Source: Tuwongella immobilis
GTDB taxonomy: Bacteria > Planctomycetota > Planctomycetia > Gemmatales > Gemmataceae
Reading direction: 5' to 3'
DNA length: 64,000 nt
Assembly: GCF_901538355.1 (NCBI RefSeq)
Contig: NZ_LR593887.1
Location: 1,960,920 to 2,024,919 of the forward strand
The notes below the pieces were generated by a model that had not been told where the DNA came from, did not search any database, and worked only from the letters and a program-made list of their open reading frames with translations. This document shows, piece by piece, positions 1 through 64,000 of the stretch; positions within the stretch are counted from its first letter, which is position 1; the number at the start of each line of letters is the position of its first letter. The translations under genes were made by a program, and so were the position numbers.

Positions 1-465
1 GCAATCCCGGATCGACTGGTAGCAACTGCGAACGCATGGGGAGCCACCTACATCGCTTTGGAATCGGATGGATTCCAAGTAAGTGTCGCGCGTGCGACCC
101 GAGAAGTGGCCGGCTGTCCGGCCGTGCGGGAGTTGTCGCACGAAGGCAAGGGCAAGCTGTCGCGTGCAATCCCGGCGATCATTCGGGCCCAATCTGGCCA
201 GATCTATGTGCTTCAGGGTGCCGATGGTCAGGAGCTGCCGTGGGTGGGATCATTCTTGGATGAGTGCGAACAATTCACAGGCTTGTCGGGCAATCGTGAT
301 GATCGCGTGGATACGCTGGCCTATGCAGTTTTGGAGATGCCAACGCTGGCCGCGAATGGGCCAACGCTGGTGGCGGCATCGCGGCGGGCCCGACATGGCG
401 CCAGCACATCCGACGAGGATGATGAGGACGTGAGCGACTTGCCAACATCTCGACACCGCTGGTGA
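1..465 (+). CDS. phage terminase large subunit, C-terminal part (5' end outside window)
   Basis: The frame is open at the window edge, so only the last 154 residues are present. They correspond to the RNase H-like nuclease half of a terminase large subunit, the motor that cuts concatemeric phage DNA and pumps it into the prohead. The telling segment is the acidic DDRVDTLAYAV motif near residues 95-110, preceded by a short W...F..EC stretch, which is typical of the end of this nuclease domain. The last 30 residues are a polar, acidic tail. The portal gene follows 39 bases downstream, the usual terminase-portal order. The ATPase domain must lie to the left of the window. The family call is firm; the subfamily is not. 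Confidence 0.85.
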   Translation, partial: AIPDRLVATANAWGATYIALESDGFQVSVARATREVAGCPAVRELSHEGKGKLSRAIPAIIRAQSGQIYVLQGADGQELPWVGSFLDECEQFTGLSGNRDDRVDTLAYAVLEMPTLAANGPTLVAASRRARHGASTSDEDDEDVSDLPTSRHRW

Positions 466-504
466 TCGAGGCTCCATCGGAACAATCCCTCAACACGCTG
501 GGGG

Positions 505-3054
505 ATGCCGATGGTTGCGACAACGGATGCCGACAATGATCTGCAATTGACCGACTCGAATGGGATGTTGTTCCCTCAGTACACGTCATTTGCAGCGATC
601 TTCAATCAATTCTCACGAGCTTATTCCCATCGTTGGGATGAGGCCATTCGCCACAGTGCCTCCAACGCTTTGGCGATGCGGCGGGACACGTTCATTCTGT
701 CGCTCCTTCAGGAGCGACAACTGCCGGTAACGGCGATGAACTGGTCGATCATCCCGGAAGATGAGAACGACGCGAACCAGGTGCACATCTGTGGCACTCT
801 GACCAAGATCGTCGAACGCACCCCGCGCTGGCAGTCGATGCTGCTCAACCTGCAACAGGCTCTGTGGTACGGTCGATATGGCGTGCAGATCGTGCCGAAG
901 GTCTGCGAGGTGATGGGCCAGCGCCGTTGGGTCGTGGGCGAGCACAGCCCGGTGAATGGCGACAAGATCCAGTATCAGTGGGATGGCACGCCGCTGGTGT
1001 TTCTGAACGCCTCAGAACTCGGATCGCGGTTCCAGTCGGAGGACATCGTCTACACCGACCGTGTGCCAGCGCTGCGGTTGCACCGCGATGAGTGGCGATC
1101 GCGGTTCATCATTCACAAGCACCTGTCGGATGATGCTGATTTTTTCGAAGGCGAGATGGCAGGCGGCGTTCATGGTGTCGGCCTCCGCAGCCAGGTCTAT
1201 TGGACTTGGTGGCTCCGGGACGAATTCTTGGCCTGGGCCACCGACTTCATGCAGAAGGTCGGCACGCTGGGGCTGATGGTCTTTTATTACGAGATGGGGA
1301 ACCCGAAGTCGCAAGAGGCAGCGGAGCGTGCGGCCCGTGATTGTTCCCGTCGCAATGCAATCACGATGCCCAGACCATCGGGCAGCTCGAAGGAGACTGC
1401 CAGCGCCGAACTGCTCCAGCCCACCAACACCGGGATCGAAACGCTCAAGGGCATGATCGCGGACTACTTCGAGTCGCATATCCAGCGGCTGATTGTCGGG
1501 CAATCGCTCTCGGGCAACGCTGGCAGCACGGGACTGGGCAGCGGTGTCAGCGACCTGCACGCCGACACGAAATACCAATTGCTCAAGTTCGACGCTGGCA
1601 ATCTGTCCGGCACACTGACCACCGATCTGGTCGGTCCGCTGATGCGTTGGAACTTTCCCTGGGCGAAGTTCGCGGCCCGTTTCCAGATCAATGTCCCAGA
1701 CCCCAACAACAAAGAGCAGATGGAGGCGGTCTCCAAGGCCAGTAGCCTCGGAGTCACATTCCGGGCCGATGATGTCCGCAAGCTCACCGGCATGGCCAAG
1801 CCAGGCCCAGACGATGAGGTGATTGGTCAGCAGCAGCAACAGTCCCCCGGTCTTGGGATGGCGGATGCTGACCCGCTCGCCCAGTTGCAGCGATCGGTGT
1901 CGATGCTGTATCAGCTCGTGGCCGAACGCATCCCGTGGCATTACGCGGAGCCACCCGAGGACCCGGAGTTTGAGCGGAAACACCCTCGGCGATCGGATGG
2001 CAAGTTTGGCAAAAAGGGAGCGCCTGGCGATGCGGGTGGATCCGACCCGCGTCCGACCGAGACACCCGCCCAGCGAAAGCGGCGGCTAACCCGCGACTCC
2101 ATGGAGCAGCGCGAGCGCCGAGAGTTGCGGGACCATTGGAACCGCATCCGGGCCGAAGGGCTCGGTAATGTCGACGATGTGCCGTGGGCGCTGGCGTACC
2201 TCGGCAGTCGCAGCGTGAAGACTCTCGAAAAACTGGCGAAGGAGACAATGCCCGAAGAGGTGAAGTCATATGTCCGTCAGATTTTGGATGATAAGACCAA
2301 GGTGGTTATCTTGGATCACGCTGCTGCAGAAAAGGCGTTCCAAGATTTCTTCGGCCACCCGGTCGAGAGTTCCACGATAAAAGCCCTGGCTTGGGGGCGT
2401 GATGGATGTGATGCAGAGCTGGAAGTTGTTTCATCGGGCGACACGATCAAGCTGGCATTGAGTTCTGCTGTATACCGTGGCAAGTCGGCGTTTGGAACAT
2501 CGCGTACCATACGTCGCGACAAAGACGGAAAGATCGTCCTTGAGAATGACTACGCAAAAATCGGCAAAAAATCGCGATTGCGAGGGTTATCAGCCGAATG
2601 TCTGTTGGCACAAGCGCAAGCGGCGGAGAAACTTGGCATCTCACGAATCGAAACTTATGCCGCCGGCCTCTTTTCGGAGATCTCTGATTACAATGGGTAT
2701 TACACCTGGGCGCGATGTGGCTATCTGGGCCTGATGGACGCATCGCAATTCTTAAGTCTACCTCCGGAGTATCAGCGGCTGATGGGTCGATCCCGATCGA
2801 TTCAGACGCTGATGGCATTACCTGGCGGTCGCGATGTTTGGAAGCGACATGGCAGTGGGTGGGTCGGTGTTTTCAATCCCAAAACTGGCTCAAGGTCTCG
2901 TCAGATCTTAGAAGCCTATGTCGAGGAGCGACGTCTTGAGCGAGCATCCGGCAAACCGCGAAAACGGAAAAAGCCCCGATCATCGCGGTCGGCTATCAGC
3001 CGACCAGATGGAGCAAATCCGCCGCCAATCCGACCTGAAACGCCAAGCAGTTGA
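505..3054 (+). CDS. DUF935-type phage portal protein with long C-terminal extension
   Basis: 849 residues. Residues ~1-440 match the DUF935 (Mu gp29-like) portal family: an early W/Y-rich region, then IVGQSLSGNAGS followed by a T/G-rich loop and DLVGPL. The portal forms the ring through which DNA enters the capsid and the tail joins. Portals of this family usually end near residue 450-550; this one continues for about 350 residues. After an EFERKHPRRSDGKF linker (~490) there is a basic coiled segment. A domain around residues 600-800 with the motif NGYYTWARCGYLG follows; it resembles the GNAT-like domain often appended to phage head proteins. The last ~30 residues are very basic. It overlaps the next gene by over 100 bases. 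The portal call is firm; the GNAT-like reading is inference. Confidence 0.85.
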   Translation: MPMVATTDADNDLQLTDSNGMLFPQYTSFAAIFNQFSRAYSHRWDEAIRHSASNALAMRRDTFILSLLQERQLPVTAMNWSIIPEDENDANQVHICGTLTKIVERTPRWQSMLLNLQQALWYGRYGVQIVPKVCEVMGQRRWVVGEHSPVNGDKIQYQWDGTPLVFLNASELGSRFQSEDIVYTDRVPALRLHRDEWRSRFIIHKHLSDDADFFEGEMAGGVHGVGLRSQVYWTWWLRDEFLAWATDFMQKVGTLGLMVFYYEMGNPKSQEAAERAARDCSRRNAITMPRPSGSSKETASAELLQPTNTGIETLKGMIADYFESHIQRLIVGQSLSGNAGSTGLGSGVSDLHADTKYQLLKFDAGNLSGTLTTDLVGPLMRWNFPWAKFAARFQINVPDPNNKEQMEAVSKASSLGVTFRADDVRKLTGMAKPGPDDEVIGQQQQQSPGLGMADADPLAQLQRSVSMLYQLVAERIPWHYAEPPEDPEFERKHPRRSDGKFGKKGAPGDAGGSDPRPTETPAQRKRRLTRDSMEQRERRELRDHWNRIRAEGLGNVDDVPWALAYLGSRSVKTLEKLAKETMPEEVKSYVRQILDDKTKVVILDHAAAEKAFQDFFGHPVESSTIKALAWGRDGCDAELEVVSSGDTIKLALSSAVYRGKSAFGTSRTIRRDKDGKIVLENDYAKIGKKSRLRGLSAECLLAQAQAAEKLGISRIETYAAGLFSEISDYNGYYTWARCGYLGLMDASQFLSLPPEYQRLMGRSRSIQTLMALPGGRDVWKRHGSGWVGVFNPKTGSRSRQILEAYVEERRLERASGKPRKRKKPRSSRSAISRPDGANPPPIRPETPSS

Positions 3055-4918
3055 GGCCATGTTGCGGCGTGATATGAAGGAGTATGCAAAGCTGCGCCTG
3101 CAACTGGATGTGATGATTCGTCACACCGGATTGTCGGAAGAAGGCAGCCTCTACCGACGCGGGGAACGCGATCCCGACGCAGTCGGCCCGGTCCATTACG
3201 ACGCGGAGTTCGAGGCTAAACACCCGCGGGATGGTGGCAAATTTGCACCAAAGCCTGGGGCGGGGCGAAAGTCACCAGCCAACCGAGCGCGGCAAGACAT
3301 CCATGCCGCCGGCCGCCGGGGAGCGGCAAAGCTTGCAGTGCATCTGGCCAAGCGACTTGGCAGCAGTCGCGTGGGGCGATTGGTGGCGAAGTTGGAGCAT
3401 AAGGTGATGATCCTGGCCCATACCACCCGCAAGGTGGCTCGCCAAGCAGCGCGGGAACAAGGGTTGCCACCGGAACACATCAAGCGTGTGTCGAAGATCC
3501 TTGCGGTGGCCGACTTCATCGGCAGCTATGCCACCAGCGCCGGTGGGCTGGTCGTGGGCGGTGCCATTGCGGGCAAGCCCGGTGCCGTGGTGGGCAAGCT
3601 GCTCGGGATGGGCATCCCCATCGGCAGCGCGGCCTATCTCGCGTACTCCACCGCTCGCAACCCGATGGCCACCATCCGAGCGGCGCAGAAGTTGGTCAAG
3701 GGAGCCATCCACGAAGACGATCTCGAACACCACAGCCGCGACCAGGAATTGTCCAACGCCGCATTGCTGCTGGACTCGATCAGCCAGCAGTGGAATCCGG
3801 ACTGGTACACCGCGCTGCTGCATGCTGGCCTGGATCACACCGGTGGGGATGTCCCGCGTGCCGTCCGGATCGCTGACTTCCTGACAGCGCACCACCCGCA
3901 AGCGGTCATGCCATACGAGGGTTACGATGACCAGACTGGGGTTTGGTTCTACGCTCGTGACCTCAGCAGAAGTTCGGCAGTGGTGAAAGATCGTGCTCCG
4001 AATGGCCGATGGGCGTGGATCTCCAGGCGGACTGGTAAGGTGTTGAAGTACATCACGTTCCTGAGCCAAAAGCTCAGCAAGCAGAGCATCGATAACCGAA
4101 TGAACGCGACCAAACGAAAAGGGCTATCCAATCTCAAGACACGATCGCTGAAATGGACGCGTGATTTGATCATGGACGCCGGCTATTGGGATCGGCTGGT
4201 GCATGCTCATCAATCCAAGCGAGCAGGTATCGGCCTTCCGGACCAAGCAAACACAGCCGCCGAGCATCTGATCCACACCGTACTCGGCGGCGAAGAATCG
4301 GGTTGGGACTACCATGCAAACGGCCCGATCGATATATTCGGAGTCGTTGAGCGAGAGCAAAAACGCTATGGCATGATCGTGGATACCAAGTTCCTCTTTG
4401 GCGGCGGCGATCGTGTTGCCGGTGACAAAATCAACCGCCGGAGCAAACTGAAACAGTTGGCACTTGATCCCGATCGTATGCTGATCGCCCACGTTGCAAT
4501 CAGCATGGGTGGCCCAGACGGAACAGGTCCCAAAGGTGTGTGGATCAAGTTCGGGATGGGTGAATCATTTAAGCTCGGCGAGTCTTCGGATGGTGATATG
4601 ATTCACCAAGCGCGCAAGATCTGGGATGGGCCGATGGATGAGAACACCTTCCACGATCCACGCAATATCGCCCAACTTCGAGCGAATCTCCAACAGGCCA
4701 TGCTCACAGTTGATCCAGCAAAGGTCATCGCCATGAACAAAGAAAATGCGGAACAGGTGACTCGAAACGAAGCTAAGGAATTCGCGGCCACCCAAGCTGC
4801 CGGAGCCAAGGTGACTGGCAAACCTAATATCGGGATGAAGGAGATGGTTGAAGCCATGACTCCAGAGCAAAAAGCCGAACTTCGAAAATTGCTTGATAGC
4901 GAGTCTCAGCAAAGCTAA
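2918..4918 (+). CDS. phage virion-associated protein with PD-(D/E)XK-like C-terminal domain
   Basis: 666 residues from ATG 2918. A TTG at 2936 has a better ribosome site (GAGGAG, 7 bases away) and may be the true start. It lies where MuF-type head proteins usually lie, directly after the portal, but no MuF domain is recognisable. Residues ~1-85 are helical and end in EFEAKHPRDGGKF, nearly the same linker as in the portal. Residues ~190-260 include a hydrophobic glycine-rich stretch that could insert in a membrane. The region ~445-560 carries E449, D472 (in GPIDIF), and D489-T-K491 (IVDTK), the spacing of a PD-(D/E)XK nuclease core. The end (AKVTGKPNIGMKEMVEAMT) is repeated in a relict at 29820-30110. 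A toxin or effector carried in the head is possible; function is unproven. Confidence 0.7.
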   Translation: MSRSDVLSEHPANRENGKSPDHRGRLSADQMEQIRRQSDLKRQAVEAMLRRDMKEYAKLRLQLDVMIRHTGLSEEGSLYRRGERDPDAVGPVHYDAEFEAKHPRDGGKFAPKPGAGRKSPANRARQDIHAAGRRGAAKLAVHLAKRLGSSRVGRLVAKLEHKVMILAHTTRKVARQAAREQGLPPEHIKRVSKILAVADFIGSYATSAGGLVVGGAIAGKPGAVVGKLLGMGIPIGSAAYLAYSTARNPMATIRAAQKLVKGAIHEDDLEHHSRDQELSNAALLLDSISQQWNPDWYTALLHAGLDHTGGDVPRAVRIADFLTAHHPQAVMPYEGYDDQTGVWFYARDLSRSSAVVKDRAPNGRWAWISRRTGKVLKYITFLSQKLSKQSIDNRMNATKRKGLSNLKTRSLKWTRDLIMDAGYWDRLVHAHQSKRAGIGLPDQANTAAEHLIHTVLGGEESGWDYHANGPIDIFGVVEREQKRYGMIVDTKFLFGGGDRVAGDKINRRSKLKQLALDPDRMLIAHVAISMGGPDGTGPKGVWIKFGMGESFKLGESSDGDMIHQARKIWDGPMDENTFHDPRNIAQLRANLQQAMLTVDPAKVIAMNKENAEQVTRNEAKEFAATQAAGAKVTGKPNIGMKEMVEAMTPEQKAELRKLLDSESQQS

Positions 4919-4945
4919 CCCAGCAACATCAACCACCCAACGCAT

Positions 4946-5006
4946 GGGGCAGCGCGGCAACCGGATGGATTTCCTCGGTCGCTACGCTGCCCCGATTCTT
5001 TTTTTG
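4946..5006 (+). terminator. Rho-independent terminator
   Basis: Inverted repeat GGGGCAGCG (4946-4954) and CGCTGCCCC (4985-4993) with a 30-base loop, followed by GATTC and a run of eight T. It closes the terminase-portal transcript before the structural gene at 5052. Confidence 0.75.
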
Positions 5007-5051
5007 TCTGCGTGAACAATCCAAGAAATCCTACTTGGAGAACGCAAGACG

Positions 5052-6425
5052 ATGGCAATCACATTGACGGGCACTGGCGGGCTGTTCACGCGGCTGGGCA
5101 AGATCGGCAAGGCGATCCGCGACATCAACACGTTCCAGGGGACCACGGCCCCAGCGTTCATCTCCGGGATCATGGGCCAATACGACTCGCTCCGGCCCGC
5201 AGTCGCCGATGTGCCGCCGTTGCAGTCGAAAGTGCAAGGAGATGTCGCGCTGATCCTGCCGACGCTCCAAGCGGTCGCGCGTGAGACGCTCTATCAGATG
5301 GTGCTGGCTGACACTCCATCGGCATCCCTTTCCCTCGAAACACAACTCCGCGAACTCGTCCGACAGATGAACGGCGGCCCTACCACAGTCAAAGCCTCGA
5401 CGGTCGGCTTGTCAGTGGGTTCGCTGTCGATCGGCTCGCCAAGCTGGAACGGTGTCCTGGTCACCAGCACCAAGCGCGGCGATGGGTTGGTGCAAGAACT
5501 GATCATCCCCGAAGTGGGTCGGTTGGTCTGCTCGCAGGATTCGCAGACGGGCGGCGCCACAGCAGGCAACGAGGTGTTCACGTACACCGGCGAGCCCGCA
5601 TCCACCTCGGCGTGGGACTCCGGCTGGCCGGAAGGTTCCGGCGCGGCAACCAGCCTCACCGCGATCGATGGTGGCGAGGATGCTGGCTTGAATCTGCTCA
5701 CCAACAGCGACTTCGAGACGTTTGTCAGCAACACGCCATCGCGTTGGGTCTTGGGCGGCGCCTATGCGGGAACGCTGGTTCGAGAGTCTACCGCACAGTT
5801 CTTCGATGGTGCCAAGTCGGTCGAGTTCGTCGGCGATGCCACGACCAATCTCCAGATGGAGCAGACGTTCGCGGACTCGATCAATGGCACCAGCAGTGTG
5901 CTATTCCCCGAGCGATCGTATGCGATCAATCTGTGGCTGAAGGTCAACTCGGTGCCTGCTGCGGGTGTGATCACGGTCTCGCTGGTCGATGGCAGCGGCA
6001 CGGTCATCAATGATTCGCAAGGGACGGCAAACAGCTTCACGATCTCCGCGCCTGGGCTGACCACCAGTTGGGCCAGTCGAACGGGTGTGTTCCGCCTGCC
6101 TCGCGTGCTGCCGGACGTGGTGAAGCTCCGCATCCGCGCCACCACGGCGATCAGCTCGGGCACATCGGTGTTCATGGACCGCGCCGCGATGGGCAGCATG
6201 GTGACGCTGTATGCAGGTGGCCCGCTGGCCGCGATCTTCAGCGGCAGCTCGAAGTTCATCGGCGGGGATGGCTGGGAGATCACGGCCACGAATGACCGTG
6301 GTGGCGCGACGCTGGGAAGCACGTTCCAGGCTTTGTTCGATCGCCTGTTCGGGACACGGCAGCTTGGCATTTTGTTGCCCAGCGCGGGTAGCCCAACGAT
6401 CGCTGACACGCTGATCACCAGCTAA
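5052..6425 (+). CDS. phage structural protein with CBM4/9-like module
   Basis: 457 residues, ATG start after a CTTGGAG site. Residues ~1-110 are helical (SALR-type repeats absent) and the middle is Thr/Ser/Gly-rich. Residues ~215-360 read as a jelly-roll carbohydrate-binding module of the CBM4/9 type: the entry NLLTNSDFE, a tryptophan (SRWVLGG), then alternating beta-strand segments ending with a conserved FMD motif. The last ~70 residues are a compact globular tail. Such modules on virions usually sit on tails or baseplates and bind host surface glycans. Its place after the terminator and before the fibre genes suggests the start of a tail-appendage operon. I do not recognise the N-terminal family. 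Confidence 0.6.
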   Translation: MAITLTGTGGLFTRLGKIGKAIRDINTFQGTTAPAFISGIMGQYDSLRPAVADVPPLQSKVQGDVALILPTLQAVARETLYQMVLADTPSASLSLETQLRELVRQMNGGPTTVKASTVGLSVGSLSIGSPSWNGVLVTSTKRGDGLVQELIIPEVGRLVCSQDSQTGGATAGNEVFTYTGEPASTSAWDSGWPEGSGAATSLTAIDGGEDAGLNLLTNSDFETFVSNTPSRWVLGGAYAGTLVRESTAQFFDGAKSVEFVGDATTNLQMEQTFADSINGTSSVLFPERSYAINLWLKVNSVPAAGVITVSLVDGSGTVINDSQGTANSFTISAPGLTTSWASRTGVFRLPRVLPDVVKLRIRATTAISSGTSVFMDRAAMGSMVTLYAGGPLAAIFSGSSKFIGGDGWEITATNDRGGATLGSTFQALFDRLFGTRQLGILLPSAGSPTIADTLITS

Positions 6426-6436
6426 GGAGTCCGCCT

Positions 6437-6937
6437 GTGGCGATTGAGTATGGGCTACCCACCACCCCACCTGAGGTTCTCGCGGCGGTGGAAACCTGGC
6501 TGGTCTCGAAGGCGATCCTGCCCGCCCACCTGATTTTCGCCACGGTGGCACCGATCGACGAGCTGGAAGGACAGCCACCTGGCGATCGCTTTGTCACACT
6601 CGCAATCCCGAAGCTGACAGCCGCCATGGGCGACCAGATCGGTGGTGGGCGATACCCAGTGACCATGCAGGGCGAGTTGGAAATCACAGCGTGGGCCCGG
6701 TTGGACGTCGACCAATACTTGCGTGCCCGCAATCATCTGCAATCACCACTCGGGGCTTGGGCGTTGGTGGGTTCGATTGCGACCATTGTCCAGACAGACT
6801 TCCAGTCTTTGGGCAAATCGATCCTGGCAGAACCGTTGCGGCTGAAGTCGATTGAAGCGCAGCAGACCAAGACGCGGTCGCTTCACCGGGTGCGGATGAC
6901 TTTGGAGTTTGGTCTGGTGCTCAAGGTGGCAACATGA
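6437..6937 (+). CDS. small phage protein, tail-terminator-like size and position
   Basis: 166 residues from GTG 6437, preceded by AAGGAG at 6424-6429. The sequence has an early helix (PPEVLAAVETWLVSK), then a beta-rich core and ends in a strand (RVRMTLEFGLVL), the layout common in tail-completion or tail-terminator proteins of siphophages. No catalytic motif is visible. It ends inside the start of the next gene (4-base overlap, ATGA), so the two are translationally coupled. Function is inferred only from size, fold pattern and position. Confidence 0.5.
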   Translation: MAIEYGLPTTPPEVLAAVETWLVSKAILPAHLIFATVAPIDELEGQPPGDRFVTLAIPKLTAAMGDQIGGGRYPVTMQGELEITAWARLDVDQYLRARNHLQSPLGAWALVGSIATIVQTDFQSLGKSILAEPLRLKSIEAQQTKTRSLHRVRMTLEFGLVLKVAT

Positions 6938-9444
6938 GTGATGCGATTGAGGTGACGATCGGATACACCGGGACACCCGACTCAAGTGGTGATTTTGCCC
7001 CCACGATGTCGATTCCGTTTCAGTTCAATGATGAACTGGAACGGCAAATCAACGAATGGCTTGATGCCGACAACCCTGATTTACTGCAAGTGCTGGATCC
7101 AACATGGCCAGGTCCAGCCGCGCAACGGTTTTGCCCACCGCGTCCGCATGTGCCCAAATCGATTCCGCTCAACTGCTTGTATTGGCCGGCAGGCGGGAGC
7201 CGATGCGGTGTCTTTCGCGGGCTGGTGCGGGCTTCGCAATGGCGAGTGACAAGCAATCTGCAATCGGTGTTTTCCCTGCAAATCCGACAGATGCGTGGCA
7301 AGTATGTCGTCAAGCAAATGCGGGTGCGGATGCGAGTTCTGTCGCAGCTACCCGTAGACCGTTTCCAGCAAGGTTTCGTTCTGCTCACGCTGGTGGATGA
7401 GCGGTATGTGAGGCGATCTACCACCAATTATTTCACACCTAACACGCTCGCCTATGGTCTTCAGGCGGGCGTGCTTGATGATCTCCTTGCAGCGGGGAAA
7501 GCCTCATTCGTTTGTTACCGATACAGTGGCGAACGGTTGTTTGTGCCGTGGGCCAGCGCCAATCAAGCGGCCGGATCGGTCTTGCCACTTTATTTTGCTG
7601 GCGGCGAATTGGGTGGGCAAGCTGAACGACTGCGTCGTATCCCGACTACCGCAAGAATGCTATTCCCTCTGGTCACGATTGAGGATGGCACAAGCCCGCC
7701 AAGAGTCTTGCCGGATCCCTATGCTTGGCTGACACAGCAAGGGATGCGTGGCGGTGACTTCCTTTTCCCGGTCGGTTATAGCGTGAACATGCGGCGTGAG
7801 GGGACGCAGGTATCCATAATCGGTGCAAACGCCAGCTCCACGAACAGCAATCCTCCATCCGGCAGCGGTCTGATCAACACACCAATCTCATCTGAAGATG
7901 GTTTGGTGCTTCACGGGCTGATGCCTGCGATTTTTCGAGATAAGATCATCTTTCGGCTGCGAGATGCCGCAGCCATGGAAGTGGTGTTGAATCCGGGAAA
8001 CAATCCGCTCGATTTTCGGGATCAAGTCAATCTCGCAAGGTACGAGCGAAAACGGGTTAGTCCAAACCCCGACAATCGTGAAGACTTGCAAAAGATCGCC
8101 GTCGATCTGTATCGAAACTACATCGAAAGCCAACTGCTCATCCACCAAGGACTGGTGATGGGCTTCCATGTACTTCCGCCCGAGATGGGCCATGACTTGA
8201 TGTATCGATTCCGGCCTGACAACGTCACGGTATCCATCACAAAGCATCCGGGACAATACCAGCCGACAATCAATCTGGAGCGTGGTACATCGTCTCCGTT
8301 CTCAACACTTTTTCCGGGTGGCGGATTCCCAGGTGCGTTTCCCGATTTCACGCAATCGCCCGCACCACAGGATTATGCGCCTGGTGGGTTTTACAACTGG
8401 TGGATCGATAGCAACGGGCAAATCCGTTATGTCAATGAACCACCCGGACTCGATTTTGCCCCGGCCCATCCGGGGCTTGGATTGTTTGCGAGCATCTACA
8501 GTATTCCGGGGCGGTGCATCATTCCAGGCACACTGGAGCGATTCCACCTGAGCACCCGTGCATGGAACGAATTGCTGACCACACTTTCAACGGGCCTGCA
8601 AGGATCGCTGGTGGGTAGGCTCACGCCTGACATGTTAGCGCCCGATGAGGACTGGTCGGCACTGAGCAACCGCACGGTGTTCCAGTATCCAGCCGACGGG
8701 ATCGATGGCAGTCGCATTCGGCCGGGCACCATCCCATGGGGCGACTCCCCCAACGGATCCATTCCAACATCGAAGATCAGCGGTCTCAACGGCTACATCA
8801 TTGCCCTGATCCAGAGCGATGGGTTGACCAATTGGATGATCCGCGATGATTCCATCACGGCAGCCAAAATCGCGGCAGGGTCAGTCACCAACACCAAGCT
8901 CGCAAACAACGCTGTCACGGCGGTCAAGATCGCCGATGGCACCATCACGCTCGACAAGCTGCATGAGAGTATCCGGGCAGATCTGCCCATTCGAGCGATT
9001 GAAGTTACACCCAACAGCGTGACCACATCTGGGTTGGCAGACGAGGCTGTTACCGCGGCAAAACTGGCGGCTGGAGCGGTGACGACTCCGAAACTGGCAA
9101 ATGGGTCGGTGACCGTTGAAAAACTGGCTCCCGGGGTGCTTTCGACGCCGGGCGCCAATTCGGTCGGCACGCTGCAACTGCAAGATGATTCGATCACGGC
9201 AGCAAAGCTGCAAGCTGCCTCGGTGACGACTGAAAAGCTCGACACTGGGAGCGTGACCAACTCCAAGATCGCGGCAGGCGCTGTTGGAGCGGCTCAGTTA
9301 GGTGCAGCGGCGGTCACTGATTTTGCGTTGGCAGCAAACGCGGTGACCGAGCCGAAACTGGCGGATGGGGCGGTGAGCGCGGCCAAGATCGCGGCGGGGG
9401 CCGCGTTCAAGGTCGGTGACATTCTTCGAGGGGAGACATTCTGA
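6934..9444 (+). CDS. large tail/fibre protein with C-terminal repeat ladder
   Basis: 836 residues. Residues ~1-610 are a long beta-rich tail-region domain that I cannot assign. From ~637 to ~823 the sequence becomes a ladder of short repeats of the form (D/N)xxVTxxKLAxGA, for example DDSITAAKIAAGSVTN and ADEAVTAAKLAAGAVTTPKL, at least ten units. Ladders of this type form the trimeric beta-helical or coiled shafts of tail fibres and vary in number between strains. It starts by a 4-base overlap with the gene before and ends by an ATGA overlap with the next fibre-like gene. It is likely part of a host-recognition appendage. Confidence 0.65.
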   Translation: MSDAIEVTIGYTGTPDSSGDFAPTMSIPFQFNDELERQINEWLDADNPDLLQVLDPTWPGPAAQRFCPPRPHVPKSIPLNCLYWPAGGSRCGVFRGLVRASQWRVTSNLQSVFSLQIRQMRGKYVVKQMRVRMRVLSQLPVDRFQQGFVLLTLVDERYVRRSTTNYFTPNTLAYGLQAGVLDDLLAAGKASFVCYRYSGERLFVPWASANQAAGSVLPLYFAGGELGGQAERLRRIPTTARMLFPLVTIEDGTSPPRVLPDPYAWLTQQGMRGGDFLFPVGYSVNMRREGTQVSIIGANASSTNSNPPSGSGLINTPISSEDGLVLHGLMPAIFRDKIIFRLRDAAAMEVVLNPGNNPLDFRDQVNLARYERKRVSPNPDNREDLQKIAVDLYRNYIESQLLIHQGLVMGFHVLPPEMGHDLMYRFRPDNVTVSITKHPGQYQPTINLERGTSSPFSTLFPGGGFPGAFPDFTQSPAPQDYAPGGFYNWWIDSNGQIRYVNEPPGLDFAPAHPGLGLFASIYSIPGRCIIPGTLERFHLSTRAWNELLTTLSTGLQGSLVGRLTPDMLAPDEDWSALSNRTVFQYPADGIDGSRIRPGTIPWGDSPNGSIPTSKISGLNGYIIALIQSDGLTNWMIRDDSITAAKIAAGSVTNTKLANNAVTAVKIADGTITLDKLHESIRADLPIRAIEVTPNSVTTSGLADEAVTAAKLAAGAVTTPKLANGSVTVEKLAPGVLSTPGANSVGTLQLQDDSITAAKLQAASVTTEKLDTGSVTNSKIAAGAVGAAQLGAAAVTDFALAANAVTEPKLADGAVSAAKIAAGAAFKVGDILRGETF

Positions 9445-10793
9445 TGAGTGAAGAGTTCAGCGGGCGGATCATTCTCAGCGCCGGCCCAGCTTCGAGGATC
9501 GCAACAAAGGCACCAAACTCTGCCGACGGGGAACCGCTTTGGGCGACCGACACCAGCACGCTTTACATCTGCCAAGGAGGGAAAGCGATTCAGATCAGCC
9601 CGAGTGGCGGACTCGCAACCGTCGCAGTCGCGTCGGCTGGCGGGCTGTCGGGCGACGGCGACACGACGCCTCTGCGAATCAACTCAGCCAACATGCCTGA
9701 TAATCCGGAGCCAGACGCCGCTGCGTATCTGGCGATCCTTGGCGGTGATGGTGCCGACGTGGAGCGGTGCAAGATTGGAGATATGCTATCGTCCGTTGTG
9801 TCCGGAGGCGTAACGATCAGCAGCGCGGGAGCAGCGACTGTGACGGCAATTCGCGGCGTCAACATCTCTGCAGCAACGCCAGCAACGAATCAAGTGCTCA
9901 CCTACAACGGCACCGTCTGGACCCCAGCCGCGCTGCCTGCCAGCCCACCACCGCCGCCAGCCGTCGACGTCGGCAACATCCCCGGCCCGCTTCGGATCGG
10001 TTCATTTCAGACGGTGAGCTTCACATCCAATTCAACGATTAGTGTTGGAAGCACAACGACTCATTTGGACCTAAGCAACACGTCGGGCAGCACGCGGCAA
10101 GTGCTCGGTTTCACCGGGGGCGACACGGGCCGTGTTTTGTATGTGACCGTGACCGGAAGCTCAATCACCTTGCGGAAAGACAGCTCTTCTGCGAGCGTCG
10201 GCAATCGCATCAACGCGCCAGGGTCTGGTTCTGACATCGATCTAGTAACGCTCAATTTCGGCGAGACGGCAACATTCGTTTATCGCGGATCTTCTGGCTC
10301 CGGTTATTGGGAGTATTCGGCGAACTCGCCTTTGTCTGTTCCAATCGAGCGAGTCTCCAATCGTGGAGCATTGGCGTCGCTGAATTCGGTCACTTCGAAT
10401 TTGCTCAATCTGACCACCGACACCACCACCGGCAGCTATTCCGTAGCGTCGGGCACGTTCACCGCCACCGGCCGCGAGTTCACCAATCTGGTGGCAGGGA
10501 CATATCTGCTGTTGGTCGAGGCGGATGTTGGGATCGGGATCAGCGCTGGACCAGATGCGGAGATTCAGTGTGAACTGTGGAACTCGACAGCAGGCAGTGC
10601 AATCGCCACTCGCTCCATGAACAAGGGCTTCGGCACGGCTGCGGTGGCCGGTCGGCACAGCTTCTTTGTGCTGTTCACGCTCAGCGCGACTTCGACGGTC
10701 CAGCTCCGGGCTCGGCGGCTATCCAGCGGATCGCCAACGTGGAGCTTTTCAAATCTCAGCGGCATTGTGATGACCTACATCCGAATTGGCTGA
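9444..10793 (+). CDS. fibre-like protein with C1q/TNF-like C-terminal domain
   Basis: 449 residues, ATG overlapping the preceding stop codon. The N-terminus (FSGRIILSAGPAS, then EPLWATDTSTLYICQG) is the short beta-hairpin adapter often found on phage tail fibre and hyaluronidase-like proteins. A proline bridge (PPPPP, ~170) separates it from a Ser/Thr/Gly-rich shaft. The last ~130 residues (SLNSVTSNLLNLTT through GIVMTYIRIG) have the alternating strands of a C1q/TNF-like trimeric head. This is probably the receptor-binding tip paired with the repeat-ladder protein upstream. The C1q-like call is by strand pattern only. Confidence 0.6.
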   Translation: MSEEFSGRIILSAGPASRIATKAPNSADGEPLWATDTSTLYICQGGKAIQISPSGGLATVAVASAGGLSGDGDTTPLRINSANMPDNPEPDAAAYLAILGGDGADVERCKIGDMLSSVVSGGVTISSAGAATVTAIRGVNISAATPATNQVLTYNGTVWTPAALPASPPPPPAVDVGNIPGPLRIGSFQTVSFTSNSTISVGSTTTHLDLSNTSGSTRQVLGFTGGDTGRVLYVTVTGSSITLRKDSSSASVGNRINAPGSGSDIDLVTLNFGETATFVYRGSSGSGYWEYSANSPLSVPIERVSNRGALASLNSVTSNLLNLTTDTTTGSYSVASGTFTATGREFTNLVAGTYLLLVEADVGIGISAGPDAEIQCELWNSTAGSAIATRSMNKGFGTAAVAGRHSFFVLFTLSATSTVQLRARRLSSGSPTWSFSNLSGIVMTYIRIG

Positions 10794-10817
10794 TTCTGTA
10801 TCGCCGAATCCCATTTC

Positions 10818-10875
10818 CCCTCGGCAGGAACAATCCAACGTCTTGACCATGCGAGACGCTGATTCCTGTCGAGGG
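10818..10875 (+). promoter_or_regulatory. hairpin that sequesters the ribosome site of the next gene
   Basis: CCCTCGGCAGGAA (10818-10830) pairs with TTCCTGTCGAGGG (10863-10875), 13 pairs with one G-U. An inner CGTCT/AGACG stem (10839-10843 with 10854-10858) sits in the loop. The 3' arm contains GAGGG, the ribosome site for ATG 10882. No T-run follows, so translational control is as likely as termination. Confidence 0.55.
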
Positions 10876-10881
10876 TAACCC

Positions 10882-11571
10882 ATGCGAATAATGCTGACCG
10901 TCCTCTCTCTGTGCGTCCTGCACATCCCCGCACGCGCTGACCCGATGATCTCCCTGCCTCCGGCGCTCACTGCTCAGCCGGGTCGCTTGCTCCGCGTCAC
11001 CGCCGAGACCGAAGGCAAACTCGTGCGGTGGGTGGTAACCGGCGAGGCCGATTTGATCCCGCTGAATGAAAGCGGCAAGTCCGCCATCTTCTCGGCGGCG
11101 GTGCCCGGTGTGTTCAAGGTGATCGCATACACGGCCAAGGGTGACATCCCCTCTGAGCCCGCTGTCTGCGTCGTGACCGTGGGCAATCCGACTCCACCGG
11201 CGCCCCCGACTCCACCCATACCAGTGCCGCCGGCTGACCCGTTGGCCGCCGAGCTGCGGGCATTGCTCGCGGCGGACAGCTCTCCGGAGAAGGGCAAGCA
11301 CGTCGAATCCCTTTGCGAACTGTACCGGCAGGCCCAACTCACCGCTGACGATCCTGCGGTTGGAACCGCTGGGGCACTGGCCGAGATCTTGAAGCGTTCC
11401 AGCGCGGCACTGGTGCCGCCGGGAGTCATTCCAGGGGTGCGAAAGCGAGTGTCGGAAGTGCTGAACGAATCGCTCCCCCGCGATGCTGGTGAGCGTCTCA
11501 CCGTGGAAAGCAGGCAGCGTGCGAAGGCCACATTTGCACGCATCCAAAAGGCTCTTTGCGAGGCTCAATAA
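10882..11571 (+). CDS. secreted Ig-like phage protein of unknown function
   Basis: 229 residues with a Sec signal peptide (MRIMLTVLSLCVLHIPARA, cut predicted after ARA). Residues ~25-95 form a beta-sandwich-like segment (SLPPALTAQPGRLLRVTAE to VCVVTVG). A proline-rich hinge (PPAPPTPPIPVPP) and a ~115-residue helical C-terminal domain follow. It opens a three-gene group with a papain-like protease and a holin-like protein, the stop and next ATG overlapping by one base. A role in the envelope at lysis or in superinfection exclusion is possible. No enzyme motif is present. Its ribosome site lies in a hairpin (10818-10875). Confidence 0.55.
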   Translation: MRIMLTVLSLCVLHIPARADPMISLPPALTAQPGRLLRVTAETEGKLVRWVVTGEADLIPLNESGKSAIFSAAVPGVFKVIAYTAKGDIPSEPAVCVVTVGNPTPPAPPTPPIPVPPADPLAAELRALLAADSSPEKGKHVESLCELYRQAQLTADDPAVGTAGALAEILKRSSAALVPPGVIPGVRKRVSEVLNESLPRDAGERLTVESRQRAKATFARIQKALCEAQ

Positions 11572-12626
11572 TGGCCAGGTGGTTCAAGATTTTTGCAGCG
11601 ATCCTGGGAGCATTGGCGACGGCATTGGCAGCATTCGTGCTGACCGTTGCTCCAGTGCCAGATCCCGAGATCGCTGTGCCAGGTGCATTCGGTTGGGTCG
11701 CTGACCCTGATGCCGTCGCCGAGGTGGCGAAGGCGCAACCATCGCCCACCATCGCCCAGACTCCGGCGGGTGGCGTTCCCGTCGAGTCGCTCCCAGACCA
11801 TGCGTATCTCTGGGAGTTGGAACGCAACGTGACGGGGCAGAATCCCCCGCCACAGAATCAAAAATCGGTTGGCTCGTGCGTATCCTTCGGGACCGCCCGT
11901 GCAATCGAGCGGACATTGGCTGGGCAACGGCAGGGGGCGCCTCCTGTCCGGCTCGTCGAGGAAGTCATCTACGGTGGCAGCCGTGTCGAGATCGGTGGCG
12001 GTCGAATCAGTGGCGATGGCAGCATCGGCGCTTGGGCCGCTGAGTTCGTCAAGCAGTACGGCGTCTTGGAGCGCGCCGCTTACCCCGGCTACGATCTGCG
12101 ATCGTACTCCGAATCGCTCTGCCGTGACTTTGGCCGGCTTGGTGTGCCCGACCCGCTGGAACCCACCGTTCGACGCTTCCCGGTTAAGTCGATCACCCAG
12201 GTGACGACATGGGATCAGGCCAAGCAAGCGCTGGCCAGCCGCTACGGCATCGCCATCAGCAGCAGCCAGGGGTTCCAGATGCAGCGAGATTCTCGCGGTG
12301 TCTGCGGGCCGTTTGGCCGCTGGATGCACTGCATGTGCTTGGATGGATACCATCGGGACGCGGACGGAACCGAGTACGGTCACATCGAGAACAGTTGGGG
12401 AGCCGATGCCCATCGTGGCCCGGTCGGGTGGGGCAACCCATCCACGGCAGGCTTCTGGGCCCGCGCTGATGTCATCGACAAGATGCTTCGCCAGGGCGAT
12501 TCCTGGGCATTCAGCGATGTCCAGGGGTTCCCGGCTCGCCTCGACTGGCTACTGATCAACCCCAAGGAGCGTGCATATGCCGCTGTTTCCAAGGCTACGG
12601 AACCGCATCATCACTCGAATCGTTGA
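11571..12626 (+). CDS. papain-like (C1-type) cysteine protease, membrane-anchored or exported
   Basis: 351 residues from ATG 11571, which overlaps the preceding stop; an upstream TTG is less likely. Residues ~5-30 are a hydrophobic signal or anchor. The catalytic set of clan CA peptidases is visible: Q97 and C103 in QNQKSVGSCVSFG, H253 in the segment before CLDGYH, and N274 in HIENSWG. The spacing and the NSWG ending match family C1. In this phage it stands between a secreted protein and a holin-like protein, where an endolysin would be expected; no muramidase or amidase is seen in the window. It could cleave envelope proteins or a peptide cross-link. The peptidase fold is secure; the substrate is not. 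Confidence 0.75.
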   Translation: MARWFKIFAAILGALATALAAFVLTVAPVPDPEIAVPGAFGWVADPDAVAEVAKAQPSPTIAQTPAGGVPVESLPDHAYLWELERNVTGQNPPPQNQKSVGSCVSFGTARAIERTLAGQRQGAPPVRLVEEVIYGGSRVEIGGGRISGDGSIGAWAAEFVKQYGVLERAAYPGYDLRSYSESLCRDFGRLGVPDPLEPTVRRFPVKSITQVTTWDQAKQALASRYGIAISSSQGFQMQRDSRGVCGPFGRWMHCMCLDGYHRDADGTEYGHIENSWGADAHRGPVGWGNPSTAGFWARADVIDKMLRQGDSWAFSDVQGFPARLDWLLINPKERAYAAVSKATEPHHHSNR

Positions 12627-12636
12627 GGTAATCGGG

Positions 12637-13323
12637 ATGAACTTTCTCAGTGGCTACAAGACCTACATCGCCGCTCTGGGACTCGCCGGGCTGGCCCTGT
12701 ACCAACTCAGCCAGGCCCAATTCGAGCTGGCGATGCAATCGTTCCTTGCGGCTCTTGCGGCTGCCGGTTTGCGTGACGCGGTGGCGAAATCGACCCCGCC
12801 CACGCAGCCCACGAACCCGCCCAGCTCGCCGAGCGACCCCAACAAAGAGACGATGATTCTCCCCATCCACCCCGTGACGAAGCTGGGTGTCGCGGCAATC
12901 GCGGTGCTAATCCTCGGTGGTCAGGCAATGGCCAGTGACCCGGCCACCCGGGCCAAGGTGGCACTCGCTCTCGCCCAAGCCCAGGCGAGTTGCAGCGTCG
13001 AGGCGATTGAGGCCAAGCCCATGACCTACACCGAAGCACGAGCGGAGGCCATCCGTCAGAACGTACCACTGATTGTCTGGGTGGGCCAACCTGCCCAGCC
13101 GATGAGCGGTGCGGTGAGTGTGGCGGTGGATCAATTCGATGGGGCGGATGGCAAAGCTGTTGTAATCGGCAAGCCCGATGCTGGCGACCTCATGCGATTC
13201 CGGACCATCTCCGGGGTGCCGTCAGCAGCGGCAGTAGCTCTCCAACTGGACTGCCCCATCCCGACCAGCGCGGCAATCATCGGTGGGGCGGTGCAATTCT
13301 GCCCGACCTGCCCGCGACGATAA
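12637..13323 (+). CDS. holin-like N-terminus joined to an exported thioredoxin-like domain
   Basis: 228 residues from ATG 12637 (GAGG at 12624-12628). Residues ~1-50 resemble a short phage holin: a GYKTYI entry, one membrane helix, and a helical LAALAAAGLRDAVAK segment. A Pro/Ser/Thr linker follows. A second hydrophobic segment (KLGVAAIAVLILGGQAMA) at ~82-100 reads as a signal peptide with cut site after AMA. An in-frame ATG at 12853 with AAAGAG upstream could start it separately. The remaining ~125 residues have a thioredoxin-like strand pattern (VPLIVWVGQP, TISGVPSAAAVAL) but no CxxC. It ends the lysis-like group and is followed by a strong hairpin. Confidence 0.5.
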   Translation: MNFLSGYKTYIAALGLAGLALYQLSQAQFELAMQSFLAALAAAGLRDAVAKSTPPTQPTNPPSSPSDPNKETMILPIHPVTKLGVAAIAVLILGGQAMASDPATRAKVALALAQAQASCSVEAIEAKPMTYTEARAEAIRQNVPLIVWVGQPAQPMSGAVSVAVDQFDGADGKAVVIGKPDAGDLMRFRTISGVPSAAAVALQLDCPIPTSAAIIGGAVQFCPTCPRR

Positions 13324-13349
13324 TCAGCGTTCGATGATCCGAAATCTCA

Positions 13350-13390
13350 AACTGCTCGCTGTGACTCTCGACGAGTCGCAGCGAGCAGTT
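13350..13390 (+). terminator. long hairpin closing the fibre/lysis transcript
   Basis: An 18-base stem, AACTGCTCGCTGTGACTC (13350-13367) with GAGTCGCAGCGAGCAGTT (13373-13390), pairs throughout with one wobble pair and a 5-base loop. Only a weak T stretch follows. It may act in both directions. Confidence 0.65.
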
Positions 13391-13462
13391 GCGTTTCGAT
13401 AATCGGCAATCCCAAATGGTCGTTTGGCGGATCTGGGCAGTCGCAAGTGGATGACAATTTTA

Positions 13463-13490
13463 TTGACACCGTTCCGATGAGATGTACGAT
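13463..13490 (+). promoter_or_regulatory. sigma-70-type promoter for the accessory genes
   Basis: TTGACA (13463-13468) and TACGAT (13485-13490) are spaced 16 bases apart, about 120 bases before the gene at 13612. It follows the terminator of the upstream operon, which suggests that the two accessory genes are transcribed on their own in the lysogen. Confidence 0.5.
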
Positions 13491-13611
13491 GACACGAGCG
13501 ATCTGCATTCAGGGGTTCGCAGGATTGTCAATCTCTCTTGGACTGGCTGGAATTCGAGACCGAACTTGACAGAATGGTTTCTGGAAAAAATGGAATTGTG
13601 AGGTTTCCAGG

Positions 13612-13920
13612 ATGCAGCAATTGCACGGGCCACTATTTTTTATCTTGACCTGGGATGAATCAGGCCGCCAACAGGCCGTGGGGCATTGCACCAACAATCA
13701 GCCATCGCTGTATATTTTCACCGACCAATCGCGGGCCGAGAGTTATCAGCAATTGCTGTCGATACCACACTTTTTCGTTCGTAGCGGGCGACCGGGTGAC
13801 ATGCGTAGCTTCGCTGAGGTGCTTCTCGTGTCGTCGGACTTTACCCATGTCGTCATCGACAATGATCCGAATTTCCAGCTGACACTCTCCGAGTTCATCA
13901 ACAGGCTGCCAACTTTGTAA
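13612..13920 (+). CDS. small accessory protein, SseB-like pattern
   Basis: 102 residues, ATG start preceded by AGG. The pattern (strand, SLYIFTDQSRAESYQQ, then a helix and a late strand FTHVVIDNDP) resembles the N-terminal domain of SseB-like proteins, in which a value is checked against tabulated data, but the match is weak. Its composition is less GC-rich than the virion genes around it, and it has its own promoter. It precedes the TIR/deoxyribosyltransferase-like gene by 115 bases of AT-rich DNA. An accessory gene of the lysogen is the best description; function unknown. Confidence 0.45.
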   Translation: MQQLHGPLFFILTWDESGRQQAVGHCTNNQPSLYIFTDQSRAESYQQLLSIPHFFVRSGRPGDMRSFAEVLLVSSDFTHVVIDNDPNFQLTLSEFINRLPTL

Positions 13921-14035
13921 AGTGTTCACTTTGAAGCATATGAATTATCTGATTTTTAATAAGCAATTAATAATATGATTTGATGTTTGGGTGGTCGATA
14001 ATTGTTCTTCGGCAAACAGTTTTAAAGGAGACATC

Positions 14036-14749
14036 GTGAACGAATCGTGCTTCGTTGTGATGGCAATTGGTGACCAGTCCTATAACGGCGAAACCGTGAC
14101 GGCTGCCAGCCTTGAAGACGATTACAGCAATGTCATCAAAGAGGCGTTGGCCCAAGCGCGTCCTGGCTTGGAGATCATCCGTTCAGATGAGTGTTCCACA
14201 CCAGGAACCATCACGACAGATATCCTTACCCGCCTTATGCACAGCACCTTCGTAGTGGTCGATATCACTTACCCAAATCCGAACGTCTTCTACGAACTAG
14301 GCATCCGACATGCATGTAAGCCGGGAACGATCCTAATTCGAGATGCCGGAGCAAAGATCAAGACACCTTTTGATGTATCCCACCAGAGATATATCGAATA
14401 TCGCAAAACTCCAGCGGGCATCAAAGAACTCGCATCGTCCCTACGAGAAACATTTGCTTGGTATCACGCTCATCCCGGAGAGCCTGACAACCATTTGCTA
14501 ATGCTCGCCAAACTGACCAAGTTCAATTTTCCGCAATACGGTCGTGAAGACCAAGACGAGATGGTGGACAACATGGCCGAATTGATGGGCATGCTAATTA
14601 CGACCCCACAAATTCTTGCAGCGAGCACTGACCAAGACATTTCTGAAGAGGAGAAAAAACAGCTTGTTTTACAGGCAATTGCAAGTGAACCTAACCAAGC
14701 AAAAAAAATCTTCAAGCTTATGTTAAGCATTGGACTCAAAAACAATTAG
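14036..14749 (+). CDS. TIR-like / nucleoside deoxyribosyltransferase-like accessory protein
   Basis: 237 residues from GTG 14036, with AAAGGAG at 14024-14030; upstream in-frame starts lack a ribosome site. The first ~130 residues are a Rossmann-like domain: FVVMAIGDQ, then an E/D-rich helix, IIRSDE, a TFVVVDIT strand and the NPNVFYELGIRHA helix. This set is typical of TIR-like and nucleoside 2-deoxyribosyltransferase-like sensors or effectors that act on nucleotides or NAD. The remaining ~100 residues are helical and charged. It is flanked by AT-rich DNA and a terminator and is not part of the virion operons. Defence against other phages is a reasonable inference; catalytic activity is unproven. 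Confidence 0.6.
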   Translation: MNESCFVVMAIGDQSYNGETVTAASLEDDYSNVIKEALAQARPGLEIIRSDECSTPGTITTDILTRLMHSTFVVVDITYPNPNVFYELGIRHACKPGTILIRDAGAKIKTPFDVSHQRYIEYRKTPAGIKELASSLRETFAWYHAHPGEPDNHLLMLAKLTKFNFPQYGREDQDEMVDNMAELMGMLITTPQILAASTDQDISEEEKKQLVLQAIASEPNQAKKIFKLMLSIGLKNN

Positions 14750-14965
14750 TATGCAAATATAAATCTATAAATTTAAATACATGTGCAGCGTCTGAGTGGT
14801 GCGATCATTCGGGTAAGAGAAATAATTAAGTGTGATATGCTTCAAGTGAGCTGGGTCATGTTGAAGGATGCGCATCCAAATCGCATCAAAGCTTACGTTT
14901 TTAAATCATACTGTATGACATATTGATTAGTATTCTGTGCTGGTAATTCCTTTCGATCGACATCG

Positions 14966-15005
14966 ATCACCTCGGCAGTCTTCGCGGCTGTCGAGGTGAT
15001 TTTGT
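14966..15005 (+). terminator. Rho-independent terminator
   Basis: ATCACCTCGGCAG (14966-14978) pairs with CTGTCGAGGTGAT (14988-15000), 13 pairs with one wobble pair and a 9-base loop, then TTTGTTT. It isolates the accessory gene at 14036 from the head operon. The 14750-14965 stretch before it is AT-rich and shows no gene. Confidence 0.75.
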
Positions 15006-15033
15006 TTCCCAAGCTGCTCATGAACAATCCGTC

Positions 15034-16155
15034 ATGAGTACCACCGATCCCACCCTGGAATTCCTCCGCCGATTCAACGACCCGAATCTCTGGGTTGTTG
15101 AGCGTTCGGTCCCGATTTTCAAGCCGCACAAGCGGTCGAAGAAGCTCCCCAACGGGCAGGTGGCTTCGATCGAGGTGACGGCTGGTGACATCCCGGAAAT
15201 TGCCCAGCAGATGGTCCAACTGGAGCGAAGCGGAACGCCCGCTCGAATCACCGAAGGCCATCTGAAACCTGATCTTCCCGAATCCATGCAGCCCGATTTG
15301 CTTGGATTCTGTCGCAGTCCACGAGTGGGTCGGTTCGGCCCACAGCAGGAATTGGCGGTCGTCGCAGACCTCTATTACCTGCGAGACAAAGCGGAGCGGG
15401 CCAAGCGGTATCCCTATCGGTCGGTGGAGTATTACCCGCCAACCAAGGAGATCCGTGGTGTCGCGCTGCTCATGCGTGATCCGCAGCTCGATATGGGAAT
15501 TATCCATTACCAATTGGAGGTCAACTCGATGACCAACACACCAGCGCCGGCACCCACCCCGACCCCGGAAGACGATGAAGCCCTCTCGCCAGCCGAGGAG
15601 AAGCTGGCGCAGAAATACTGGAAGCATTACATGAAGCAGTATGCGTGGATGGGTAAGGCAGCCGCTCACTATGAAGGTAGCGGTGGTGGTGCCCCCGCAA
15701 TGCCATCGGCGACCAACGGTGCAATGCCCGCACTGTCGGATTCGCCTCCGCCTCCAGCCACTGAAGCTGAGCGGATGCAACGTGATCAGATGGCAGTGCA
15801 GTTCCAGCGCATGCAAGCGGAGATGACCGCACTTCGCACGCAAGCCGAACGCGAAAAATGCGAACGGTTGGTCATGCAGCTTGAAGCTGAAGGGTACAAC
15901 CTTCAGCGTGCGGTCGAGGTGCAACGGCTGTTGCCATTGACCGCAGCAGAACGCACGAACCATCTTGACTATGTGCGTCAGTGCTACTCTCGCCAGCCCG
16001 TGGCATCGCCGATCCGCGTCTACAGCGGCCACGTCGAGACCCCGACCTCAACCGACAATCCCACCGAATCCCAGATGGAAGCGGCCGTGCAGTACATGCG
16101 TGACCACAGCTGCGATTGGGATGTGGCAATCTCCAAAATCATGAAGAAGGGGTAA
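15034..16155 (+). CDS. phage prohead protease/scaffold (Mu gpI-like)
   Basis: 373 residues. Residues ~1-165 have the shape of a phage protease domain (Mu gpI-like): GRFGPQQELAVVADLYY and the later strand GVALLMRDPQLDMG, before a major capsid gene cluster. The C-terminal ~210 residues are a Pro-rich linker followed by a long charged coiled coil, as expected of a scaffold. Such proteins guide capsid assembly and are then degraded. An internal ATG at 15529 with GGAGG at 15516-15520 would yield the scaffold alone, as in Mu gpZ or lambda Nu3. The catalytic residues cannot be fixed by eye. Confidence 0.6.
   Translation: MSTTDPTLEFLRRFNDPNLWVVERSVPIFKPHKRSKKLPNGQVASIEVTAGDIPEIAQQMVQLERSGTPARITEGHLKPDLPESMQPDLLGFCRSPRVGRFGPQQELAVVADLYYLRDKAERAKRYPYRSVEYYPPTKEIRGVALLMRDPQLDMGIIHYQLEVNSMTNTPAPAPTPTPEDDEALSPAEEKLAQKYWKHYMKQYAWMGKAAAHYEGSGGGAPAMPSATNGAMPALSDSPPPPATEAERMQRDQMAVQFQRMQAEMTALRTQAEREKCERLVMQLEAEGYNLQRAVEVQRLLPLTAAERTNHLDYVRQCYSRQPVASPIRVYSGHVETPTSTDNPTESQMEAAVQYMRDHSCDWDVAISKIMKKG
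15516..15531 (+). promoter_or_regulatory. internal ribosome site for a nested scaffold product
   Basis: GGAGG (15516-15520) stands 8 bases before an in-frame ATG at 15529, exactly where the protease-like domain ends and the Pro-rich scaffold begins. It predicts a second product of about 208 residues. Confidence 0.5.
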
Positions 16156-16159
16156 GCCG

Positions 16160-16768
16160 ATGGCAGTTGCAGAATTGGGAGTCTTTGGCGGCAACGGCTT
16201 TGGACGCCGAACTGCTACGGCAGGCACCGTCATCAACCACGTTGTCCCGCCTCGAAAGCGAGCCTATTCGCGGATCACCACGATGGTGTACACCGCAGCC
16301 GGAACGGCCCACACGCTCACCGTGCTGCGTCCTCTGGGCTCAACGGTACTGTCGGCGGATGCCAGCGCATCCCAAGCGGTGGTCAACGTCCAGGCCAACC
16401 CCGGCCCGGCAGGCAATGCTCTGGCCGCCAACGATTGGGTCATTATCCAGCGCCCCGATGGCACACTGGTGGTGGACACCGTCAGCAGCATCACTGGCAC
16501 TGCGATCACGCTGGCGACGAGCTTGGCTGCCGCCGTGCCAGCGGGTTCCCAACTGTGGATGATGGGCGTGGCTGCGGACACCGATCCCCGCACCGGAGCC
16601 GGTCACCCGCAATACAGCGCCCCCGCTTCGGTCACGACGCGCTACAGCGACGACCTGATCGGCGTGGTGGCCAGCATCGGCAACAACGAGCCGCTGCTCG
16701 TGCAATCCAACAACGCCGTGGCGGCGGGCACCCTGGAGCAGGTGAGCTACCTGCACAGCATCAAGTAA
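16160..16768 (+). CDS. phage head-region protein, decoration/structural candidate
   Basis: 202 residues, ATG 16160, five bases after the scaffold gene. The first ~25 residues are Gly-rich; the rest is a beta-rich sequence of alternating strands (ITTMVYTAAGTAHTLTVLRP, VIIQRPDGTLVVDTVSSI) without an enzyme motif. Genes at this site between scaffold and capsid commonly encode head decoration or fibre proteins. It is followed by a DUF2190-type gene after 11 bases. The family is not recognised; the structural role is inferred. Confidence 0.5.
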   Translation: MAVAELGVFGGNGFGRRTATAGTVINHVVPPRKRAYSRITTMVYTAAGTAHTLTVLRPLGSTVLSADASASQAVVNVQANPGPAGNALAANDWVIIQRPDGTLVVDTVSSITGTAITLATSLAAAVPAGSQLWMMGVAADTDPRTGAGHPQYSAPASVTTRYSDDLIGVVASIGNNEPLLVQSNNAVAAGTLEQVSYLHSIK

Positions 16769-16779
16769 GGAGGTGGCAA

Positions 16780-17178
16780 GTGGCTCATACTCGTGTTGCG
16801 GGCGGCGACATCTATCCCGCTCGGTTTGTGCGGCTCGACCCCAGCGCCGATGGGAAAGTGCTCGCTGCCGGGGCAGGCGGATTGGTCTGGGGCATCTCCC
16901 AGCCAGGCACCCGCATGCCGCCTTTCGATGGCCTGGATGACGGCAAAGCGGCAATCGCGGGCGAAAATGTCCGCGTGTTCGGCCCGGGCGAAGACCAGCG
17001 GTGCATGCTCGAAATCGGAGCCGATGTCACGCGCGGTCAATTGCTGAAGTCCGACACCAACAGCAAGGGTGTCCCGGTTTCGGCCAACAACGATGTCTAT
17101 GGCGCGGTCGCGCTGGCCAGCGGAAAAGCTGGCGATCTGATCGAGGTTGAGATCCGCATCGGCTACTACGGAGCGTAA
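16780..17178 (+). CDS. DUF2190-type capsid-associated protein
   Basis: 132 residues from GTG 16780 with AAGGAGGT at 16767-16774. It is the compact beta-barrel-like pattern of the DUF2190 (capsid cement) family: AGGDIYPARFVRLD, an AGAGGLVWGIS turn, GENVRVFGPGEDQRCMLEIG, and an ending DLIEVEIRIGYYGA. Such proteins sit on the outside of the capsid and stabilise it. It precedes the major capsid gene by six bases, which fits. The call rests on the pattern and position. Confidence 0.65.
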   Translation: MAHTRVAGGDIYPARFVRLDPSADGKVLAAGAGGLVWGISQPGTRMPPFDGLDDGKAAIAGENVRVFGPGEDQRCMLEIGADVTRGQLLKSDTNSKGVPVSANNDVYGAVALASGKAGDLIEVEIRIGYYGA

Positions 17179-17184
17179 TCCCAC

Positions 17185-18255
17185 ATGGCAACGCCACGTT
17201 TTCTTTCACCGTACAACGGGTACATCCCGGCCGCGACTGGCCAGGCGATCGCCTTTGTGCGGGATCCGAAGAAGTTCAAGCTGAACGAATACGCTCAGCT
17301 CATCAAGAGTCCGAAGCCGGTCGGGATCTACAGCTATCTCGATCCGGACTACGGGACGCGAGTCGTGACGGATGAGGAGTTCGCCTGGGAAGATGGCGAC
17401 CGCCGACCTCAAAACAATCACAACTTGGCGAGCTTCAAGTTCGAGTCGTTCCGCTGCAAGCGGCGCAACTATGGCTTCACTTTGGGTTACGAAGCCATCG
17501 AAAACGCCGAAGGCAGCTTCGATCCGAAGATGTTCCACCAAGCGGGCATCCTCACCCAGGCGATGACCAACAAGACATCGCGGGTGATCAAGATGCTCGA
17601 AAACCCCACCAACTGGGGCAATAACCACGCGACTGCGGATGTGCTCAATGGCGGTTTCGGTGGCTGGGATTTGGCGGCGGCTGACCCCAGTAGCCCGTAC
17701 TACCTGGCCATCCGCAAAACTCTGAACGAAGCCGTCCGCCGCATCGTGCTGATGACCAACGGCATGGTCACCATCAATGACCTTCGGCTGGTGATCAGTC
17801 CGGGACTGGCCAAGACCATCTCCGAGACGGATGAGATCAACGCCTTCCTCAAGAACAATCAGTTTGGTCTGGGGCAGGTGACCGGCGGTGTGGCGAACCA
17901 GAACGAGAACTATGGTCTGCCGCCGCGGTATGCCAATCTGCCGATCATCGTCGAGGATGCGGTGATCGTCACGTCCCGGCCCAAGGCAAACGGTGCCCCC
18001 GCAGTCATGGACGTGGACCGCACCTTCATCAAGAGTGATGACAGCGCCATCATCTGCTCGCGTGTAGGCGGTCTGGACGGGAACTACGGCTCACCGTCGT
18101 TCTCCACCGTGCAGCTCTACTTCCACAAGTATGAGCTCACCGTGGAAGGCTTCGATGACCCCGAGAACAAGCGCTACAACGGCAACGTCGTGGATCACTA
18201 CCACGAGGTCCTCGCGGCTGCACCGGCAGGTTACCTCATCGAAGGATGCAAGTAA
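17185..18255 (+). CDS. major capsid protein
   Basis: 356 residues. Length, position between decoration and connector genes, and sequence features point to the HK97-fold major capsid protein: a polar N-arm, a spine-helix region around ~115-165 and beta-rich P and A domains later (NLPIIVEDAVIV, DDSAIICSRVGGLDG). The C-terminus (YHEVLAAAPAGYLIEGC) is typical of unprocessed Mu-like capsid proteins. Hundreds of copies would form the head. No cleavage site is evident, although the protease gene upstream could trim it. Confidence 0.75.
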   Translation: MATPRFLSPYNGYIPAATGQAIAFVRDPKKFKLNEYAQLIKSPKPVGIYSYLDPDYGTRVVTDEEFAWEDGDRRPQNNHNLASFKFESFRCKRRNYGFTLGYEAIENAEGSFDPKMFHQAGILTQAMTNKTSRVIKMLENPTNWGNNHATADVLNGGFGGWDLAAADPSSPYYLAIRKTLNEAVRRIVLMTNGMVTINDLRLVISPGLAKTISETDEINAFLKNNQFGLGQVTGGVANQNENYGLPPRYANLPIIVEDAVIVTSRPKANGAPAVMDVDRTFIKSDDSAIICSRVGGLDGNYGSPSFSTVQLYFHKYELTVEGFDDPENKRYNGNVVDHYHEVLAAAPAGYLIEGCK

Positions 18256-18258
18256 GCC

Positions 18259-18771
18259 ATGCCGGTGGAAAGCAGCTCCAACAGTTATTGTACGGGCAGT
18301 CAACTGTTGGACTATCACGATGCCCGTCTGGTGGGCGACCTGCTCAGCGATGCGGAGACTCGTATCGCTGAAGGGTCGATTCCCACCAATCCCAAAGTGC
18401 TGGCCGCCTTGCGGCGTGCATCCGGGGATTTGGAGTCTGCCGCGCTGGTCGGTGGCCGGTACAAGGTCACCGATCTCGAGATGCTGACCGGGAACGCACT
18501 GGAGTATCGGATCGGGCTGGTGGCCGATCTCGCATTCTGGCACTTGACCAAGCGCCGGTTCCCCGCGACCAAGATCGAGGATGTGACCGGCGCCCAACAA
18601 GCAATGGACACGCTCGAACTGCTCCGGACCGGCGAGCGGATCTTCGGAGTGGTGGAAGTGATCGAAGCCCACAACATGGGCACGGTGGATGTGTCTCAGC
18701 CCGTGGATCGGCGACCGACCACGGTGCAGATGGCCCGGCGATTCTTCGGTCGTCGCAACCATGAGGAGTGA
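18259..18771 (+). CDS. head-tail connector-type protein (DUF1320/gp36-like)
   Basis: 170 residues, ATG three bases after the capsid stop. It is mostly helical: SQLLDYHDARLVGDLLSD, LAALRRASGDLES, and a middle LEYRIGLVADLAFWHL helix. That matches the DUF1320 family of Mu-like head-tail joining proteins (about 140-170 residues), which form a ring below the portal. The last ~20 residues are very basic. It overlaps the next reading frame by a few bases. The family call is moderate. Confidence 0.6.
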   Translation: MPVESSSNSYCTGSQLLDYHDARLVGDLLSDAETRIAEGSIPTNPKVLAALRRASGDLESAALVGGRYKVTDLEMLTGNALEYRIGLVADLAFWHLTKRRFPATKIEDVTGAQQAMDTLELLRTGERIFGVVEVIEAHNMGTVDVSQPVDRRPTTVQMARRFFGRRNHEE

Positions 18772-18773
18772 CC

Positions 18774-19283
18774 GTGCCCGCATCCATTCACGTCAATGGT
18801 CCCGCGCTGATCGCCGTTGGGGCCCAAGGACTTCAAGGCCAACTTGCCCAGTTGGGCATCAGCGAGGATGGCGTGACCATCCAGCTCAACAACTACGATG
18901 ACCCCGTGATGACCGATGCCGGCGGGATGCGGGTGCCTGTCGATCTCCAAGAGATGGGCCAGGACGCCATCATCCGAATGCGATTGGTGGCCTACGATCT
19001 CGCCATTCTGCAGCGCATCCGCAAGCGGGCCAACGCTGCTGCCGAGGGAGTTGGTCCCAGCGTCGGGCGGCTCATTGCGTCCAACAACCACGGGTTCCGC
19101 GTGGCAATCTCTTCCGAGACCGATGAGCCGTGGCGGTTCTTTTTGTGCTACCCGCGATCGGCTCAGCAGGTCAAGGTGGGCACCCGGCGCTCGATGTGGG
19201 ATGTCGAGTTCTATTCGTGGCCGTTGGTGAACAACCTCAGCACATCCTTTGGAGCGCGGCTCTATGATCACGTTTTTGCGTAA
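18774..19283 (+). CDS. tail tube protein candidate
   Basis: 169 residues from GTG 18774, chosen because GAGG at 18764-18767 is well placed; a GTG at 18768 is also possible. The sequence is beta-rich with a central helix and a C-terminal strand pair (FFLCYPRSAQQVKVG then WDVEFYSWP), a pattern common in tail-tube proteins of siphophages. It lies directly before the frameshifting tail assembly chaperone and overlaps it by 20 bases. That order is conserved in siphophages, so major tail tube is the best guess. Confidence 0.5.
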   Translation: MPASIHVNGPALIAVGAQGLQGQLAQLGISEDGVTIQLNNYDDPVMTDAGGMRVPVDLQEMGQDAIIRMRLVAYDLAILQRIRKRANAAAEGVGPSVGRLIASNNHGFRVAISSETDEPWRFFLCYPRSAQQVKVGTRRSMWDVEFYSWPLVNNLSTSFGARLYDHVFA

Positions 19284-19824
19284 GCTGTTCAGGGGTGGCC
19301 CTCTCCGAAGCGAGAAAGAGATCTACCGCTATTGGGATGGTCGCCAATGGCAAAATGCCGACCCCATCCGCATCCAACTGAAGCTGGTCGAGATCGGCGG
19401 CGACAACTGGACCGACATGCTGCAAGGCTTGCGAGCCCTCCAGGCAAGCAAACTGCCGCTCACCCCGGCCATGCAAGCCCAGCGCCTGAAACAGGGGCTA
19501 CTCGCTCTGGCGGATGTCGCTGAGCTGGCTCGCAAAGTCTTTGGGGTGCAACCCTACGGAATGGAGAAGGGCAAAGCGGTGGGCCTAACCGAAGCCGAGT
19601 GCTTGGGCCTGATCACCGACTTCTTGGACTGGGTCCATTCTTCGGTCGAGGACGTCCGCCCTTTTGCGAGCTGGCCGGCTGCTACGGAGCTGGCGTTCTT
19701 GGACTCGCCGGACGACTCGACTATCGCACCCTCTGCGGACTCTACTTCGGACGCGGCCTCATCCGAGACTGGTGGAGCAACACCCTCGCCCAAGGATTCG
19801 CTCCAATCATCCGAAGTATCGTAG
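19264..19824 (+). CDS. tail assembly chaperone, zero-frame form
   Basis: 186 residues from ATG 19264, inside the end of the tail-tube candidate gene. Residues ~1-130 are helical (DMLQGLRALQASKLPL, LALADVAELARKVFG, TEAECLGLITDFLDW). Residues ~140-186 are a low-complexity Ser/Asp/Thr tail without apparent structure. In siphophages the tail assembly chaperone is made in two forms by -1 frameshifting; both bind the tape measure during tail assembly. Here a CCCTTTT heptamer at codons 133-134 offers the shift, giving the longer product described separately. The tape-measure candidate lies on the opposite strand at 23523-24866. Confidence 0.6.
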   Translation: MITFLRKLFRGGPLRSEKEIYRYWDGRQWQNADPIRIQLKLVEIGGDNWTDMLQGLRALQASKLPLTPAMQAQRLKQGLLALADVAELARKVFGVQPYGMEKGKAVGLTEAECLGLITDFLDWVHSSVEDVRPFASWPAATELAFLDSPDDSTIAPSADSTSDAASSETGGATPSPKDSLQSSEVS

Positions 19825-19847
19825 CGGGACTTGACCAATCTGAATAA
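19264..19847 (+). CDS. predicted -1 frameshift product of the tail assembly chaperone
   Basis: The zero frame is read to F134 and then continues in the -1 frame from 19665 to a TAA at 19845-19847, giving about 194 residues. The added 60 residues (CELAGCYGAGVLGLAGRLDY, then CGLYFGRGLIRDWWSNT and a helical end) look protein-like, unlike the Ser/Asp tail of the zero frame. The two forms would share 134 residues, as lambda gpG and gpGT do. No test of expression is possible here. The coordinates cover both frames and should not be read as one straight frame. Confidence 0.5.
19659..19665 (+). other. -1 ribosomal frameshift site, C CCT TTT
   Basis: In the zero frame this heptamer has the X XXY YYZ form (CCC then TTTT). 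A possible downstream stem pairs CCGGC near 19675 with GCCGG near 19710, but its distance is not ideal. The -1 frame stays open for 60 codons and ends only 23 bases after the zero-frame stop. Confidence 0.55.
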
Positions 19848-19885
19848 GAGGTGCCGTCTGGATTGTTTCGCCAGACGGCACCTCT
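19847..19885 (+). terminator. Rho-independent-type hairpin after the tail chaperone
   Basis: AGAGGTGCCGTCTGG (19847-19861) pairs perfectly with CCAGACGGCACCTCT (19871-19885) across a 9-base loop. It begins at the frameshift-product stop codon and separates the head/tail operon from the accessory pair at 19987-21301. Confidence 0.75.
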
Positions 19886-19986
19886 GTTCATTTCCAAATG
19901 AGCGAACAACAGATAACGGAAAGAATCTGTTTGCTTACTCTGTTTTTCCGGGTAGCTTGGAATGATACCCAAAACTGGAGCAGGCA

Positions 19987-20742
19987 GTGTCTTCCCCGTA
20001 TGCCCTTAAAGTCGCACTGATCGGAAACGAACTGCAACCGGATAAGTTGCCTGTTCGGGATCTTGCGCGTTTCCTGTCGCTATTCAGCGAATCGATTGAC
20101 TCCGAGACTGAAGAACCCAACAATTCGAAATCCGAACTGTCGTTGACGGCAATTCTACCAGGAAGCATCGAACTCTGCTTTGCTGCCGATTTGGCAGCGA
20201 ACTCCGCAAGTCAACGCATTGTGAAAGCAATTGATGAAAAATCAGGTGTTCTCTTAACCGAGAATACTCTTGACAAACTCGAGAGTATTGGAAAATTTGC
20301 CAAGAATCGCAAAATTCAGGTAAAGGTCGAATCGTCTGAAGAGGTGAACCAAAAGAAACGTGTTGTTGTGATTAGTGATCCCGAAGAGATTCGCCAGCTT
20401 CGACCAAAGCTCATTCATGGAATGACTTCATTCCGAGCCCAATGCATGCGCGTTGGCGGGAAGTCGCCGCGAGTCTATCTCCAATCAATTCTCACCAATC
20501 AGTCTATCAACGCAACTGCATCCAAACAGTTGGCCCAGCAAATCGCTCTTTCCCTTTACGGGATTGTCGAGGTCAAAGGAATTGCATCTTGGAGCACTCA
20601 TTCACTCACTCAGATAAGAAAATTTAAGATCACCGAGTTCAAGAACATCCGTCTGAGCCAGACGACTGATCGACTTTCACCGATACCGGGTTTCACAGTG
20701 GATTGGGATCGCTTAAATGACTTTCGAAATGATGACGAGTGA
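19987..20742 (+). CDS. unknown protein paired with a PIN-domain gene
   Basis: 251 residues from GTG 19987 with GGAG at 19977-19980. The sequence is a mixed alpha/beta protein: KVALIGNELQPDKLPVRDL, a SIELCFAADLAAN strand-helix, then helices rich in Lys/Glu and a C-terminal beta region. It lacks a signal peptide and catalytic motif. Similar proteins of this size commonly stand immediately before PIN-domain genes in bacteria. Base composition is AT-richer than the virion genes. It may be the partner (antitoxin or guide) of the PIN protein, 28 bases downstream. Confidence 0.45.
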   Translation: MSSPYALKVALIGNELQPDKLPVRDLARFLSLFSESIDSETEEPNNSKSELSLTAILPGSIELCFAADLAANSASQRIVKAIDEKSGVLLTENTLDKLESIGKFAKNRKIQVKVESSEEVNQKKRVVVISDPEEIRQLRPKLIHGMTSFRAQCMRVGGKSPRVYLQSILTNQSINATASKQLAQQIALSLYGIVEVKGIASWSTHSLTQIRKFKITEFKNIRLSQTTDRLSPIPGFTVDWDRLNDFRNDDE

Positions 20743-20770
20743 TTGCGGCGTGAAAGTGAAGTGACCCAAG

Positions 20771-21301
20771 ATGAACATTTGCATGGATTCTTCCGCGCTG
20801 TTTTGTCTGATTTCTGACCCAGCTATTTCTTTTTCCGGATCTGAATATCAGGAACGGGTGAAAAACTATTGCGAAGGAAATCATTCGATCATCATCCCGC
20901 CTCTTGTTGTAGCTGAAATTCTCGCAATCGTAAAAGCGTCTCGGAAGTCAGCGGTTCTGAGCTGGCTAAGCGAACATGTGATACCGTCTTTTGACTTTGC
21001 CACTGCAGTCAAACTGGATGAGCTCTACCAAAAAGTGCCGGGTGACAAGTCGAAAGAAAAATCGACAGCTTTCGGCGAAGGGTCAAGAACATGTTTTAAG
21101 TATGACCTTTTGATATTAGCGGTTGCGGTGCTGGCAAAATCACACGTGATGCTGACCAATGATAAACGCCTAAAAAATATGTGTAACGAGTTGACTGACG
21201 TCAGGGCGATTCTTCTCTCCGATTTACCGGAAGGCTCTTGCGATTCAAGCGCAGCCCCACCGCCAACGTCCAGCCCGAGATTATTTGATGATGTCGAGTA
21301 G
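20771..21301 (+). CDS. PIN-domain ribonuclease-like protein
   Basis: 176 residues, ATG start. The PIN catalytic pattern is visible: D6 (NICMDSSAL), E49 (PPLVVAEILA), D112 (FKYDLLILAVA) and D131 (MLTNDKRLKNMC), with the usual spacing. PIN proteins cut RNA and often act as VapC-type toxins. The last ~25 residues are a Pro/Ser tail. It is cotranscribed with the 251-residue gene, not with a VapB-like antitoxin, so it may be an accessory or defence module of the lysogen. The PIN call is good; the target RNA is unknown. Confidence 0.7.
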   Translation: MNICMDSSALFCLISDPAISFSGSEYQERVKNYCEGNHSIIIPPLVVAEILAIVKASRKSAVLSWLSEHVIPSFDFATAVKLDELYQKVPGDKSKEKSTAFGEGSRTCFKYDLLILAVAVLAKSHVMLTNDKRLKNMCNELTDVRAILLSDLPEGSCDSSAAPPPTSSPRLFDDVE

Positions 21302-21307
21302 ACAGCA

Positions 21308-21334
21308 CCGCCCTGGAGGATCACCCCAGGGCGG
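21308..21334. terminator. bidirectional hairpin between convergent genes
   Basis: CCGCCCTGG (21308-21316) pairs with CCAGGGCGG (21326-21334) across a 9-base loop. It lies between the PIN gene and the convergent lipoprotein gene and could stop both transcripts. Confidence 0.6.
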
Positions 21335-21361
21335 CTTGCGTTTCCGTGACTCCGGATCGGC

Positions 21362-21559
21362 TTACTTCTTCGGCTGCGGTGGCTCGCTTCGCTCTCCCGG
21401 CGGGCGAATCTGGCGATTGAAATAATCAGGATCGTCCTTCAGTTTCTTGTTCGTGTCTTTTTCAATCGCGTTGAGCCAATCCACCATTTCTGGCTTCGTT
21501 TCCTGCGGAGGCTTACACCCCGCGCCGAGCAGCATCACCGCCATCAGTACCCATCGCAT
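21362..21559 (-). CDS. small phage lipoprotein sharing its C-terminus with the tape measure
   Basis: 65 residues from ATG 21559, with AGGGG upstream. It begins with a lipoprotein signal (MRWVLMAVMLLGAGC, lipobox LGAGC). The rest is a short charged helix ending in DPDYFNRQIRPPGERS. That end, and the preceding (M)(V)DWLxA motif, match the C-terminus of the tape-measure candidate (DPDYFNKQIRPPGEQS). Small phage lipoproteins are often outer-membrane spanins or exclusion factors; here neither is proven. It closes the minus-strand block and overlaps no other gene. Confidence 0.55.
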   Translation of the reverse strand: MRWVLMAVMLLGAGCKPPQETKPEMVDWLNAIEKDTNKKLKDDPDYFNRQIRPPGERSEPPQPKK

Positions 21560-21618
21560 TGCTATTCCCCTTTGCACGATTGGACTTGCAGCAATGATGC
21601 TACCACGGTGCGGCGAAG

Positions 21619-23526
21619 TCAATCAAGCAAGGATTCTAACAGCCAGTTGTCCCCATCACCGGTCGTGCCCCAAACCAAATCGCTCGAACGTCCTTTGGTG
21701 GCACCAGCAGAGGCAAAGGTGAGCTGTCCATCGCGGCGAATGTATGGCGTCACAGGCGCGGTAACCTGCACTTGATCCGCGAATGCAGAGACGTAGTGGT
21801 AGACACCAGCCACTTCGTAGATGAACGACACGCCATCCGCCGCCAGGCGAATATTGTTGACATCGCAGCTGCGGTCCAGTGGGATCCAGTTGGAGTATTC
21901 GCCCTCACCAGGATCTGGGTCAGGAACAACCGGGGGGCTGCCCGTTCGCTTGCATGACCAAGTGACATCGAGGTAGGTCACGGCAGCCCCCATCTGCAAC
22001 ACGGTCACTCGCTCGCCAGGCGCTGTTGGGGTCAGCACATGGCGATTGGATTTGACACGATAGCGAGACTTGATCGTGTAGTGATCATAGACCCCCGGAT
22101 CGGGATCTTCGTACCTTGTCGGGATGGCAGGTAGCGATGCCACCTCGGTAATGCTGGTAATCAGGTTGCCGATGCTGGCGATGATTCCCCCGGCGGTGGT
22201 CCGCACTTGCACTTGTCCAGTCGGTGCCGATGACGATTCTGTGGCCGCTGTCGAGTTAGTTGCGTGCCGTCGGCTCTCCGTCCCTTGGGTAGTGACGGGT
22301 GGCTTTTCTTGCCCGCCACCGCTCCAGATGCTGCCGGACAGAACCCGTTCTTGCTGCTGGACATACGCTTCCGCGCAGGGATCTTTGAAAGCAAATGCCA
22401 GCATACGCAGGAATCCAACATTCCCATCGGTCCCCGGGCCGACTCCAGGAGTGTTTGCCGTGATTTCTTTCTTGGGATCCCATCCACGGTTATCCCAACG
22501 ACTGAGATCGGCATCCTTGCCAGACACCCCCAGCAGCGTCGAGGGCGGCTTGATTTGTGCTCGGAGGCTAATGTCGACCGTTGGCTCAAACAAGTCCTGC
22601 ATCACTGTGCCGGCGACCATGAACTGAGAACGGTCAACTTGTCCATTGGTCCCCAGCGGGTTCGCGATTTTCAGTTTGGTCAATCCGATTCCCACAGCGC
22701 GTTGAAGGAGTTGCGAGTAAGAAGTGTTTTTGGCACCAGTCAATCGAAGCTGGACCTGACCGTAGACGAGCCCATCCGTGCCAGTGGTTTCCAGGTATTT
22801 GCCGCTTGCTTTGATAGCCGGGACTGGCGCCATGACAAACTGTTCCACGTCCGTCATCTCGAAGTCCATCGCAAGCCCGTCGGCTTGCAACGTGTATCGA
22901 GTCTGTGATCGAACAAAGCCTGTTGGCACTGCCGGTGTCACGCTCGCTCGCAGTTCATCAGGCGACTTTCTGACATCGCGTCGCGTGATCATTCGACCGG
23001 TTGTGGTCTGCGTGCAAATCCACTTTTCATCAAAGCCCAGCGATTGAGTCCATCGGATCGACAGAATCGCTGAGTCTTTTTGATCACAGCCGAGAATTGT
23101 TGTTTCGATGGAAAATTCTACCAAGAAAGTCTCAGCCGTGATCTTGTGAGCCCGAAGCACTTTGGGTGTTGGTCCCTTGGCGATGTCTTTGGTCTCCGGT
23201 GCGTCCATGTCACCGGTCACATGGATGATGGGCGAATTCCCCACCCCGTACCACAGCGTCTTTCGGGGGGTGAGTAGCTTGGTTCGGATCGCTGCCAATT
23301 GCACTGCTGGATCGACGGCGTTGCTCAACCCTTGTTGGACGGACTCCAGCGTTTTGGTTCCTCGGTCAGCTTGCGCCGTCGGTGCCGTGGAGAGAATCCC
23401 CGTCACATGGATCGTGACAGCGAACCCAATCACATCGGTGTTCGTCGGATCGTAAACCGCCTGCTGCTCAACGGTTTGCGTCGAGATGTACGGGATTTCA
23501 ATACCGTTGTAGATCAACTTACTCAT
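21619..23526 (-). CDS. distal tail / baseplate-type structural protein
   Basis: 635 residues. It starts by an ATGA overlap with the stop of the tape-measure candidate, so it is translated after it. The N-terminal ~400 residues are beta-rich with many Thr/Val segments (IHVTGILSTAPTAQADRG, VQLRLTGAKNTSY). The C-terminal ~230 contain Pro-rich hinges and further strand repeats. That position, right after a tape measure, is where distal tail or tail-associated lysin proteins stand in siphophages. I see no lysozyme or peptidase motif. The structural role is inferred from position and composition. Confidence 0.5.
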   Translation of the reverse strand: MSKLIYNGIEIPYISTQTVEQQAVYDPTNTDVIGFAVTIHVTGILSTAPTAQADRGTKTLESVQQGLSNAVDPAVQLAAIRTKLLTPRKTLWYGVGNSPIIHVTGDMDAPETKDIAKGPTPKVLRAHKITAETFLVEFSIETTILGCDQKDSAILSIRWTQSLGFDEKWICTQTTTGRMITRRDVRKSPDELRASVTPAVPTGFVRSQTRYTLQADGLAMDFEMTDVEQFVMAPVPAIKASGKYLETTGTDGLVYGQVQLRLTGAKNTSYSQLLQRAVGIGLTKLKIANPLGTNGQVDRSQFMVAGTVMQDLFEPTVDISLRAQIKPPSTLLGVSGKDADLSRWDNRGWDPKKEITANTPGVGPGTDGNVGFLRMLAFAFKDPCAEAYVQQQERVLSGSIWSGGGQEKPPVTTQGTESRRHATNSTAATESSSAPTGQVQVRTTAGGIIASIGNLITSITEVASLPAIPTRYEDPDPGVYDHYTIKSRYRVKSNRHVLTPTAPGERVTVLQMGAAVTYLDVTWSCKRTGSPPVVPDPDPGEGEYSNWIPLDRSCDVNNIRLAADGVSFIYEVAGVYHYVSAFADQVQVTAPVTPYIRRDGQLTFASAGATKGRSSDLVWGTTGDGDNWLLESLLD

Positions 23527-24866
23527 GATTGCTCTCCTGGTGGGCGAATTTGTTTGTTGAAGTAATCCGGATCGGCTGCCTGTTGGCGGCGTCCTTGATC
23601 TGCGACCGCTTGAAGCCAGTCCGACATGACGCGTGTGTCGGCTTCTTGCTGCTCACGTTCTGCACGCGATTTGAACAAGTCCAGCCCGGCGTTGACCGCT
23701 TTTGAGATCCACCCCAGCGGGCGAACGGCTTCGGTGATCAGGCTCTGCGCTCCACCCATGAGGGTGTTGCCGATGCGTCCCGTCAGTACCTCGATCTCTT
23801 TGGTGACATCCTTCCAGTTCTGGTCTTGGCGGCTGAGATAGCCCGCCGAGGAGGCCAGCCGCTGCCCCTTCTCAAGATCCCGAAGCGTGTCCTGGATTTT
23901 GGCACTGGCAAAGATCGCGGCCATCGCCGGTGACACCCCAGCCAGCGCCTTGTTGTGTTCGAGCATTTCCTTGGTGCCAGCTCGAACCGCCTTGCCAAAC
24001 TCCAGCAAGGCGCTGGCAGCCGCGACATAGGGCACCGCTTTGCCCGCCAGTCGATTGACCGCCCGAGACGCCAATGGGCTGGCCAGCGCCTTGTGAACCG
24101 TCGGGGTGATGATCCGGCCGTTCTTGTCGATGTTGGCCCCACGCGAGATCTGGCCCCGTCCCAGATCGCGTGGCCGCGCTGAGGCTGGTTGTTGTGGTTG
24201 TTGCGACTCATCACTTCCAGCCGATCCCGGTGATTGTGGGCCGCCACCTCCGCCGCCAGCTCCGCCCGCGCCCCCGCCGAAAGCGCGTGGCTTCTTCATC
24301 CGCCGTCCCAACGACTTGGCAAGACTGCTGGACAGCTTCATCACGGGTTGGATCAGTCGCCGGTTCAGGATGCTGGTCGGCTCGGTTGTCTCCGCCGCCG
24401 AGCCACCGAACTTGCTCAAGGCTTTGCCCAAGCGAGCCAGCCCACGGTACCGCCGTTTTTGTGGGCCAGCAGGATCCTCGCCGGCATCGGCGTCACTCGG
24501 CGCGGGGGCGGGCGTTGGCGTTGGGATCGGGGTGCCAGATGCGCCAGAGCGGGCAGCGGTGATTGAGAGTCGCAAGAACTGCTCGAACATCGTCTGGATC
24601 GCGGGTGCGAATTGGACGATGCCGTTCCCGCCTTGGGCGCTTGGTTGGCTGGTCCCGGCGGGAGAGGCTGACTTTGACTTGGGCTGATCCCCTTCGAGGA
24701 TCGGCAGCGATCGCGGGCCAGCGGGGCCAGGATCTTTCACCCCGTAGCCACCTTCGGACATTTTGTTCAGTTGCTCCAGGCGCTCTTCGGACATGCCCGG
24801 ATGGAACATGCGGAGCAGATCTTTGCCCGCGATTGTATTCACAGACTCATGAACTTTCGGCGTCAC
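23523..24866 (-). CDS. tape-measure-like tail protein
   Basis: 447 residues from GTG 24866; AAAGGAG stands seven bases upstream of it, so the start is well supported and longer in-frame readings are unlikely. Residues ~1-150 are charged and Pro/Ser-rich; ~150-230 basic; ~230-420 helical with hydrophobic stretches (AVPYVAAASALLEFGKAV, LAGVSPAMAAIFASAKIQDT), as in tape measures that set tail length. The last 16 residues (DPDYFNKQIRPPGEQS) are shared with the lipoprotein at 21362-21559. It is on the opposite strand to the tail chaperone that should assist it. Confidence 0.55.
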   Translation of the reverse strand: MTPKVHESVNTIAGKDLLRMFHPGMSEERLEQLNKMSEGGYGVKDPGPAGPRSLPILEGDQPKSKSASPAGTSQPSAQGGNGIVQFAPAIQTMFEQFLRLSITAARSGASGTPIPTPTPAPAPSDADAGEDPAGPQKRRYRGLARLGKALSKFGGSAAETTEPTSILNRRLIQPVMKLSSSLAKSLGRRMKKPRAFGGGAGGAGGGGGGPQSPGSAGSDESQQPQQPASARPRDLGRGQISRGANIDKNGRIITPTVHKALASPLASRAVNRLAGKAVPYVAAASALLEFGKAVRAGTKEMLEHNKALAGVSPAMAAIFASAKIQDTLRDLEKGQRLASSAGYLSRQDQNWKDVTKEIEVLTGRIGNTLMGGAQSLITEAVRPLGWISKAVNAGLDLFKSRAEREQQEADTRVMSDWLQAVADQGRRQQAADPDYFNKQIRPPGEQS

Positions 24867-24977
24867 AATGGATCTCCTTTGTCGAAGTGACAGAGGATTG
24901 TTCCACTGATGCTGCGGAGACGCCGCCGGAATGGTATGATGAACAGAATCGCACTTCTTGGTTTTCAGAGAGGTTGT

Positions 24978-25598
24978 ATGCCACCACAACCAGCCCGTTC
25001 CCGCGCTGCAGCCGACGACCTGTTTCGGCTCAACCAAGGGCTCGCCATCCAAGCGGCCATCTTGCTCCGCGACTGTCAGTCGCTCATCCCATTCGATGAC
25101 TTGAAACAGATCGCCCTGATGACCCTGTGGCAAGTCTGCCTGAAATGGGATCCGCGCTCCAACACCAAGTTCTCCACCTTCGCCTACACGACGATCAAGA
25201 ATCGGCTCATCAATGCGATCCGCACCACCCACCGGCTGCCATTGGCGGAGCGTGAAGACGATTGCCCCTTGGCATCCGTCCACGACCGTCAAGCGTTGCC
25301 CGAGCGAGACCCCGACAGCATGGGAACAATCCGGGAATGGTTGGCCCAACTCGACCAGCCCATCGATCGGCAAGTGATCATCATGAGCTATGGGCTTGAC
25401 GGTTGTGGCTATTCACTGGACCAAATCGCGGCGGGACTGGGGATCAAACGGCGGCAAGTCGCCATCTATCTCCGGCGTGCCATGGACAAACTGGCGGTCA
25501 TCGCGGGGGTGAAAGATGCAGTGGTTAAAGACAAACCAAGTCCGCGTCGAAGGCATGTTGTTTCACAGACAGGCGATCTGTTCGCAGACTGTGAGTGA
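24978..25598 (+). CDS. phage-encoded sigma-70-family factor
   Basis: 206 residues from ATG 24978 with AGAGAGG upstream; two earlier in-frame ATGs lack a ribosome site. Region 2 is clear (FDDLKQIALMTLWQV, then FSTFAYTTIKNRLINAIR), and region 4 has a helix-turn-helix (YSLDQIAAGLGIKRRQVA, then YLRRAMDKL). Region 3 is short, as in ECF-type or phage sigma factors. It could direct RNA polymerase to late phage promoters. It starts divergently from the tape-measure gene and overlaps the ParB-like gene by 83 bases. The basic C-terminal tail is unusual. Confidence 0.8.
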   Translation: MPPQPARSRAAADDLFRLNQGLAIQAAILLRDCQSLIPFDDLKQIALMTLWQVCLKWDPRSNTKFSTFAYTTIKNRLINAIRTTHRLPLAEREDDCPLASVHDRQALPERDPDSMGTIREWLAQLDQPIDRQVIIMSYGLDGCGYSLDQIAAGLGIKRRQVAIYLRRAMDKLAVIAGVKDAVVKDKPSPRRRHVVSQTGDLFADCE

Positions 25599-26040
25599 CT
25601 ATGCCCGGCGGATGATCCTCGGAGATGAGTTCCCGCCCATCGGGGTGGTTTACGATGGGACCGAATACTGGCTCTGGGACGGCTTTCATCGGATGGCGGC
25701 AGCGAAGCAAGCGGGCTTGGCCACCATCGCCGCTGAGCTGACAGAAGGCACTTGGCGAGACGCCCTGCTGTTATCGGTGGGGGCAAATAAAGTGCATGGG
25801 CAGCGGCGATGGTGGCCGGATGCTATGCGTGCCGCGGTAATGCTGCTCCAAGACGAGGAGTGGGGCGCCTGGCCGGATGACCAAATCGCCAAGCTGGTCG
25901 GCATCGGGGCCAGCGAAGTCGCCGAACTCCGCCGCTCCCATCCTCGGCTGACGTGCAGCCGCCTCTCTGGAGGGACCACACGGCGATTGGTCCGCCGCGC
26001 CGAAGCGGCCTATGACCCGATACCCACGCGCAAGATTTAA
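25516..26040 (+). CDS. ParB/Srx-like nuclease-domain protein
   Basis: 174 residues, ATG inside the end of the sigma gene, after GGGGGTGAAAG. Residues ~10-70 form a ParB-like domain: SDYARRMILGDEFPPIGVVY, then YWLWDGFHRMAAAKQAG with the DGxHR signature. A helix-turn-helix-like segment follows (DDQIAKLVGIGASEVAELRR). Such proteins bind and sometimes cleave DNA and can help to partition plasmids or prophages. No ParA is in the window. The coupling to a sigma factor suggests a regulatory pair that ends the prophage late region. A palindromic repeat follows six bases downstream. Confidence 0.7.
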   Translation: MQWLKTNQVRVEGMLFHRQAICSQTVSDYARRMILGDEFPPIGVVYDGTEYWLWDGFHRMAAAKQAGLATIAAELTEGTWRDALLLSVGANKVHGQRRWWPDAMRAAVMLLQDEEWGAWPDDQIAKLVGIGASEVAELRRSHPRLTCSRLSGGTTRRLVRRAEAAYDPIPTRKI

Positions 26041-26045
26041 CGGCA

Positions 26046-26081
26046 TCGCCGCCCAACGAGTCAGTCGTTCGTTGAGCGGCG
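26046..26081. repeat. 36-bp palindromic boundary repeat, left copy
   Basis: The sequence from 26046 to 26081 recurs at 29542-29577 in the same direction with one difference (A at 26075, G in the other copy). Each copy is itself an inverted repeat: CGCCGCCCAACGA with TCGTT(G/A)(A/G)GCGGCG around a short loop. It begins six bases after the ParB-like stop codon, so it might also stop that transcript. Confidence 0.85.
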
Positions 26082-26082
26082 A

Positions 26083-26184
26083 TTGAATGGGTTGCGGCGG
26101 GGCCGGCTGGGCGCGAGCAGGCGGACTGCCTGCGAACGCCACGAGCATCGCGGCGAACAGGGTGAACGGAATCGTGCGGTGCAT
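26083..26184 (-). pseudogene. signal-peptide stub cut by the left repeat
   Basis: ATG 26184, with GGAG eight bases upstream, starts a clear Sec signal peptide (MHRTIPFTLFAAMLVAFAG, then ARAQPAPPQP). The reading enters the palindromic repeat and continues only as antisense of the ParB-like gene. The start region of a secreted-protein gene has been joined to the repeat and the rest lost. The original gene cannot be named. Confidence 0.6.
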
Positions 26185-26282
26185 GGTGTCTCCGGGTGAG
26201 TGACTCGCATTCGATGCAATTGAATAACGCTGAGAGGCGAAGAAGTGTTACACTGATGCCAGAAATGAAAGGTGTGGCCTTG

Positions 26283-28034
26283 TTAGCCAAATCGAACACC
26301 GAATAGTCCACCGGTCTCCGTAGCGTCTGTCAACCTCGGTTGAACAACATACGGTGTGGGATCGAACTCCGGTGGCACCGCGTCCGAGTTCATCGTCACG
26401 ATATATTGCCAGCCGATTCGCTTGGCGGTAGCCGCTCCTATAGAGAGTGCTTTGGCGATTTGCCGTTCATCGACACCATCGAACAAATGGCTATCATGTA
26501 TCAAGAACCCCGGCCCGATCTTCCGCTCGGCACACAGACGAGCAATCATCATGTCGAAGCAGAAGATTTGCATGTTGCTAATCCCCTTGCTCTTGGCGGC
26601 ATGAATGTTCACGTCGAACTTCGGCCCGTTCGATTCCGGGCTGATCGTCAGGCTTCCGGGGCTTTCGTAGAGAGCTTCGGAGATTTCCCCGAAGACGAGA
26701 ACCGCAGCTTTGATGCTGTCTTTTTGTTCGTGATAGTCCTGTCGAAGCCGTGTCAGCAAGCGACCGCGTTCCAGTTCCAGTTCCGTCTTGCCGCTCTCCA
26801 AATCTTCCGCCGTCTTGAGCCGTTGTCGGAGTGCTTCGACCTCGGCACCCAAGCGGGTGACTTCACTTTGCAGGAGCGTGAATTGTTCCAACGCCCCATG
26901 CGTTTTGAGAAGGTTGAGGATTTCGGCACGGCGAGTATCTCGCTCGCGTTTCTCCCGCTCCCGCTCCTCGATTCGGCGCTGGGCGTCCTGTTGTTCCTGC
27001 TGCAAATAGGAGCGGCGATTGGCGATCACGGATTCGTGGAATCGCTGAACCTCATCGTACCGGCGCAACGCCACGCCCGGCAGCGAAACTCCCGCATCTT
27101 GGTAAAGCTGAATCAGATCTGTCAACGGAGGCGGCGTCTCGGACTCGATGGACTTTCCGAGTTCCGCGAGAAGCTGGCGATCAAGGGCGTTTTCGTTGGC
27201 CAAGTCGTTGAGGCGCTGGGTAAGTTCCGATGCTTCACGTTCCAAATCCCGATATTGAGGAAGAACGCGGAAACTTTTCACCCGCTCGACCGCTTGCCGA
27301 TAGCGATCTTCGTGCAGTGTGAGTTTGGTTTGCAGTTCAGCGGCCTTGCCCACGAAATCGCCGAATACGCCTTGTGCCCCAGCCTTGCGGATCGCTTCTA
27401 GGCCTTTTTCTTTCTCTCGAACGACTTGCCAGCCTTGTGGGATAGTCCAATCCAAACCAAAGAGAAACGAGATAGCAACCTGCTGATCCCACGGCAGTTG
27501 CTTCCCAGACTGCTGAAACGCCGAGATAAAGCCCTGCGAGGATTGACGGCGGGCAAAATACGCAAACAGTGAACGAAACGTGGGTGTGAACTTCGTAGAT
27601 TCCTCTTCCTCGTCCTCCGCGAGGCCAAACAACAACTGTGCTAAAATTGATTTCCAGTTGGGATTGGATACGGTCAGCCGCTTCGACTTTTTATCTTTTT
27701 TCGGAGCAATTGGCCAATCCGTTGTCTCGCCACCTGCGATGACAATTTTGCTATGACTCGAGCCGCTTCGCTCCACAGCGACACGGTGCCCTCCTAGGTC
27801 GAATTCAAGGCCGAACGACGATTCAATCAACTCCGGTACGCGGAAAATCGAATCCGGGTAGCAGTTGCCACCCGTCAGGAAATGAATCAGTTCGACGAAA
27901 CTGGATTTCCCAGCCCCGTTGCGTGTTTGGCGATCCGTTGCCCCCGGACTTTTATCCGCGAGAACGAGGTTCAGACCTTCACGGAAGGTTAGCTCTTTGA
28001 AGCCTCCCAAGTCGCTGTAGACGCGGTGGATCAT
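26283..28034 (-). CDS. DUF2326-type ABC ATPase of an ABC-three-component system
   Basis: 583 residues. Walker A is RNGAGKSSFVELIHFL (residues ~40-55), preceded by ADKSPGATDRQT. Residues ~190-450 are a long coiled coil, as in SMC-like ATPases. The C-terminal ~100 carry the DUF2326 signature (FLIHDSHLFDGVDERQIAKA, then YIVTMNSDAVP). ABC-3C systems described in ABC ATPase surveys pair such an ATPase with a middle component and an effector-type protein. It overlaps the middle-component gene by four bases (ATGA) and is last in the operon. A sensor/motor role in defence is likely by family; the trigger is unknown. Confidence 0.8.
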   Translation of the reverse strand: MIHRVYSDLGGFKELTFREGLNLVLADKSPGATDRQTRNGAGKSSFVELIHFLTGGNCYPDSIFRVPELIESSFGLEFDLGGHRVAVERSGSSHSKIVIAGGETTDWPIAPKKDKKSKRLTVSNPNWKSILAQLLFGLAEDEEEESTKFTPTFRSLFAYFARRQSSQGFISAFQQSGKQLPWDQQVAISFLFGLDWTIPQGWQVVREKEKGLEAIRKAGAQGVFGDFVGKAAELQTKLTLHEDRYRQAVERVKSFRVLPQYRDLEREASELTQRLNDLANENALDRQLLAELGKSIESETPPPLTDLIQLYQDAGVSLPGVALRRYDEVQRFHESVIANRRSYLQQEQQDAQRRIEEREREKRERDTRRAEILNLLKTHGALEQFTLLQSEVTRLGAEVEALRQRLKTAEDLESGKTELELERGRLLTRLRQDYHEQKDSIKAAVLVFGEISEALYESPGSLTISPESNGPKFDVNIHAAKSKGISNMQIFCFDMMIARLCAERKIGPGFLIHDSHLFDGVDERQIAKALSIGAATAKRIGWQYIVTMNSDAVPPEFDPTPYVVQPRLTDATETGGLFGVRFG

Positions 28035-28276
28035 GATGCCACCTTCTCAATTCTTCCACGCTCGACTCTAACCGCATTTATCAGAAACAACAGATCGAGA
28101 GCGAGTACGAACCAGTCATACGTCACGGGAGCAAGCCCCGATTGGGCCGACCGTGCAGACTGCAATTCCTGCCAGAGCCGTGAAACCGTCTTGGGTTCAT
28201 CCACCAAACGAAGTACCTCCGCCCCAACGTAGAGCAAGGAACGATCCTGACTGAGCCGCTTGGTAGGTAGAATCAT
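28031..28276 (-). CDS. ABC-3C middle component (MC6-like)
   Basis: 81 residues. The pattern LPTKRLSQDRSLLYVGAEVL followed by TVSRLWQEL and a helical end matches the small middle components of ABC-3C systems, nearest to the MC6 type by eye. They link the ATPase to the effector. The start overlaps the stop of the gene upstream (ATGA), and its own stop overlaps the ATPase start, so the three proteins are translated together. The ABC-3C assignment depends on the joint presence of all three genes. Confidence 0.7.
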   Translation of the reverse strand: MILPTKRLSQDRSLLYVGAEVLRLVDEPKTVSRLWQELQSARSAQSGLAPVTYDWFVLALDLLFLINAVRVERGRIEKVAS

Positions 28277-29196
28277 GGTGCCGGCTCCTCAGAAGGCCGC
28301 TCGAAAATATCGCACTCCTCAAACAAGTAGGCCAGCACGGTCAGAGTCGCCGCCTGACGCGACGGTGTAGCAAGAGTGGTTCCATTCCCGATGAGTTGCA
28401 GCCGAGCGAAGATGTTATCGGGCGTGAGGTTAGCATTCCGCAGCGCTTCGTACTCGCTCCGGAACGCTTGCGCGACGCGATCTCCTTGCTCTGGATCGTG
28501 GTGGTTGCTGAAGTAGTCTCGAATCTTGGTACTCGAACCCATTCCAGCTTTCAGCAACAATTCTACGGCGGGAGAAAGTGCATTGGCTTCCAACTTCTTC
28601 GGAGGAACAGGCCGAACGTCCACCGCTTGCGGTTTTGTCAATAGTTCTAAGGTCTTTAGAACCTGCTCGACTTCTGGGTATTGAACATTGATCAGGTCCG
28701 TTCGAGACGGGATTGGGCCGAGGAGTGACGCGAGTTCCGGGAAGGCGAGTTCAAACACGACCTGCCGCAACTCCTCAAATCCCCAAGACCGCACTCGGAC
28801 ATGCTGATTGCCGCTATCGAGGTCCAAGAGTTTTTTCGTAACGCCGGGACCTAGCCCCTGCATCGAATTGTGAACAAACACCCATGTATCGAATTGATCC
28901 GACCAATGGAGTAACGCGCCTTCATAGTCCTCGTCGATCTTCGTGAGGGTCTTTGATTCCTCTACTTCATTCGGTGCGTAGACTTGGAACAACGTTCGTG
29001 TGGAGCCGACATAGCCATCGTTCTTACGGTCCCCTTGATTCCCCCAAGGCCTCGTGCGGATGAAATCGCTGGGGTACTTCTTCTCCATGATCGACGAGAA
29101 CAAATCCTGAAATGCCTCCCCTCGCTTCTCAAGGAAGGCAATTCGGAACGCTTGTTCGTAGAAAGCTCGCGTGAACTGGTCCACGGTTGTTCCCAA
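28273..29196 (-). CDS. ABC-3C effector/CTD protein with REase-like N-terminus
   Basis: 307 residues from TTG 29196; GTG at 29184 is an alternative. Residues ~20-130 look like a restriction-endonuclease-fold domain: an early Glu helix (EKRGEAFQDLFSSIMEK), then RKNDGYV and RTLFQVYAP, where D and Q-x-Y stand in the positions of a D...(D/E)xK core. The C-terminal ~150 residues resemble the CTD shared by ABC-3C proteins (SSTKIRDYFSNHHDP and a helical end). As first gene of the operon it probably is the effector that cuts DNA or RNA on activation. The nuclease reading is inference because the Lys is replaced. Confidence 0.6.
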   Translation of the reverse strand: MGTTVDQFTRAFYEQAFRIAFLEKRGEAFQDLFSSIMEKKYPSDFIRTRPWGNQGDRKNDGYVGSTRTLFQVYAPNEVEESKTLTKIDEDYEGALLHWSDQFDTWVFVHNSMQGLGPGVTKKLLDLDSGNQHVRVRSWGFEELRQVVFELAFPELASLLGPIPSRTDLINVQYPEVEQVLKTLELLTKPQAVDVRPVPPKKLEANALSPAVELLLKAGMGSSTKIRDYFSNHHDPEQGDRVAQAFRSEYEALRNANLTPDNIFARLQLIGNGTTLATPSRQAATLTVLAYLFEECDIFERPSEEPAP

Positions 29197-29288
29197 GAGA
29201 CGCCGTTTCCAAACTCCATAGTCATTCTATTCGACAGAAATGGCGTGCCAAGTGCCACATCTCGCAGTTCGGTGCATGGTGCCACCCC

Positions 29289-29544
29289 TCACGCAAGCAC
29301 CTCGTGGACCACGTTGCCCTTCACGTCGGTCAGCCGCATGTCGCGGCCGGCGTAGCGGTGGGTGAGCTTCTCGTGGTCTAACCCCAGCAGGTGCAGGATG
29401 GTGGCGTGCCAGTCGTGGATGTGGACCGGGTTGACCACGGCCTCCGCGCCGAACTCGTCGGTGCTGCCGTGGGCGAAGCCGGCCTTCGCCCCGCCGCTGG
29501 CGAACCAGGTCGTGTAGCCGAGGTGGTTGTGGTCGCGGCCGTCG
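29289..29544 (-). pseudogene. C-terminal fragment of a DUF1501 protein
   Basis: About 84 residues, stop at 29289, match the end of DUF1501 proteins, planctomycete exported proteins of unknown function encoded beside DUF1549/DUF1553 genes: GRDHNHLGYTTWFASGG, VHIHDWHATILHLLGLDHE and YAGRDMRLTDVKGNVV. The homology stops exactly at the right palindromic repeat, so the N-terminal ~380 residues are missing. Third positions are almost all G or C, more than in the ABC-3C genes beside it, which suggests another source genome. Confidence 0.75.
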
Positions 29545-29577
29545 CCGCCCAACGAGTCAGTCGTTCGTTGGGCGGCG
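29542..29577. repeat. 36-bp palindromic boundary repeat, right copy
   Basis: Direct copy of 26046-26081 with one substitution. Here the palindrome is perfect: CGCCGCCCAACGA (29543-29555) pairs with TCGTTGGGCGGCG (29565-29577). It is the junction between the DUF1501 fragment and phage-relict DNA. Confidence 0.85.
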
Positions 29578-29819
29578 TTGATTATCCAAGCAAGTCTCTG
29601 ATTATGGCCGATTTCGAATCAGCGGAGAGTTGGTCCCAGATTGTCTGGGCGATGCCGGTGGGAGCAATTGCGCCGCTTTGTGCGCCACTGGTTTGCAAAT
29701 CAACGTTATTTCCCGTAGGAATCTGCACAGGTTCGATTCCCATCCACTTCCGTGAATTTGTTTGAGTGTCACAGTGGAAACCGCTCGTTGTGTGAAATTC
29801 GCCTTGTTTTTGCGAGGGG

Positions 29820-30110
29820 TGGCGATTTCCCTCCCATCGCTCGGCCAAAATTGCCCAGCTTCGAGCGAACCTCCAATCGGTCATACCAACCATTGAGAAC
29901 AAACAGGTGAGCGCCATGAGTCCGGAAGACGCCGAGAAAAGATTCCTCAAAGAGGTCAAAGAATTCATGATTGACCAACCTGCCGCCGCCAAGGTAACTG
30001 GCAGACCTGATGTGGGGCTCGACGCGATGATTGAGGCAATGACGCCAGAGCAATTGCAGATGTTTCTCGAAATTCTTCAGGCGGAACTGCAAGCTCGTCA
30101 GGAAAGCTAG
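29820..30110 (+). pseudogene. relict of the prophage nuclease-like protein C-terminus
   Basis: The last ~65 codons (from ATG 29907; AAAKVTGRPDVGLDAMIEAMT) are homologous to the end of the protein at 2918-4918 (AGAKVTGKPNIGMKEMVEAMT). The DNA before it (TTGCCCAGCTTCGAGCGAA near 29848) also matches 4670-4690. The homology fades upstream, so only the C-terminal region is left. It is on the plus strand, opposite to the surrounding immunity-like genes. The 29579-29819 stretch between repeat and relict shows no gene that I can name. Confidence 0.65.
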
Positions 30111-30176
30111 GTTCGGTGGCGAAGTCCAGTCAGCGTTCATCGCGTTGCACATTGTGCTCCTTTGCGCAACGGGGAC

Positions 30177-30590
30177 TTAACCGGAAGTTGTGGGCAATTG
30201 GTCTCGCACCAATCGCATCCAATGTGTCAGCGGAAACCAGTTGTCAGGATTGGCTTCGTCGTTGAGTGACCCATGGGTAATTGAGTCGGCATGAATTGCA
30301 CGGTGAATCACCAGCAGTTGCTCAATTCGCTTCCACATTTGAAAATCAGCTGCGCCATCACCGAGTAAATCGTTGAATGATTCCAGGATGATTGTCATGA
30401 GCAAAGACATTTCGAGGGAATCGAAATGTCCCGACTCGTAAGCACTCAGCCACTCCGCCACTCTCGAAGAATCGGCGACCTCATTTGCCCAATCCTGCGA
30501 GTACGGGTCGGGAAGAGGCAGCTTGAGTTGTTGTGCCAGTCGAATCATGGCGTTTTGCATGTCAGTCATCGAACACCCGTGAAATCCCAT
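30177..30590 (-). CDS. immunity-type protein 1
   Basis: 137 residues from ATG 30590 (AGGA upstream); an ATG at 30677 is possible but has no ribosome site. Mostly helical: MQNAMIRLAQQLKLPLPDPY, DWANEVADSSRVAEWLSAY, then LLMTIILESFNDLLGD. The DW.xEVAD.xRVxEW...Y / LMxxII.SF pattern is one I associate with small immunity proteins near polymorphic-toxin cassettes. A HINT remnant (31060-31370) stands upstream on the same strand, with short broken DNA between. It likely neutralises a toxin that is now absent. Confidence 0.5.
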   Translation of the reverse strand: MGFHGCSMTDMQNAMIRLAQQLKLPLPDPYSQDWANEVADSSRVAEWLSAYESGHFDSLEMSLLMTIILESFNDLLGDGAADFQMWKRIEQLLVIHRAIHADSITHGSLNDEANPDNWFPLTHWMRLVRDQLPTTSG

Positions 30591-31059
30591 CGATCCTGTT
30601 TGGACTAGCTGGCAATTCGGATGTGTGATTATAGGTGCATGATATTTCGATCGTTCTGATTTGTTGTCATGATTCATGTGCTGGTTGCGACCATGTCAGT
30701 GCCGTCCGGGAACACGACCCTTGTCTGCAGGTCTTTCGAAATGAGAAGCTCGTGTTTTCCGGGCGATTTCGTCCGAGACTACGACCGATGAATCCGATTC
30801 CCGCATCGTCGTCGCGGAATTTCCCGATTTGACTCCCCTCACCCTTGGCCCGGTCAGCAAGTTGTTGATCCGTCACGGTTGGCTCTTGATCCAAAATGGA
30901 TTCTCGAACGCATGATTATTCCCAGCGTTCTCAAAGTTGATAATCTGCTGCTTATTGGTGGATGTCGAATACTAGCATCTCGTTTCGGTTCCGGTCGCCC
31001 ATGGTCGCATTGAAACTGTGCTCTGAGTTGCCATTCGCCGCGCCCAAGATTGATCAATT
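30591..31059 (-). other. broken toxin-region DNA, no intact gene
   Basis: Short frames on both strands without a consistent product. On the minus strand it links the HINT remnant at 31060-31370 to the immunity-type gene at 30177-30590, where the toxin domain should be. I can identify no toxin family. Confidence 0.4.
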
Positions 31060-31370
31060 CGGCACACTCCGCATCATGCGCCCAGACGCTGAAGCCCCAC
31101 TCCTCGTCGCCGACTATGTCGGTATGCCAATCCGCGACCGCGTAGTTTTGGTCACCGGCTGCCATTGGCCCGTCTCGGCGAGCGATTCCATGGCTACCGA
31201 AGTGCCATCAAGGGGTCCGAGCCGCTGTCCGGGTCGGAGGACTGGATCGATGCTTCGTCCGCCCACCAGGGTGAGCCGCAGCACCTCTGCAGTGCGGACG
31301 AAGACCGCTTCGACGACTTTGCCACTGGCGTTTCAATCGGGGGCAGTCCTTTACTGGTTTGTCACTCGCG
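31060..31370 (-). pseudogene. HINT-domain remnant 5
   Basis: The minus strand encodes, in more than one frame, pieces of a pretoxin HINT domain: a VVEAVFVRTAEVLRLTL segment (about 31300), an ETGQWQPVT segment (about 31170) and the closing block ADWHTDIVGDEEWGFSVWAH (about 31090). The breaks between frames and the missing CFAAGT start show it is decayed. HINT domains cut toxins from their carriers. It marks the left-hand cassette of the array. Confidence 0.65.
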
Positions 31371-31766
31371 ATAGGGGCGGAGTTCCCACATGAGTGCGAT
31401 CCCCCCGAAATAGAATGGTGATGCTCGATACTCTTCGACAGTTGCCCTTTCTCGGCCGTCGGAACTTAGATCGAGTTGGACGATGCCCTTGGCGTGAAGG
31501 ATGCGGATGCCGTTTGATAGGACTACGCAGTCCTCCCGTACTCCTTTCGTCAGCTGAAACTCTGCGAGGCTCTCGATCTGAAGTCGAAGATTCACCCACT
31601 CAGCTTGCCCCTTGACCTGTTTGCTCCGCGTGGAGATTTCCACGATCGCAAGAGGGGGATTGCTTGACCCAGTAAACTTGAGTGTGACTTCTCGTAGCAG
31701 CCCGTCATCACAATTGTAGAACTGATCGAGAAAGTTATCGGTTTGCTCGGCCAACAAGATCTCCAT
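31362..31766 (-). CDS. immunity-type protein 2
   Basis: 134 residues from ATG 31766 with GGAG nine bases upstream; ATGs at 31781 and 31817 are also in frame. Begins EILLAEQTDNFLDQFYNCDDG, then alternating strands (LLREVTLKF, PPLAIVEISTR, EWVNLRLQIESLAEFQL) and a late SPFYFGGIALMWELRP. The pattern is a compact beta-sheet protein without enzyme motifs, similar to small immunity proteins often seen in planctomycete genomes. A HINT remnant (31890-32186) lies about 100 bases upstream, so the toxin domain has gone. Function is inferred from context. Confidence 0.5.
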   Translation of the reverse strand: MEILLAEQTDNFLDQFYNCDDGLLREVTLKFTGSSNPPLAIVEISTRSKQVKGQAEWVNLRLQIESLAEFQLTKGVREDCVVLSNGIRILHAKGIVQLDLSSDGRERATVEEYRASPFYFGGIALMWELRPYRE

Positions 31767-31889
31767 CACATCATTCTCCATCTTGTCTAGTCCGACAGCC
31801 GGAGACTGCAAAATCACAGTGGAAATTGTGTTTTACTGTGTGGCAGAAATCCGTCTTTCCGAAGCATTTTTTGAATGGCATGATGCCGT

Positions 31890-32186
31890 TCTCAGACAAC
31901 TGCAACTGTAGGACTAAGTTGATAGACTATTCCATTCTTTTCTTTAAGCGCTCCAGCACAAGCAGCATTATGCGCCCAAACCGCCCATCCCCAAGCGTCG
32001 CCGACGACGAAGTAGGTGTGCCAATCCGCGACTCGCAGATTATAGACCGGCTGCCGCAGCCCCGTCTCGGTGACAGCTTCCACGGCGAGCGCCGAGCCAT
32101 CGAGCGTGCGGAGCCGGTGGCTCGGCGTCAGTGAGCGGGCTTCGATCCAGCCGAGCGACTCCTCAACGCATCAACGGGGATCCGCA
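31890..32186 (-). pseudogene. HINT-domain remnant 4
   Basis: A C-terminal HINT piece is well preserved: VTETGLRQPVYNLRVADWHT, then YFVVGDAWGWAVWAHNAAC (about 31970-32083). Upstream DNA to 32186 continues the homology in broken frames (the ARSLTPSHRL block). The HINT start is missing. It directly abuts the stop codon of the 298-residue gene and is followed by only ~100 bases before the next immunity-type gene. Confidence 0.7.
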
Positions 32187-33083
32187 TCATGGTTGTCTCG
32201 GCTGATTATCCGCCCAAGGGTTGAGGACGCCGTGGGAACCGAGTTCCAGCACCAGCCAGTGGAGGTTTTGGCCAGCCGAACCATCCAATGGCTGGCCGGG
32301 CTTGCAGCCGAGCGGGTCCATGCACAGGCTGACGAAGACGCCGTTGGGAAACTCCCAGATTCGCGCGTTGGGGCTGCCGAAAGCATCTTGTGTCTGCTCA
32401 CGAAATCGAGTGAGGAACCGCTCCCGCCCGCCGAGGCGATCCAAAATCGCAGCCCCGAAGTAGTTCCCCCAGTAGACACCCCTCGCCTGATCTCGTTGCT
32501 TCGAGCAAGCGTAGAGCCACTTGATATGCTCCGACCAGCGATGCAGCCGGTTGTTCAGGGAGAAGCAGGACACATAGGCGAAGCCGGAGTAGCAGTCCTC
32601 CGACGCCGCTACATCGACCAAGGCATACGGCGGGCTGTACTGGTCGGCAATTTCAAGCTGCGTCCTGAAAAGTTCGACAACCGCCTCCGAACCGGCTAGC
32701 TCGAACCACTGCCCCGAACAGCCAAGGACAAATTCAGGAAGGGTCTCGTATCCAAATGATCGTCCACTGGTTCCTTGGGAAAAAAAGAAATCACAATCAC
32801 AGAATCGACCACCTCGTTGAGTGGAACTCACCCCACCATAAATCGGGAGCGAACTTTCAAGAAGCAGCGGATCAAAGGCATTCATCGTACCCAATCGAAA
32901 ACTTCTTGGTCGGTTCGGATTGGTTATTGCATCCAAACGATAGAAATTCCCAAGTCCTTTCTGATCCCCAAAAATGTGGGTCTGTTTCCACAAGTGAGCC
33001 AAGTCAGGACCCGAGAAAATGTTGTCATGCTCGAAGTAAATTACTCCGAAAACCTGATAATCGACAACGTATTTTTCAGCCAC
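32187..33083 (-). CDS. immunity-type protein 3, 298 residues
   Basis: 298 residues from ATG 33083. Begins MAEKYVVDYQVFGVIYFEHD; the middle has GYETLPEFVLGCSGQWFELAGSE; the end has GVYWGNYFGAAILDRLGG and a final beta strand (LHWLVLELG). The layout, mixed alpha/beta with many aromatic residues, resembles larger immunity proteins of contact-dependent toxin systems. No signal peptide or enzyme motif. It is between HINT remnants 3 and 4. I cannot assign a family. Some 440 bases of broken sequence separate it from the upstream HINT remnant, so a toxin remnant may remain there. Confidence 0.45.
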   Translation of the reverse strand: MAEKYVVDYQVFGVIYFEHDNIFSGPDLAHLWKQTHIFGDQKGLGNFYRLDAITNPNRPRSFRLGTMNAFDPLLLESSLPIYGGVSSTQRGGRFCDCDFFFSQGTSGRSFGYETLPEFVLGCSGQWFELAGSEAVVELFRTQLEIADQYSPPYALVDVAASEDCYSGFAYVSCFSLNNRLHRWSEHIKWLYACSKQRDQARGVYWGNYFGAAILDRLGGRERFLTRFREQTQDAFGSPNARIWEFPNGVFVSLCMDPLGCKPGQPLDGSAGQNLHWLVLELGSHGVLNPWADNQPRQP

Positions 33084-33439
33084 TTGGGAGATCCTCTTTG
33101 GGGTTCAAAAGCGGATTGCTCAAGAAATATCAACCTGATGATATCCGCCCCAAGCACTTCCATATTCTGCTTGAAGGAACATTTCTCGGTTTCGATGATA
33201 GTGAATATCGATGCGTCCATTCGGTCGGAGTCGCGTGACTTCGGTAACGTAGACTCGCACATCGGTCCCAAGAACTTGGACATCGGGCCGGACGCTGTAC
33301 TGCCCGTTGGGGCTGACAGCACCCGCGCAAAGAGGCGGACCAGCTGGGTTCGCCGGGTTCAGGGGTGCCTGATTCGTCCAAACTTCCGCTCTCACTGGGA
33401 TGACGCATGGGGCATCCTCGGGTGGGGGATACCTCCTAG
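33084..33439 (-). other. possible toxin remnant, frame broken
   Basis: One minus-strand frame from ~33395 to 33120 reads as protein-like (ANPAGPPLCAGAVSPNG, VQVLGTDVRVYVTEVTRLRP, IDIHYHRNREMF), while an overlapping frame takes over to 33041. This suggests a frameshifted toxin C-terminus between the HINT remnant at 33440-33705 and the 298-residue gene. No active site can be named. Confidence 0.35.
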
Positions 33440-33705
33440 ATACAGGCAGTTCGGCGGTTCATCGCGTTGTCATGGTCAGTTGCACCGTGCTGCGCCGAGC
33501 TTGGCGTCGGGAAGCAGTCGGCATCATGCGGCCAGACGGCCCAGCCCCACTCGTCGCAGCCAACTTCGTCGTGGCACAATCCGCAACCGCGCAGATTGGT
33601 CACCGGCTGCCGCAGCCCCGTCTCGGTGACAGCTTCCACGGCGATCGCGGAGCCGTCCAGCGTGCGGAGCCGGTGGCTCGGGGGCAGCGAGCGTTAGCCG
33701 AAGGA
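33440..33705 (-). pseudogene. HINT-domain remnant 3
   Basis: VTETGLRQPVTNLR (about 33600-33640) is followed after a one-base frame break by CHDEVGCDEWGWAVWPHDAD (about 33530-33590), the closing block of the HINT domain. The DNA from ~33640 to 33705 also matches the other copies (the HRLRTLDG block). The domain start is missing. The array spacing places it upstream of the 298-residue immunity-type gene. Confidence 0.65.
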
Positions 33706-33856
33706 TTTCTGTGGTGCGGCATCAACACGGCAAATCTCAGTGAGCGAACAAACCGTGCGCGCTGCCGGGGGGCGATCGCTCGATGCCGATCATGGAAGCC
33801 CGGAGGCAAACCTCGCTCCAACTCATGAAATTCCGTGATGGCACCGATTGCGGCAC

Positions 33857-34228
33857 TTATTGATCACGTTTGGCCCATGAAAAACTTGACGCGCCGATTA
33901 AGCACAAGAACCCATCGTCATAATCTTCTGGATGAAAGAAAAAAAGCGTCGTTCCCATCTCGACGCGAAATCGAGGATTCACTTCTTTTGCGAGTGCGCC
34001 CTCCAGAATGCCAGCGACCTGTTTCGAAGTGTCAGACGTCCAAGAGTATGGCAACGAAACAAAAAATGGATCTTCAAATCTGACGATTATATCTGACGTC
34101 TGCGACAGGGTTACTGTGATCCCAAGTGTCAGCGTAGAATCGATATAACTCTCAATGCGAAAGTCAGCCCAGAGACACTGGCGGAGCAGATGATCAAGTT
34201 CAGCGATTCTTCCCTTGAAGTCCATCAT
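33857..34228 (-). CDS. immunity-type protein 4
   Basis: 123 residues from ATG 34228 with GGAG eight bases upstream. It begins with a helix (MMDFKGRIAELDHLLRQCLW) followed by beta strands (SYIDSTLTLGITVTLS, DIIVRFEDPFFVSLPY) and ends with FHPEDYDDGFLCLIGAS. The pattern is a small cytosolic alpha/beta protein and the sequence is unlike its neighbours. It lies downstream of broken toxin-like DNA at 34229-34602. The immunity role is inferred from the repeated arrangement. Confidence 0.5.
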   Translation of the reverse strand: MMDFKGRIAELDHLLRQCLWADFRIESYIDSTLTLGITVTLSQTSDIIVRFEDPFFVSLPYSWTSDTSKQVAGILEGALAKEVNPRFRVEMGTTLFFFHPEDYDDGFLCLIGASSFSWAKRDQ

Positions 34229-34602
34229 GTTGTTTGCTCCAAACTCAGGATTGGATGTTCGCAGCGGCGATGTGAACCATTTCTTCGCTTCGAGGGATGA
34301 TGTCAGCGATTGTTGTGATCGAAGTACTCTCGCCCCGTCCTCTGTTTCGTCGCCGGATCGATTGCAAGCGATGCCCTTTGATATGAGAGTTGAACCCGAT
34401 TTTTTCCGAAGGATGCGGCATCCGCTGAATGCCTCCTGGAACTCCCCAGATCGTAGCTTTCACCGCGATACCTACTGATCCGAATCGACCTCGATTCTCT
34501 CATCCAAGAATCAGACTCCACTCCCACAATTTGCAGTCACGAGACGCCGACCCGTGATTTCTTGTCATCCATCTGAAGTTTACCCGCTGAGCCAGCCATC
34601 CG
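34229..34602 (-). other. broken toxin-region DNA before immunity-type protein 4
   Basis: Two overlapping minus-strand frames (34245-34463 and 34303-34527) contain protein-like pieces, among them FGKNRVQLSYQRASLAID and ADIIPRSEEMVHIAAANIQ. They do not join into one product. This is probably the degraded C-terminal toxin of the cassette; the family is not recognised. Confidence 0.35.
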
Positions 34603-35136
34603 TCAAACCTGGGGGAATCCGAGTATCCGTCTTGCCGTTTGGCTGAACTGGTCGTCTTGGAGGAGATTCTGGAACAACCGAATTCGGTGAAGCGTTCTGG
34701 GACTCCGTTCGATGGCAGCGAACGCATTCGCTCTAAGATTTGGATCTGCTTGGGAATCAAGCACGATCTTCTCAATGACCTCGTCCACCTCAGGAACCGC
34801 CATGTAGGAAGCCGCAGCAATCGCGGCGTAATTCTTCACATTGTCGTCATCGTCGTTGCTCCGAAGAACTTTGGTGAGCACCCTGCCGATCTGGATTTGC
34901 TCGGCGTCGGTCGCGATTCGCCGAACATAGAGCACGTTGAACACCTCGATTCGCGCGAGATCGTATTCATTCGGATCACCTGCTACTTCGAGCAAGAATG
35001 ATAGAACTGCGGAGTCGGCCGAGTGATTCTCCAACTCCGCAATCATCCGAACTTTCTGGGAATCGCGATCCGGATCTTGCAAAGACGCCGTTTCCTCGGC
35101 CCGGTACGCAGCAATGAGCGTGGTGATCTGGTTCAC
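34603..35136 (-). CDS. immunity-type protein 5, HEAT-like helical repeats
   Basis: 177 residues from GTG 35136 (AGCGAG upstream). All-helical repeats: VRMIAELENHSADSAVLSFL, EVAGDPNEYDLARIEVFNVL, then NYAAIAAASYMAVPEVDE and a last helix pair. HEAT-like immunity proteins bind and block toxins. The same frame is open upstream into the HINT domain, so the array seems to have deleted the toxin and placed the HINT end only ~25 codons before this start. A single 400-residue fusion cannot be excluded. Confidence 0.5.
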   Translation of the reverse strand: MNQITTLIAAYRAEETASLQDPDRDSQKVRMIAELENHSADSAVLSFLLEVAGDPNEYDLARIEVFNVLYVRRIATDAEQIQIGRVLTKVLRSNDDDDNVKNYAAIAAASYMAVPEVDEVIEKIVLDSQADPNLRANAFAAIERSPRTLHRIRLFQNLLQDDQFSQTARRILGFPQV

Positions 35137-35825
35137 TATGGATCTCGCTTCTGGTGAAGTGAGTGGCAATCTGAGACGCTGCTTCGCCGACTCCGTCGCG
35201 GCACAATCCGCGACGCGCAGAGTATACACCGGCTGCCATTTGCCCGTCTCGGCGAGCGGTTCCTCGGCGATCGCGGAGCCGTCCTGCTTGCGGAGGCGGT
35301 GGCCCGGCGTCAGCGAGCGGGCTTCGATCCAGCCGAGGGATTCCTCGAAGAAGGGATGCTCGCCCGTGGTGCCGATCGTCACTCCGCCCGTGAGCGTCAG
35401 CCGCAGGATCTCTGCGGTGCGGACGAAGACTTCTTCGACGACTTTACCACTCGCTGGCGATTCTGGCGAGTGCTCATCGCGGCTGAGAACCATCTCACCG
35501 ACACCAATTTCCTCGATCGGCTTGCTGGTGCCGTCCGCCATTCGCAACGGCGTGCCTGCCGCGAAGCAGGAACGGCCAGCCGAGAGCATCGTAAACAAGC
35601 CTTGAACGGTACTCATGGAGCCGGCGAGGAATTCACCATTGGCGAATTGTTGAACCGCATCCACTCCAAAGGTCGCACCTCCAAGCAGCATCCCAGTCCG
35701 AACTCCAGCACGACCAAGCTGGCTTCCGATCTGGCAGACCCCGTTCATGGTGATGCCACCAAGCCCCATCCCAATTTCTTCGAGCCGAGGAAATATGGCT
35801 GCCAATCGCGATGTGAAGATCGAAT
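35137..35825 (-). pseudogene. HINT-domain remnant 2, best preserved copy
   Basis: One minus-strand frame carries a nearly complete pretoxin HINT domain. A short hydrophobic lead (LLGGATFGVDAVQQFANGEF) is followed by the splice-type start SCFAAGTPLRMADGTSKPIE, then VVEEVFVRTAEILRLTL, TGEHPFFEESLGW and GKWQPVYTLRVAD. An in-frame stop lies upstream (about 35828), so the carrier N-terminus is gone. The toxin domain is also absent; the immunity-type gene at 34603-35136 follows at once. Such domains release toxins by self-cleavage. Confidence 0.75.
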
Positions 35826-36130
35826 ACTAACCGCCCGATCGCCGACATCCTGCATTCGCTCGATGCGGACGATTTGCCTATTGGAGGAGAGCAGCCGATG
35901 ATCAGGCTGGAGTCCCCAAACTGGCTCAACATTAAGACGGTCGTTTAATCAAAATGGCGATTTGGTTTTCTTGACTCCACAAGGATTGGCGAACCCCATC
36001 GGCATCACGTGGGTATTCCGGCGGAAAAAGGACTCCACGCGCCGAAAGGTCAGGAGCGCATGGAGTCATGTTCGATGCGAGAGAGCACACACTGATCGTT
36101 GCCGATCTGCTCGATCACCCGTGGGGATTG
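35826..36130 (-). other. region without a confident gene
   Basis: Between the HINT remnant and the next immunity-type gene. One minus-strand frame includes PVWGLQPDHRLLSSNRQ and RIERMQDVGDRAVS, which could be a broken piece of a toxin or carrier, but no product can be defended. Confidence 0.3.
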
Positions 36131-36634
36131 TTAGAAGACCAACAATTGAGAATGTGCCGGGAAACCGGTCTCTGCCCCGGCGATCCAACCACATGGGAAA
36201 TATCCACGCCGAAACCAATCGACGACTTCTGTTGCCTGCCGAACTGGTGAAAGATCGGCGTAGGCTAGTTCCATGGATGCACCGCGAAGTAACGCTCGAA
36301 TCCAATGCAGCGCACGGGGCTGAAGCGAGATCGGAATCGCAGGAACGACGGTTGTCTCGAGAATTCGATCGAGATCTTGATTGATTGCTTCGTTATATTG
36401 ATTCCATCGCTGATACTGGTCCTGATACCCCGCAAGAGCATCTCTCAGCAGATTACTGGCTTCAACCGCGCAAAACCAGGAGATGTCAGCGACAGCCCAA
36501 AACTCGGCATCACCCCAATTCCACACTCTCCAGGGCTGCTCATTCATTTCAAGGTGGTCGATCGATTGACCCACACGAGAAAACCAAGGCCAAGTGGAAT
36601 ACTCGTGATGGAGTGATATCCAGATCGTTTCCAT
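36131..36634 (-). CDS. immunity-type protein 6
   Basis: 167 residues from ATG 36634; GGAGG stands nine bases upstream, so the start is secure. Aromatic-rich: METIWISLHHEYSTWPWFSR, EQPWRVWNWGDAEFWAV, then two long helices (ASNLLRDALAGYQDQYQRW) and a late YADLSPVRQATEVVDWF. No enzyme motif or signal peptide. The length and composition are usual for cytosolic immunity proteins. A HINT remnant (36750-36872) stands about 120 bases upstream; no room remains for a toxin. It is the right-hand end of the array. Confidence 0.5.
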   Translation of the reverse strand: METIWISLHHEYSTWPWFSRVGQSIDHLEMNEQPWRVWNWGDAEFWAVADISWFCAVEASNLLRDALAGYQDQYQRWNQYNEAINQDLDRILETTVVPAIPISLQPRALHWIRALLRGASMELAYADLSPVRQATEVVDWFRRGYFPCGWIAGAETGFPAHSQLLVF

Positions 36635-36749
36635 GAGATGTTTCCTCCAGGATGATGCACCTGATTTTGAACAGTGCCAGTCAACTCATCAATTGTATCC
36701 GATGCAAAGAGTGGATCGGGATGATGGATCTCAACGCGGAATCCCCACG

Positions 36750-36872
36750 CATCGCAGCCGACTCCGTCGCGGCACAATCCGCGACTCGCAGATTGGTCAC
36801 CGGCTGCCATTTGCCCGTCTCGGCGAGCGACTCCACGGCGATCGTGGCGGAGGCGGAATCGGGTGGAAATGA
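36750..36872 (-). pseudogene. HINT-domain remnant 1, right end of the array
   Basis: The DNA at 36765-36860 matches the HINT segment at 35185-35290 base for base over long stretches. The minus strand reads LAETGKWQPVT then, after a frame break, CRDGVGCDAWGFRVEIHHPD. Only the C-terminal third of the domain is left. From 36873 to 37006 I see nothing. Confidence 0.6.
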
Positions 36873-37006
36873 ATTGATGGGGTAGTAGTCGTGCGAAATC
36901 GTCTCATGTCGGTCGAGATCGGCCCATGTCGCGCGAAATCAGAATCGAGTGACATGGGGACTGCAAAGCACGATACGCCCGCGAGTGGGCGATACAACCG
37001 ACGCGG

Positions 37007-37615
37007 TTATTCGTGGCGGATGGGTTGGCATTCGCGAAGATGCCGCAGGATCTGTTGCTCGAAGGCGTAGTCTCGGCCTTTGGGAATCCAGCGGGTCGAT
37101 TCGACTTCCGAGGTGACGACTTGATATTGTCGTTCCACCGTGCTGGCTTCGCGGAACACCGCCAAGGAATTGCTTGGGGTGGTCGGCACCAGCACATCTT
37201 CCAGCTCGCGATAGATCACCACTTGCACCAGATAGCCACCGGTGGGGGCGACTTGGATGGTGACTTCGCCGCGGTGCCGCATGCTTTGCAGCGTTGCCAG
37301 CAGCCGCTCGCGGACCGATGGAGAACTGCTCCGCCACGGTTGGGCCAGCCCCGGGGCGACCTTCGGGACGGTGAGAATGCGACCCTCGAACCGATTGGAA
37401 TAGGCGATCTGGAAGTGGTCATCCACCACATCCAAGACGTGTTCCCAGACGGCGGCGTAGGTATTCGGGCCGGGCGAGCCGGGGTAAATCAAGACGGGAT
37501 TTTCCACCGCGGGTCCGTACTCGGAACGGACCATGACCGGATTATCCACCTGCGGACCGCTCATGCAGCCACAGGTAAGGACGCCGATAATCCAGAGCCA
37601 GCGTCGGTTCCGCAT
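37007..37615 (-). CDS. planctomycete lipoprotein of unknown function
   Basis: 202 residues with a lipoprotein signal (MRNRRWLWIIGVLTCGC; lipobox LTCGC). Residues ~55-150 contain VWEHVLDVVDDHFQIAYSNR and LATLQSMRHRGEVTIQVAPT, a mixed alpha/beta domain that is conserved in planctomycetes without a known role. The C-terminal helix includes IPKGRDYAFEQQILRHL. It is transcribed away from the gene at 37847 and marks the start of ordinary chromosomal genes. It is likely anchored in the envelope. Confidence 0.6.
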   Translation of the reverse strand: MRNRRWLWIIGVLTCGCMSGPQVDNPVMVRSEYGPAVENPVLIYPGSPGPNTYAAVWEHVLDVVDDHFQIAYSNRFEGRILTVPKVAPGLAQPWRSSSPSVRERLLATLQSMRHRGEVTIQVAPTGGYLVQVVIYRELEDVLVPTTPSNSLAVFREASTVERQYQVVTSEVESTRWIPKGRDYAFEQQILRHLRECQPIRHE

Positions 37616-37846
37616 GATACTCCGCGCTCCTGAAGGAAACTCCCGGTTCCATTCCGTCGCGGGCTTATGGCCAGTGCCTGAGAAAATGTCAAGTCCGACG
37701 CTAGGCCGACTCGGAGGAATCTGGATCTCTTCGGTGTTTGGGGGTGAGAGTATTCGTCTGAAATGCCGTGGGCGATCGCTTGTCTGACGACGAGAGCCAG
37801 TTTACCATAGAGGCATGCCGAATTTCCCCACCCGATCGGAGCGACC

Positions 37847-39112
37847 ATGACAATGCGTGGACTCGTGGTGATGTTGCTCCTATGTTCCAGTGTGCGTGCG
37901 GATGATCCGCTCCGCTGGCAACGGCTGGGTGGCTCGGTTCCGCAAGCGGAGGTAGTGCTGACCCAGTTGCAACCGGATGGCACCATTCGCACCGCCGCTC
38001 CCGAACCGAAGTCGATTCCAGGAAATGACTTAATCGCGTTGATCCGAGATACCATTCCACAACCGGGCGCGCCAGCGAGCCGCTACTTGCAGTTGCGAAA
38101 TGGCGATCGGTGGCCGGGGCGGGTGCGTTCGTGCAATGATGCGAGTCTAGAGTGGCTGCCCAGTTGGGGCAACGGTTTGGGCACTCCCGGTGGCGATCCG
38201 ATTTTGCCGATTTCCCTGGGGCAAGTCGCGGTCATTTGGATGGATCGGCCGTTGCAGCGGGTGACGCAAAGTGAATCCTGGCAACGGGTTCTGACCCAAC
38301 CGCGGCGGCGAGATGTCGTGCTGCTGGCCAATGGCGATCTTGTGGAAGGGACGTTGGAGGCAATCGATCCCGAACCGCTCGAAGTTCGGCTCCGCACCAG
38401 TGGGGAAGAGGAGCCGATGAAAATCACGAAAATCCCGATGCTGCAAGTGGTTGCGATCGCGCTAAACACGGAATTGACCCGCATTCGCAAGCCATTGACC
38501 AAGACGTTCCAACTGGTGTGTCAGGATGGTGGAATCTGGACTGCCCGACGGATCGAAGGCGATGGGACCGAGTTGCGTGCAGAATTGCTCACAGGTGGCA
38601 AAATCCGCATTCCGTGGGGCGAACTGGTGGCGCTGCGCGTCTTGCAAGGGGATGCCACGTATTGCGAGGACGTTCGGCCCACTCGCGTGGAAGCGACGCC
38701 GTTCCAAGAGTTTGCGGGGCAATGGGTTGCGATGACGCCGAACAGTCCGACACCGCTGGCGTTGCGTCGATCGGATCAACAGACCGATTTTCTCGAACAC
38801 GGATTCCGGGCCTCGGTGGGGGTGACCTTGCGATTTCCGCTGAATCGTCGCAGCAGTCGATTCGAGGCGCGAATTGGGGTGGCGGATGATGGGTTGCCGG
38901 TGCGGAATCGGGCCGATGTTCGCGTAGAAATCCTGGTGGATCAACAGGATCGGACGCCAGAGTCGCTTCGGAATTGCCGCGTGGCCACTGGGGCGGAGTG
39001 GGTGCGGGTGGATACCACCAACGCCCGCGAACTGACCATTCGGGTGCTGCCGGGTCGCAGTGGTTCGACGGGGGCCGAGGTGCATTTCGGCGATGCGCGA
39101 CTGGTCAAATAG
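37847..39112 (+). CDS. secreted protein with NPCBM-like C-terminal domain
   Basis: 421 residues, ATG 37847 with GGAG at 37838-37841. A signal peptide (MRGLVVMLLLCSSVRA) is followed by beta-rich repeats (LQLRNGDRWPGRVRSCND, DVVLLANGDLVEGTLEAID). The last ~130 residues have the NPCBM/NEW2-type pattern (LRFPLNRRSSRFEARIGVAD, VRVEILVDQQ, LPGRSGSTGAEVHFGDARLV), a module that binds carbohydrate or cell wall and is common in planctomycete exported proteins. Its stop lies 8 bases inside the convergent FAD/Fe-S gene. An extracellular binding role is likely. Confidence 0.7.
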   Translation: MTMRGLVVMLLLCSSVRADDPLRWQRLGGSVPQAEVVLTQLQPDGTIRTAAPEPKSIPGNDLIALIRDTIPQPGAPASRYLQLRNGDRWPGRVRSCNDASLEWLPSWGNGLGTPGGDPILPISLGQVAVIWMDRPLQRVTQSESWQRVLTQPRRRDVVLLANGDLVEGTLEAIDPEPLEVRLRTSGEEEPMKITKIPMLQVVAIALNTELTRIRKPLTKTFQLVCQDGGIWTARRIEGDGTELRAELLTGGKIRIPWGELVALRVLQGDATYCEDVRPTRVEATPFQEFAGQWVAMTPNSPTPLALRRSDQQTDFLEHGFRASVGVTLRFPLNRRSSRFEARIGVADDGLPVRNRADVRVEILVDQQDRTPESLRNCRVATGAEWVRVDTTNARELTIRVLPGRSGSTGAEVHFGDARLVK

Positions 39113-42107
39113 CGGCGGCGGATTCATCGATCAGGGCGTCGGCCAACCATTCGATCGGATGTCGGGCCGCACGTTCGCCAAAATCGGCGATTTGGTGCCG
39201 ACACGATGTCCCCGTCGCTGCCACTCCAGCTTCGGGGGCGGCTCGCAATGCGGGGAGCAATTGCAATTCGGCGATTCGGCGGCTGAGGTCGAAGTGATTT
39301 CGCTCGTAGCCGAACATTCCGGCCATGCCACAACAGCCGACATCCAATGTGTGCACCGTTGTTTGGGGGATGAGGCGGAGGAGGTCGCTGCTGCCGGTGG
39401 TCCCGAGCATCGCTTTTTGGTGGCAATGTCCATGCAGCAACAGGGTTTGCGGCGATTCGCGGAGTGGTAATCGGAGCCGACCCGCTTGAATTTCCCGACT
39501 CAGCCAATCATCGGCGAGGAAGACCGATTGCGCCAATCGTGCGGTGGCATCGCCGGGGATGAGTTCCGGCCATTCGTCCAGAAGTGCGACGGTGCAACTG
39601 GGTTCGATGCCGAGAATCGGTGTGCCATCGGCGGTGGCTGCGAGAAGTGTCGGAAGTTGTTGCTGAATTAGGACTTGTGTTTCGGAGAGATAGCCTTTGC
39701 TGAGCATCGCCCGACCGCAACAGCGAAGCGGGGCCAGTTCGACCTGGAGTCCTCCGGCCTCCAAAATTCGCACGAGCGCTTTTGGGATCCGCGATTCGGT
39801 GAAGCTGGTGAAACAATCCGCCAGGAGCATCACCCGCCGCGTCGATGTGGCTGAGGCGGGTGTTGGACCGCCGGAGTGGCGTCGCTTCCACCATCGATGG
39901 AAGTGGTTCCGTTCCAACTCGGGGAATTGTCGGCGGTGATCGAGTCCCGTGATCGGCTCGAACAGCCGACGCAGCCAGGAGTTGCGGAGAATCGCGTTCG
40001 TGATCGGAGCCAGGGCCGCACCCCACCGATGCAATTCGGGAATCGAACGGGCCAGCCGATGCGACCATGGCCGAGGATGCGCTTGATAGTACGCATGCTC
40101 AAATTCTGCTTTTAGTTTGGTCAAATCGACATTACTCGGACATTCGGCTTTGCATGCCTTGCAGGAAAGGCACAAATCCAGCACCTCATGCACCCAACGC
40201 TGTTGTAGTGGCGGAGTTTGCGGCGAATTGGGGCCGTCGCCGACCAGCGCCAACCGCAGGGCATTGGCACGGCCACGGGTGGAATCCACCTCGTCCCGCG
40301 TGGCCCGATAGCTGGGACACATCGCGCCGCCTTGCGTGCGACGGCAGACCCCCGCGCCGTTGCAGACTTCGATTGACCGAAAAAATCCCCCCTGTGACTC
40401 GTACTGAAACCGTGTGGCTGGTTCGACTTGCGACTCGCCGGGAAGCGGTCGCAGATTCGCCTCCATCGGCGGTGCGTTAACAATCTTCCCGGGATTGAAG
40501 CGATTGGCGGGATCGAATGCCTGTTTGATTTCGAGGAACGCTTTGGCGATGGTTGGGCCATACATTTTGGCGTTCCATTCGGACCGCACCAACCCATCGC
40601 CATGTTCGCCGCTCAATGCGCCGCCGAATTCCAGCACCAAGTCGCTGATCGCCGTCATAATCGATCGCATTCGCTGGCGATCATGCGGGTCTTTGAGATT
40701 GAGGACCGGGCGGATATGCAGGCAGCCAACGCTCGCATGACCGTAGAAGGTTCCATCGGTGCCATGCTCGCGGAGGATGGCTCGGAATCGTGTCGCAAAG
40801 GCGGGGAGTTTCTCGGGAGAGACGGCGGTATCTTCGACGAACGTGACCGGTTTGCGATCGCCGGGCATGCCGTAAAGCAATGGCACCGCAGAGGATCGGA
40901 GATTCCAGAGCGGCTCGCGCTCGGCGGCTTCGATGGCGGGAACGACGGCGGTGCAGCCGGGCAGACGCTCCAAAATCCGGGCGAGCTTGCCGATACGCTC
41001 GGGAATCTCGGCGGCATCATCGCTCACCCATTCGACCATCAGCAAGGCAGCGGGGTGGCCATGAATGCTGCTCATCGCACGTTTCAACGAGCGTTGGGTG
41101 CGTGCCAGATCGATCAGCATCGAATCCATCAATTCGACCGCGCTCGGTTGTGCGGCCAAGCAGATTTCGACGGCTTCCAGTGCGGCGGTGAGTGATTCAA
41201 AGTGTGGCACCAACAACCCGCGAAATTTCGGTCGTGGAACCAATTTCAAGTCGGCAGATTCGACCAAGACCAAGGTGCCTTCGCTACCGACCAATAATGG
41301 CACGAGCGAACAGTCCGCACGTTCGGGCACGGAAGGCGGGGTGTGGTTTCGCCATGCGTCGATGCCGGAAGTGCTTTCGGGATCGACATATGCGGCGAGG
41401 TTATATCCGCTGACACGTCGCAGAATATGCGGGAATCGGCGGCGAATCTCATCGGCATGATCCCGAATCAGCCGTTGGATGGTTCGGTAGATCGAGGCAA
41501 TCGGGGAGCTGCCCGCGCGCATGCGTTCCCATTCGCTGGGCGTCATCGCCTCGAAGCGGTGGCGGATTCCGTGCGATAAAATCGTGTCGAGCGCGGTCAC
41601 ATGATCGGCGGTTTTGCCGTAAATCAGGGACCGCGAGCCGGCCGAGTTGTTGCCGATCATGCCGCCGAGCGTGGCCCGACTGGCAGTAGCGACATCCGGC
41701 CCGAACATCAACCCGTGCGGGGCCAGAGATGCGTTGAGGTGGTCCAACACCATGCCGGGTTGGATGCGAATTCGGCGAGAAGATGGATCGAAATCGAGGA
41801 CGCGGTTCAGATATTTCGAGCAATCGACGATGATTCCGGCCCCGATGGATTGTCCGGATAGGCTGGTGCCACCGCCGCGACCGATGAGCGCAACCCCATG
41901 TTCGGCAGCGAGTTGCGTGATCGCCAGCAAATCGTCCCCGTGACGTGGTAGAACCACGCCCAGCGGCATGATTTGGTAATGCGAGGCATCGGTGGCGTAG
42001 AGCGCTCGCGTGGGGGCATCCCAGCGGATTTCAGCGGTGGTATGCCGCTGCAGGGCCGCCGCCAACGGATGCGAATTCGGGTCGGAATGCGTGGCATGGG
42101 GAGTCAT
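39105..42107 (-). CDS. FAD-linked oxidase with Fe-S cluster and CCG domains (YdiJ/GlcD-type fusion)
   Basis: 1000 residues. N-terminal FAD_binding_4 domain (IGRGGGTSLSGQSIG near 70), then the FAD-linked oxidase C-terminal domain (~300-550). Two 4Fe-4S motifs follow: CNGAGVCRRTQGGAMC (~585) and CLSCKACKAECPSN (~645). Two CCG domains (CCGRAMLSKG; VGCCGMAGMFGYE, with CHQKAML between) end the protein. The architecture fits the D-lactate/D-2-hydroxyglutarate dehydrogenase family with fused electron-transfer modules, which oxidises 2-hydroxy acids and feeds the respiratory chain. The substrate cannot be told from sequence. It is divergent from the sugar isomerase at 42224. Confidence 0.85.
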   Translation of the reverse strand: MTPHATHSDPNSHPLAAALQRHTTAEIRWDAPTRALYATDASHYQIMPLGVVLPRHGDDLLAITQLAAEHGVALIGRGGGTSLSGQSIGAGIIVDCSKYLNRVLDFDPSSRRIRIQPGMVLDHLNASLAPHGLMFGPDVATASRATLGGMIGNNSAGSRSLIYGKTADHVTALDTILSHGIRHRFEAMTPSEWERMRAGSSPIASIYRTIQRLIRDHADEIRRRFPHILRRVSGYNLAAYVDPESTSGIDAWRNHTPPSVPERADCSLVPLLVGSEGTLVLVESADLKLVPRPKFRGLLVPHFESLTAALEAVEICLAAQPSAVELMDSMLIDLARTQRSLKRAMSSIHGHPAALLMVEWVSDDAAEIPERIGKLARILERLPGCTAVVPAIEAAEREPLWNLRSSAVPLLYGMPGDRKPVTFVEDTAVSPEKLPAFATRFRAILREHGTDGTFYGHASVGCLHIRPVLNLKDPHDRQRMRSIMTAISDLVLEFGGALSGEHGDGLVRSEWNAKMYGPTIAKAFLEIKQAFDPANRFNPGKIVNAPPMEANLRPLPGESQVEPATRFQYESQGGFFRSIEVCNGAGVCRRTQGGAMCPSYRATRDEVDSTRGRANALRLALVGDGPNSPQTPPLQQRWVHEVLDLCLSCKACKAECPSNVDLTKLKAEFEHAYYQAHPRPWSHRLARSIPELHRWGAALAPITNAILRNSWLRRLFEPITGLDHRRQFPELERNHFHRWWKRRHSGGPTPASATSTRRVMLLADCFTSFTESRIPKALVRILEAGGLQVELAPLRCCGRAMLSKGYLSETQVLIQQQLPTLLAATADGTPILGIEPSCTVALLDEWPELIPGDATARLAQSVFLADDWLSREIQAGRLRLPLRESPQTLLLHGHCHQKAMLGTTGSSDLLRLIPQTTVHTLDVGCCGMAGMFGYERNHFDLSRRIAELQLLPALRAAPEAGVAATGTSCRHQIADFGERAARHPIEWLADALIDESAAAI

Positions 42108-42223
42108 GGTGGTATTCTCGCACTTGGAATGCGAGACCGCAAGCCTGGCCCCTTGTTCAACCGAGGGCGATCGGCGAGAATGACCGGCTACGGAACCACT
42201 CTCCCATTTTCGGAGCTTCTCGC

Positions 42224-43069
42224 ATGAAAACCGGTATGAATTTGTTGCTGTGGTCTACGCATGTGACCGCCGAGCTGTTTCCCGTGTTGGGCGAATTGAA
42301 ATCGCTGGGGTATGACGGGGTGGAACTCCCGTTGTTTGAAGGGGATGCAGCGCATTATCGCACCGTTCGTGCGGAGTTGGATCGGCAAGGGCTGGAAGCC
42401 ACAGCGGTGACGGTGCTCAGCGAAGATGCCAATCCGATCAGTCCGAATCCGGCGGTTCGCCAAGCGGCGGTCGATCGCATGAAGTGGGCCATCGAAATGT
42501 CGCAGATTTGCGGCGTGAAGTATCTGTGTGGGCCGTTCCATTCGCCGTTAGCGGTGTTTAGCGGCACCGGACCAACGGAAACCGAGAAGCAATATGCCGC
42601 CGATACGCTGCGAAAAGTGTCTGAATTTGCGGCGACCGCAGATGTCACACTAACAATCGAATATCTGAATCGATTCGAATGCTATTTCCTCACCACGGCG
42701 GCGGATGCGCGGAAATTGGTGAAAGCGGTCGATCACCCGAACTTTCGCACAATGTATGACTCCTTCCATGCGAATATCGAAGAGAAGGACGTTGCGGAAG
42801 CGATTCGGCATCTTTCGGATGTGATGGCGCACGTTCATATTAGCGAAAATGATCGAGGGACACCCGGCACCGGACATGTGGAATGGGTGAAGACCTTTCG
42901 GACGTTGAAGGACGTGGGCTACGATGGTTGGTTGGTCATCGAGGCGTTTGGGCGAGCATTGCCAGCCTTGGCCGCGGCGACGAAAGTCTGGCGCGACTTG
43001 TTCCCAGCACCGCAAGAAGTGTACCAGGAAGGGCTTGCGTTTATGAAACGCATGTGGGCGGAAGCTTAA
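42224..43069 (+). CDS. sugar phosphate isomerase/epimerase, tagatose 3-epimerase-like
   Basis: 281 residues, ATG start. It is a TIM barrel of the AP-endonuclease-2 superfamily. The metal-binding ligands are recognisable: E in TIEYLNRFE, D in MYDSFHANI, H in HVHISENDRG, and E in VIEAFGRA. The layout resembles D-tagatose/psicose 3-epimerases and hydroxypyruvate isomerases (about 280 residues). It converts a free ketose at C-3 or isomerises a related sugar acid in the cytosol. It is divergent from the FAD/Fe-S oxidase, and both may belong to a sugar acid pathway. The exact substrate is unknown. Confidence 0.85.
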   Translation: MKTGMNLLLWSTHVTAELFPVLGELKSLGYDGVELPLFEGDAAHYRTVRAELDRQGLEATAVTVLSEDANPISPNPAVRQAAVDRMKWAIEMSQICGVKYLCGPFHSPLAVFSGTGPTETEKQYAADTLRKVSEFAATADVTLTIEYLNRFECYFLTTAADARKLVKAVDHPNFRTMYDSFHANIEEKDVAEAIRHLSDVMAHVHISENDRGTPGTGHVEWVKTFRTLKDVGYDGWLVIEAFGRALPALAAATKVWRDLFPAPQEVYQEGLAFMKRMWAEA

Positions 43070-43323
43070 TTCCGCAATCGGAATCCCGGGTTCTCGAATC
43101 ATTGTGATCCCGGGATTCTAGTAGCCACTTCCGGGTATGAATTTCACTTCGATCGGCCACTCGACAAACGGTTTTTTTTCCGGATTTTTTTGTCCGGTCC
43201 ACTCCTCGATCACGCTCTCATCCGTGGAGTCGTTGAGATGGCCCATCTCAACGCATTGGTACGTGACGAACAGTTGATTGATTCATACTACCATCAAGCG
43301 GTAATCCCCTAGGGAGTGATCCC

Positions 43324-43749
43324 ATGTTGCCCCCCGTCCCGACTCTTGAATTGTTTCATGGGCAGAAGTGGCATGTGGTCGGCTATTTTCAGGAACGATA
43401 TGGCATCGAATTGAATTTCGACGCCGCCGCGCTGCGCGAGATTGATTTGTGGGTGGATCACCACGAGTGTTTTGCAGACGACTTGATCATCGGGTTGGCG
43501 TTTGAGTGGGGGGCGATGGTTGCCGCCTGTTTGCAGCGGGAATTAGGCGGGAAGATGCTGATGCGATTGGGCGAGCCGTGCTTGGAAGTGCGGCCCGATC
43601 TGCTGGCCTTTCCCTGTCAATTGGTGGAGGCTTGCCTGCGGAAACAACCCGGCTGCCGATTGCACCAGCAACTGATGGCCCTGTCCAACCGATTGCGATT
43701 GCAGCGGGGCAATTTGGCTAGCGGCGAATGGACGGAAGTCGCTTGCTGA
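43324..43749 (+). CDS. small conserved hypothetical protein
   Basis: 141 residues, ATG 43324 with GGGAG eight bases upstream. The sequence is a mixed alpha/beta cytosolic protein: LFHGQKWHVVGYFQERYGIE, then DDLIIGLAFEWGAMVAACL and a helical Leu/Gln-rich end. No motif, signal or membrane segment is evident. It lies 134 bases before the DUF1573 gene. The 254 bases upstream (43070-43323) show no feature that I can support. Function unknown. Confidence 0.5.
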   Translation: MLPPVPTLELFHGQKWHVVGYFQERYGIELNFDAAALREIDLWVDHHECFADDLIIGLAFEWGAMVAACLQRELGGKMLMRLGEPCLEVRPDLLAFPCQLVEACLRKQPGCRLHQQLMALSNRLRLQRGNLASGEWTEVAC

Positions 43750-43883
43750 TCGCGAGTTGTGTCCCGATGTCTCTCCCATCGGTGATGCAACGAGAATTCG
43801 GCTTCTTGTTTTGGGACAACTTGGATAAGATCGCTCCTCGCACGGTCCACGTCAGGAGGACGGGGCTACTGGGAGGCATGGCG

Positions 43884-44924
43884 ATGATGCACGGACGAAT
43901 CGCGGCGATGATCGCCGTGGCGGGGATGCTCGGCTTCTTCGGAACGGGGTCGATCCACGGGCAAACGCCGCCCGCAACTCAAGTTCCCTGGGCCAATAAA
44001 TTCTTCACAGCGCAAAATCCGCCGCCGCCGGTGGTGGTCCACGATTTCGGCACCGTGCCGTATGGAACCATGCTCTCGCATCGGTTTCCGATTACGAACA
44101 TTTATGCAGTGCCGATGCAAATTACGGAAATTCGGAAAACCTGTGGCTGTGTGAATGCCACCGCCACCACGCAGACGCTGCAACCACGCGAAACGGCCAC
44201 CATCGACGTGACGATGGACGCCCGAAAGTTCACCGGCCAGCGTACCGTCACGATTTATGTGACCGTGGGTCCGAAATTCATCTCCACCGCGCTGTTGCAA
44301 GTGTCGGCGTTTAGCCGCGCAGATGTCATGCTCTCGCCGGGGCAGGTCAACTTTGGGGTCGTCCCACAAGGACAGGCCGCTGTTCAAAGCGTCGAGGTGC
44401 AATACACCGGCCAAAATCCGTTCCAAATCACTGGCGTGAGTGCCAACAATGGCCCGTTCGAGGTGGTTTACCAGGAAACGATGCGGCAACGTGGGCGAAT
44501 CGTCTACCGCGTGAATGTCACGCTCAAGGCCGATGCGCCGTCGGGGCCGATCAGCGAACAGATCGTGCTGCAAACCAATGATTCTTCCAGCAAGCAAGTG
44601 TCGGTACAGGTGAGTGGCTTGATTCAGGCACCGTTGGCGGTGTCGCCGGGCACGGTGAAGTTTGATAGCGTGCGGGTGGGTAACATTCTCACGCAGCGCG
44701 TGATTGTGCGCGGCAGTGGCAAGCCGTTCCGAATCCTCAAAGTCGAGGGCGATGGGGATGGCATTACGGTCGAATTGCCCCCCGTGGCCATGCCCGTGCA
44801 GATTGTCAACATTCGCTTCCAACCCGGAAAGACGGGGAATTTGTCCCGCCGATTGGTCTTCCAGACCGATTTGGATCAGGGGGCAGTCGCTTCGGTGATG
44901 GTGGAAGCCAACGGCGTGCCGTGA
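43884..44924 (+). CDS. exported DUF1573 protein
   Basis: 346 residues. ATG 43884 is best placed relative to GGGAGG at 43871-43876; ATG 43878 and 43887 are alternatives. Signal peptide to about residue 28 (ending SIHGQ). The DUF1573 motif is present: [20 protein letters not shown] then [13 protein letters not shown], with the paired Cys. Two further beta-sandwich units follow ([39 protein letters not shown]). Such ASH-like repeats occur in planctomycete and Bacteroidetes envelope proteins. The role is unknown; the fold call is sound. Confidence 0.75.
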
Positions 44925-45136
44925 TTCGGCCGCGGATCGGGAAAATCGCAACCGCCAATTCTCCGCCCACGCTCTACAATGGAGTTGATGAACTGTGGAA
45001 CCGAATCGAACCGGGTGCCTCCCGGCGGCGATTCGGTTCCCGGCGTTGCGGAGGCGGGGGCGTCGTGGAGCGTGTCGGGGCGGACCGGCGTGCCAATCCG
45101 GGCGAACCGCGTTTCCCACCCTCGGATGACGCGGAT

Positions 45137-47227
45137 ATGGATCTTCTCAATCCTCGACGCAATCGCTTGGCCCAAGAATCGAGCCTGTATTTGCGTCAGC
45201 ATGCCAGCAATCCCGTCGATTGGTATCCCTGGGGAGATGAAGCCCTGGAGCAGGCGCGGCTGCAGCAGAAGCCCATTTTTCTGTCGGTGGGATATTCGGC
45301 ATGCCATTGGTGCCATGTCATGGAGCGGGAATCGTTCGAGAATCCCGTGATTGCCCAATATCTCAATTCGCATTTCATCAATATCAAGGTCGATCGTGAA
45401 GAACGGCCGGACGTCGATTCGATCTACATGACCGCGCTGCAAATGCTCACGCGGGAAGGCGGTGGTTGGCCGCTGTCGGTCTGGATGACGCCGGATTTGA
45501 AACCGTTCTTTGCTGGCACGTATTTCCCGCCGGATTCGCGCTACGGTCCCCGCCGACCGCCGTTTCTGCAAGTGTTGCGGGCGATTCTCGAAGCGTGGAA
45601 TGAGCGGCGTGAGGATCTGCTGCGCACCGCCAACGACATCACCGATTCGCTCCGCGAGGCGACCGCTCGCCAGTTTGGGGACGGTCCCCCGCTCGGGCCG
45701 GAATTGCTCGAACATGCCCGCCATCATCTGCAACGGGCGTATGATGCCAAACATGGCGGATTTGGCACGCCGCCGAAGTTTCCGCATGCGTTGGAATTGC
45801 AGCTGTTGATGCGTTGGCATGCCCGCACTCACGATGCGGATGCCCGCGAGATGGTGCGATTCACGCTGCAACAAATGGGCCGTGGTGGCATCTTTGATCA
45901 ACTCAACGGTGGCTTTGCCCGATACAGCACCGATGCTCGTTGGCTGGTGCCGCACTTCGAGAAGATGCTCTACGATAACGCGCTGTTGGCCGCGACGTAT
46001 GCCGAGTCGGTACGGGCATTCGGCGATCCGTTCGATGCCCAAATTCTGCGGCAAACCCTCGATTATGTCCGCCGCGAAATGACCAGCCCCGAGGGCGGAT
46101 TCTACAGTGCCCAAGACGCCGATTCCAACGGGGAAGAAGGCGAATTCTATGTCTGGACCGCGTCGGAAATCGACGAGATTCTCGGCCCTGATCTCGCGCC
46201 ATTGGCGAAGTCGGTGTGGGGGGTGACCGCGTCGGGCAATTTCGAGGGGCGAAATATCCTGCATCGCACCGCCAGCGATGCCGACGATGCCGCCAAACAT
46301 GGCCTGGAACTGGGGCGGTTTCGGGAGCAGATGGACCAATGCAAGCGGTTGCTGCGAAGCGTGCAGGCGCAGCGCATTTTGCCCAAGCAAGATCAGAAAA
46401 TCCTGACCGCCTGGAACGGGCTAATGATCGCCGCCTTTGCGGAAGGGGCGATGGCGCTGGATGACCCGATTCTGCTGGAGACAGCGCAACGGGCGGCCGA
46501 CTTTGTCTTGCGCGTGCTGCGCAATTCCGAAGGGCGATTGGCACGCACGACCACGTTGGGAATGCCCGCGAAACTCAACGGATATCTCGAAGATTACGCC
46601 TTTTTGATGCACGGATTATTGGCACTGTACCACGCCGATTTTCAGCCCCGCTGGTTGCAAGCGGTGGTGGAACTGGCCGATCTTCTGGTCACCCATTTTG
46701 CCGATTCCACGAATGGGGGGTTCTTCTTCACAGCGGACGATCACGAGCAGTTGCTGGTGCGGACCAAGGATGTTCACGATGGTTCAACGCCGTCGGGCAG
46801 TGCCATGGCGGTGACGACGCTGCTGAAGTTGGCCGTGCTGACCAGCCGCGAAGATTGGTATGCGCTGGCCGGCGAGACATTGACCCGCTATGCCACGCTC
46901 ATGCACGATTCTCCCAGTTCATCCGGGCAGATGCTGATGGCGCTGGATTTCTTCCTTGGCCCGGTGCGGGAAATTGTCATTGTCGGCGACATTCGCCAGG
47001 TGGAAACGCGGCAAACGCTTCGCTTGCTACACCAACGATTTGCGCCGAATGACCTGCTGATTTTCCATGACCCGAACGAGGCCGAGACGCCGCTGGCACT
47101 GCTCCCCATGCTCGCGGAACGATCCATGATCGACAATCGAGTGACCGCATACATTTGCGAAAACTACACCTGTCAATCGCCGATCGTCGGCTTCGATGCG
47201 ATCCGCACCGCGATGACCGGCCCGTGA
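45137..47227 (+). CDS. DUF255/YyaL-type thioredoxin-domain protein
   Basis: 696 residues from ATG 45137; the frame is open further upstream but with no family match there. Residues ~10-170 are the DUF255 thioredoxin-like domain with the CxxC motif at C56/C59 ([14 protein letters not shown]), NPVDWYPWG and [12 protein letters not shown]. Residues ~230-690 are an alpha/alpha-barrel like that of GH88/AGE-type proteins ([31 protein letters not shown]). The family (YyaL, human SSP411) is widespread; its activity is not known. About 700 residues is the usual length. Confidence 0.8.
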
Positions 47228-47270
47228 TGCCGCTGCTTCGCATCGCGTGATTCCGTCAGGCGGTTCGGGC

Positions 47271-48524
47271 TTACTCGAGGACGGTTTTTCGGGGATCGAT
47301 GGCCAGCCAGCAGAGGGCACCGAGCAGGTACAGTCCGCCGACCAACAGCAGGACCATGTGCCAATCGTTGTTGAGCCAACCGACCCACTTGGGCAGGATG
47401 ATGGCGAATGCGGCCGCGCCGAAGTTGCCTGTCATGTTCATCGTCGCAAACAGCGAGCCGACAAACGGCCCGCCAGCATCGACCGTGACGGTATACGCGC
47501 AGGCGTTGGAGAGCGACGTCAGCAGCGCCGCCAGGGTAATCACCATCAGCGCGGTCATGGCGTCGGCAATCGCCATGGCACTCAGAAAGCATCCTACACC
47601 GATCACCAAACTGACGATTGCGACTCCCGATCGCGCCAGTCGGCGGTTTCCGGTGCGGATCATCACCGCATCGGAGACCGCCCCGCCGATGAGCGCCCCC
47701 AGCACCACTCCCAACAGGGGCACACTGGTCCATTGTCCGGCGGCTTCCTTGCTCATTCCGTAGGCGTTTTGCAAGAATGTCGCCAGCCACACGAGGTAAA
47801 AGGCATTCGCCATCGCTCGGAAGAATTGCTGGCCGATGATACCGTAGAACAATCGACTTTGCAAGAGCGTCATCCACGGTGTCGGTTGACGGGTGCCACC
47901 GCTGCTGACCGAGGCTTCTCGCGCCAGCAATTCGCGCTCGGCGGTGGAGACTTGCCAATGCTCGGCGGGTGTGTCGCGGTACCACACGAAGAAACCGATC
48001 GCCCAGAGAATTCCGGGAATCGCCAGGATGACGAAGATATTCTGCCAGGTGGTCACGCCGAGCATTTGCCCGGTGATGTACGCGCCGACGGCTCCGCCCA
48101 GCGACATGGACGCCGTGAGAAAGCCACTGGCCCGGCCACGCTGCGAGAGTGGGAACCACCGAGCGAGTGCGGCGATGGCGGCGGGAAAGAGTCCCGCTTG
48201 GGCGACTCCCATCGCCAAGCGACTACTCATCAGTCCGGTAAAGCCACCGAATGCGCCGGCGGCCATGGTGATGGCACCGGTCAGCCCGAAGATCGCCAGC
48301 GATTTGCGCGGCCCGAGTCGATCCACCAGCATGCCCGCCGGAATCTGGCAAAACGCATAAATCAGGAAGAATGCGAAGTTGATTTGGCCGGTATCTTCGG
48401 TGCTGAGTCCGAGATCGGCCCGGATGCTCGATTCGCTCACCCCCAACGCCACGCGATGCACATATGCCAAGGCCGCAATCGCGCACAGCAACACCAGTAC
48501 CCAGATCCGAATTGGCATCGCCAT
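47271..48524 (-). CDS. MFS transporter of the anion/hexuronate type
   Basis: 417 residues with twelve predicted membrane segments. The N-terminal signature YVHRVALGVSESSIRADLGL followed by FFLIYAFCQIPAGMLVDRLG is typical of the ACS family (hexuronate and sialate transporters). The central loop and the second motif (RGRASGFLTASMSLGGAVGA) fit. It likely imports a sugar acid or organic anion by proton symport. The start may be M3. It is convergent with the YyaL gene (43 bases apart) and upstream of CinA on the same strand. Confidence 0.8.
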   Translation of the reverse strand: MAMPIRIWVLVLLCAIAALAYVHRVALGVSESSIRADLGLSTEDTGQINFAFFLIYAFCQIPAGMLVDRLGPRKSLAIFGLTGAITMAAGAFGGFTGLMSSRLAMGVAQAGLFPAAIAALARWFPLSQRGRASGFLTASMSLGGAVGAYITGQMLGVTTWQNIFVILAIPGILWAIGFFVWYRDTPAEHWQVSTAERELLAREASVSSGGTRQPTPWMTLLQSRLFYGIIGQQFFRAMANAFYLVWLATFLQNAYGMSKEAAGQWTSVPLLGVVLGALIGGAVSDAVMIRTGNRRLARSGVAIVSLVIGVGCFLSAMAIADAMTALMVITLAALLTSLSNACAYTVTVDAGGPFVGSLFATMNMTGNFGAAAFAIILPKWVGWLNNDWHMVLLLVGGLYLLGALCWLAIDPRKTVLE

Positions 48525-48657
48525 CTCTCGCTCGACCGGATTGGCCTGAATCGGTTCCCCGCTTGATCGCTGCCTATGGTAGCATCTGGCGGGGGAACTC
48601 GCGCTCGGAAAATCGCGTGCCGATGTCGAATGATTTCATCTGCCGGAATGAAGTGGG

Positions 48658-49905
48658 TCACGGTTTGCGTTGCAAATGCAATCGCACCAGATTGAGCGCG
48701 AGTTTGCTGGTGCGGCTTTGCACTTCGTGGCGAGTGCCCGTCCAACTGAATTGCTGCACAACGGTGGGTGCATCGGCGCTCGCGAGCGCGGCATAGACCA
48801 TCCCCACCGGCTTCTGTTCGCTACCGCCGTCTGGCCCGGCCACGCCAACGGTGGCAATGGCGAGATCGGTTCCGACTCGAGCGCGGCAGCCTTCCGCCAT
48901 GCGAGTGACGACTTCCGGCGAGACGGTGCCGTGCATGGCGATCAGGTCGCTGGGCACCCCAAGCAGTTGCACTTTCAGCGTGTCATCGTAGGCGATCAAC
49001 CCGCCGCGGAACCAACTGCTGGCCCCCGGCACCGTCGCCAACAGGTGGGCGACCATTCCGCCGGTGACGCCTTCTGCGACGGACAAACTTTTCCGATGGC
49101 GATTCAACAGGCGAATCACGGCCAGTTGCAGCGTGTCATCGTCGATGCCGAAGACGAGTTCGCCAAGGCGTTCGCGGATGGTCGCCTCGATCGGGGCAGC
49201 CTGGGCAAGGGCGGCGTCGCGTGTGGGGCCGTTGGCGAAGATGCGCAGGCCAATGACCGCATCGCTGGCGGTGATGCCGACTTCCGGCACATGCCCCCGC
49301 GCGGTCAGGTCGCTGACTTTTTCTTCCACGGCGGATTCGCCCATGCCGAAGGTGTTGATTTTGCGCTCCAGAATCACCCCGCTGGTGGGGAACTGGGCGA
49401 GAATCCGCGGCTTGATCTGCGTTTCAAACATGTGAAACATTTCGCTGGGCACGCCGGGCATGCACCCCAGGAACGATTCGCCAATTTTCATCCAGATGCC
49501 GGGGGCGGTCCCTTTTTCGTTGCGGACTGGCTCGGAGCCAACGGGGAATTGCGCTTGCACCCGATTGCGCTCGGGCATCACTCGATTTCGGCGGGCGAAC
49601 ATCTGCTGGATATGCTCGAGCGAGGCGGCATCCTCGAACAGGTCGACTCCCGCCACGGTGGCGGCGACTTCGCGCGTCAGGTCGTCCAAGGTCGGGCCGA
49701 TTCCGCCGGTGGTCAGCACCAACTGAGCGCGTCGCAGAGCGGTGCGAAACACGTCCAGATTGTCGGTGAGATCGTCGGCAACCGTCGTGTGAAAGCCAAC
49801 CGGAATGCCGATTTCGGCCAAGCGCCGCGACAGCCATTGGGCATTGGTGTCCAGGTTGCGTCCGGTGGTCAATTCGCTGCCAATGGAAATCAGTTCGGCC
49901 TTCAT
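48658..49905 (-). CDS. cinA: CinA-like protein with Ser-to-Gly change in the deamidase motif
   Basis: 415 residues from ATG 49905. Residues ~1-170 are the MoCF-type domain (SIGSELTTGRNLDTNAQWLS, TTGGIGPTLDDLT); 260-415 are the CinA C-terminal NMN deamidase domain. The usual AESxTGG motif reads AEGVTGG here: Gly279 replaces the catalytic Ser known from PncC/CinA. The other motif (GGLIAYDDTLKVQLLGV, with its Lys) is kept. The first domain hydrolyses ADP-ribose and helps NAD salvage in studied homologues. The codon is GGC. It may be an inactive deamidase or use another residue. Confidence 0.85.
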   Translation of the reverse strand: MKAELISIGSELTTGRNLDTNAQWLSRRLAEIGIPVGFHTTVADDLTDNLDVFRTALRRAQLVLTTGGIGPTLDDLTREVAATVAGVDLFEDAASLEHIQQMFARRNRVMPERNRVQAQFPVGSEPVRNEKGTAPGIWMKIGESFLGCMPGVPSEMFHMFETQIKPRILAQFPTSGVILERKINTFGMGESAVEEKVSDLTARGHVPEVGITASDAVIGLRIFANGPTRDAALAQAAPIEATIRERLGELVFGIDDDTLQLAVIRLLNRHRKSLSVAEGVTGGMVAHLLATVPGASSWFRGGLIAYDDTLKVQLLGVPSDLIAMHGTVSPEVVTRMAEGCRARVGTDLAIATVGVAGPDGGSEQKPVGMVYAALASADAPTVVQQFSWTGTRHEVQSRTSKLALNLVRLHLQRKP

Positions 49906-50102
49906 GCGTCGGTTCCCTGTACGGCGTGGCAAGCGCGGCGGCTTGCGTCGGTCTGCCGACGTATTGTAGGAAGCAGTCGGGAATCGTTGCCAGGGGCGTT
50001 GGTTTTCAGATGCCAAGGGCCGTCGATTCCGATATTCTGAAAACCAACCCCACCACCCGGATACCGCCCCGGACTGACCGGCGGATTGTGGAGATTGGCC
50101 CG

Positions 50103-50624
50103 ATGAAGGTGCTGATTTCGGCTGATGCCATCCAGCAACGGATCGACGCCGTTGCCAAGGAGATCACCGCGACCTATCAGGGCGAACCGGTGACGATTGT
50201 TGGCGTGCTCACCGGCTGCGTCGTGTTTGTCGCGGACTTGATTCGGCGACTCGATCTGCCCGTGAAAATCGCATTCATTCAAGCGTCCAGCTATCGCGGT
50301 ACCGCCACGTCGCCGGGCAGTTTGGTCGTCAAAGCCGAATTGCTCCCGGATTTACGCGGGCGAAATGTGCTGCTGATCGACGATATTCTCGACACGGGCC
50401 AGACGCTGAGCTATGTGGTGGAGCATCTGCAAAGCATGCAACCCGCCTCTGTCCGTGTCGCGGTGTTGATGCGGAAATTGGGCCGACAGAAAGTCCATCT
50501 GGAACCGGACTTCACCGGGTTCGAGATTCCCGATGAATTTGTCGTCGGCTACGGCCTGGATTACAACGACGAATACCGCAACTTGCCATTTATCGGCGTG
50601 CTGCCCGGACCGGCAGGGCACTGA
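50103..50624 (+). CDS. hpt: hypoxanthine phosphoribosyltransferase
   Basis: 173 residues from ATG 50103. The PRPP-binding motif VLLIDDILDTGQTL is complete near residue 98. The N-terminal KIAFIQASSYRGTAT loop and the C-terminal FVVGYGLDYNDEYRNLPFIG are typical of Hpt. The enzyme joins hypoxanthine or guanine to PRPP to form IMP or GMP in purine salvage. The length is usual (170-185). It is followed after 32 bases by the glycosyltransferase-like gene on the same strand. Confidence 0.92.
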   Translation: MKVLISADAIQQRIDAVAKEITATYQGEPVTIVGVLTGCVVFVADLIRRLDLPVKIAFIQASSYRGTATSPGSLVVKAELLPDLRGRNVLLIDDILDTGQTLSYVVEHLQSMQPASVRVAVLMRKLGRQKVHLEPDFTGFEIPDEFVVGYGLDYNDEYRNLPFIGVLPGPAGH

Positions 50625-50656
50625 TTCGCGGTGGGCTTTTTCGATTGGGGCGAACG

Positions 50657-51703
50657 ATGCGACGGATCGCACTTCTCGTAGAATCGTTAGACGAATCTTC
50701 GCTCGCACGACTGGCGGAATGGTCCGTGCAGGTGCCGCTGCCGTCGTCTGATGTGGAGCGCACGTTGATTGTGCTGCGACCGGCCCCAACGCGAGTTGCC
50801 GCGCTCACCGCTGCCGGGTATTCCGTGATCGGCTTGAATATCGCCGCGAACGATCGCCCTGGCACGCTTCGGCAATTGCGGCAAGTGCTGATCCGCGAAC
50901 GATTTGCGGCGATTCACGTCTTTGGCCGAACCGCCGCAGAAATCCTTGCCATCGCTCGACTGGGAATCGCCATCCCGATCGCCATCACCGAATCGGCAGA
51001 TGAGGCACCGCACGCGAAACTGCTCGCCCGGCAATGGCATCGCCTCTGTGTGCGACGAATGCGGCCACTGAATTTGAACTGGGGGCTGCCCGATGAGCTG
51101 CCCACGCCCACGGCTTCCGCAGACAATCGCTCGATTGTGGTGGTGGGCACCATGGATTCGTTCCCGGAATGGGAATGGCAGGTGCGGGCGTTCAACAGTT
51201 TGCGATTTGCCGAGCCGAATGGTTCCATTCAATGGATTGGCACCGGGAAAATTCGCACGCGACTGCAAACCTATTATCGGCAAGTGATGCAGTTCGATGC
51301 CCCGTGCGAATGGCTCAGCGATCGACCCGATTTGCCCGAACGAATGGCGAATGCCCGACTCGTGTGGGTGATGGACCGCCGCAGTCGCGCAACCGCCCTC
51401 GGAATCCTCGCGGCGAAAATCGGCGTCCCCGTGTTGGCAACTCTGGGCAGCGATTTGTGCCGTCGACTGCCCATGTTCCCCGACGATCGGCTGATTCCTT
51501 GGGGCGGTGTCGCCGAGTTGGCACGCGCTTCCCGACGCATCTTTCAGACCGACCCATCGACCGATTCGGAATCATTTCGCCTCGCGGAATCCGTTCGGGC
51601 AGAATTCCCCTGGCAGGCACTCGCAGAATCGCTATCGACCGGGTACCATCAATTGGCCACTGCGGACCTCTCCGCCGCATCATCGGCATCAACGTCGTTG
51701 TGA
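50657..51703 (+). CDS. glycosyltransferase-like protein without a clear catalytic motif
   Basis: 348 residues from ATG 50657. It has the two-Rossmann-domain layout of GT4/GT-B proteins: an N-terminal half ending AAIHVFGRTAAEILAIARLG, and a C-terminal half with SIVVVGTMDSFPEWEWQVRA and LGILAAKIGVPVLAT. The usual EGxxxxxLEA donor-binding motif is replaced by RRSRATALGILAA, so activity is doubtful. The C-terminal ~60 residues are Ser/Ala-rich. It is between hpt and glgC, and a role in cell-surface or glycogen metabolism is possible. Confidence 0.55.
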   Translation: MRRIALLVESLDESSLARLAEWSVQVPLPSSDVERTLIVLRPAPTRVAALTAAGYSVIGLNIAANDRPGTLRQLRQVLIRERFAAIHVFGRTAAEILAIARLGIAIPIAITESADEAPHAKLLARQWHRLCVRRMRPLNLNWGLPDELPTPTASADNRSIVVVGTMDSFPEWEWQVRAFNSLRFAEPNGSIQWIGTGKIRTRLQTYYRQVMQFDAPCEWLSDRPDLPERMANARLVWVMDRRSRATALGILAAKIGVPVLATLGSDLCRRLPMFPDDRLIPWGGVAELARASRRIFQTDPSTDSESFRLAESVRAEFPWQALAESLSTGYHQLATADLSAASSASTSL

Positions 51704-51837
51704 TTTGCCGCACTATCCTGGTGTCGATGGTTGGCGTTCTGCGCCGGCGGATTCCAGGGCAGGGGGCGATTGCAAGACGTGATGGGGTTGATGGTTGCGG
51801 CCCGACAAGTGGAAGTTTTTGATCGGGAGACCCCAGC

Positions 51838-53085
51838 ATGCGACGCGCTCTGACGATTATCCTCGCCGGCGGGCGCGGCACCCGGCTCGACCCGTTGACT
51901 CGGGACCGAGCCAAGCCAGCCGTTCCGTTCGGTGGGTTGTATCGAATCATCGATTTTACCCTGTCGAACTGCATCAATAGCCATCTGCGACGCATTCTGG
52001 TGCTGACCCAATACAAAGGGCATTCGCTGGAGCGGCACATTCGTCGCGGCTGGGGATTTCTGAGCGCGGAACTCAACGAATCGATCGATATTCTGCCGCC
52101 GCAACAACGCATCGATGAGCATTGGTACAAAGGCACCGCCGATGCGATCTATCAGAATGTTTATTCGATCGAAAAAGAAAATCCCGAATCGGTGATTATT
52201 CTGGCAGGCGATCACATTTACAAAATGGACTACAGCAAGATGTTGCGTCACCATGAGGAGCAGCAGGCCGATCTGACGATTGGCTGCATCCCCGTGGCGC
52301 TGCACGAGGTTCGGCACTTTGGCATCATGGAAGTGGATGCCCAGCATCGCGTGAAAGCGTTTCTGGAGAAGCCCAAGACGGCACCGCCCATGCCGGACGA
52401 TCCGAATCACGCGCTGGGATCGATGGGGATTTACGTCTTCAATACGCAGGTGATGTTCGAGCGGCTTTTTGAGGATGCGGCCCACCCGGAAAGCGAACAC
52501 GACTTCGGGAAAGATATTATCCCGCGGATGATCCGCGATGGGCACCGCGTCTTCGCGTATCCGTTCCACGATAAGAACAATAAGCCGAATCCCTACTGGC
52601 GCGATGTCGGCACCATTGATGCGTACTATCAGACGAGCATGGATTTGATCGATGTCGATCCGCAGCTCAATTTGTACGATTCGCATTGGCCAATTCGCAC
52701 GCTGCCGCCGCAATCGCCGCCGCCGAAGTTCGTCTTCAGCGATGAGGGGATGCCCGGTGTCGCCCGTCGTGGCGAGGCATTGGATAGCATGGTCTGCCCG
52801 GGATGCATCCTTTCTGGCGGGCATGTTCGTCGCAGCATTCTGTCGCCGCGCGTTCGGGTGAACAGCTATGCGACCGTGGAAGAATCGATCCTGTTCGATG
52901 GGGTCGTGGTGGGCCGCCATTGCAAAATTCGCCGGGCGATTATCGACAAACATGTCAAGATTCCGCCGCATACCGTGATCGGCTACGACTTGGACGTGGA
53001 ACGACGGCGCGGATTTACGATTTCCGAGGGCGGAATTGTCGTGATTGGTAAGGAAGAACGCCCCGAGACGTTTGCGATTACCTGA
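51838..53085 (+). CDS. glgC: glucose-1-phosphate adenylyltransferase
   Basis: 415 residues, ATG start after GGGAGACC. The nucleotide-binding signature LAGGRGTRLDPLTRDRAKP is present at residues ~9-27. Further motifs: SCINSHLRR-type (NCINSHLRRILVLTQYKG), GDHIYKMDY, and the C-terminal left-handed beta helix with hexapeptide repeats (~300-410). GlgC makes ADP-glucose from ATP and glucose-1-phosphate, the committed step of glycogen synthesis. Length is usual. Allosteric control by sugar phosphates is known in the family. Confidence 0.93.
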   Translation: MRRALTIILAGGRGTRLDPLTRDRAKPAVPFGGLYRIIDFTLSNCINSHLRRILVLTQYKGHSLERHIRRGWGFLSAELNESIDILPPQQRIDEHWYKGTADAIYQNVYSIEKENPESVIILAGDHIYKMDYSKMLRHHEEQQADLTIGCIPVALHEVRHFGIMEVDAQHRVKAFLEKPKTAPPMPDDPNHALGSMGIYVFNTQVMFERLFEDAAHPESEHDFGKDIIPRMIRDGHRVFAYPFHDKNNKPNPYWRDVGTIDAYYQTSMDLIDVDPQLNLYDSHWPIRTLPPQSPPPKFVFSDEGMPGVARRGEALDSMVCPGCILSGGHVRRSILSPRVRVNSYATVEESILFDGVVVGRHCKIRRAIIDKHVKIPPHTVIGYDLDVERRRGFTISEGGIVVIGKEERPETFAIT

Positions 53086-53201
53086 GAATTGATGCCAGAC
53101 AGGAATTTGGAACCGACGCTCGACCGCTGCATCCTCCGCAACCGATTCTGGCGGGAGGTGGTCGAGCGAATTCGGATTCAGCGTGAGCCGATCCGAAGCG
53201 A

Positions 53202-53654
53202 TTACTTGGACTGGTGGTCGGCTTCGTATCGGGTGATCTTCTCGACACGCCGCGCGTGCCGACCGCCTTCGAATTCCGTCACCAGAAATGCCTTGACCAT
53301 TTGGTCAATCAGTTCTTCGCCGAGCATGTCTGCGGAGATGCAGAGGATGTTCGTATCATTGTGTCGGCGGCTGACTTCGGCGCTGATGGTGTCCTGGCAA
53401 GGGGCGGCTCGCACGCCCTGGACCTTGTTGGCGGCGATCGACATGCCAATGCCGGTGCCGCAGATCAGCACGCCCCGCTCCACTTGTCCGCTGGCAACCA
53501 TCGTCGCCACCTGAAAGGCGAAATCTGGGTAATCGACACTGGTTGTGCCCTGGGTGCCCAGATCGCAGACTTCATGCCCCAACTGCTGCAGGGTCAGAAC
53601 GATGCGCTGCTTGATATGGTAGCCCCGATGGTCACTCCCAATCGCAATTTTCAT
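53202..53654 (-). CDS. rpiB: ribose-5-phosphate isomerase B
   Basis: 150 residues. IAIGSDHRGYHIKQRI at the N-terminus, VDYPDFAFQVA, GVLICGTGIGMSIAANKVQG with the active Cys, and RRHNDTNILCISADMLG are all diagnostic of RpiB/LacAB. The enzyme interconverts ribose-5-phosphate and ribulose-5-phosphate in the pentose phosphate pathway. Its start is close to a GC-poor 450-base gap. It is convergent with glgC. Confidence 0.93.
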   Translation of the reverse strand: MKIAIGSDHRGYHIKQRIVLTLQQLGHEVCDLGTQGTTSVDYPDFAFQVATMVASGQVERGVLICGTGIGMSIAANKVQGVRAAPCQDTISAEVSRRHNDTNILCISADMLGEELIDQMVKAFLVTEFEGGRHARRVEKITRYEADHQSK

Positions 53655-54105
53655 GCTGCCTCATCACTCCCAATGCAAACCAATGCCGCACTTCCCGATG
53701 GATGCGTGGGGCACGATGCGTTGAATCATTCGATTGTGAGAAAGTCTCGCAATCCAGGGTGGTTGTCGGTTTTGGCTCTCGCTCGGCGATTGCGTTTGGA
53801 GGAGTTTTGTCCAAAGAATGTCGCACCGTCTTGGTTGCAGACAAGAGGGTGAGCGCGAGAATTCGACCGACTTATAACGTATGCCCGAATCCTGTCTTCG
53901 ACAAGCAAATAATCGCCCAAAACGCACGCTCCCTGGCTTGGAATCGTCCGAATCCGGAAGAAACGCTCGCATGCAAACCTTCCCAACTCGGCTGCATCGA
54001 GCCGATATTAAGACGATGACAAACCAATGCAGAATTGACATCGTCTCGACTTTTCGGCAAGCTATCTGTCCTCGTCGAGTCTGATACCGAATTGCAACTT
54101 CACGG
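53655..54105. other. 451-base region without a recognised gene
   Basis: It separates the divergent rpiB and DUF1559 genes. Only short frames without family features are present. TTGACA at 54037 is a possible -35 element, but no good -10 element is found. I see no RNA gene. Confidence 0.5.
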
Positions 54106-55011
54106 ATGCGACTCATGCCACGCAAAGGACTGACGTTGATTGAGTTGTTGGTCGTGCTGGGGATTCTGGGCGTGTTGATTGGGTTGTTGTTGCCAGCGGT
54201 TCAGCAGGTTCGCCAAGCCGCGATGCGATTAACGAGTGTGAACAAAGTCAAACAGTTGACGCTTGCGTTTCTGCAGGCAACGGACGAGCGTCAGGGGACA
54301 TTTCCGGAATTGGAGTATTGGCCAGCGTCGCTCCATCTTGGACCGGAACGAGCGGATGTGTTCAAAGCGACGCTTCCGTATTTGGGTGAAGCGGTCGTTG
54401 CGGATTGGATTCAGCGTCCTCAAAAAGATCCATTTCCGGGTAGTCTCTATCTGAAGGTCTTGCTCAACCCGGGTGATCCGACGTTGGGAAGAAACCCACA
54501 TCGATTTGAACTCACAGAAACACGTTATTCGAGCTATGCGGCGAATGCATGGATGATTCGGGAAGGCAAACAGATCACCGGTTGCAGCGATGGATTGAGC
54601 CATACCATCGCGTTCTCTGAGCATTACAGTCAGCAGTGTGGAAACGCATATTTTTTCTACTCTTCCTATACTCGCTATCGAAATATTTGGGAGGGATTCG
54701 CTGGGCCTGCTGGTCCGGCGTATTTCGCGGACGGTGGTCCCGGTCGTGGGGAAAATCCGCGTCACAGCGGTGATGATTACCCGATCACGGTGGGAGGTGA
54801 ATCGCGATCGTCGTTGGGTGGAGGTCGGACCTTCCAGGATCGTCCCCGGATCGAGGATTGTGATCCGCGCTTGCCGCAATCGACGTATGGGTCTGGACTT
54901 CAGATTGGGATGTTGGATGGGAGTGTTCAGACTCTTTCGCCGAGTGTGTCGGAGACGGTGTTCTGGTCGCTGGTTTCGCCCAACGCCGGTGAAATCACCG
55001 CTTGGGAATGA
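54106..55011 (+). CDS. DUF1559 pseudopilin-type protein
   Basis: 301 residues (M4 at 54115 is an alternative start). The prepilin-like N-terminus [20 protein letters not shown] is followed by [14 protein letters not shown], the hallmark of DUF1559. The C-terminus has the conserved [16 protein letters not shown] and [10 protein letters not shown] ending. DUF1559 proteins are present in tens to hundreds of copies in Planctomycetes and are probably exported by a type II/IV-pilin-like route. The prepilin peptidase site would be G/F-like (KG/LT). Function unknown. Confidence 0.92.
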
Positions 55012-55131
55012 CCGACGGTCTGGTTGATGTTGGAGCGAAAGATTGCCCGGTGGAGGCTTGCGTTGCGGCGGTGGGCGGGGGAAGATGCCGATTGGGGTTT
55101 GCGATCGGTTCCTCTCCCGGAGATTTGGGGT

Positions 55132-56007
55132 ATGTTGACTTCTGTTTGTTTGATGGCGGCTCTGTTGGCTCCTGCGGCGGATGCGGTGGCACCGGTTCGG
55201 CCCGTGCATCGGCTTTGGGCGGCGGATGCGCCGGGGGCCAAAGGGACGACACCCGCGGATATTCCCACGTTGACGGTGTATGCGCCGGAGAAGCCGAACG
55301 GAACAGCGGTTGTCGTCTGTCCGGGGGGTGGCTACGGCGGGTTGGCGATGGATCACGAAGGCAAGCAGATTGGCGAATGGTTGACGGCGCGTGGGGTGAC
55401 GGCGTTTGTGTTGGTGTATCGGCATGCTCCAAAATATGCGGAGCCGACCCCGAAATTGGATGTGCAGCGGGCGATTCGTTGGGTGCGTTCGCATGCAAAA
55501 GAGTATTCCGTAACCGAAAGCCGTGTCGGGGTTTGGGGCTTCTCCGCTGGTGGGCATCTCGCATCGACGGCGGCCACGCATTTTGATGCGGGCGATCCAA
55601 AGGCCGACGATCTGATCGATCGCCAAAGCTCGCGTCCGGACTTCGCCATTCTCGCCTACCCGGTCATCTCGATGGAAGATGGGCAAACCCATGGCGGCTC
55701 CAAGCGCAATTTGCTGGGGATGAAGCCGACCCCGGAAAAGATCAAAGAATACAACAATCATCAACGAGTGACCGCGAACACCCCGCCGACGTTCCTGTTC
55801 CACACGACGGAAGATAAAGCTGTGCTGCCGATCAACAGCATTCTGTTCTACACCGCATGTGTGGAGCACAAGGTGCCGGTGGAGCTGCACATCTACGAAA
55901 AGGGAGCGCACGGCGTGGGGCTAGCGCAGCGGGATCCGGTGCTGCGGACCTGGTCGGATCGCTTGGATGCCTGGCTGGGCACGCGTGGGTTCCTGCCGAA
56001 GAATTAA
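55132..56007 (+). CDS. secreted alpha/beta-hydrolase, esterase family
   Basis: 291 residues from ATG 55132; longer in-frame starts are without signal. Signal peptide MLTSVCLMAALLAPAADA. The nucleophile is S138 in GFSAGGH, with D in HTTEDKAVLP and H in EKGAHGVGLA; the oxyanion loop is VCPGGGYGGLAMDHE. The family includes xylan acetyl esterases and related carbohydrate esterases (BD-FAE-like). It likely removes acyl groups from plant or algal polysaccharides outside the cytoplasm. It is adjacent to the DUF1559 gene by 120 bases. Confidence 0.8.
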   Translation: MLTSVCLMAALLAPAADAVAPVRPVHRLWAADAPGAKGTTPADIPTLTVYAPEKPNGTAVVVCPGGGYGGLAMDHEGKQIGEWLTARGVTAFVLVYRHAPKYAEPTPKLDVQRAIRWVRSHAKEYSVTESRVGVWGFSAGGHLASTAATHFDAGDPKADDLIDRQSSRPDFAILAYPVISMEDGQTHGGSKRNLLGMKPTPEKIKEYNNHQRVTANTPPTFLFHTTEDKAVLPINSILFYTACVEHKVPVELHIYEKGAHGVGLAQRDPVLRTWSDRLDAWLGTRGFLPKN

Positions 56008-56070
56008 CCCAATCAGCCAGTCTTGACACGCATGCGAGATCGGGGTATGCCCCCGGCCAAATCGCGTCCC

Positions 56071-56096
56071 GGCTTCAGTTTTTTTTGAAGCCTTTT
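56071..56096 (+). terminator. Rho-independent terminator
   Basis: GGCTTCA (56071-56077) pairs with TGAAGCC (56086-56092), loop of eight bases mostly T, followed by TTTT. It follows the esterase gene and precedes the small lipoprotein gene. Confidence 0.6.
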
Positions 56097-56114
56097 CGAG
56101 CGAAAGGGAATCGC

Positions 56115-56342
56115 ATGCGTGGCCAACGAGCGTGGTGGGTGGCGTTGCTGGTGATCTGGATGGGGTCGGGATGCTGTCGGATGTACGACCGTTGGTGCGG
56201 CGATCGTCGGCACAACGACTGTTCGCCGTGCTATTCGCCGCCAGCGAATGCCTGTCAGCCGGCGTGCTATCCGCAGCAGCAATGTGCGCCGAACAATGGA
56301 TACATTCCCCCGCCGCCGCCCGCGCAAGGCTATGGTCGATAA
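56115..56342 (+). CDS. small cysteine-rich lipoprotein
   Basis: 75 residues from ATG 56115 (AAAGGGAA upstream). Signal peptide MRGQRAWWVALLVIWMGSG followed by CC, a lipobox. The mature part is short, rich in Cys and Pro (CSPCYSPPANACQPACYP) and ends in PPPPPAQGYGR. Such proteins are common and poorly conserved in Gemmataceae. It may be a cell-surface scaffold with disulfides. Function unknown. Confidence 0.55.
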   Translation: MRGQRAWWVALLVIWMGSGCCRMYDRWCGDRRHNDCSPCYSPPANACQPACYPQQQCAPNNGYIPPPPPAQGYGR

Positions 56343-56372
56343 GCGGTTGCGGAAGATGATCCCGATCGCACC

Positions 56373-58016
56373 TCAACTGATGGTCTGTTGGCCTTGGTTC
56401 TGATCGTACCAGGAGCGGAGATCGCTGTCGCATCGACGGATGCTCGACCGTGCGAGCCACAGCGTCAATCCGCCCACGATCAGCGTGCCGATGGCCCAGG
56501 TGAAATCCGCTGGGTGGACCAACGCGAGGTAAATTCCGCCATGCGGGACCAGCCCCGCCAACAGCGGTAGCTCGGCCTGCATGAATCCGGCAATGAGAAT
56601 CGGGCAGCCCAGGGTTAACACGGAGCCAAGGCCGTTGGCTTGGGAGCCGTTGCCGAATGACCGAAAGCCAATCACGAACGAAAAGCACCACATGATGACC
56701 GCCGCGGCGGCACATCCGATTCCTTGCAGTGGTGAGATATGCCCGCCAAACACCATGGCGGCGATCAACACGCCAGCGACGAATCCGTAGCCTAACCCGC
56801 GTTTCAGTGCGGCTTTTCGGGCAGCATGCCAATAATCCAACGGTTGCAGCTCGGTGAGTAGGAGCAATTCCAGTCGGCGGCAGCGGTCCTGCACGCTCGA
56901 ATCCCACAATCCATATTGGAATGCGCCCGGCACCGATGCCAAAATCAACAGCGCGGTGGCCAACATCGGGGCGCCACCGAACATTTCGATGACGGTGAAG
57001 GTGTTGGTTCCCAACCAGGCGGGCCAGCGGTCCCCCGCGACCAGATACAGCGAATACAGCAGCGTAAACCCACCCGCCAGATACAGATTCACTCGCCCGG
57101 AATACTCCATCACCCGTCGCACCGCCCACCACGATAGCGGCGCATCGCCGATGGCATCGGATTCGTTCACTCGCCCGGAATTGATCGGCTTATAGTGGCG
57201 ATCGTGAAAATGCCCTTTCAATCGCCACGCGCATCGCGTCAGCAGCAGGGCGATCATGCCCATGGCGAACAGTTGCACCTGAATCATCCGCTCGATGCTG
57301 ATGGCCACCACACGATCATCGGAAAACCAATTCTGCATCACGCCGAAGGGGTTGTAATCTTTGGCGAAGACAATCGAAAGATACAACCACTCGCCGAACG
57401 GCGCGGGGAGTTCTTGCAGCCAGAAAATCAATCGCTCGGCAGCCAGCACGCCAACAACGAGATAGATCAGCGTGCCGATCGCCATGATGATTTCGCCGAT
57501 GCGCCGCACCAGGAGCGGTTCATACGCCCAGGTGGTGAGAATCAACCCGGTGAGCATCCCCCAAGTCCAAGGCATGATGATGAGCGGAGGGAGTTCGCCC
57601 CACTCGACTGCGACATTGCTGGCGAGGATGAGGATCACCGGCACCCCAGTAAGCGAAATGAGCGTGAAGCGAGCCAGGCCGACCATTGCCTCGGCCAAAA
57701 AGAGTCGTTTGGGTTGCAGCGGCGAGACGAGCAGAAATTCCATCGCCTGACTTTTGGGCATCTGCGTTAACCGCCAGCCGATCAAGGCACCGCCTTCGAA
57801 GATGCCGAGAATCAGCAGCGATAATCCGAGCGTGATGCGACCCGACTCGGTGGGCGAAAGCAGCAGAAACAGCCCGGCGACGGCACAAATATGCGCCACC
57901 GTAAACGCCCGCAGACTATACTGCCGATTAGGGGCCAGCATGGCCAACGAGAAGAATGCATTCCAAAACACGGGCAGGCTCTCCGTTGTCCCATGGAATC
58001 CCGAATCGTCGCGCAT
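56373..58016 (-). CDS. ABC-2-type permease-like membrane protein
   Basis: 547 residues from ATG 58016; the frame extends further upstream but that part reads as antisense to the next gene. About twelve hydrophobic segments, arranged as two similar halves; each half has a short motif near its first membrane segment (QAMEFLLVSPLQPKR; RRLELLLLTELQPLD) typical of ABC-2 permeases, in which E and L residues face the ATPase. No ATPase gene is nearby on this strand. It is divergent from the ABC-2 permease at 58110, so the two may form one transporter or be antagonists. Substrate unknown. Confidence 0.65.
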   Translation of the reverse strand: MRDDSGFHGTTESLPVFWNAFFSLAMLAPNRQYSLRAFTVAHICAVAGLFLLLSPTESGRITLGLSLLILGIFEGGALIGWRLTQMPKSQAMEFLLVSPLQPKRLFLAEAMVGLARFTLISLTGVPVILILASNVAVEWGELPPLIIMPWTWGMLTGLILTTWAYEPLLVRRIGEIIMAIGTLIYLVVGVLAAERLIFWLQELPAPFGEWLYLSIVFAKDYNPFGVMQNWFSDDRVVAISIERMIQVQLFAMGMIALLLTRCAWRLKGHFHDRHYKPINSGRVNESDAIGDAPLSWWAVRRVMEYSGRVNLYLAGGFTLLYSLYLVAGDRWPAWLGTNTFTVIEMFGGAPMLATALLILASVPGAFQYGLWDSSVQDRCRRLELLLLTELQPLDYWHAARKAALKRGLGYGFVAGVLIAAMVFGGHISPLQGIGCAAAAVIMWCFSFVIGFRSFGNGSQANGLGSVLTLGCPILIAGFMQAELPLLAGLVPHGGIYLALVHPADFTWAIGTLIVGGLTLWLARSSIRRCDSDLRSWYDQNQGQQTIS

Positions 58017-58109
58017 CGCTCTGCCAGAAGCATAGGTGACAAGCGGTGTTGCGGGCGACAGAATAGCACCAGAATCGCAAATTCTGCGGGCCAAAGAAGG
58101 AATTAGCTG

Positions 58110-59477
58110 ATGCGAGCATCGATTGTTCGACTGATTGCGGGCCGGGAAATGCGCGATTTGTTGCGCGATCGCCGCACGTTGTTCCTCGTCTTTGGCATGC
58201 CGATTTTGCTCTACCCAATTTTTTTCGGTATCAGCATCTTTTTGGCCCGCAGTTTGGGCGAACAGGTCACCATCATTGGCGTTGTGGGAAGCGAATTTCT
58301 CCCGCCTGAGTGGGATCGCCGCGAACCCGAACCAGTGAGCGTCTTGGTGGGCGGACTCGGCCAAGCCGAACGCCAACGCCAATCGCCCGATTATCCGACC
58401 ATCGCGTTTCTGTTGGAATCCCGCGATCAAGATAACATGCTGGATCTGGAAGCGACACGAACGTTCCGATTGGCGAAATTGACCAGCGACGATGTCGCGC
58501 CGTTGGACGCTCGGGAAGTCGATGTGATCGTCGTGATTCCCGAAACACTGCAAGCGGATCTGCTCGCGTTCCGCAAACCGACGATTCGCGTGCTGGGCCG
58601 ACCGGGAGATGATGTCTCGAAAATCGGCATCCGCCGCGTGGTGGGGTCGCTCAATGACTGGGCACTGGCGATCCGTGAAATTCGCTTCCAACGCAAGGGG
58701 CTGCCGGCGGATTTCGACGATGTACTGGTGATCGATGACCCCATCGAAAATCGCCCGGCATTGGAGCGCACCGTCGAGGAACTCCGCGATTCGCTGGTGA
58801 AGTTTCTGCCGTTTCTGATCATCATGTGGACAATGGCGGGGGCACTGCATCCGGCCATCGACCTGACCGCCGGGGAGAAGGAGCGCGGCACCATGGAAAC
58901 GCTGCTCATCAGCCCCGCCGAGCGTCTGGAAATTGTCGCGGGGAAATTCCTGGCCACCTGCCTATTCAGCTATGTCAGCGCGGTGGTCAATGTCGTCGCG
59001 CTGGCGGCGGGGATGATGGTGCTGTCGCTGTTTTTGCCGAATACGCTTCTGTCTGTGCCGGGGCTGATGTGGTCGCTGCTGTTTGCGGTGCCGTTGGCAA
59101 TGCTGTTTGCGGCCGTGTCGATTTCGCTGGGCACCTACGCTCGCAGCACCAAAGAGGGGCAATATTACCTGATTCCGCTGTTTATGGTGACGATGCCGCT
59201 GGCGTTTTACGCGATGACACCGGGGATGATGCTGACCTGGAGCAACAGCCTGATTCCGATTACGGGAATTTCGCTGCTGCTGCAATCGCTGATGTCGCCA
59301 GTTCCCGGGCCAATGCCGTGGGGATTCTTCGTGCCGGTGACGCTGTCGCTGGCGGTGAGCATCGCGCTGAGCCTCTTTTGGGCCGTCCGACAATTTCGCC
59401 AGGAAAGTGTGCTGTTTCGTGAGGCGGAACAGTTCAATTTATTTGCGTGGATTCGTCAGAAACTTCAAGACCGTTGA
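58110..59477 (+). CDS. ABC-2 family permease, NatB-like
   Basis: 455 residues. An N-terminal membrane helix (RTLFLVFGMPILLYPIFFG) is followed by a large periplasmic domain (~45-230) and five or six membrane segments with the characteristic AGEKERGTMETLLISP motif. This is the NatB/YhgE-type architecture used in Na+ or drug export with an ABC ATPase. No ATPase is encoded next to it in the window. It may be assembled with a distant subunit. Its promoter is shared with or adjacent to that of the divergent permease. Confidence 0.8.
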   Translation: MRASIVRLIAGREMRDLLRDRRTLFLVFGMPILLYPIFFGISIFLARSLGEQVTIIGVVGSEFLPPEWDRREPEPVSVLVGGLGQAERQRQSPDYPTIAFLLESRDQDNMLDLEATRTFRLAKLTSDDVAPLDAREVDVIVVIPETLQADLLAFRKPTIRVLGRPGDDVSKIGIRRVVGSLNDWALAIREIRFQRKGLPADFDDVLVIDDPIENRPALERTVEELRDSLVKFLPFLIIMWTMAGALHPAIDLTAGEKERGTMETLLISPAERLEIVAGKFLATCLFSYVSAVVNVVALAAGMMVLSLFLPNTLLSVPGLMWSLLFAVPLAMLFAAVSISLGTYARSTKEGQYYLIPLFMVTMPLAFYAMTPGMMLTWSNSLIPITGISLLLQSLMSPVPGPMPWGFFVPVTLSLAVSIALSLFWAVRQFRQESVLFREAEQFNLFAWIRQKLQDR

Positions 59478-59558
59478 AATTCGCATTGGTGTGAGCTAAG
59501 CTCCTGGCGACTCATCCTGGGTCACTTCTTGATCCTTGATTATCGCAGGGAGTTTTGC

Positions 59559-60296
59559 ATGCGTCGAATCCTGGTGCTGATTGCGATTGTTGCCGTCGTC
59601 GGTGTCGGCGGCTATCTGTTTCTGTTCAAGAAAAAGGACTTGCGGAATATGCTCGATTCCGCAAGTGGGTATCCGCCCGCGACCAATGCCAAAGAGGCCG
59701 TTGATCTGTTCGCCAAGGCCATCAAAAATCGGGACTACCGCCAAGCGGCGAAATACGTCACCGATCCATTTGCACGGGAGTTGGATAAAGGTGCGGATGC
59801 GGCCAAAGAATTGGGCGAAGGCATCGACGACCTCACCTCGCGGATGAAAAACGATGGCGTGATTACCGACGAAATCCAGATCATTCTGTTTTCGTTTGAT
59901 CCATTCTGGAAGGAACTCACGCCCGCGATTGTCAAAGAATCCGGCAGCGAAGCCACCGCGACGTTCCTGTTCGAAGGACTGACCTTCCGCGGGCAAGATC
60001 GCGCATTCGAATCGTGGCGATTGGATTTGCGCATGATGCGTGCCCTGAGCGTCGATTTCCCGTTGCCACCGGCGAAAATCACCGCCAAAGTCGTGAAGCA
60101 ATCCGATGATTCCTGGAAGATCGCATTCCCGGCCAGCGTCGCGCAACAGGCGGCCACCTCGCGATTGATCGATCGCTACAAAGACTATGTCAATCCGTTC
60201 AAGATTGTCTCGCAGGAAATCAAACGCGATCCGACGACCAAAGAAAATGTCAAAAAACGGCTGAAAGAGTTGCTCGAAGAAGCCGCCCAGAATTGA
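59559..60296 (+). CDS. membrane-anchored NTF2/DUF4878-like protein
   Basis: 245 residues from ATG 59559 (GGGAG upstream); an upstream ATG at 59529 lacks a ribosome site. A hydrophobic N-terminal segment (RRILVLIAIVAVVGVGGYLF) anchors it. Residues ~40-110 (AVDLFAKAIKNRDYRQAAKYV) resemble the NTF2-like DUF4878 fold, and the rest is alpha/beta. Ends in a helical Lys/Glu-rich tail. Function unknown; probably periplasmic. Confidence 0.55.
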   Translation: MRRILVLIAIVAVVGVGGYLFLFKKKDLRNMLDSASGYPPATNAKEAVDLFAKAIKNRDYRQAAKYVTDPFARELDKGADAAKELGEGIDDLTSRMKNDGVITDEIQIILFSFDPFWKELTPAIVKESGSEATATFLFEGLTFRGQDRAFESWRLDLRMMRALSVDFPLPPAKITAKVVKQSDDSWKIAFPASVAQQAATSRLIDRYKDYVNPFKIVSQEIKRDPTTKENVKKRLKELLEEAAQN

Positions 60297-60304
60297 GGTG
60301 CAGG

Positions 60305-60661
60305 ATGCGACACGGGCCGATCGTGGAAATCGAAGTGCGGGATTGGCAACAATCGCTGCTCTGGTATCGGGATCGGCTCGGCTTGTCGGTGGTGATGTCC
60401 GATCCTCCCCGTGGGTATGTTCTGTTGGAACGCGCTGGGCTTCGCCTGGCGATCAAACACGGGACACCCACGCCGGGAGGAATTCGCATTTTCTGGGAAG
60501 TCGAGAATCTCCCGCAACAAATCGCCATGCTGGAGCAGCATGGCGTCTCGCCTGCATCTCCGCTCAAAGTCAGCGACGAAGGCTATCGGCGCATCTTGCT
60601 CCGCGATCCCGATGGCTACACCATCGGCCTATTCGATTGGCTCACGCCACCGACTGCGTAA
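60305..60661 (+). CDS. VOC-family (glyoxalase-like) protein
   Basis: 118 residues from ATG 60305. It has the vicinal-oxygen-chelate layout: strand VEIEVRDWQQSLLWYRDRLG, then YVLLERAGLRLAIKHG, and RRILLRDPDGYTIGLFDW, which includes a metal-ligand-type Glu/Asp set. Members include glyoxalase I, dioxygenases and antibiotic-binding proteins. The cluster of its ligands is not fully clear, so its reaction is open. It is eight bases after the DUF4878-like gene and may be cotranscribed. Confidence 0.75.
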   Translation: MRHGPIVEIEVRDWQQSLLWYRDRLGLSVVMSDPPRGYVLLERAGLRLAIKHGTPTPGGIRIFWEVENLPQQIAMLEQHGVSPASPLKVSDEGYRRILLRDPDGYTIGLFDWLTPPTA

Positions 60662-60672
60662 TCCGGTAGCCG

Positions 60673-60811
60673 GCGATTCCCGACCCACGAACTCGGTGTG
60701 ACCGCTGTCGCGATTCGCTTTCATGGGGTATCCATGCCGCGATTCGCCTTGCATGTGGTGGCCGTGCCGCGATTCCCCCAGCGATTCCCAGAGCGATTCG
60801 CCCAGCGATTC
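60673..60811. repeat. cluster of GCGATTC repeats
   Basis: Seven copies of GCGATTC occur between 60673 and 60811, several spaced 12 bases apart, next to the VOC gene stop. No protein or RNA reading is convincing. It may be a repeat-mediated variable region. Confidence 0.5.
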
Positions 60812-60874
60812 CCTCGGCGAATCCGTCAGGGGAAATCACGGGGGAACGGTCTGGGCAACCGGTGGGTTGTTGGC

Positions 60875-61234
60875 TCAACCCGGTGGCCGCTCATCGGATA
60901 GTTCCAGTGTGGGAAGACAGGCTTGAATGCCGCGAATATGTTTGCAGGTATGTCCCGGTTTGCGATCGCCTTGATAGACCGCATCCGCACAGGAACAGTG
61001 CCAGCGATATTTGCTGTTGGGAAGTCGTTCGAGCGTAACCTGATACGGCTCGCGACCGCCGATCACTTCCCAGACCATCGCACATCCCGGCTCACGCGGA
61101 TCGGTATGCCGATACAGCATCCGATAGCGATATTGTCGGGGGGACCGCTTGCGATCCGGGCCGGGTAGCAACGCCACCAACATGCCAACAATCGGAGTGC
61201 GATGATTGGCTGCGGGCACAGTCATCACGGGCAT
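60875..61234 (-). CDS. SWIM zinc-finger-like protein
   Basis: 119 residues from ATG 61234 with GAGGGAGG eight bases upstream; longer readings have no site. A SWIM-type motif CxCx(n)CxH is present: WHCSCADAVYQG, then GHTCKHIRGIQA. Upstream is a positively charged beta-rich segment (SPRQYRYRMLYRHTD). SWIM domains bind nucleic acid or proteins; a standalone one of this length is usual in planctomycetes. It is convergent with the VOC gene and divergent from nothing nearby. Confidence 0.65.
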   Translation of the reverse strand: MPVMTVPAANHRTPIVGMLVALLPGPDRKRSPRQYRYRMLYRHTDPREPGCAMVWEVIGGREPYQVTLERLPNSKYRWHCSCADAVYQGDRKPGHTCKHIRGIQACLPTLELSDERPPG

Positions 61235-61330
61235 CGTGAAACCTCCCTCGCTAGTGAACTTATCTACAGACATGATAGTCTGTCTTCCATTCGCTGTCGA
61301 GGGCGGTTGCACGATTTTTCGGCCCAACTG

Positions 61331-64000
61331 TTACTTCACCAGAGTGACATAATCCGCATCTGCCAAGGGAATCGTGAATGTCACTTTTCCATCGGCAAAT
61401 TGATGCGGAATCACCCTCTGCCCGGCGATACTGCGGACTTCCTTGGGCGAAGCCGGCATCCGCACCGTGACGGTGATTTCCTTCAGCGGTGCGTTGTTCC
61501 AATTCACCAGCGTCAGCAGCGTGCCGGTGGGGGAATCCATGGGAATGGCTTCCACATGCGGTGCGGAGCAGGTGACTTCCTGATTTAGCTTCGCCGAAGT
61601 CAGGCCAAGTCGGACGAAGTCGGCGGCAGAGGCATCAAAGTCGGTGGGATTGTAGACCGTGTGCCGACCGCCGCGAGCATAGGGTTGCACCCGCAAGCCG
61701 GATTTCATCCACGAGGTGCCGGGAGTGGTGCCGATGGCGGTGATGGTTCCCTGGCCGAGGTTGCGTTGGACGCCCGCTGCGCTGCCGTCGCTCCAAGTGG
61801 CGATGACAGTGGGGCCGTTCTGCATGATCGGCGAGAGTCGCTGCCGCATACCAAAGGCCGGAATCATCTTGCCGTTCCACTTCAGTTGGTCAATGGGATC
61901 GGCCAACGGGAGTTCCAGCAACGTGCGAATCACCGCCAGGTTGCTATCGGTGCGGGCTTCGGTGATGCCCAGCAGAGCGGCCATGGCCGGTTCGGGCTGA
62001 TCGTATTGATTCTTCAGCCCCAGCCCCGCTGTGGCCACCAGCGACCCGCCCGCTTTCACCCAGGCTTCCAACAGCGGCACCGTGCGACGGTCCAGCCATT
62101 CGCCCGCTTGGTAAACCACCTGATAATTCTTCAGCACGCCCAGATCGACGATATCATCTTCCGTGATGAGATCGACCGCATACCCCGCTTGCACCAACGC
62201 CAGGTACAGATATTGCTGCTCCTTGCGGGCGAGAATCGAATTTAATTCCTTGGGGGCGTTTTTGCACTGTGCGGTGAACGGATCGGCCGAGCGATCGACC
62301 ATCTTGCGGGCTTCGTGGAAATCCGTCGCTTGGCTGAGAATCAGCGCCACTTTCGCCGGGCGAAGTTTGCCCGTGGTCTGCATCGTTTCGATGGCCGCCG
62401 TATCGTGGATCGATTCGGTAATCACCCGGTAATTCTCCGGGTAGTGCCAGTTGATGTAATTTTCCGTGAAGCGTTCCGGCGGTCCCACCCAGAACGAATT
62501 GATATGCGATGCCCCGTAGCCAATGGAGAGCAGCATATTCCGCCGCAGATTCTCCGGCGTCTGCCCGGGGGCGTGCGGCATCACATAGAAATGAATCGGC
62601 AATTGATGATATTTCGACCCCGCTCGTATCTGGGCGAACATCCATGACACCATCTGCGGCACTTCCGGCACGCTGAAGATGTAATCTTCCGCCCACAACA
62701 TGCTCATACCGCGATATTTGAACAGGTCCACCCATTGATACACCGGGCCGTAGCACAGCGCCAAATGGTGTGGCGAGTAGTTCGCGCCGGTGAGCACTTC
62801 GGGGCCGAAGAGTTGTTCCGTGAGTTCCGTCATGGCGCGGAATTCGGAGAAGCGTTGTTCTTCGTTGAAGCGGTTGGAATACCACAGCAAGCGGCCGCCA
62901 TCGTCTTTTTTGTCCGTCAGTTTGGCCTGAGTGGGGGGCACGCCCAACTCATCGGCGGTGAGCTTCTTTTGGGCGATCCATTGCTGGAACGCGGCTTGTT
63001 GTTTCGCGTCTTGGAAGTTGATGCGGCCAACGTGAATTTCATCGCCGAAGCTGAGAATTTTCAGCTTGGATTTATTCGCATATTGATTGGCGAACTGCTT
63101 GATGGCATCGGGGCTGGACGCGTGGGCATGCAGGTCATCCCGAGCGGCGTGTGGGTACGAATCCGGCAGAATCGTGTTGTATCCCATGGTATGCTTCAGC
63201 TCATGCACCCATGGCTCATTACCCACGAAGGCACCGTAGAACAGCAGTTGTTTGGGCTTGGTGGCGCTCGCTTTTCGCCAGGTTTTCGCCTGGGCAATCA
63301 GCCCCTCGGCATGGGTGCGGGCCAGTTTCACCGTCGCCTTCGGATTCCAAGTCACATCAATCGGAATCACCACCGATTCCTGATTCCGGGCCATCACCGC
63401 GCCAACCGATTGATTTCCGGCGGCGTCGCGGGCGAACTGCAGCGGAATCTCGCTGGCTTCCGGCAATGAAACGGTCAAGCCTTCATCGTGGACCAACCGG
63501 CAGAATGGGCCGATGTTCACCCACGGAGACCATTCCCCGGCGGGAATCGGCTGATCGGGCAGTGCCATCGTTGCGCCGCCGTATTGCGGCTGATAGTGCC
63601 CCGCACGGGAAAGCGACAATTTCGCGGGTTTCGCGGTGGTATTGCGAAAGCGGACGTACAATTTCGACGCTGCGAAGGCTTCCATTGTGAACGGCGAACC
63701 CACCGAATACGGCTGGAATCCCTGATAGCGATTCTCCAGATCGGTCGTCAGCACAACGAAATCGACAAATCGGTCGCCGCCACGTTCGGGATTCTTGAGC
63801 GCGGTCAAGCGAATCGCCGCCGGACCCGCCGCCAGCAGCACCTCATTCGGTGACCCTTCCGCGGTGTCGTGATCGGTCCCCCAGGGCCACCACAACTCGT
63901 TGCTTTGTCCCGAGAAACTCCAGAGCCGATCCGTGCCTTTGCGACCGTAATCGTGACTGAACACGACTTTTCCGCCCTGAATAATCTCAATGCGGTGCAG
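61331..64000 (-). CDS. large secreted-type protein with beta-galactosidase-trimerisation-like domain (5' end outside)
   Basis: 890 residues are visible and the frame is open at 64000. The start is outside the window. The N-terminal ~190 residues are beta-rich (NELWWPWGTDHDTAEG, RAGHYQPQYGGATMALPD). A central part (~250-600) may be a TIM-barrel-like catalytic domain. Residues ~590-690 resemble the GATase-like trimerisation domain of GH42 enzymes (VYQAGEWLDRRTVPLLEAW, GGSLVATAGLGL). The C-terminal ~100 residues form a small beta domain. A polysaccharide-degrading exported enzyme is likely. No catalytic Glu pair can be fixed by eye. Confidence 0.6.
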   Translation of the reverse strand: MHRIEIIQGGKVVFSHDYGRKGTDRLWSFSGQSNELWWPWGTDHDTAEGSPNEVLLAAGPAAIRLTALKNPERGGDRFVDFVVLTTDLENRYQGFQPYSVGSPFTMEAFAASKLYVRFRNTTAKPAKLSLSRAGHYQPQYGGATMALPDQPIPAGEWSPWVNIGPFCRLVHDEGLTVSLPEASEIPLQFARDAAGNQSVGAVMARNQESVVIPIDVTWNPKATVKLARTHAEGLIAQAKTWRKASATKPKQLLFYGAFVGNEPWVHELKHTMGYNTILPDSYPHAARDDLHAHASSPDAIKQFANQYANKSKLKILSFGDEIHVGRINFQDAKQQAAFQQWIAQKKLTADELGVPPTQAKLTDKKDDGGRLLWYSNRFNEEQRFSEFRAMTELTEQLFGPEVLTGANYSPHHLALCYGPVYQWVDLFKYRGMSMLWAEDYIFSVPEVPQMVSWMFAQIRAGSKYHQLPIHFYVMPHAPGQTPENLRRNMLLSIGYGASHINSFWVGPPERFTENYINWHYPENYRVITESIHDTAAIETMQTTGKLRPAKVALILSQATDFHEARKMVDRSADPFTAQCKNAPKELNSILARKEQQYLYLALVQAGYAVDLITEDDIVDLGVLKNYQVVYQAGEWLDRRTVPLLEAWVKAGGSLVATAGLGLKNQYDQPEPAMAALLGITEARTDSNLAVIRTLLELPLADPIDQLKWNGKMIPAFGMRQRLSPIMQNGPTVIATWSDGSAAGVQRNLGQGTITAIGTTPGTSWMKSGLRVQPYARGGRHTVYNPTDFDASAADFVRLGLTSAKLNQEVTCSAPHVEAIPMDSPTGTLLTLVNWNNAPLKEITVTVRMPASPKEVRSIAGQRVIPHQFADGKVTFTIPLADADYVTLVK

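Follow-up and report, generated by a model that had tools for sequence, protein, structure and literature searches.

A small prophage lipoprotein in Tuwongella immobilis repeats the C-terminal end of its own tape-measure candidate and may act in superinfection exclusion

The window, by which we mean the whole stretch of 64,000 nucleotides that was analysed, is part of a prophage, P1, in the 6.69-Mb planctomycete chromosome of T. immobilis. An integrase (PF00589), an HTH-S24 repressor and a terminase of the same prophage lie just upstream of the window. A related prophage, P2, is located at about 6.405-6.445 Mb on the same chromosome and also has the gene pair described here, a tape-measure protein candidate (TMP) and a small lipoprotein. 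An integrase and a CI-type repressor are present in both P1 and P2, which places the lipoprotein gene in temperate phages. The following features of the window were used, with coordinates counted from its first nucleotide.

505 to 3054, plus strand: Mu-type portal protein (PF06074, 2.1e-47)
17185 to 18255, plus strand: major capsid protein candidate, 99% identical in P2
19264 to 19824, plus strand: chaperone-like gene
21362 to 21559, minus strand: small lipoprotein (the mimic), 65 aa, lipobox LGAGC
21386 to 21487, minus strand: TMP-like module of the lipoprotein, MVDWLNA...DPDYFNRQIRPPGERS, residues 25-58, from alignment
21392 to 21433, minus strand: lipoprotein tag DPDYFNRQIRPPGE
21594 to 21622, minus strand: promoter-like TTGACT-17-CATCAT upstream of the lipoprotein, suggestive only, at chance level in a scan
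21619 to 23526, minus strand: tail protein downstream of the TMP ("hub"), 635 aa, 94% identical in P2
23523 to 24866, minus strand: TMP candidate, 447 aa, GTG start, from gene order and weak profile matches
23526 to 23627, minus strand: C-terminal module of the TMP, MSDWLQA...DPDYFNKQIRPPGEQS, residues 414-447, from alignment
23532 to 23573, minus strand: variable 14-residue tag of the TMP, DPDYFNKQIRPPGE, which is DPEYFSKYTKPPGE in P2

The lipoprotein starts at the ATG at 21559, with an AAGGGG ribosome-binding site ahead of the start codon, and its gene comes after the hub gene on the same strand in both P1 and P2. The P2 counterpart of the promoter-like site is TTGATT-17-CATCAT; the site is conserved between the prophages, yet remains at chance level in the scan. 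The TMP is a candidate, not proven, whose identity is backed by gene order and weak profile matches. In Limnoglobus roseus the gene order is chaperone-like gene, TMP, hub, and a weakly similar chaperone-like gene (scores 73-74) lies directly upstream of the TMP in two L. roseus prophages. One of 12 TMP homologues matched PHROG 167 (tail length tape measure, 1.7e-4). Searches of PHROG, Pfam and PDB gave no confident assignment for the window's TMP, hub or lipoprotein, and the P1 lipoprotein had no profile match in Pfam or PHROG. AlphaFold models were poor, with a mean pLDDT of 43 for the hub and 42 for the TMP; the TMP model was helical at low confidence.

Other genes of the window surround this pair. 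A 47% GC segment of P1 (19850-21310), containing a PIN-domain gene (20771-21301, PF01850) and an unknown 251-aa gene, is missing from P2, where its flanks adjoin. A sigma-70-type factor gene (24909-25598), also present in P2 at 98% identity, lies directly upstream of the TMP gene and is divergent from it. A papain-family cysteine protease domain (PF00112) follows an N-terminal hydrophobic stretch at 11556-12626. The minus strand at 26283-29196 carries a three-gene block including an ATPase-like 583-aa protein, which may be a defence system of the ABC-three-component type.

The ungapped alignment of TMP residues 414-447 with lipoprotein residues 25-58 has 19/34 identical residues and equal DWL-to-DP spacing. 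The modules gave a Smith-Waterman score of 109, while the best of 2000 shuffles scored 43. Both reading frames are present, and the likeness of the two C-terminal ends, first pointed out in a sequence-only reading of this DNA, is confirmed. The same reading held that the two genes are otherwise unrelated, and the remainder of the TMP indeed scores only 28 against the lipoprotein. The module accounts for 34 of the 50 residues past the lipobox cysteine. Minus its signal peptide, the lipoprotein is little beyond a copy of the TMP end.

When the whole 6.69-Mb genome was searched in six frames with the lipoprotein as query, the TMP end was matched at E = 2.7e-8. The remaining significant matches were the lipoprotein itself and both counterpart genes of P2. 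The motif, which might have turned up in many unrelated proteins, thus occupies four places in the genome and is not widespread, because the significant matches are limited to the TMP and lipoprotein genes of two prophages. A degenerate pattern search of viral contigs did not find it.

Head and tail proteins of P1 and P2 are mostly 94-100% identical. The exceptions are the portal (90%), a 666-aa gene (85%), the TMP tag, the lipoprotein and the fibre genes (46% and 68%). The fibre-like genes lie at 6934-10793 of the window, and the two genes just upstream of them are 100% identical. The P2 TMP ends in DPEYFSKYTKPPGEQS, and the P2 lipoprotein contains DPEYFSRYTRPPEERS flanked by two related repeats, each of about 72 residues; the P1 lipoprotein resembles a shortened version of it. 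Between P1 and P2 the TMP has one replacement in codons 251-431 and five in the last 16 (Fisher P 1e-5). The same four replacements (D/E, N/S, Q/Y, I/T) separate P1 from P2 in the TMP tag and in the lipoprotein tag. Silent positions cluster by gene and not by prophage, the N/S codon being AAC/AGC in the TMP and AAT/AGT in the lipoprotein. Simple gene conversion is argued against, because the silent sites group by gene while the replacements are mirrored, and this combination fits compensating changes. Comparison of the TMP tag with the lipoprotein tag of the same prophage gave pS 0.70 and pN 0.08 for P1, and pS 1.22 and pN 0.16 for P2.

Three further, related prophages with a small mimic protein, two strong cases and one weak, were found in L. 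roseus PX52 (L036, L038 and L040). The mimic gene is located between the TMP and the hub on the opposite strand. Its product has one hydrophobic helix and a C-terminal part that repeats the TMP end of its own prophage. Beyond this copy no relation was seen between the helix proteins and the lipoproteins of P1 and P2. The anchoring signals are of two kinds, a lipobox in P1 and P2 and a hydrophobic helix in the three L. roseus proteins, whose flanking charges leave the orientation of the helix undecided. The L036 tag, NNIGEAGRKLVE, scored 83 with its cognate partner and at most 47 in non-cognate pairings, with pS 0.76 and pN 0.08. The L038 tag, KAAKEFDEEQQR, scored 78 and at most 33, respectively. 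L040 scored 48 with no codon signal and is inseparable from background, since a control phage also scored 48. In L081, a fourth prophage of L. roseus, the small gene is missing and the TMP and hub genes adjoin, so the small gene looks like an inserted moron.

The sequence-only reading had also raised a recent local duplication with no conservation. In three pairs the silent sites are near saturation and the residues are kept (Fisher P 4.5e-4, 2.9e-7 and 6.1e-5). The silent sites show that the P1 and P2 copies separated long ago, so these are not recent duplicates and the match has been maintained. Recent duplication was rejected by silent-site divergence for P1, P2 and L036. L038 does hold a recent copy: the end of its TMP gene and that of the reverse small gene form a 34-bp perfect inverted repeat in codon register (L038:8060-8184), a sign that the tag DNA was copied recently.

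Near the TMP gene of related prophages, mostly in convergent orientation, is a gene for another kind of anchored protein, some 180 aa long and with a common "HKELAAYLRQQGV" region (L033:7687-8232, L035:9974-10489, L037:8850-9398, L039:10775-11317 and L041:5999-6823). The L041 version is a 274-aa lipoprotein in which the region occurs twice. None of the five matched a TMP, and they are possibly another exclusion type.

The pairing is known in five prophages from two genomes, the L040 pair being weak. About 25 other planctomycete prophage loci showed no TMP-end mimic, and planctomycete prophages found via the TMP and via the hub yielded no further clear pair. In this wider scan the background was high at high-GC loci, and the TMP was picked automatically in part of it. 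The best TMP-end scores in the reference phages HK97, TP-J34, lambda, Tuc2009 and D3112 were 40-48, none of them to an anchored small protein. Viral contigs contained only three distant TMP-like loci, all without a mimic, and no relatives of the hub or of the L038 TMP.

Divergence of the TMP tail (the last 16 residues) was compared with that of the body (the preceding 80). For mimic-bearing pairs the likeness of tail versus body was 0.69 vs 0.99 (P1/P2) and 0.38 vs 0.70 (L038/L040); pairs involving L036 were too divergent for this comparison. For pairs with no detected mimic it was 0.88 vs 0.63 (L033/L035) and 0.94-1.00 vs 0.65-0.75 (L077/L078/L079). A tail that is more divergent with a mimic and more conserved without one is what tail-matched exclusion would predict, and the trend comes from few independent pairs.

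Among known exclusion proteins, those that halt genome entry sit outside the cytoplasmic membrane on a helix or lipid anchor (PMC3952083). Ltp of Streptococcus thermophilus phage TP-J34 is, like the P1 and P2 mimic, a prophage-encoded lipoprotein; it blocks genome entry, and its presumed contact is a TMP's C-terminal end (PMC3952083). Ltp and the P2 lipoprotein have two internal repeats each. Unlike the mimic, Ltp bears no likeness to the TMP of its phage (best score 41, away from the TMP end), and its gene sits in the lysogeny module rather than beside the TMP gene. Homology with Ltp was considered and rejected, the P2 lipoprotein scoring 29 against it with no Pfam or PHROG match.

HK97 gp15 blocks genome entry in a manner dependent on the tail tube and TMP genes, and hybrids with other tail tube and TMP genes escape it (PMC10883804). 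It too is a small moron with an N-terminal membrane anchor, encoded beside the TMP gene, but it is not similar to the end of the HK97 TMP (score 37, to an internal part). Its gene is upstream of the TMP on the same strand, whereas those of L. roseus lie downstream in reverse orientation. The step at which Ltp and HK97 gp15 act is the one proposed for the mimic, but both lack a likeness to their own TMP. SieA of P22, an inner-membrane exclusion protein, is believed to target the entry conduit once this has been ejected (PMC10883804); it differs in belonging to a short-tailed phage, and no report was found of a copied conduit-protein end. SNIPE is a membrane-bound defence that associates with the TMP during genome entry and is thought to bind TMPs (PMC13190303), but unlike the mimic it is a nuclease with no TMP copy. 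A literature search, with most subscription papers outside it, turned up no exclusion protein described as mimicking a TMP end.

The sequence-only reading had proposed two roles for the shared module, docking on a common partner or exclusion of superinfecting relatives. Two outcomes that it had named as refuting, a motif common among unrelated proteins and a recent duplication with no conservation, were checked for this pair and neither occurred; the co-variation, P2 and the L. roseus cases came only with the later comparison. Comparative evidence favours exclusion rather than a tag for docking in general: the tag co-varies, diverges between co-residents and recurs on a non-homologous anchor in another genus. 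From the presumed contact of Ltp with a TMP and the escape of TMP and tube hybrids from HK97 gp15, we infer that an anchored TMP end would block phages with the same end. We therefore felt, with some reserve, that the lipoprotein is probably a membrane-anchored copy of its own TMP C-terminus acting in superinfection exclusion. In the lysogen the lipoprotein would be expressed and would display the TMP-end peptide in the envelope. An infecting phage that has this same TMP tail would release its TMP from the tail tip to assist passage of the genome through the inner membrane; the released TMP would then meet the decoy, and genome entry would fail. The step we prefer is like-to-like capture, in which the decoy would enter the incoming TMP oligomer and poison it. 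A close alternative is that decoy and TMP tail would compete for one host receptor. Like-to-like capture would account for the mirrored conservative changes, since one fixed host receptor would leave less need to follow. The decoy would have to match the TMP tail, and on this proposal the TMP and lipoprotein genes would change together. Co-resident prophages would need different tails because a tail like the resident's would bar a phage from entry. A broader form of this proposal is held only tentatively. In it, recognition would be like-to-like, and the tag would set exclusion groups whose diversification lets related prophages live in one host. Lipid and transmembrane-helix anchors would be interchangeable, so the tag alone would carry specificity.

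Identical peptides would also be expected if the TMP and the anchored protein docked on one phage partner (chaperone, hub or tube) in assembly or release, for instance when tails are brought to the membrane or in lysis, with no part in exclusion. The genes do lie in the tail region, and in P1 and P2 the hub and lipoprotein genes come in that order on one strand. The candidate partners, however, are nearly unchanged between P1 and P2 (tube-like 100%, chaperone-like 98%, hub 94%), yet the tag changes. The L. roseus gene runs against the late tail genes, and the small gene is dispensable because it is missing from L081. We consider docking of this kind unlikely.

It is more improbable again that the anchored peptide works by diverting a host defence or protease that senses TMP tails, a decoy protecting the phage's infection or its tail maturation. 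Host systems that sense TMPs exist, SNIPE among them (PMC13190303), and a decoy of this kind would need to match its own TMP. But a decoy made in the lysogen would be no help to a virion entering a new cell, and one host sensor would be expected for both co-resident prophages, whose tags differ. Least probable in our estimate, and already disfavoured, is a neutral relic, a duplicated TMP tail end whose copy has no function. The inverted repeat of L038 demonstrates that such DNA copying occurs, and the P1 lipoprotein could be read as a truncated P2 form, but residues kept at near-saturated silent sites in three pairs and the co-varying replacements argue against it.

It is poorly understood how a TMP drives DNA passage over the inner membrane and how exclusion proteins block TMPs. 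Copying a short piece of the TMP, a decoy would mark the contact residues, and it offers a testable rule, namely that the tag decides who is excluded. Scanning phages for small anchored proteins that repeat the end of their own TMP would be a simple route to exclusion genes that homology searches miss.
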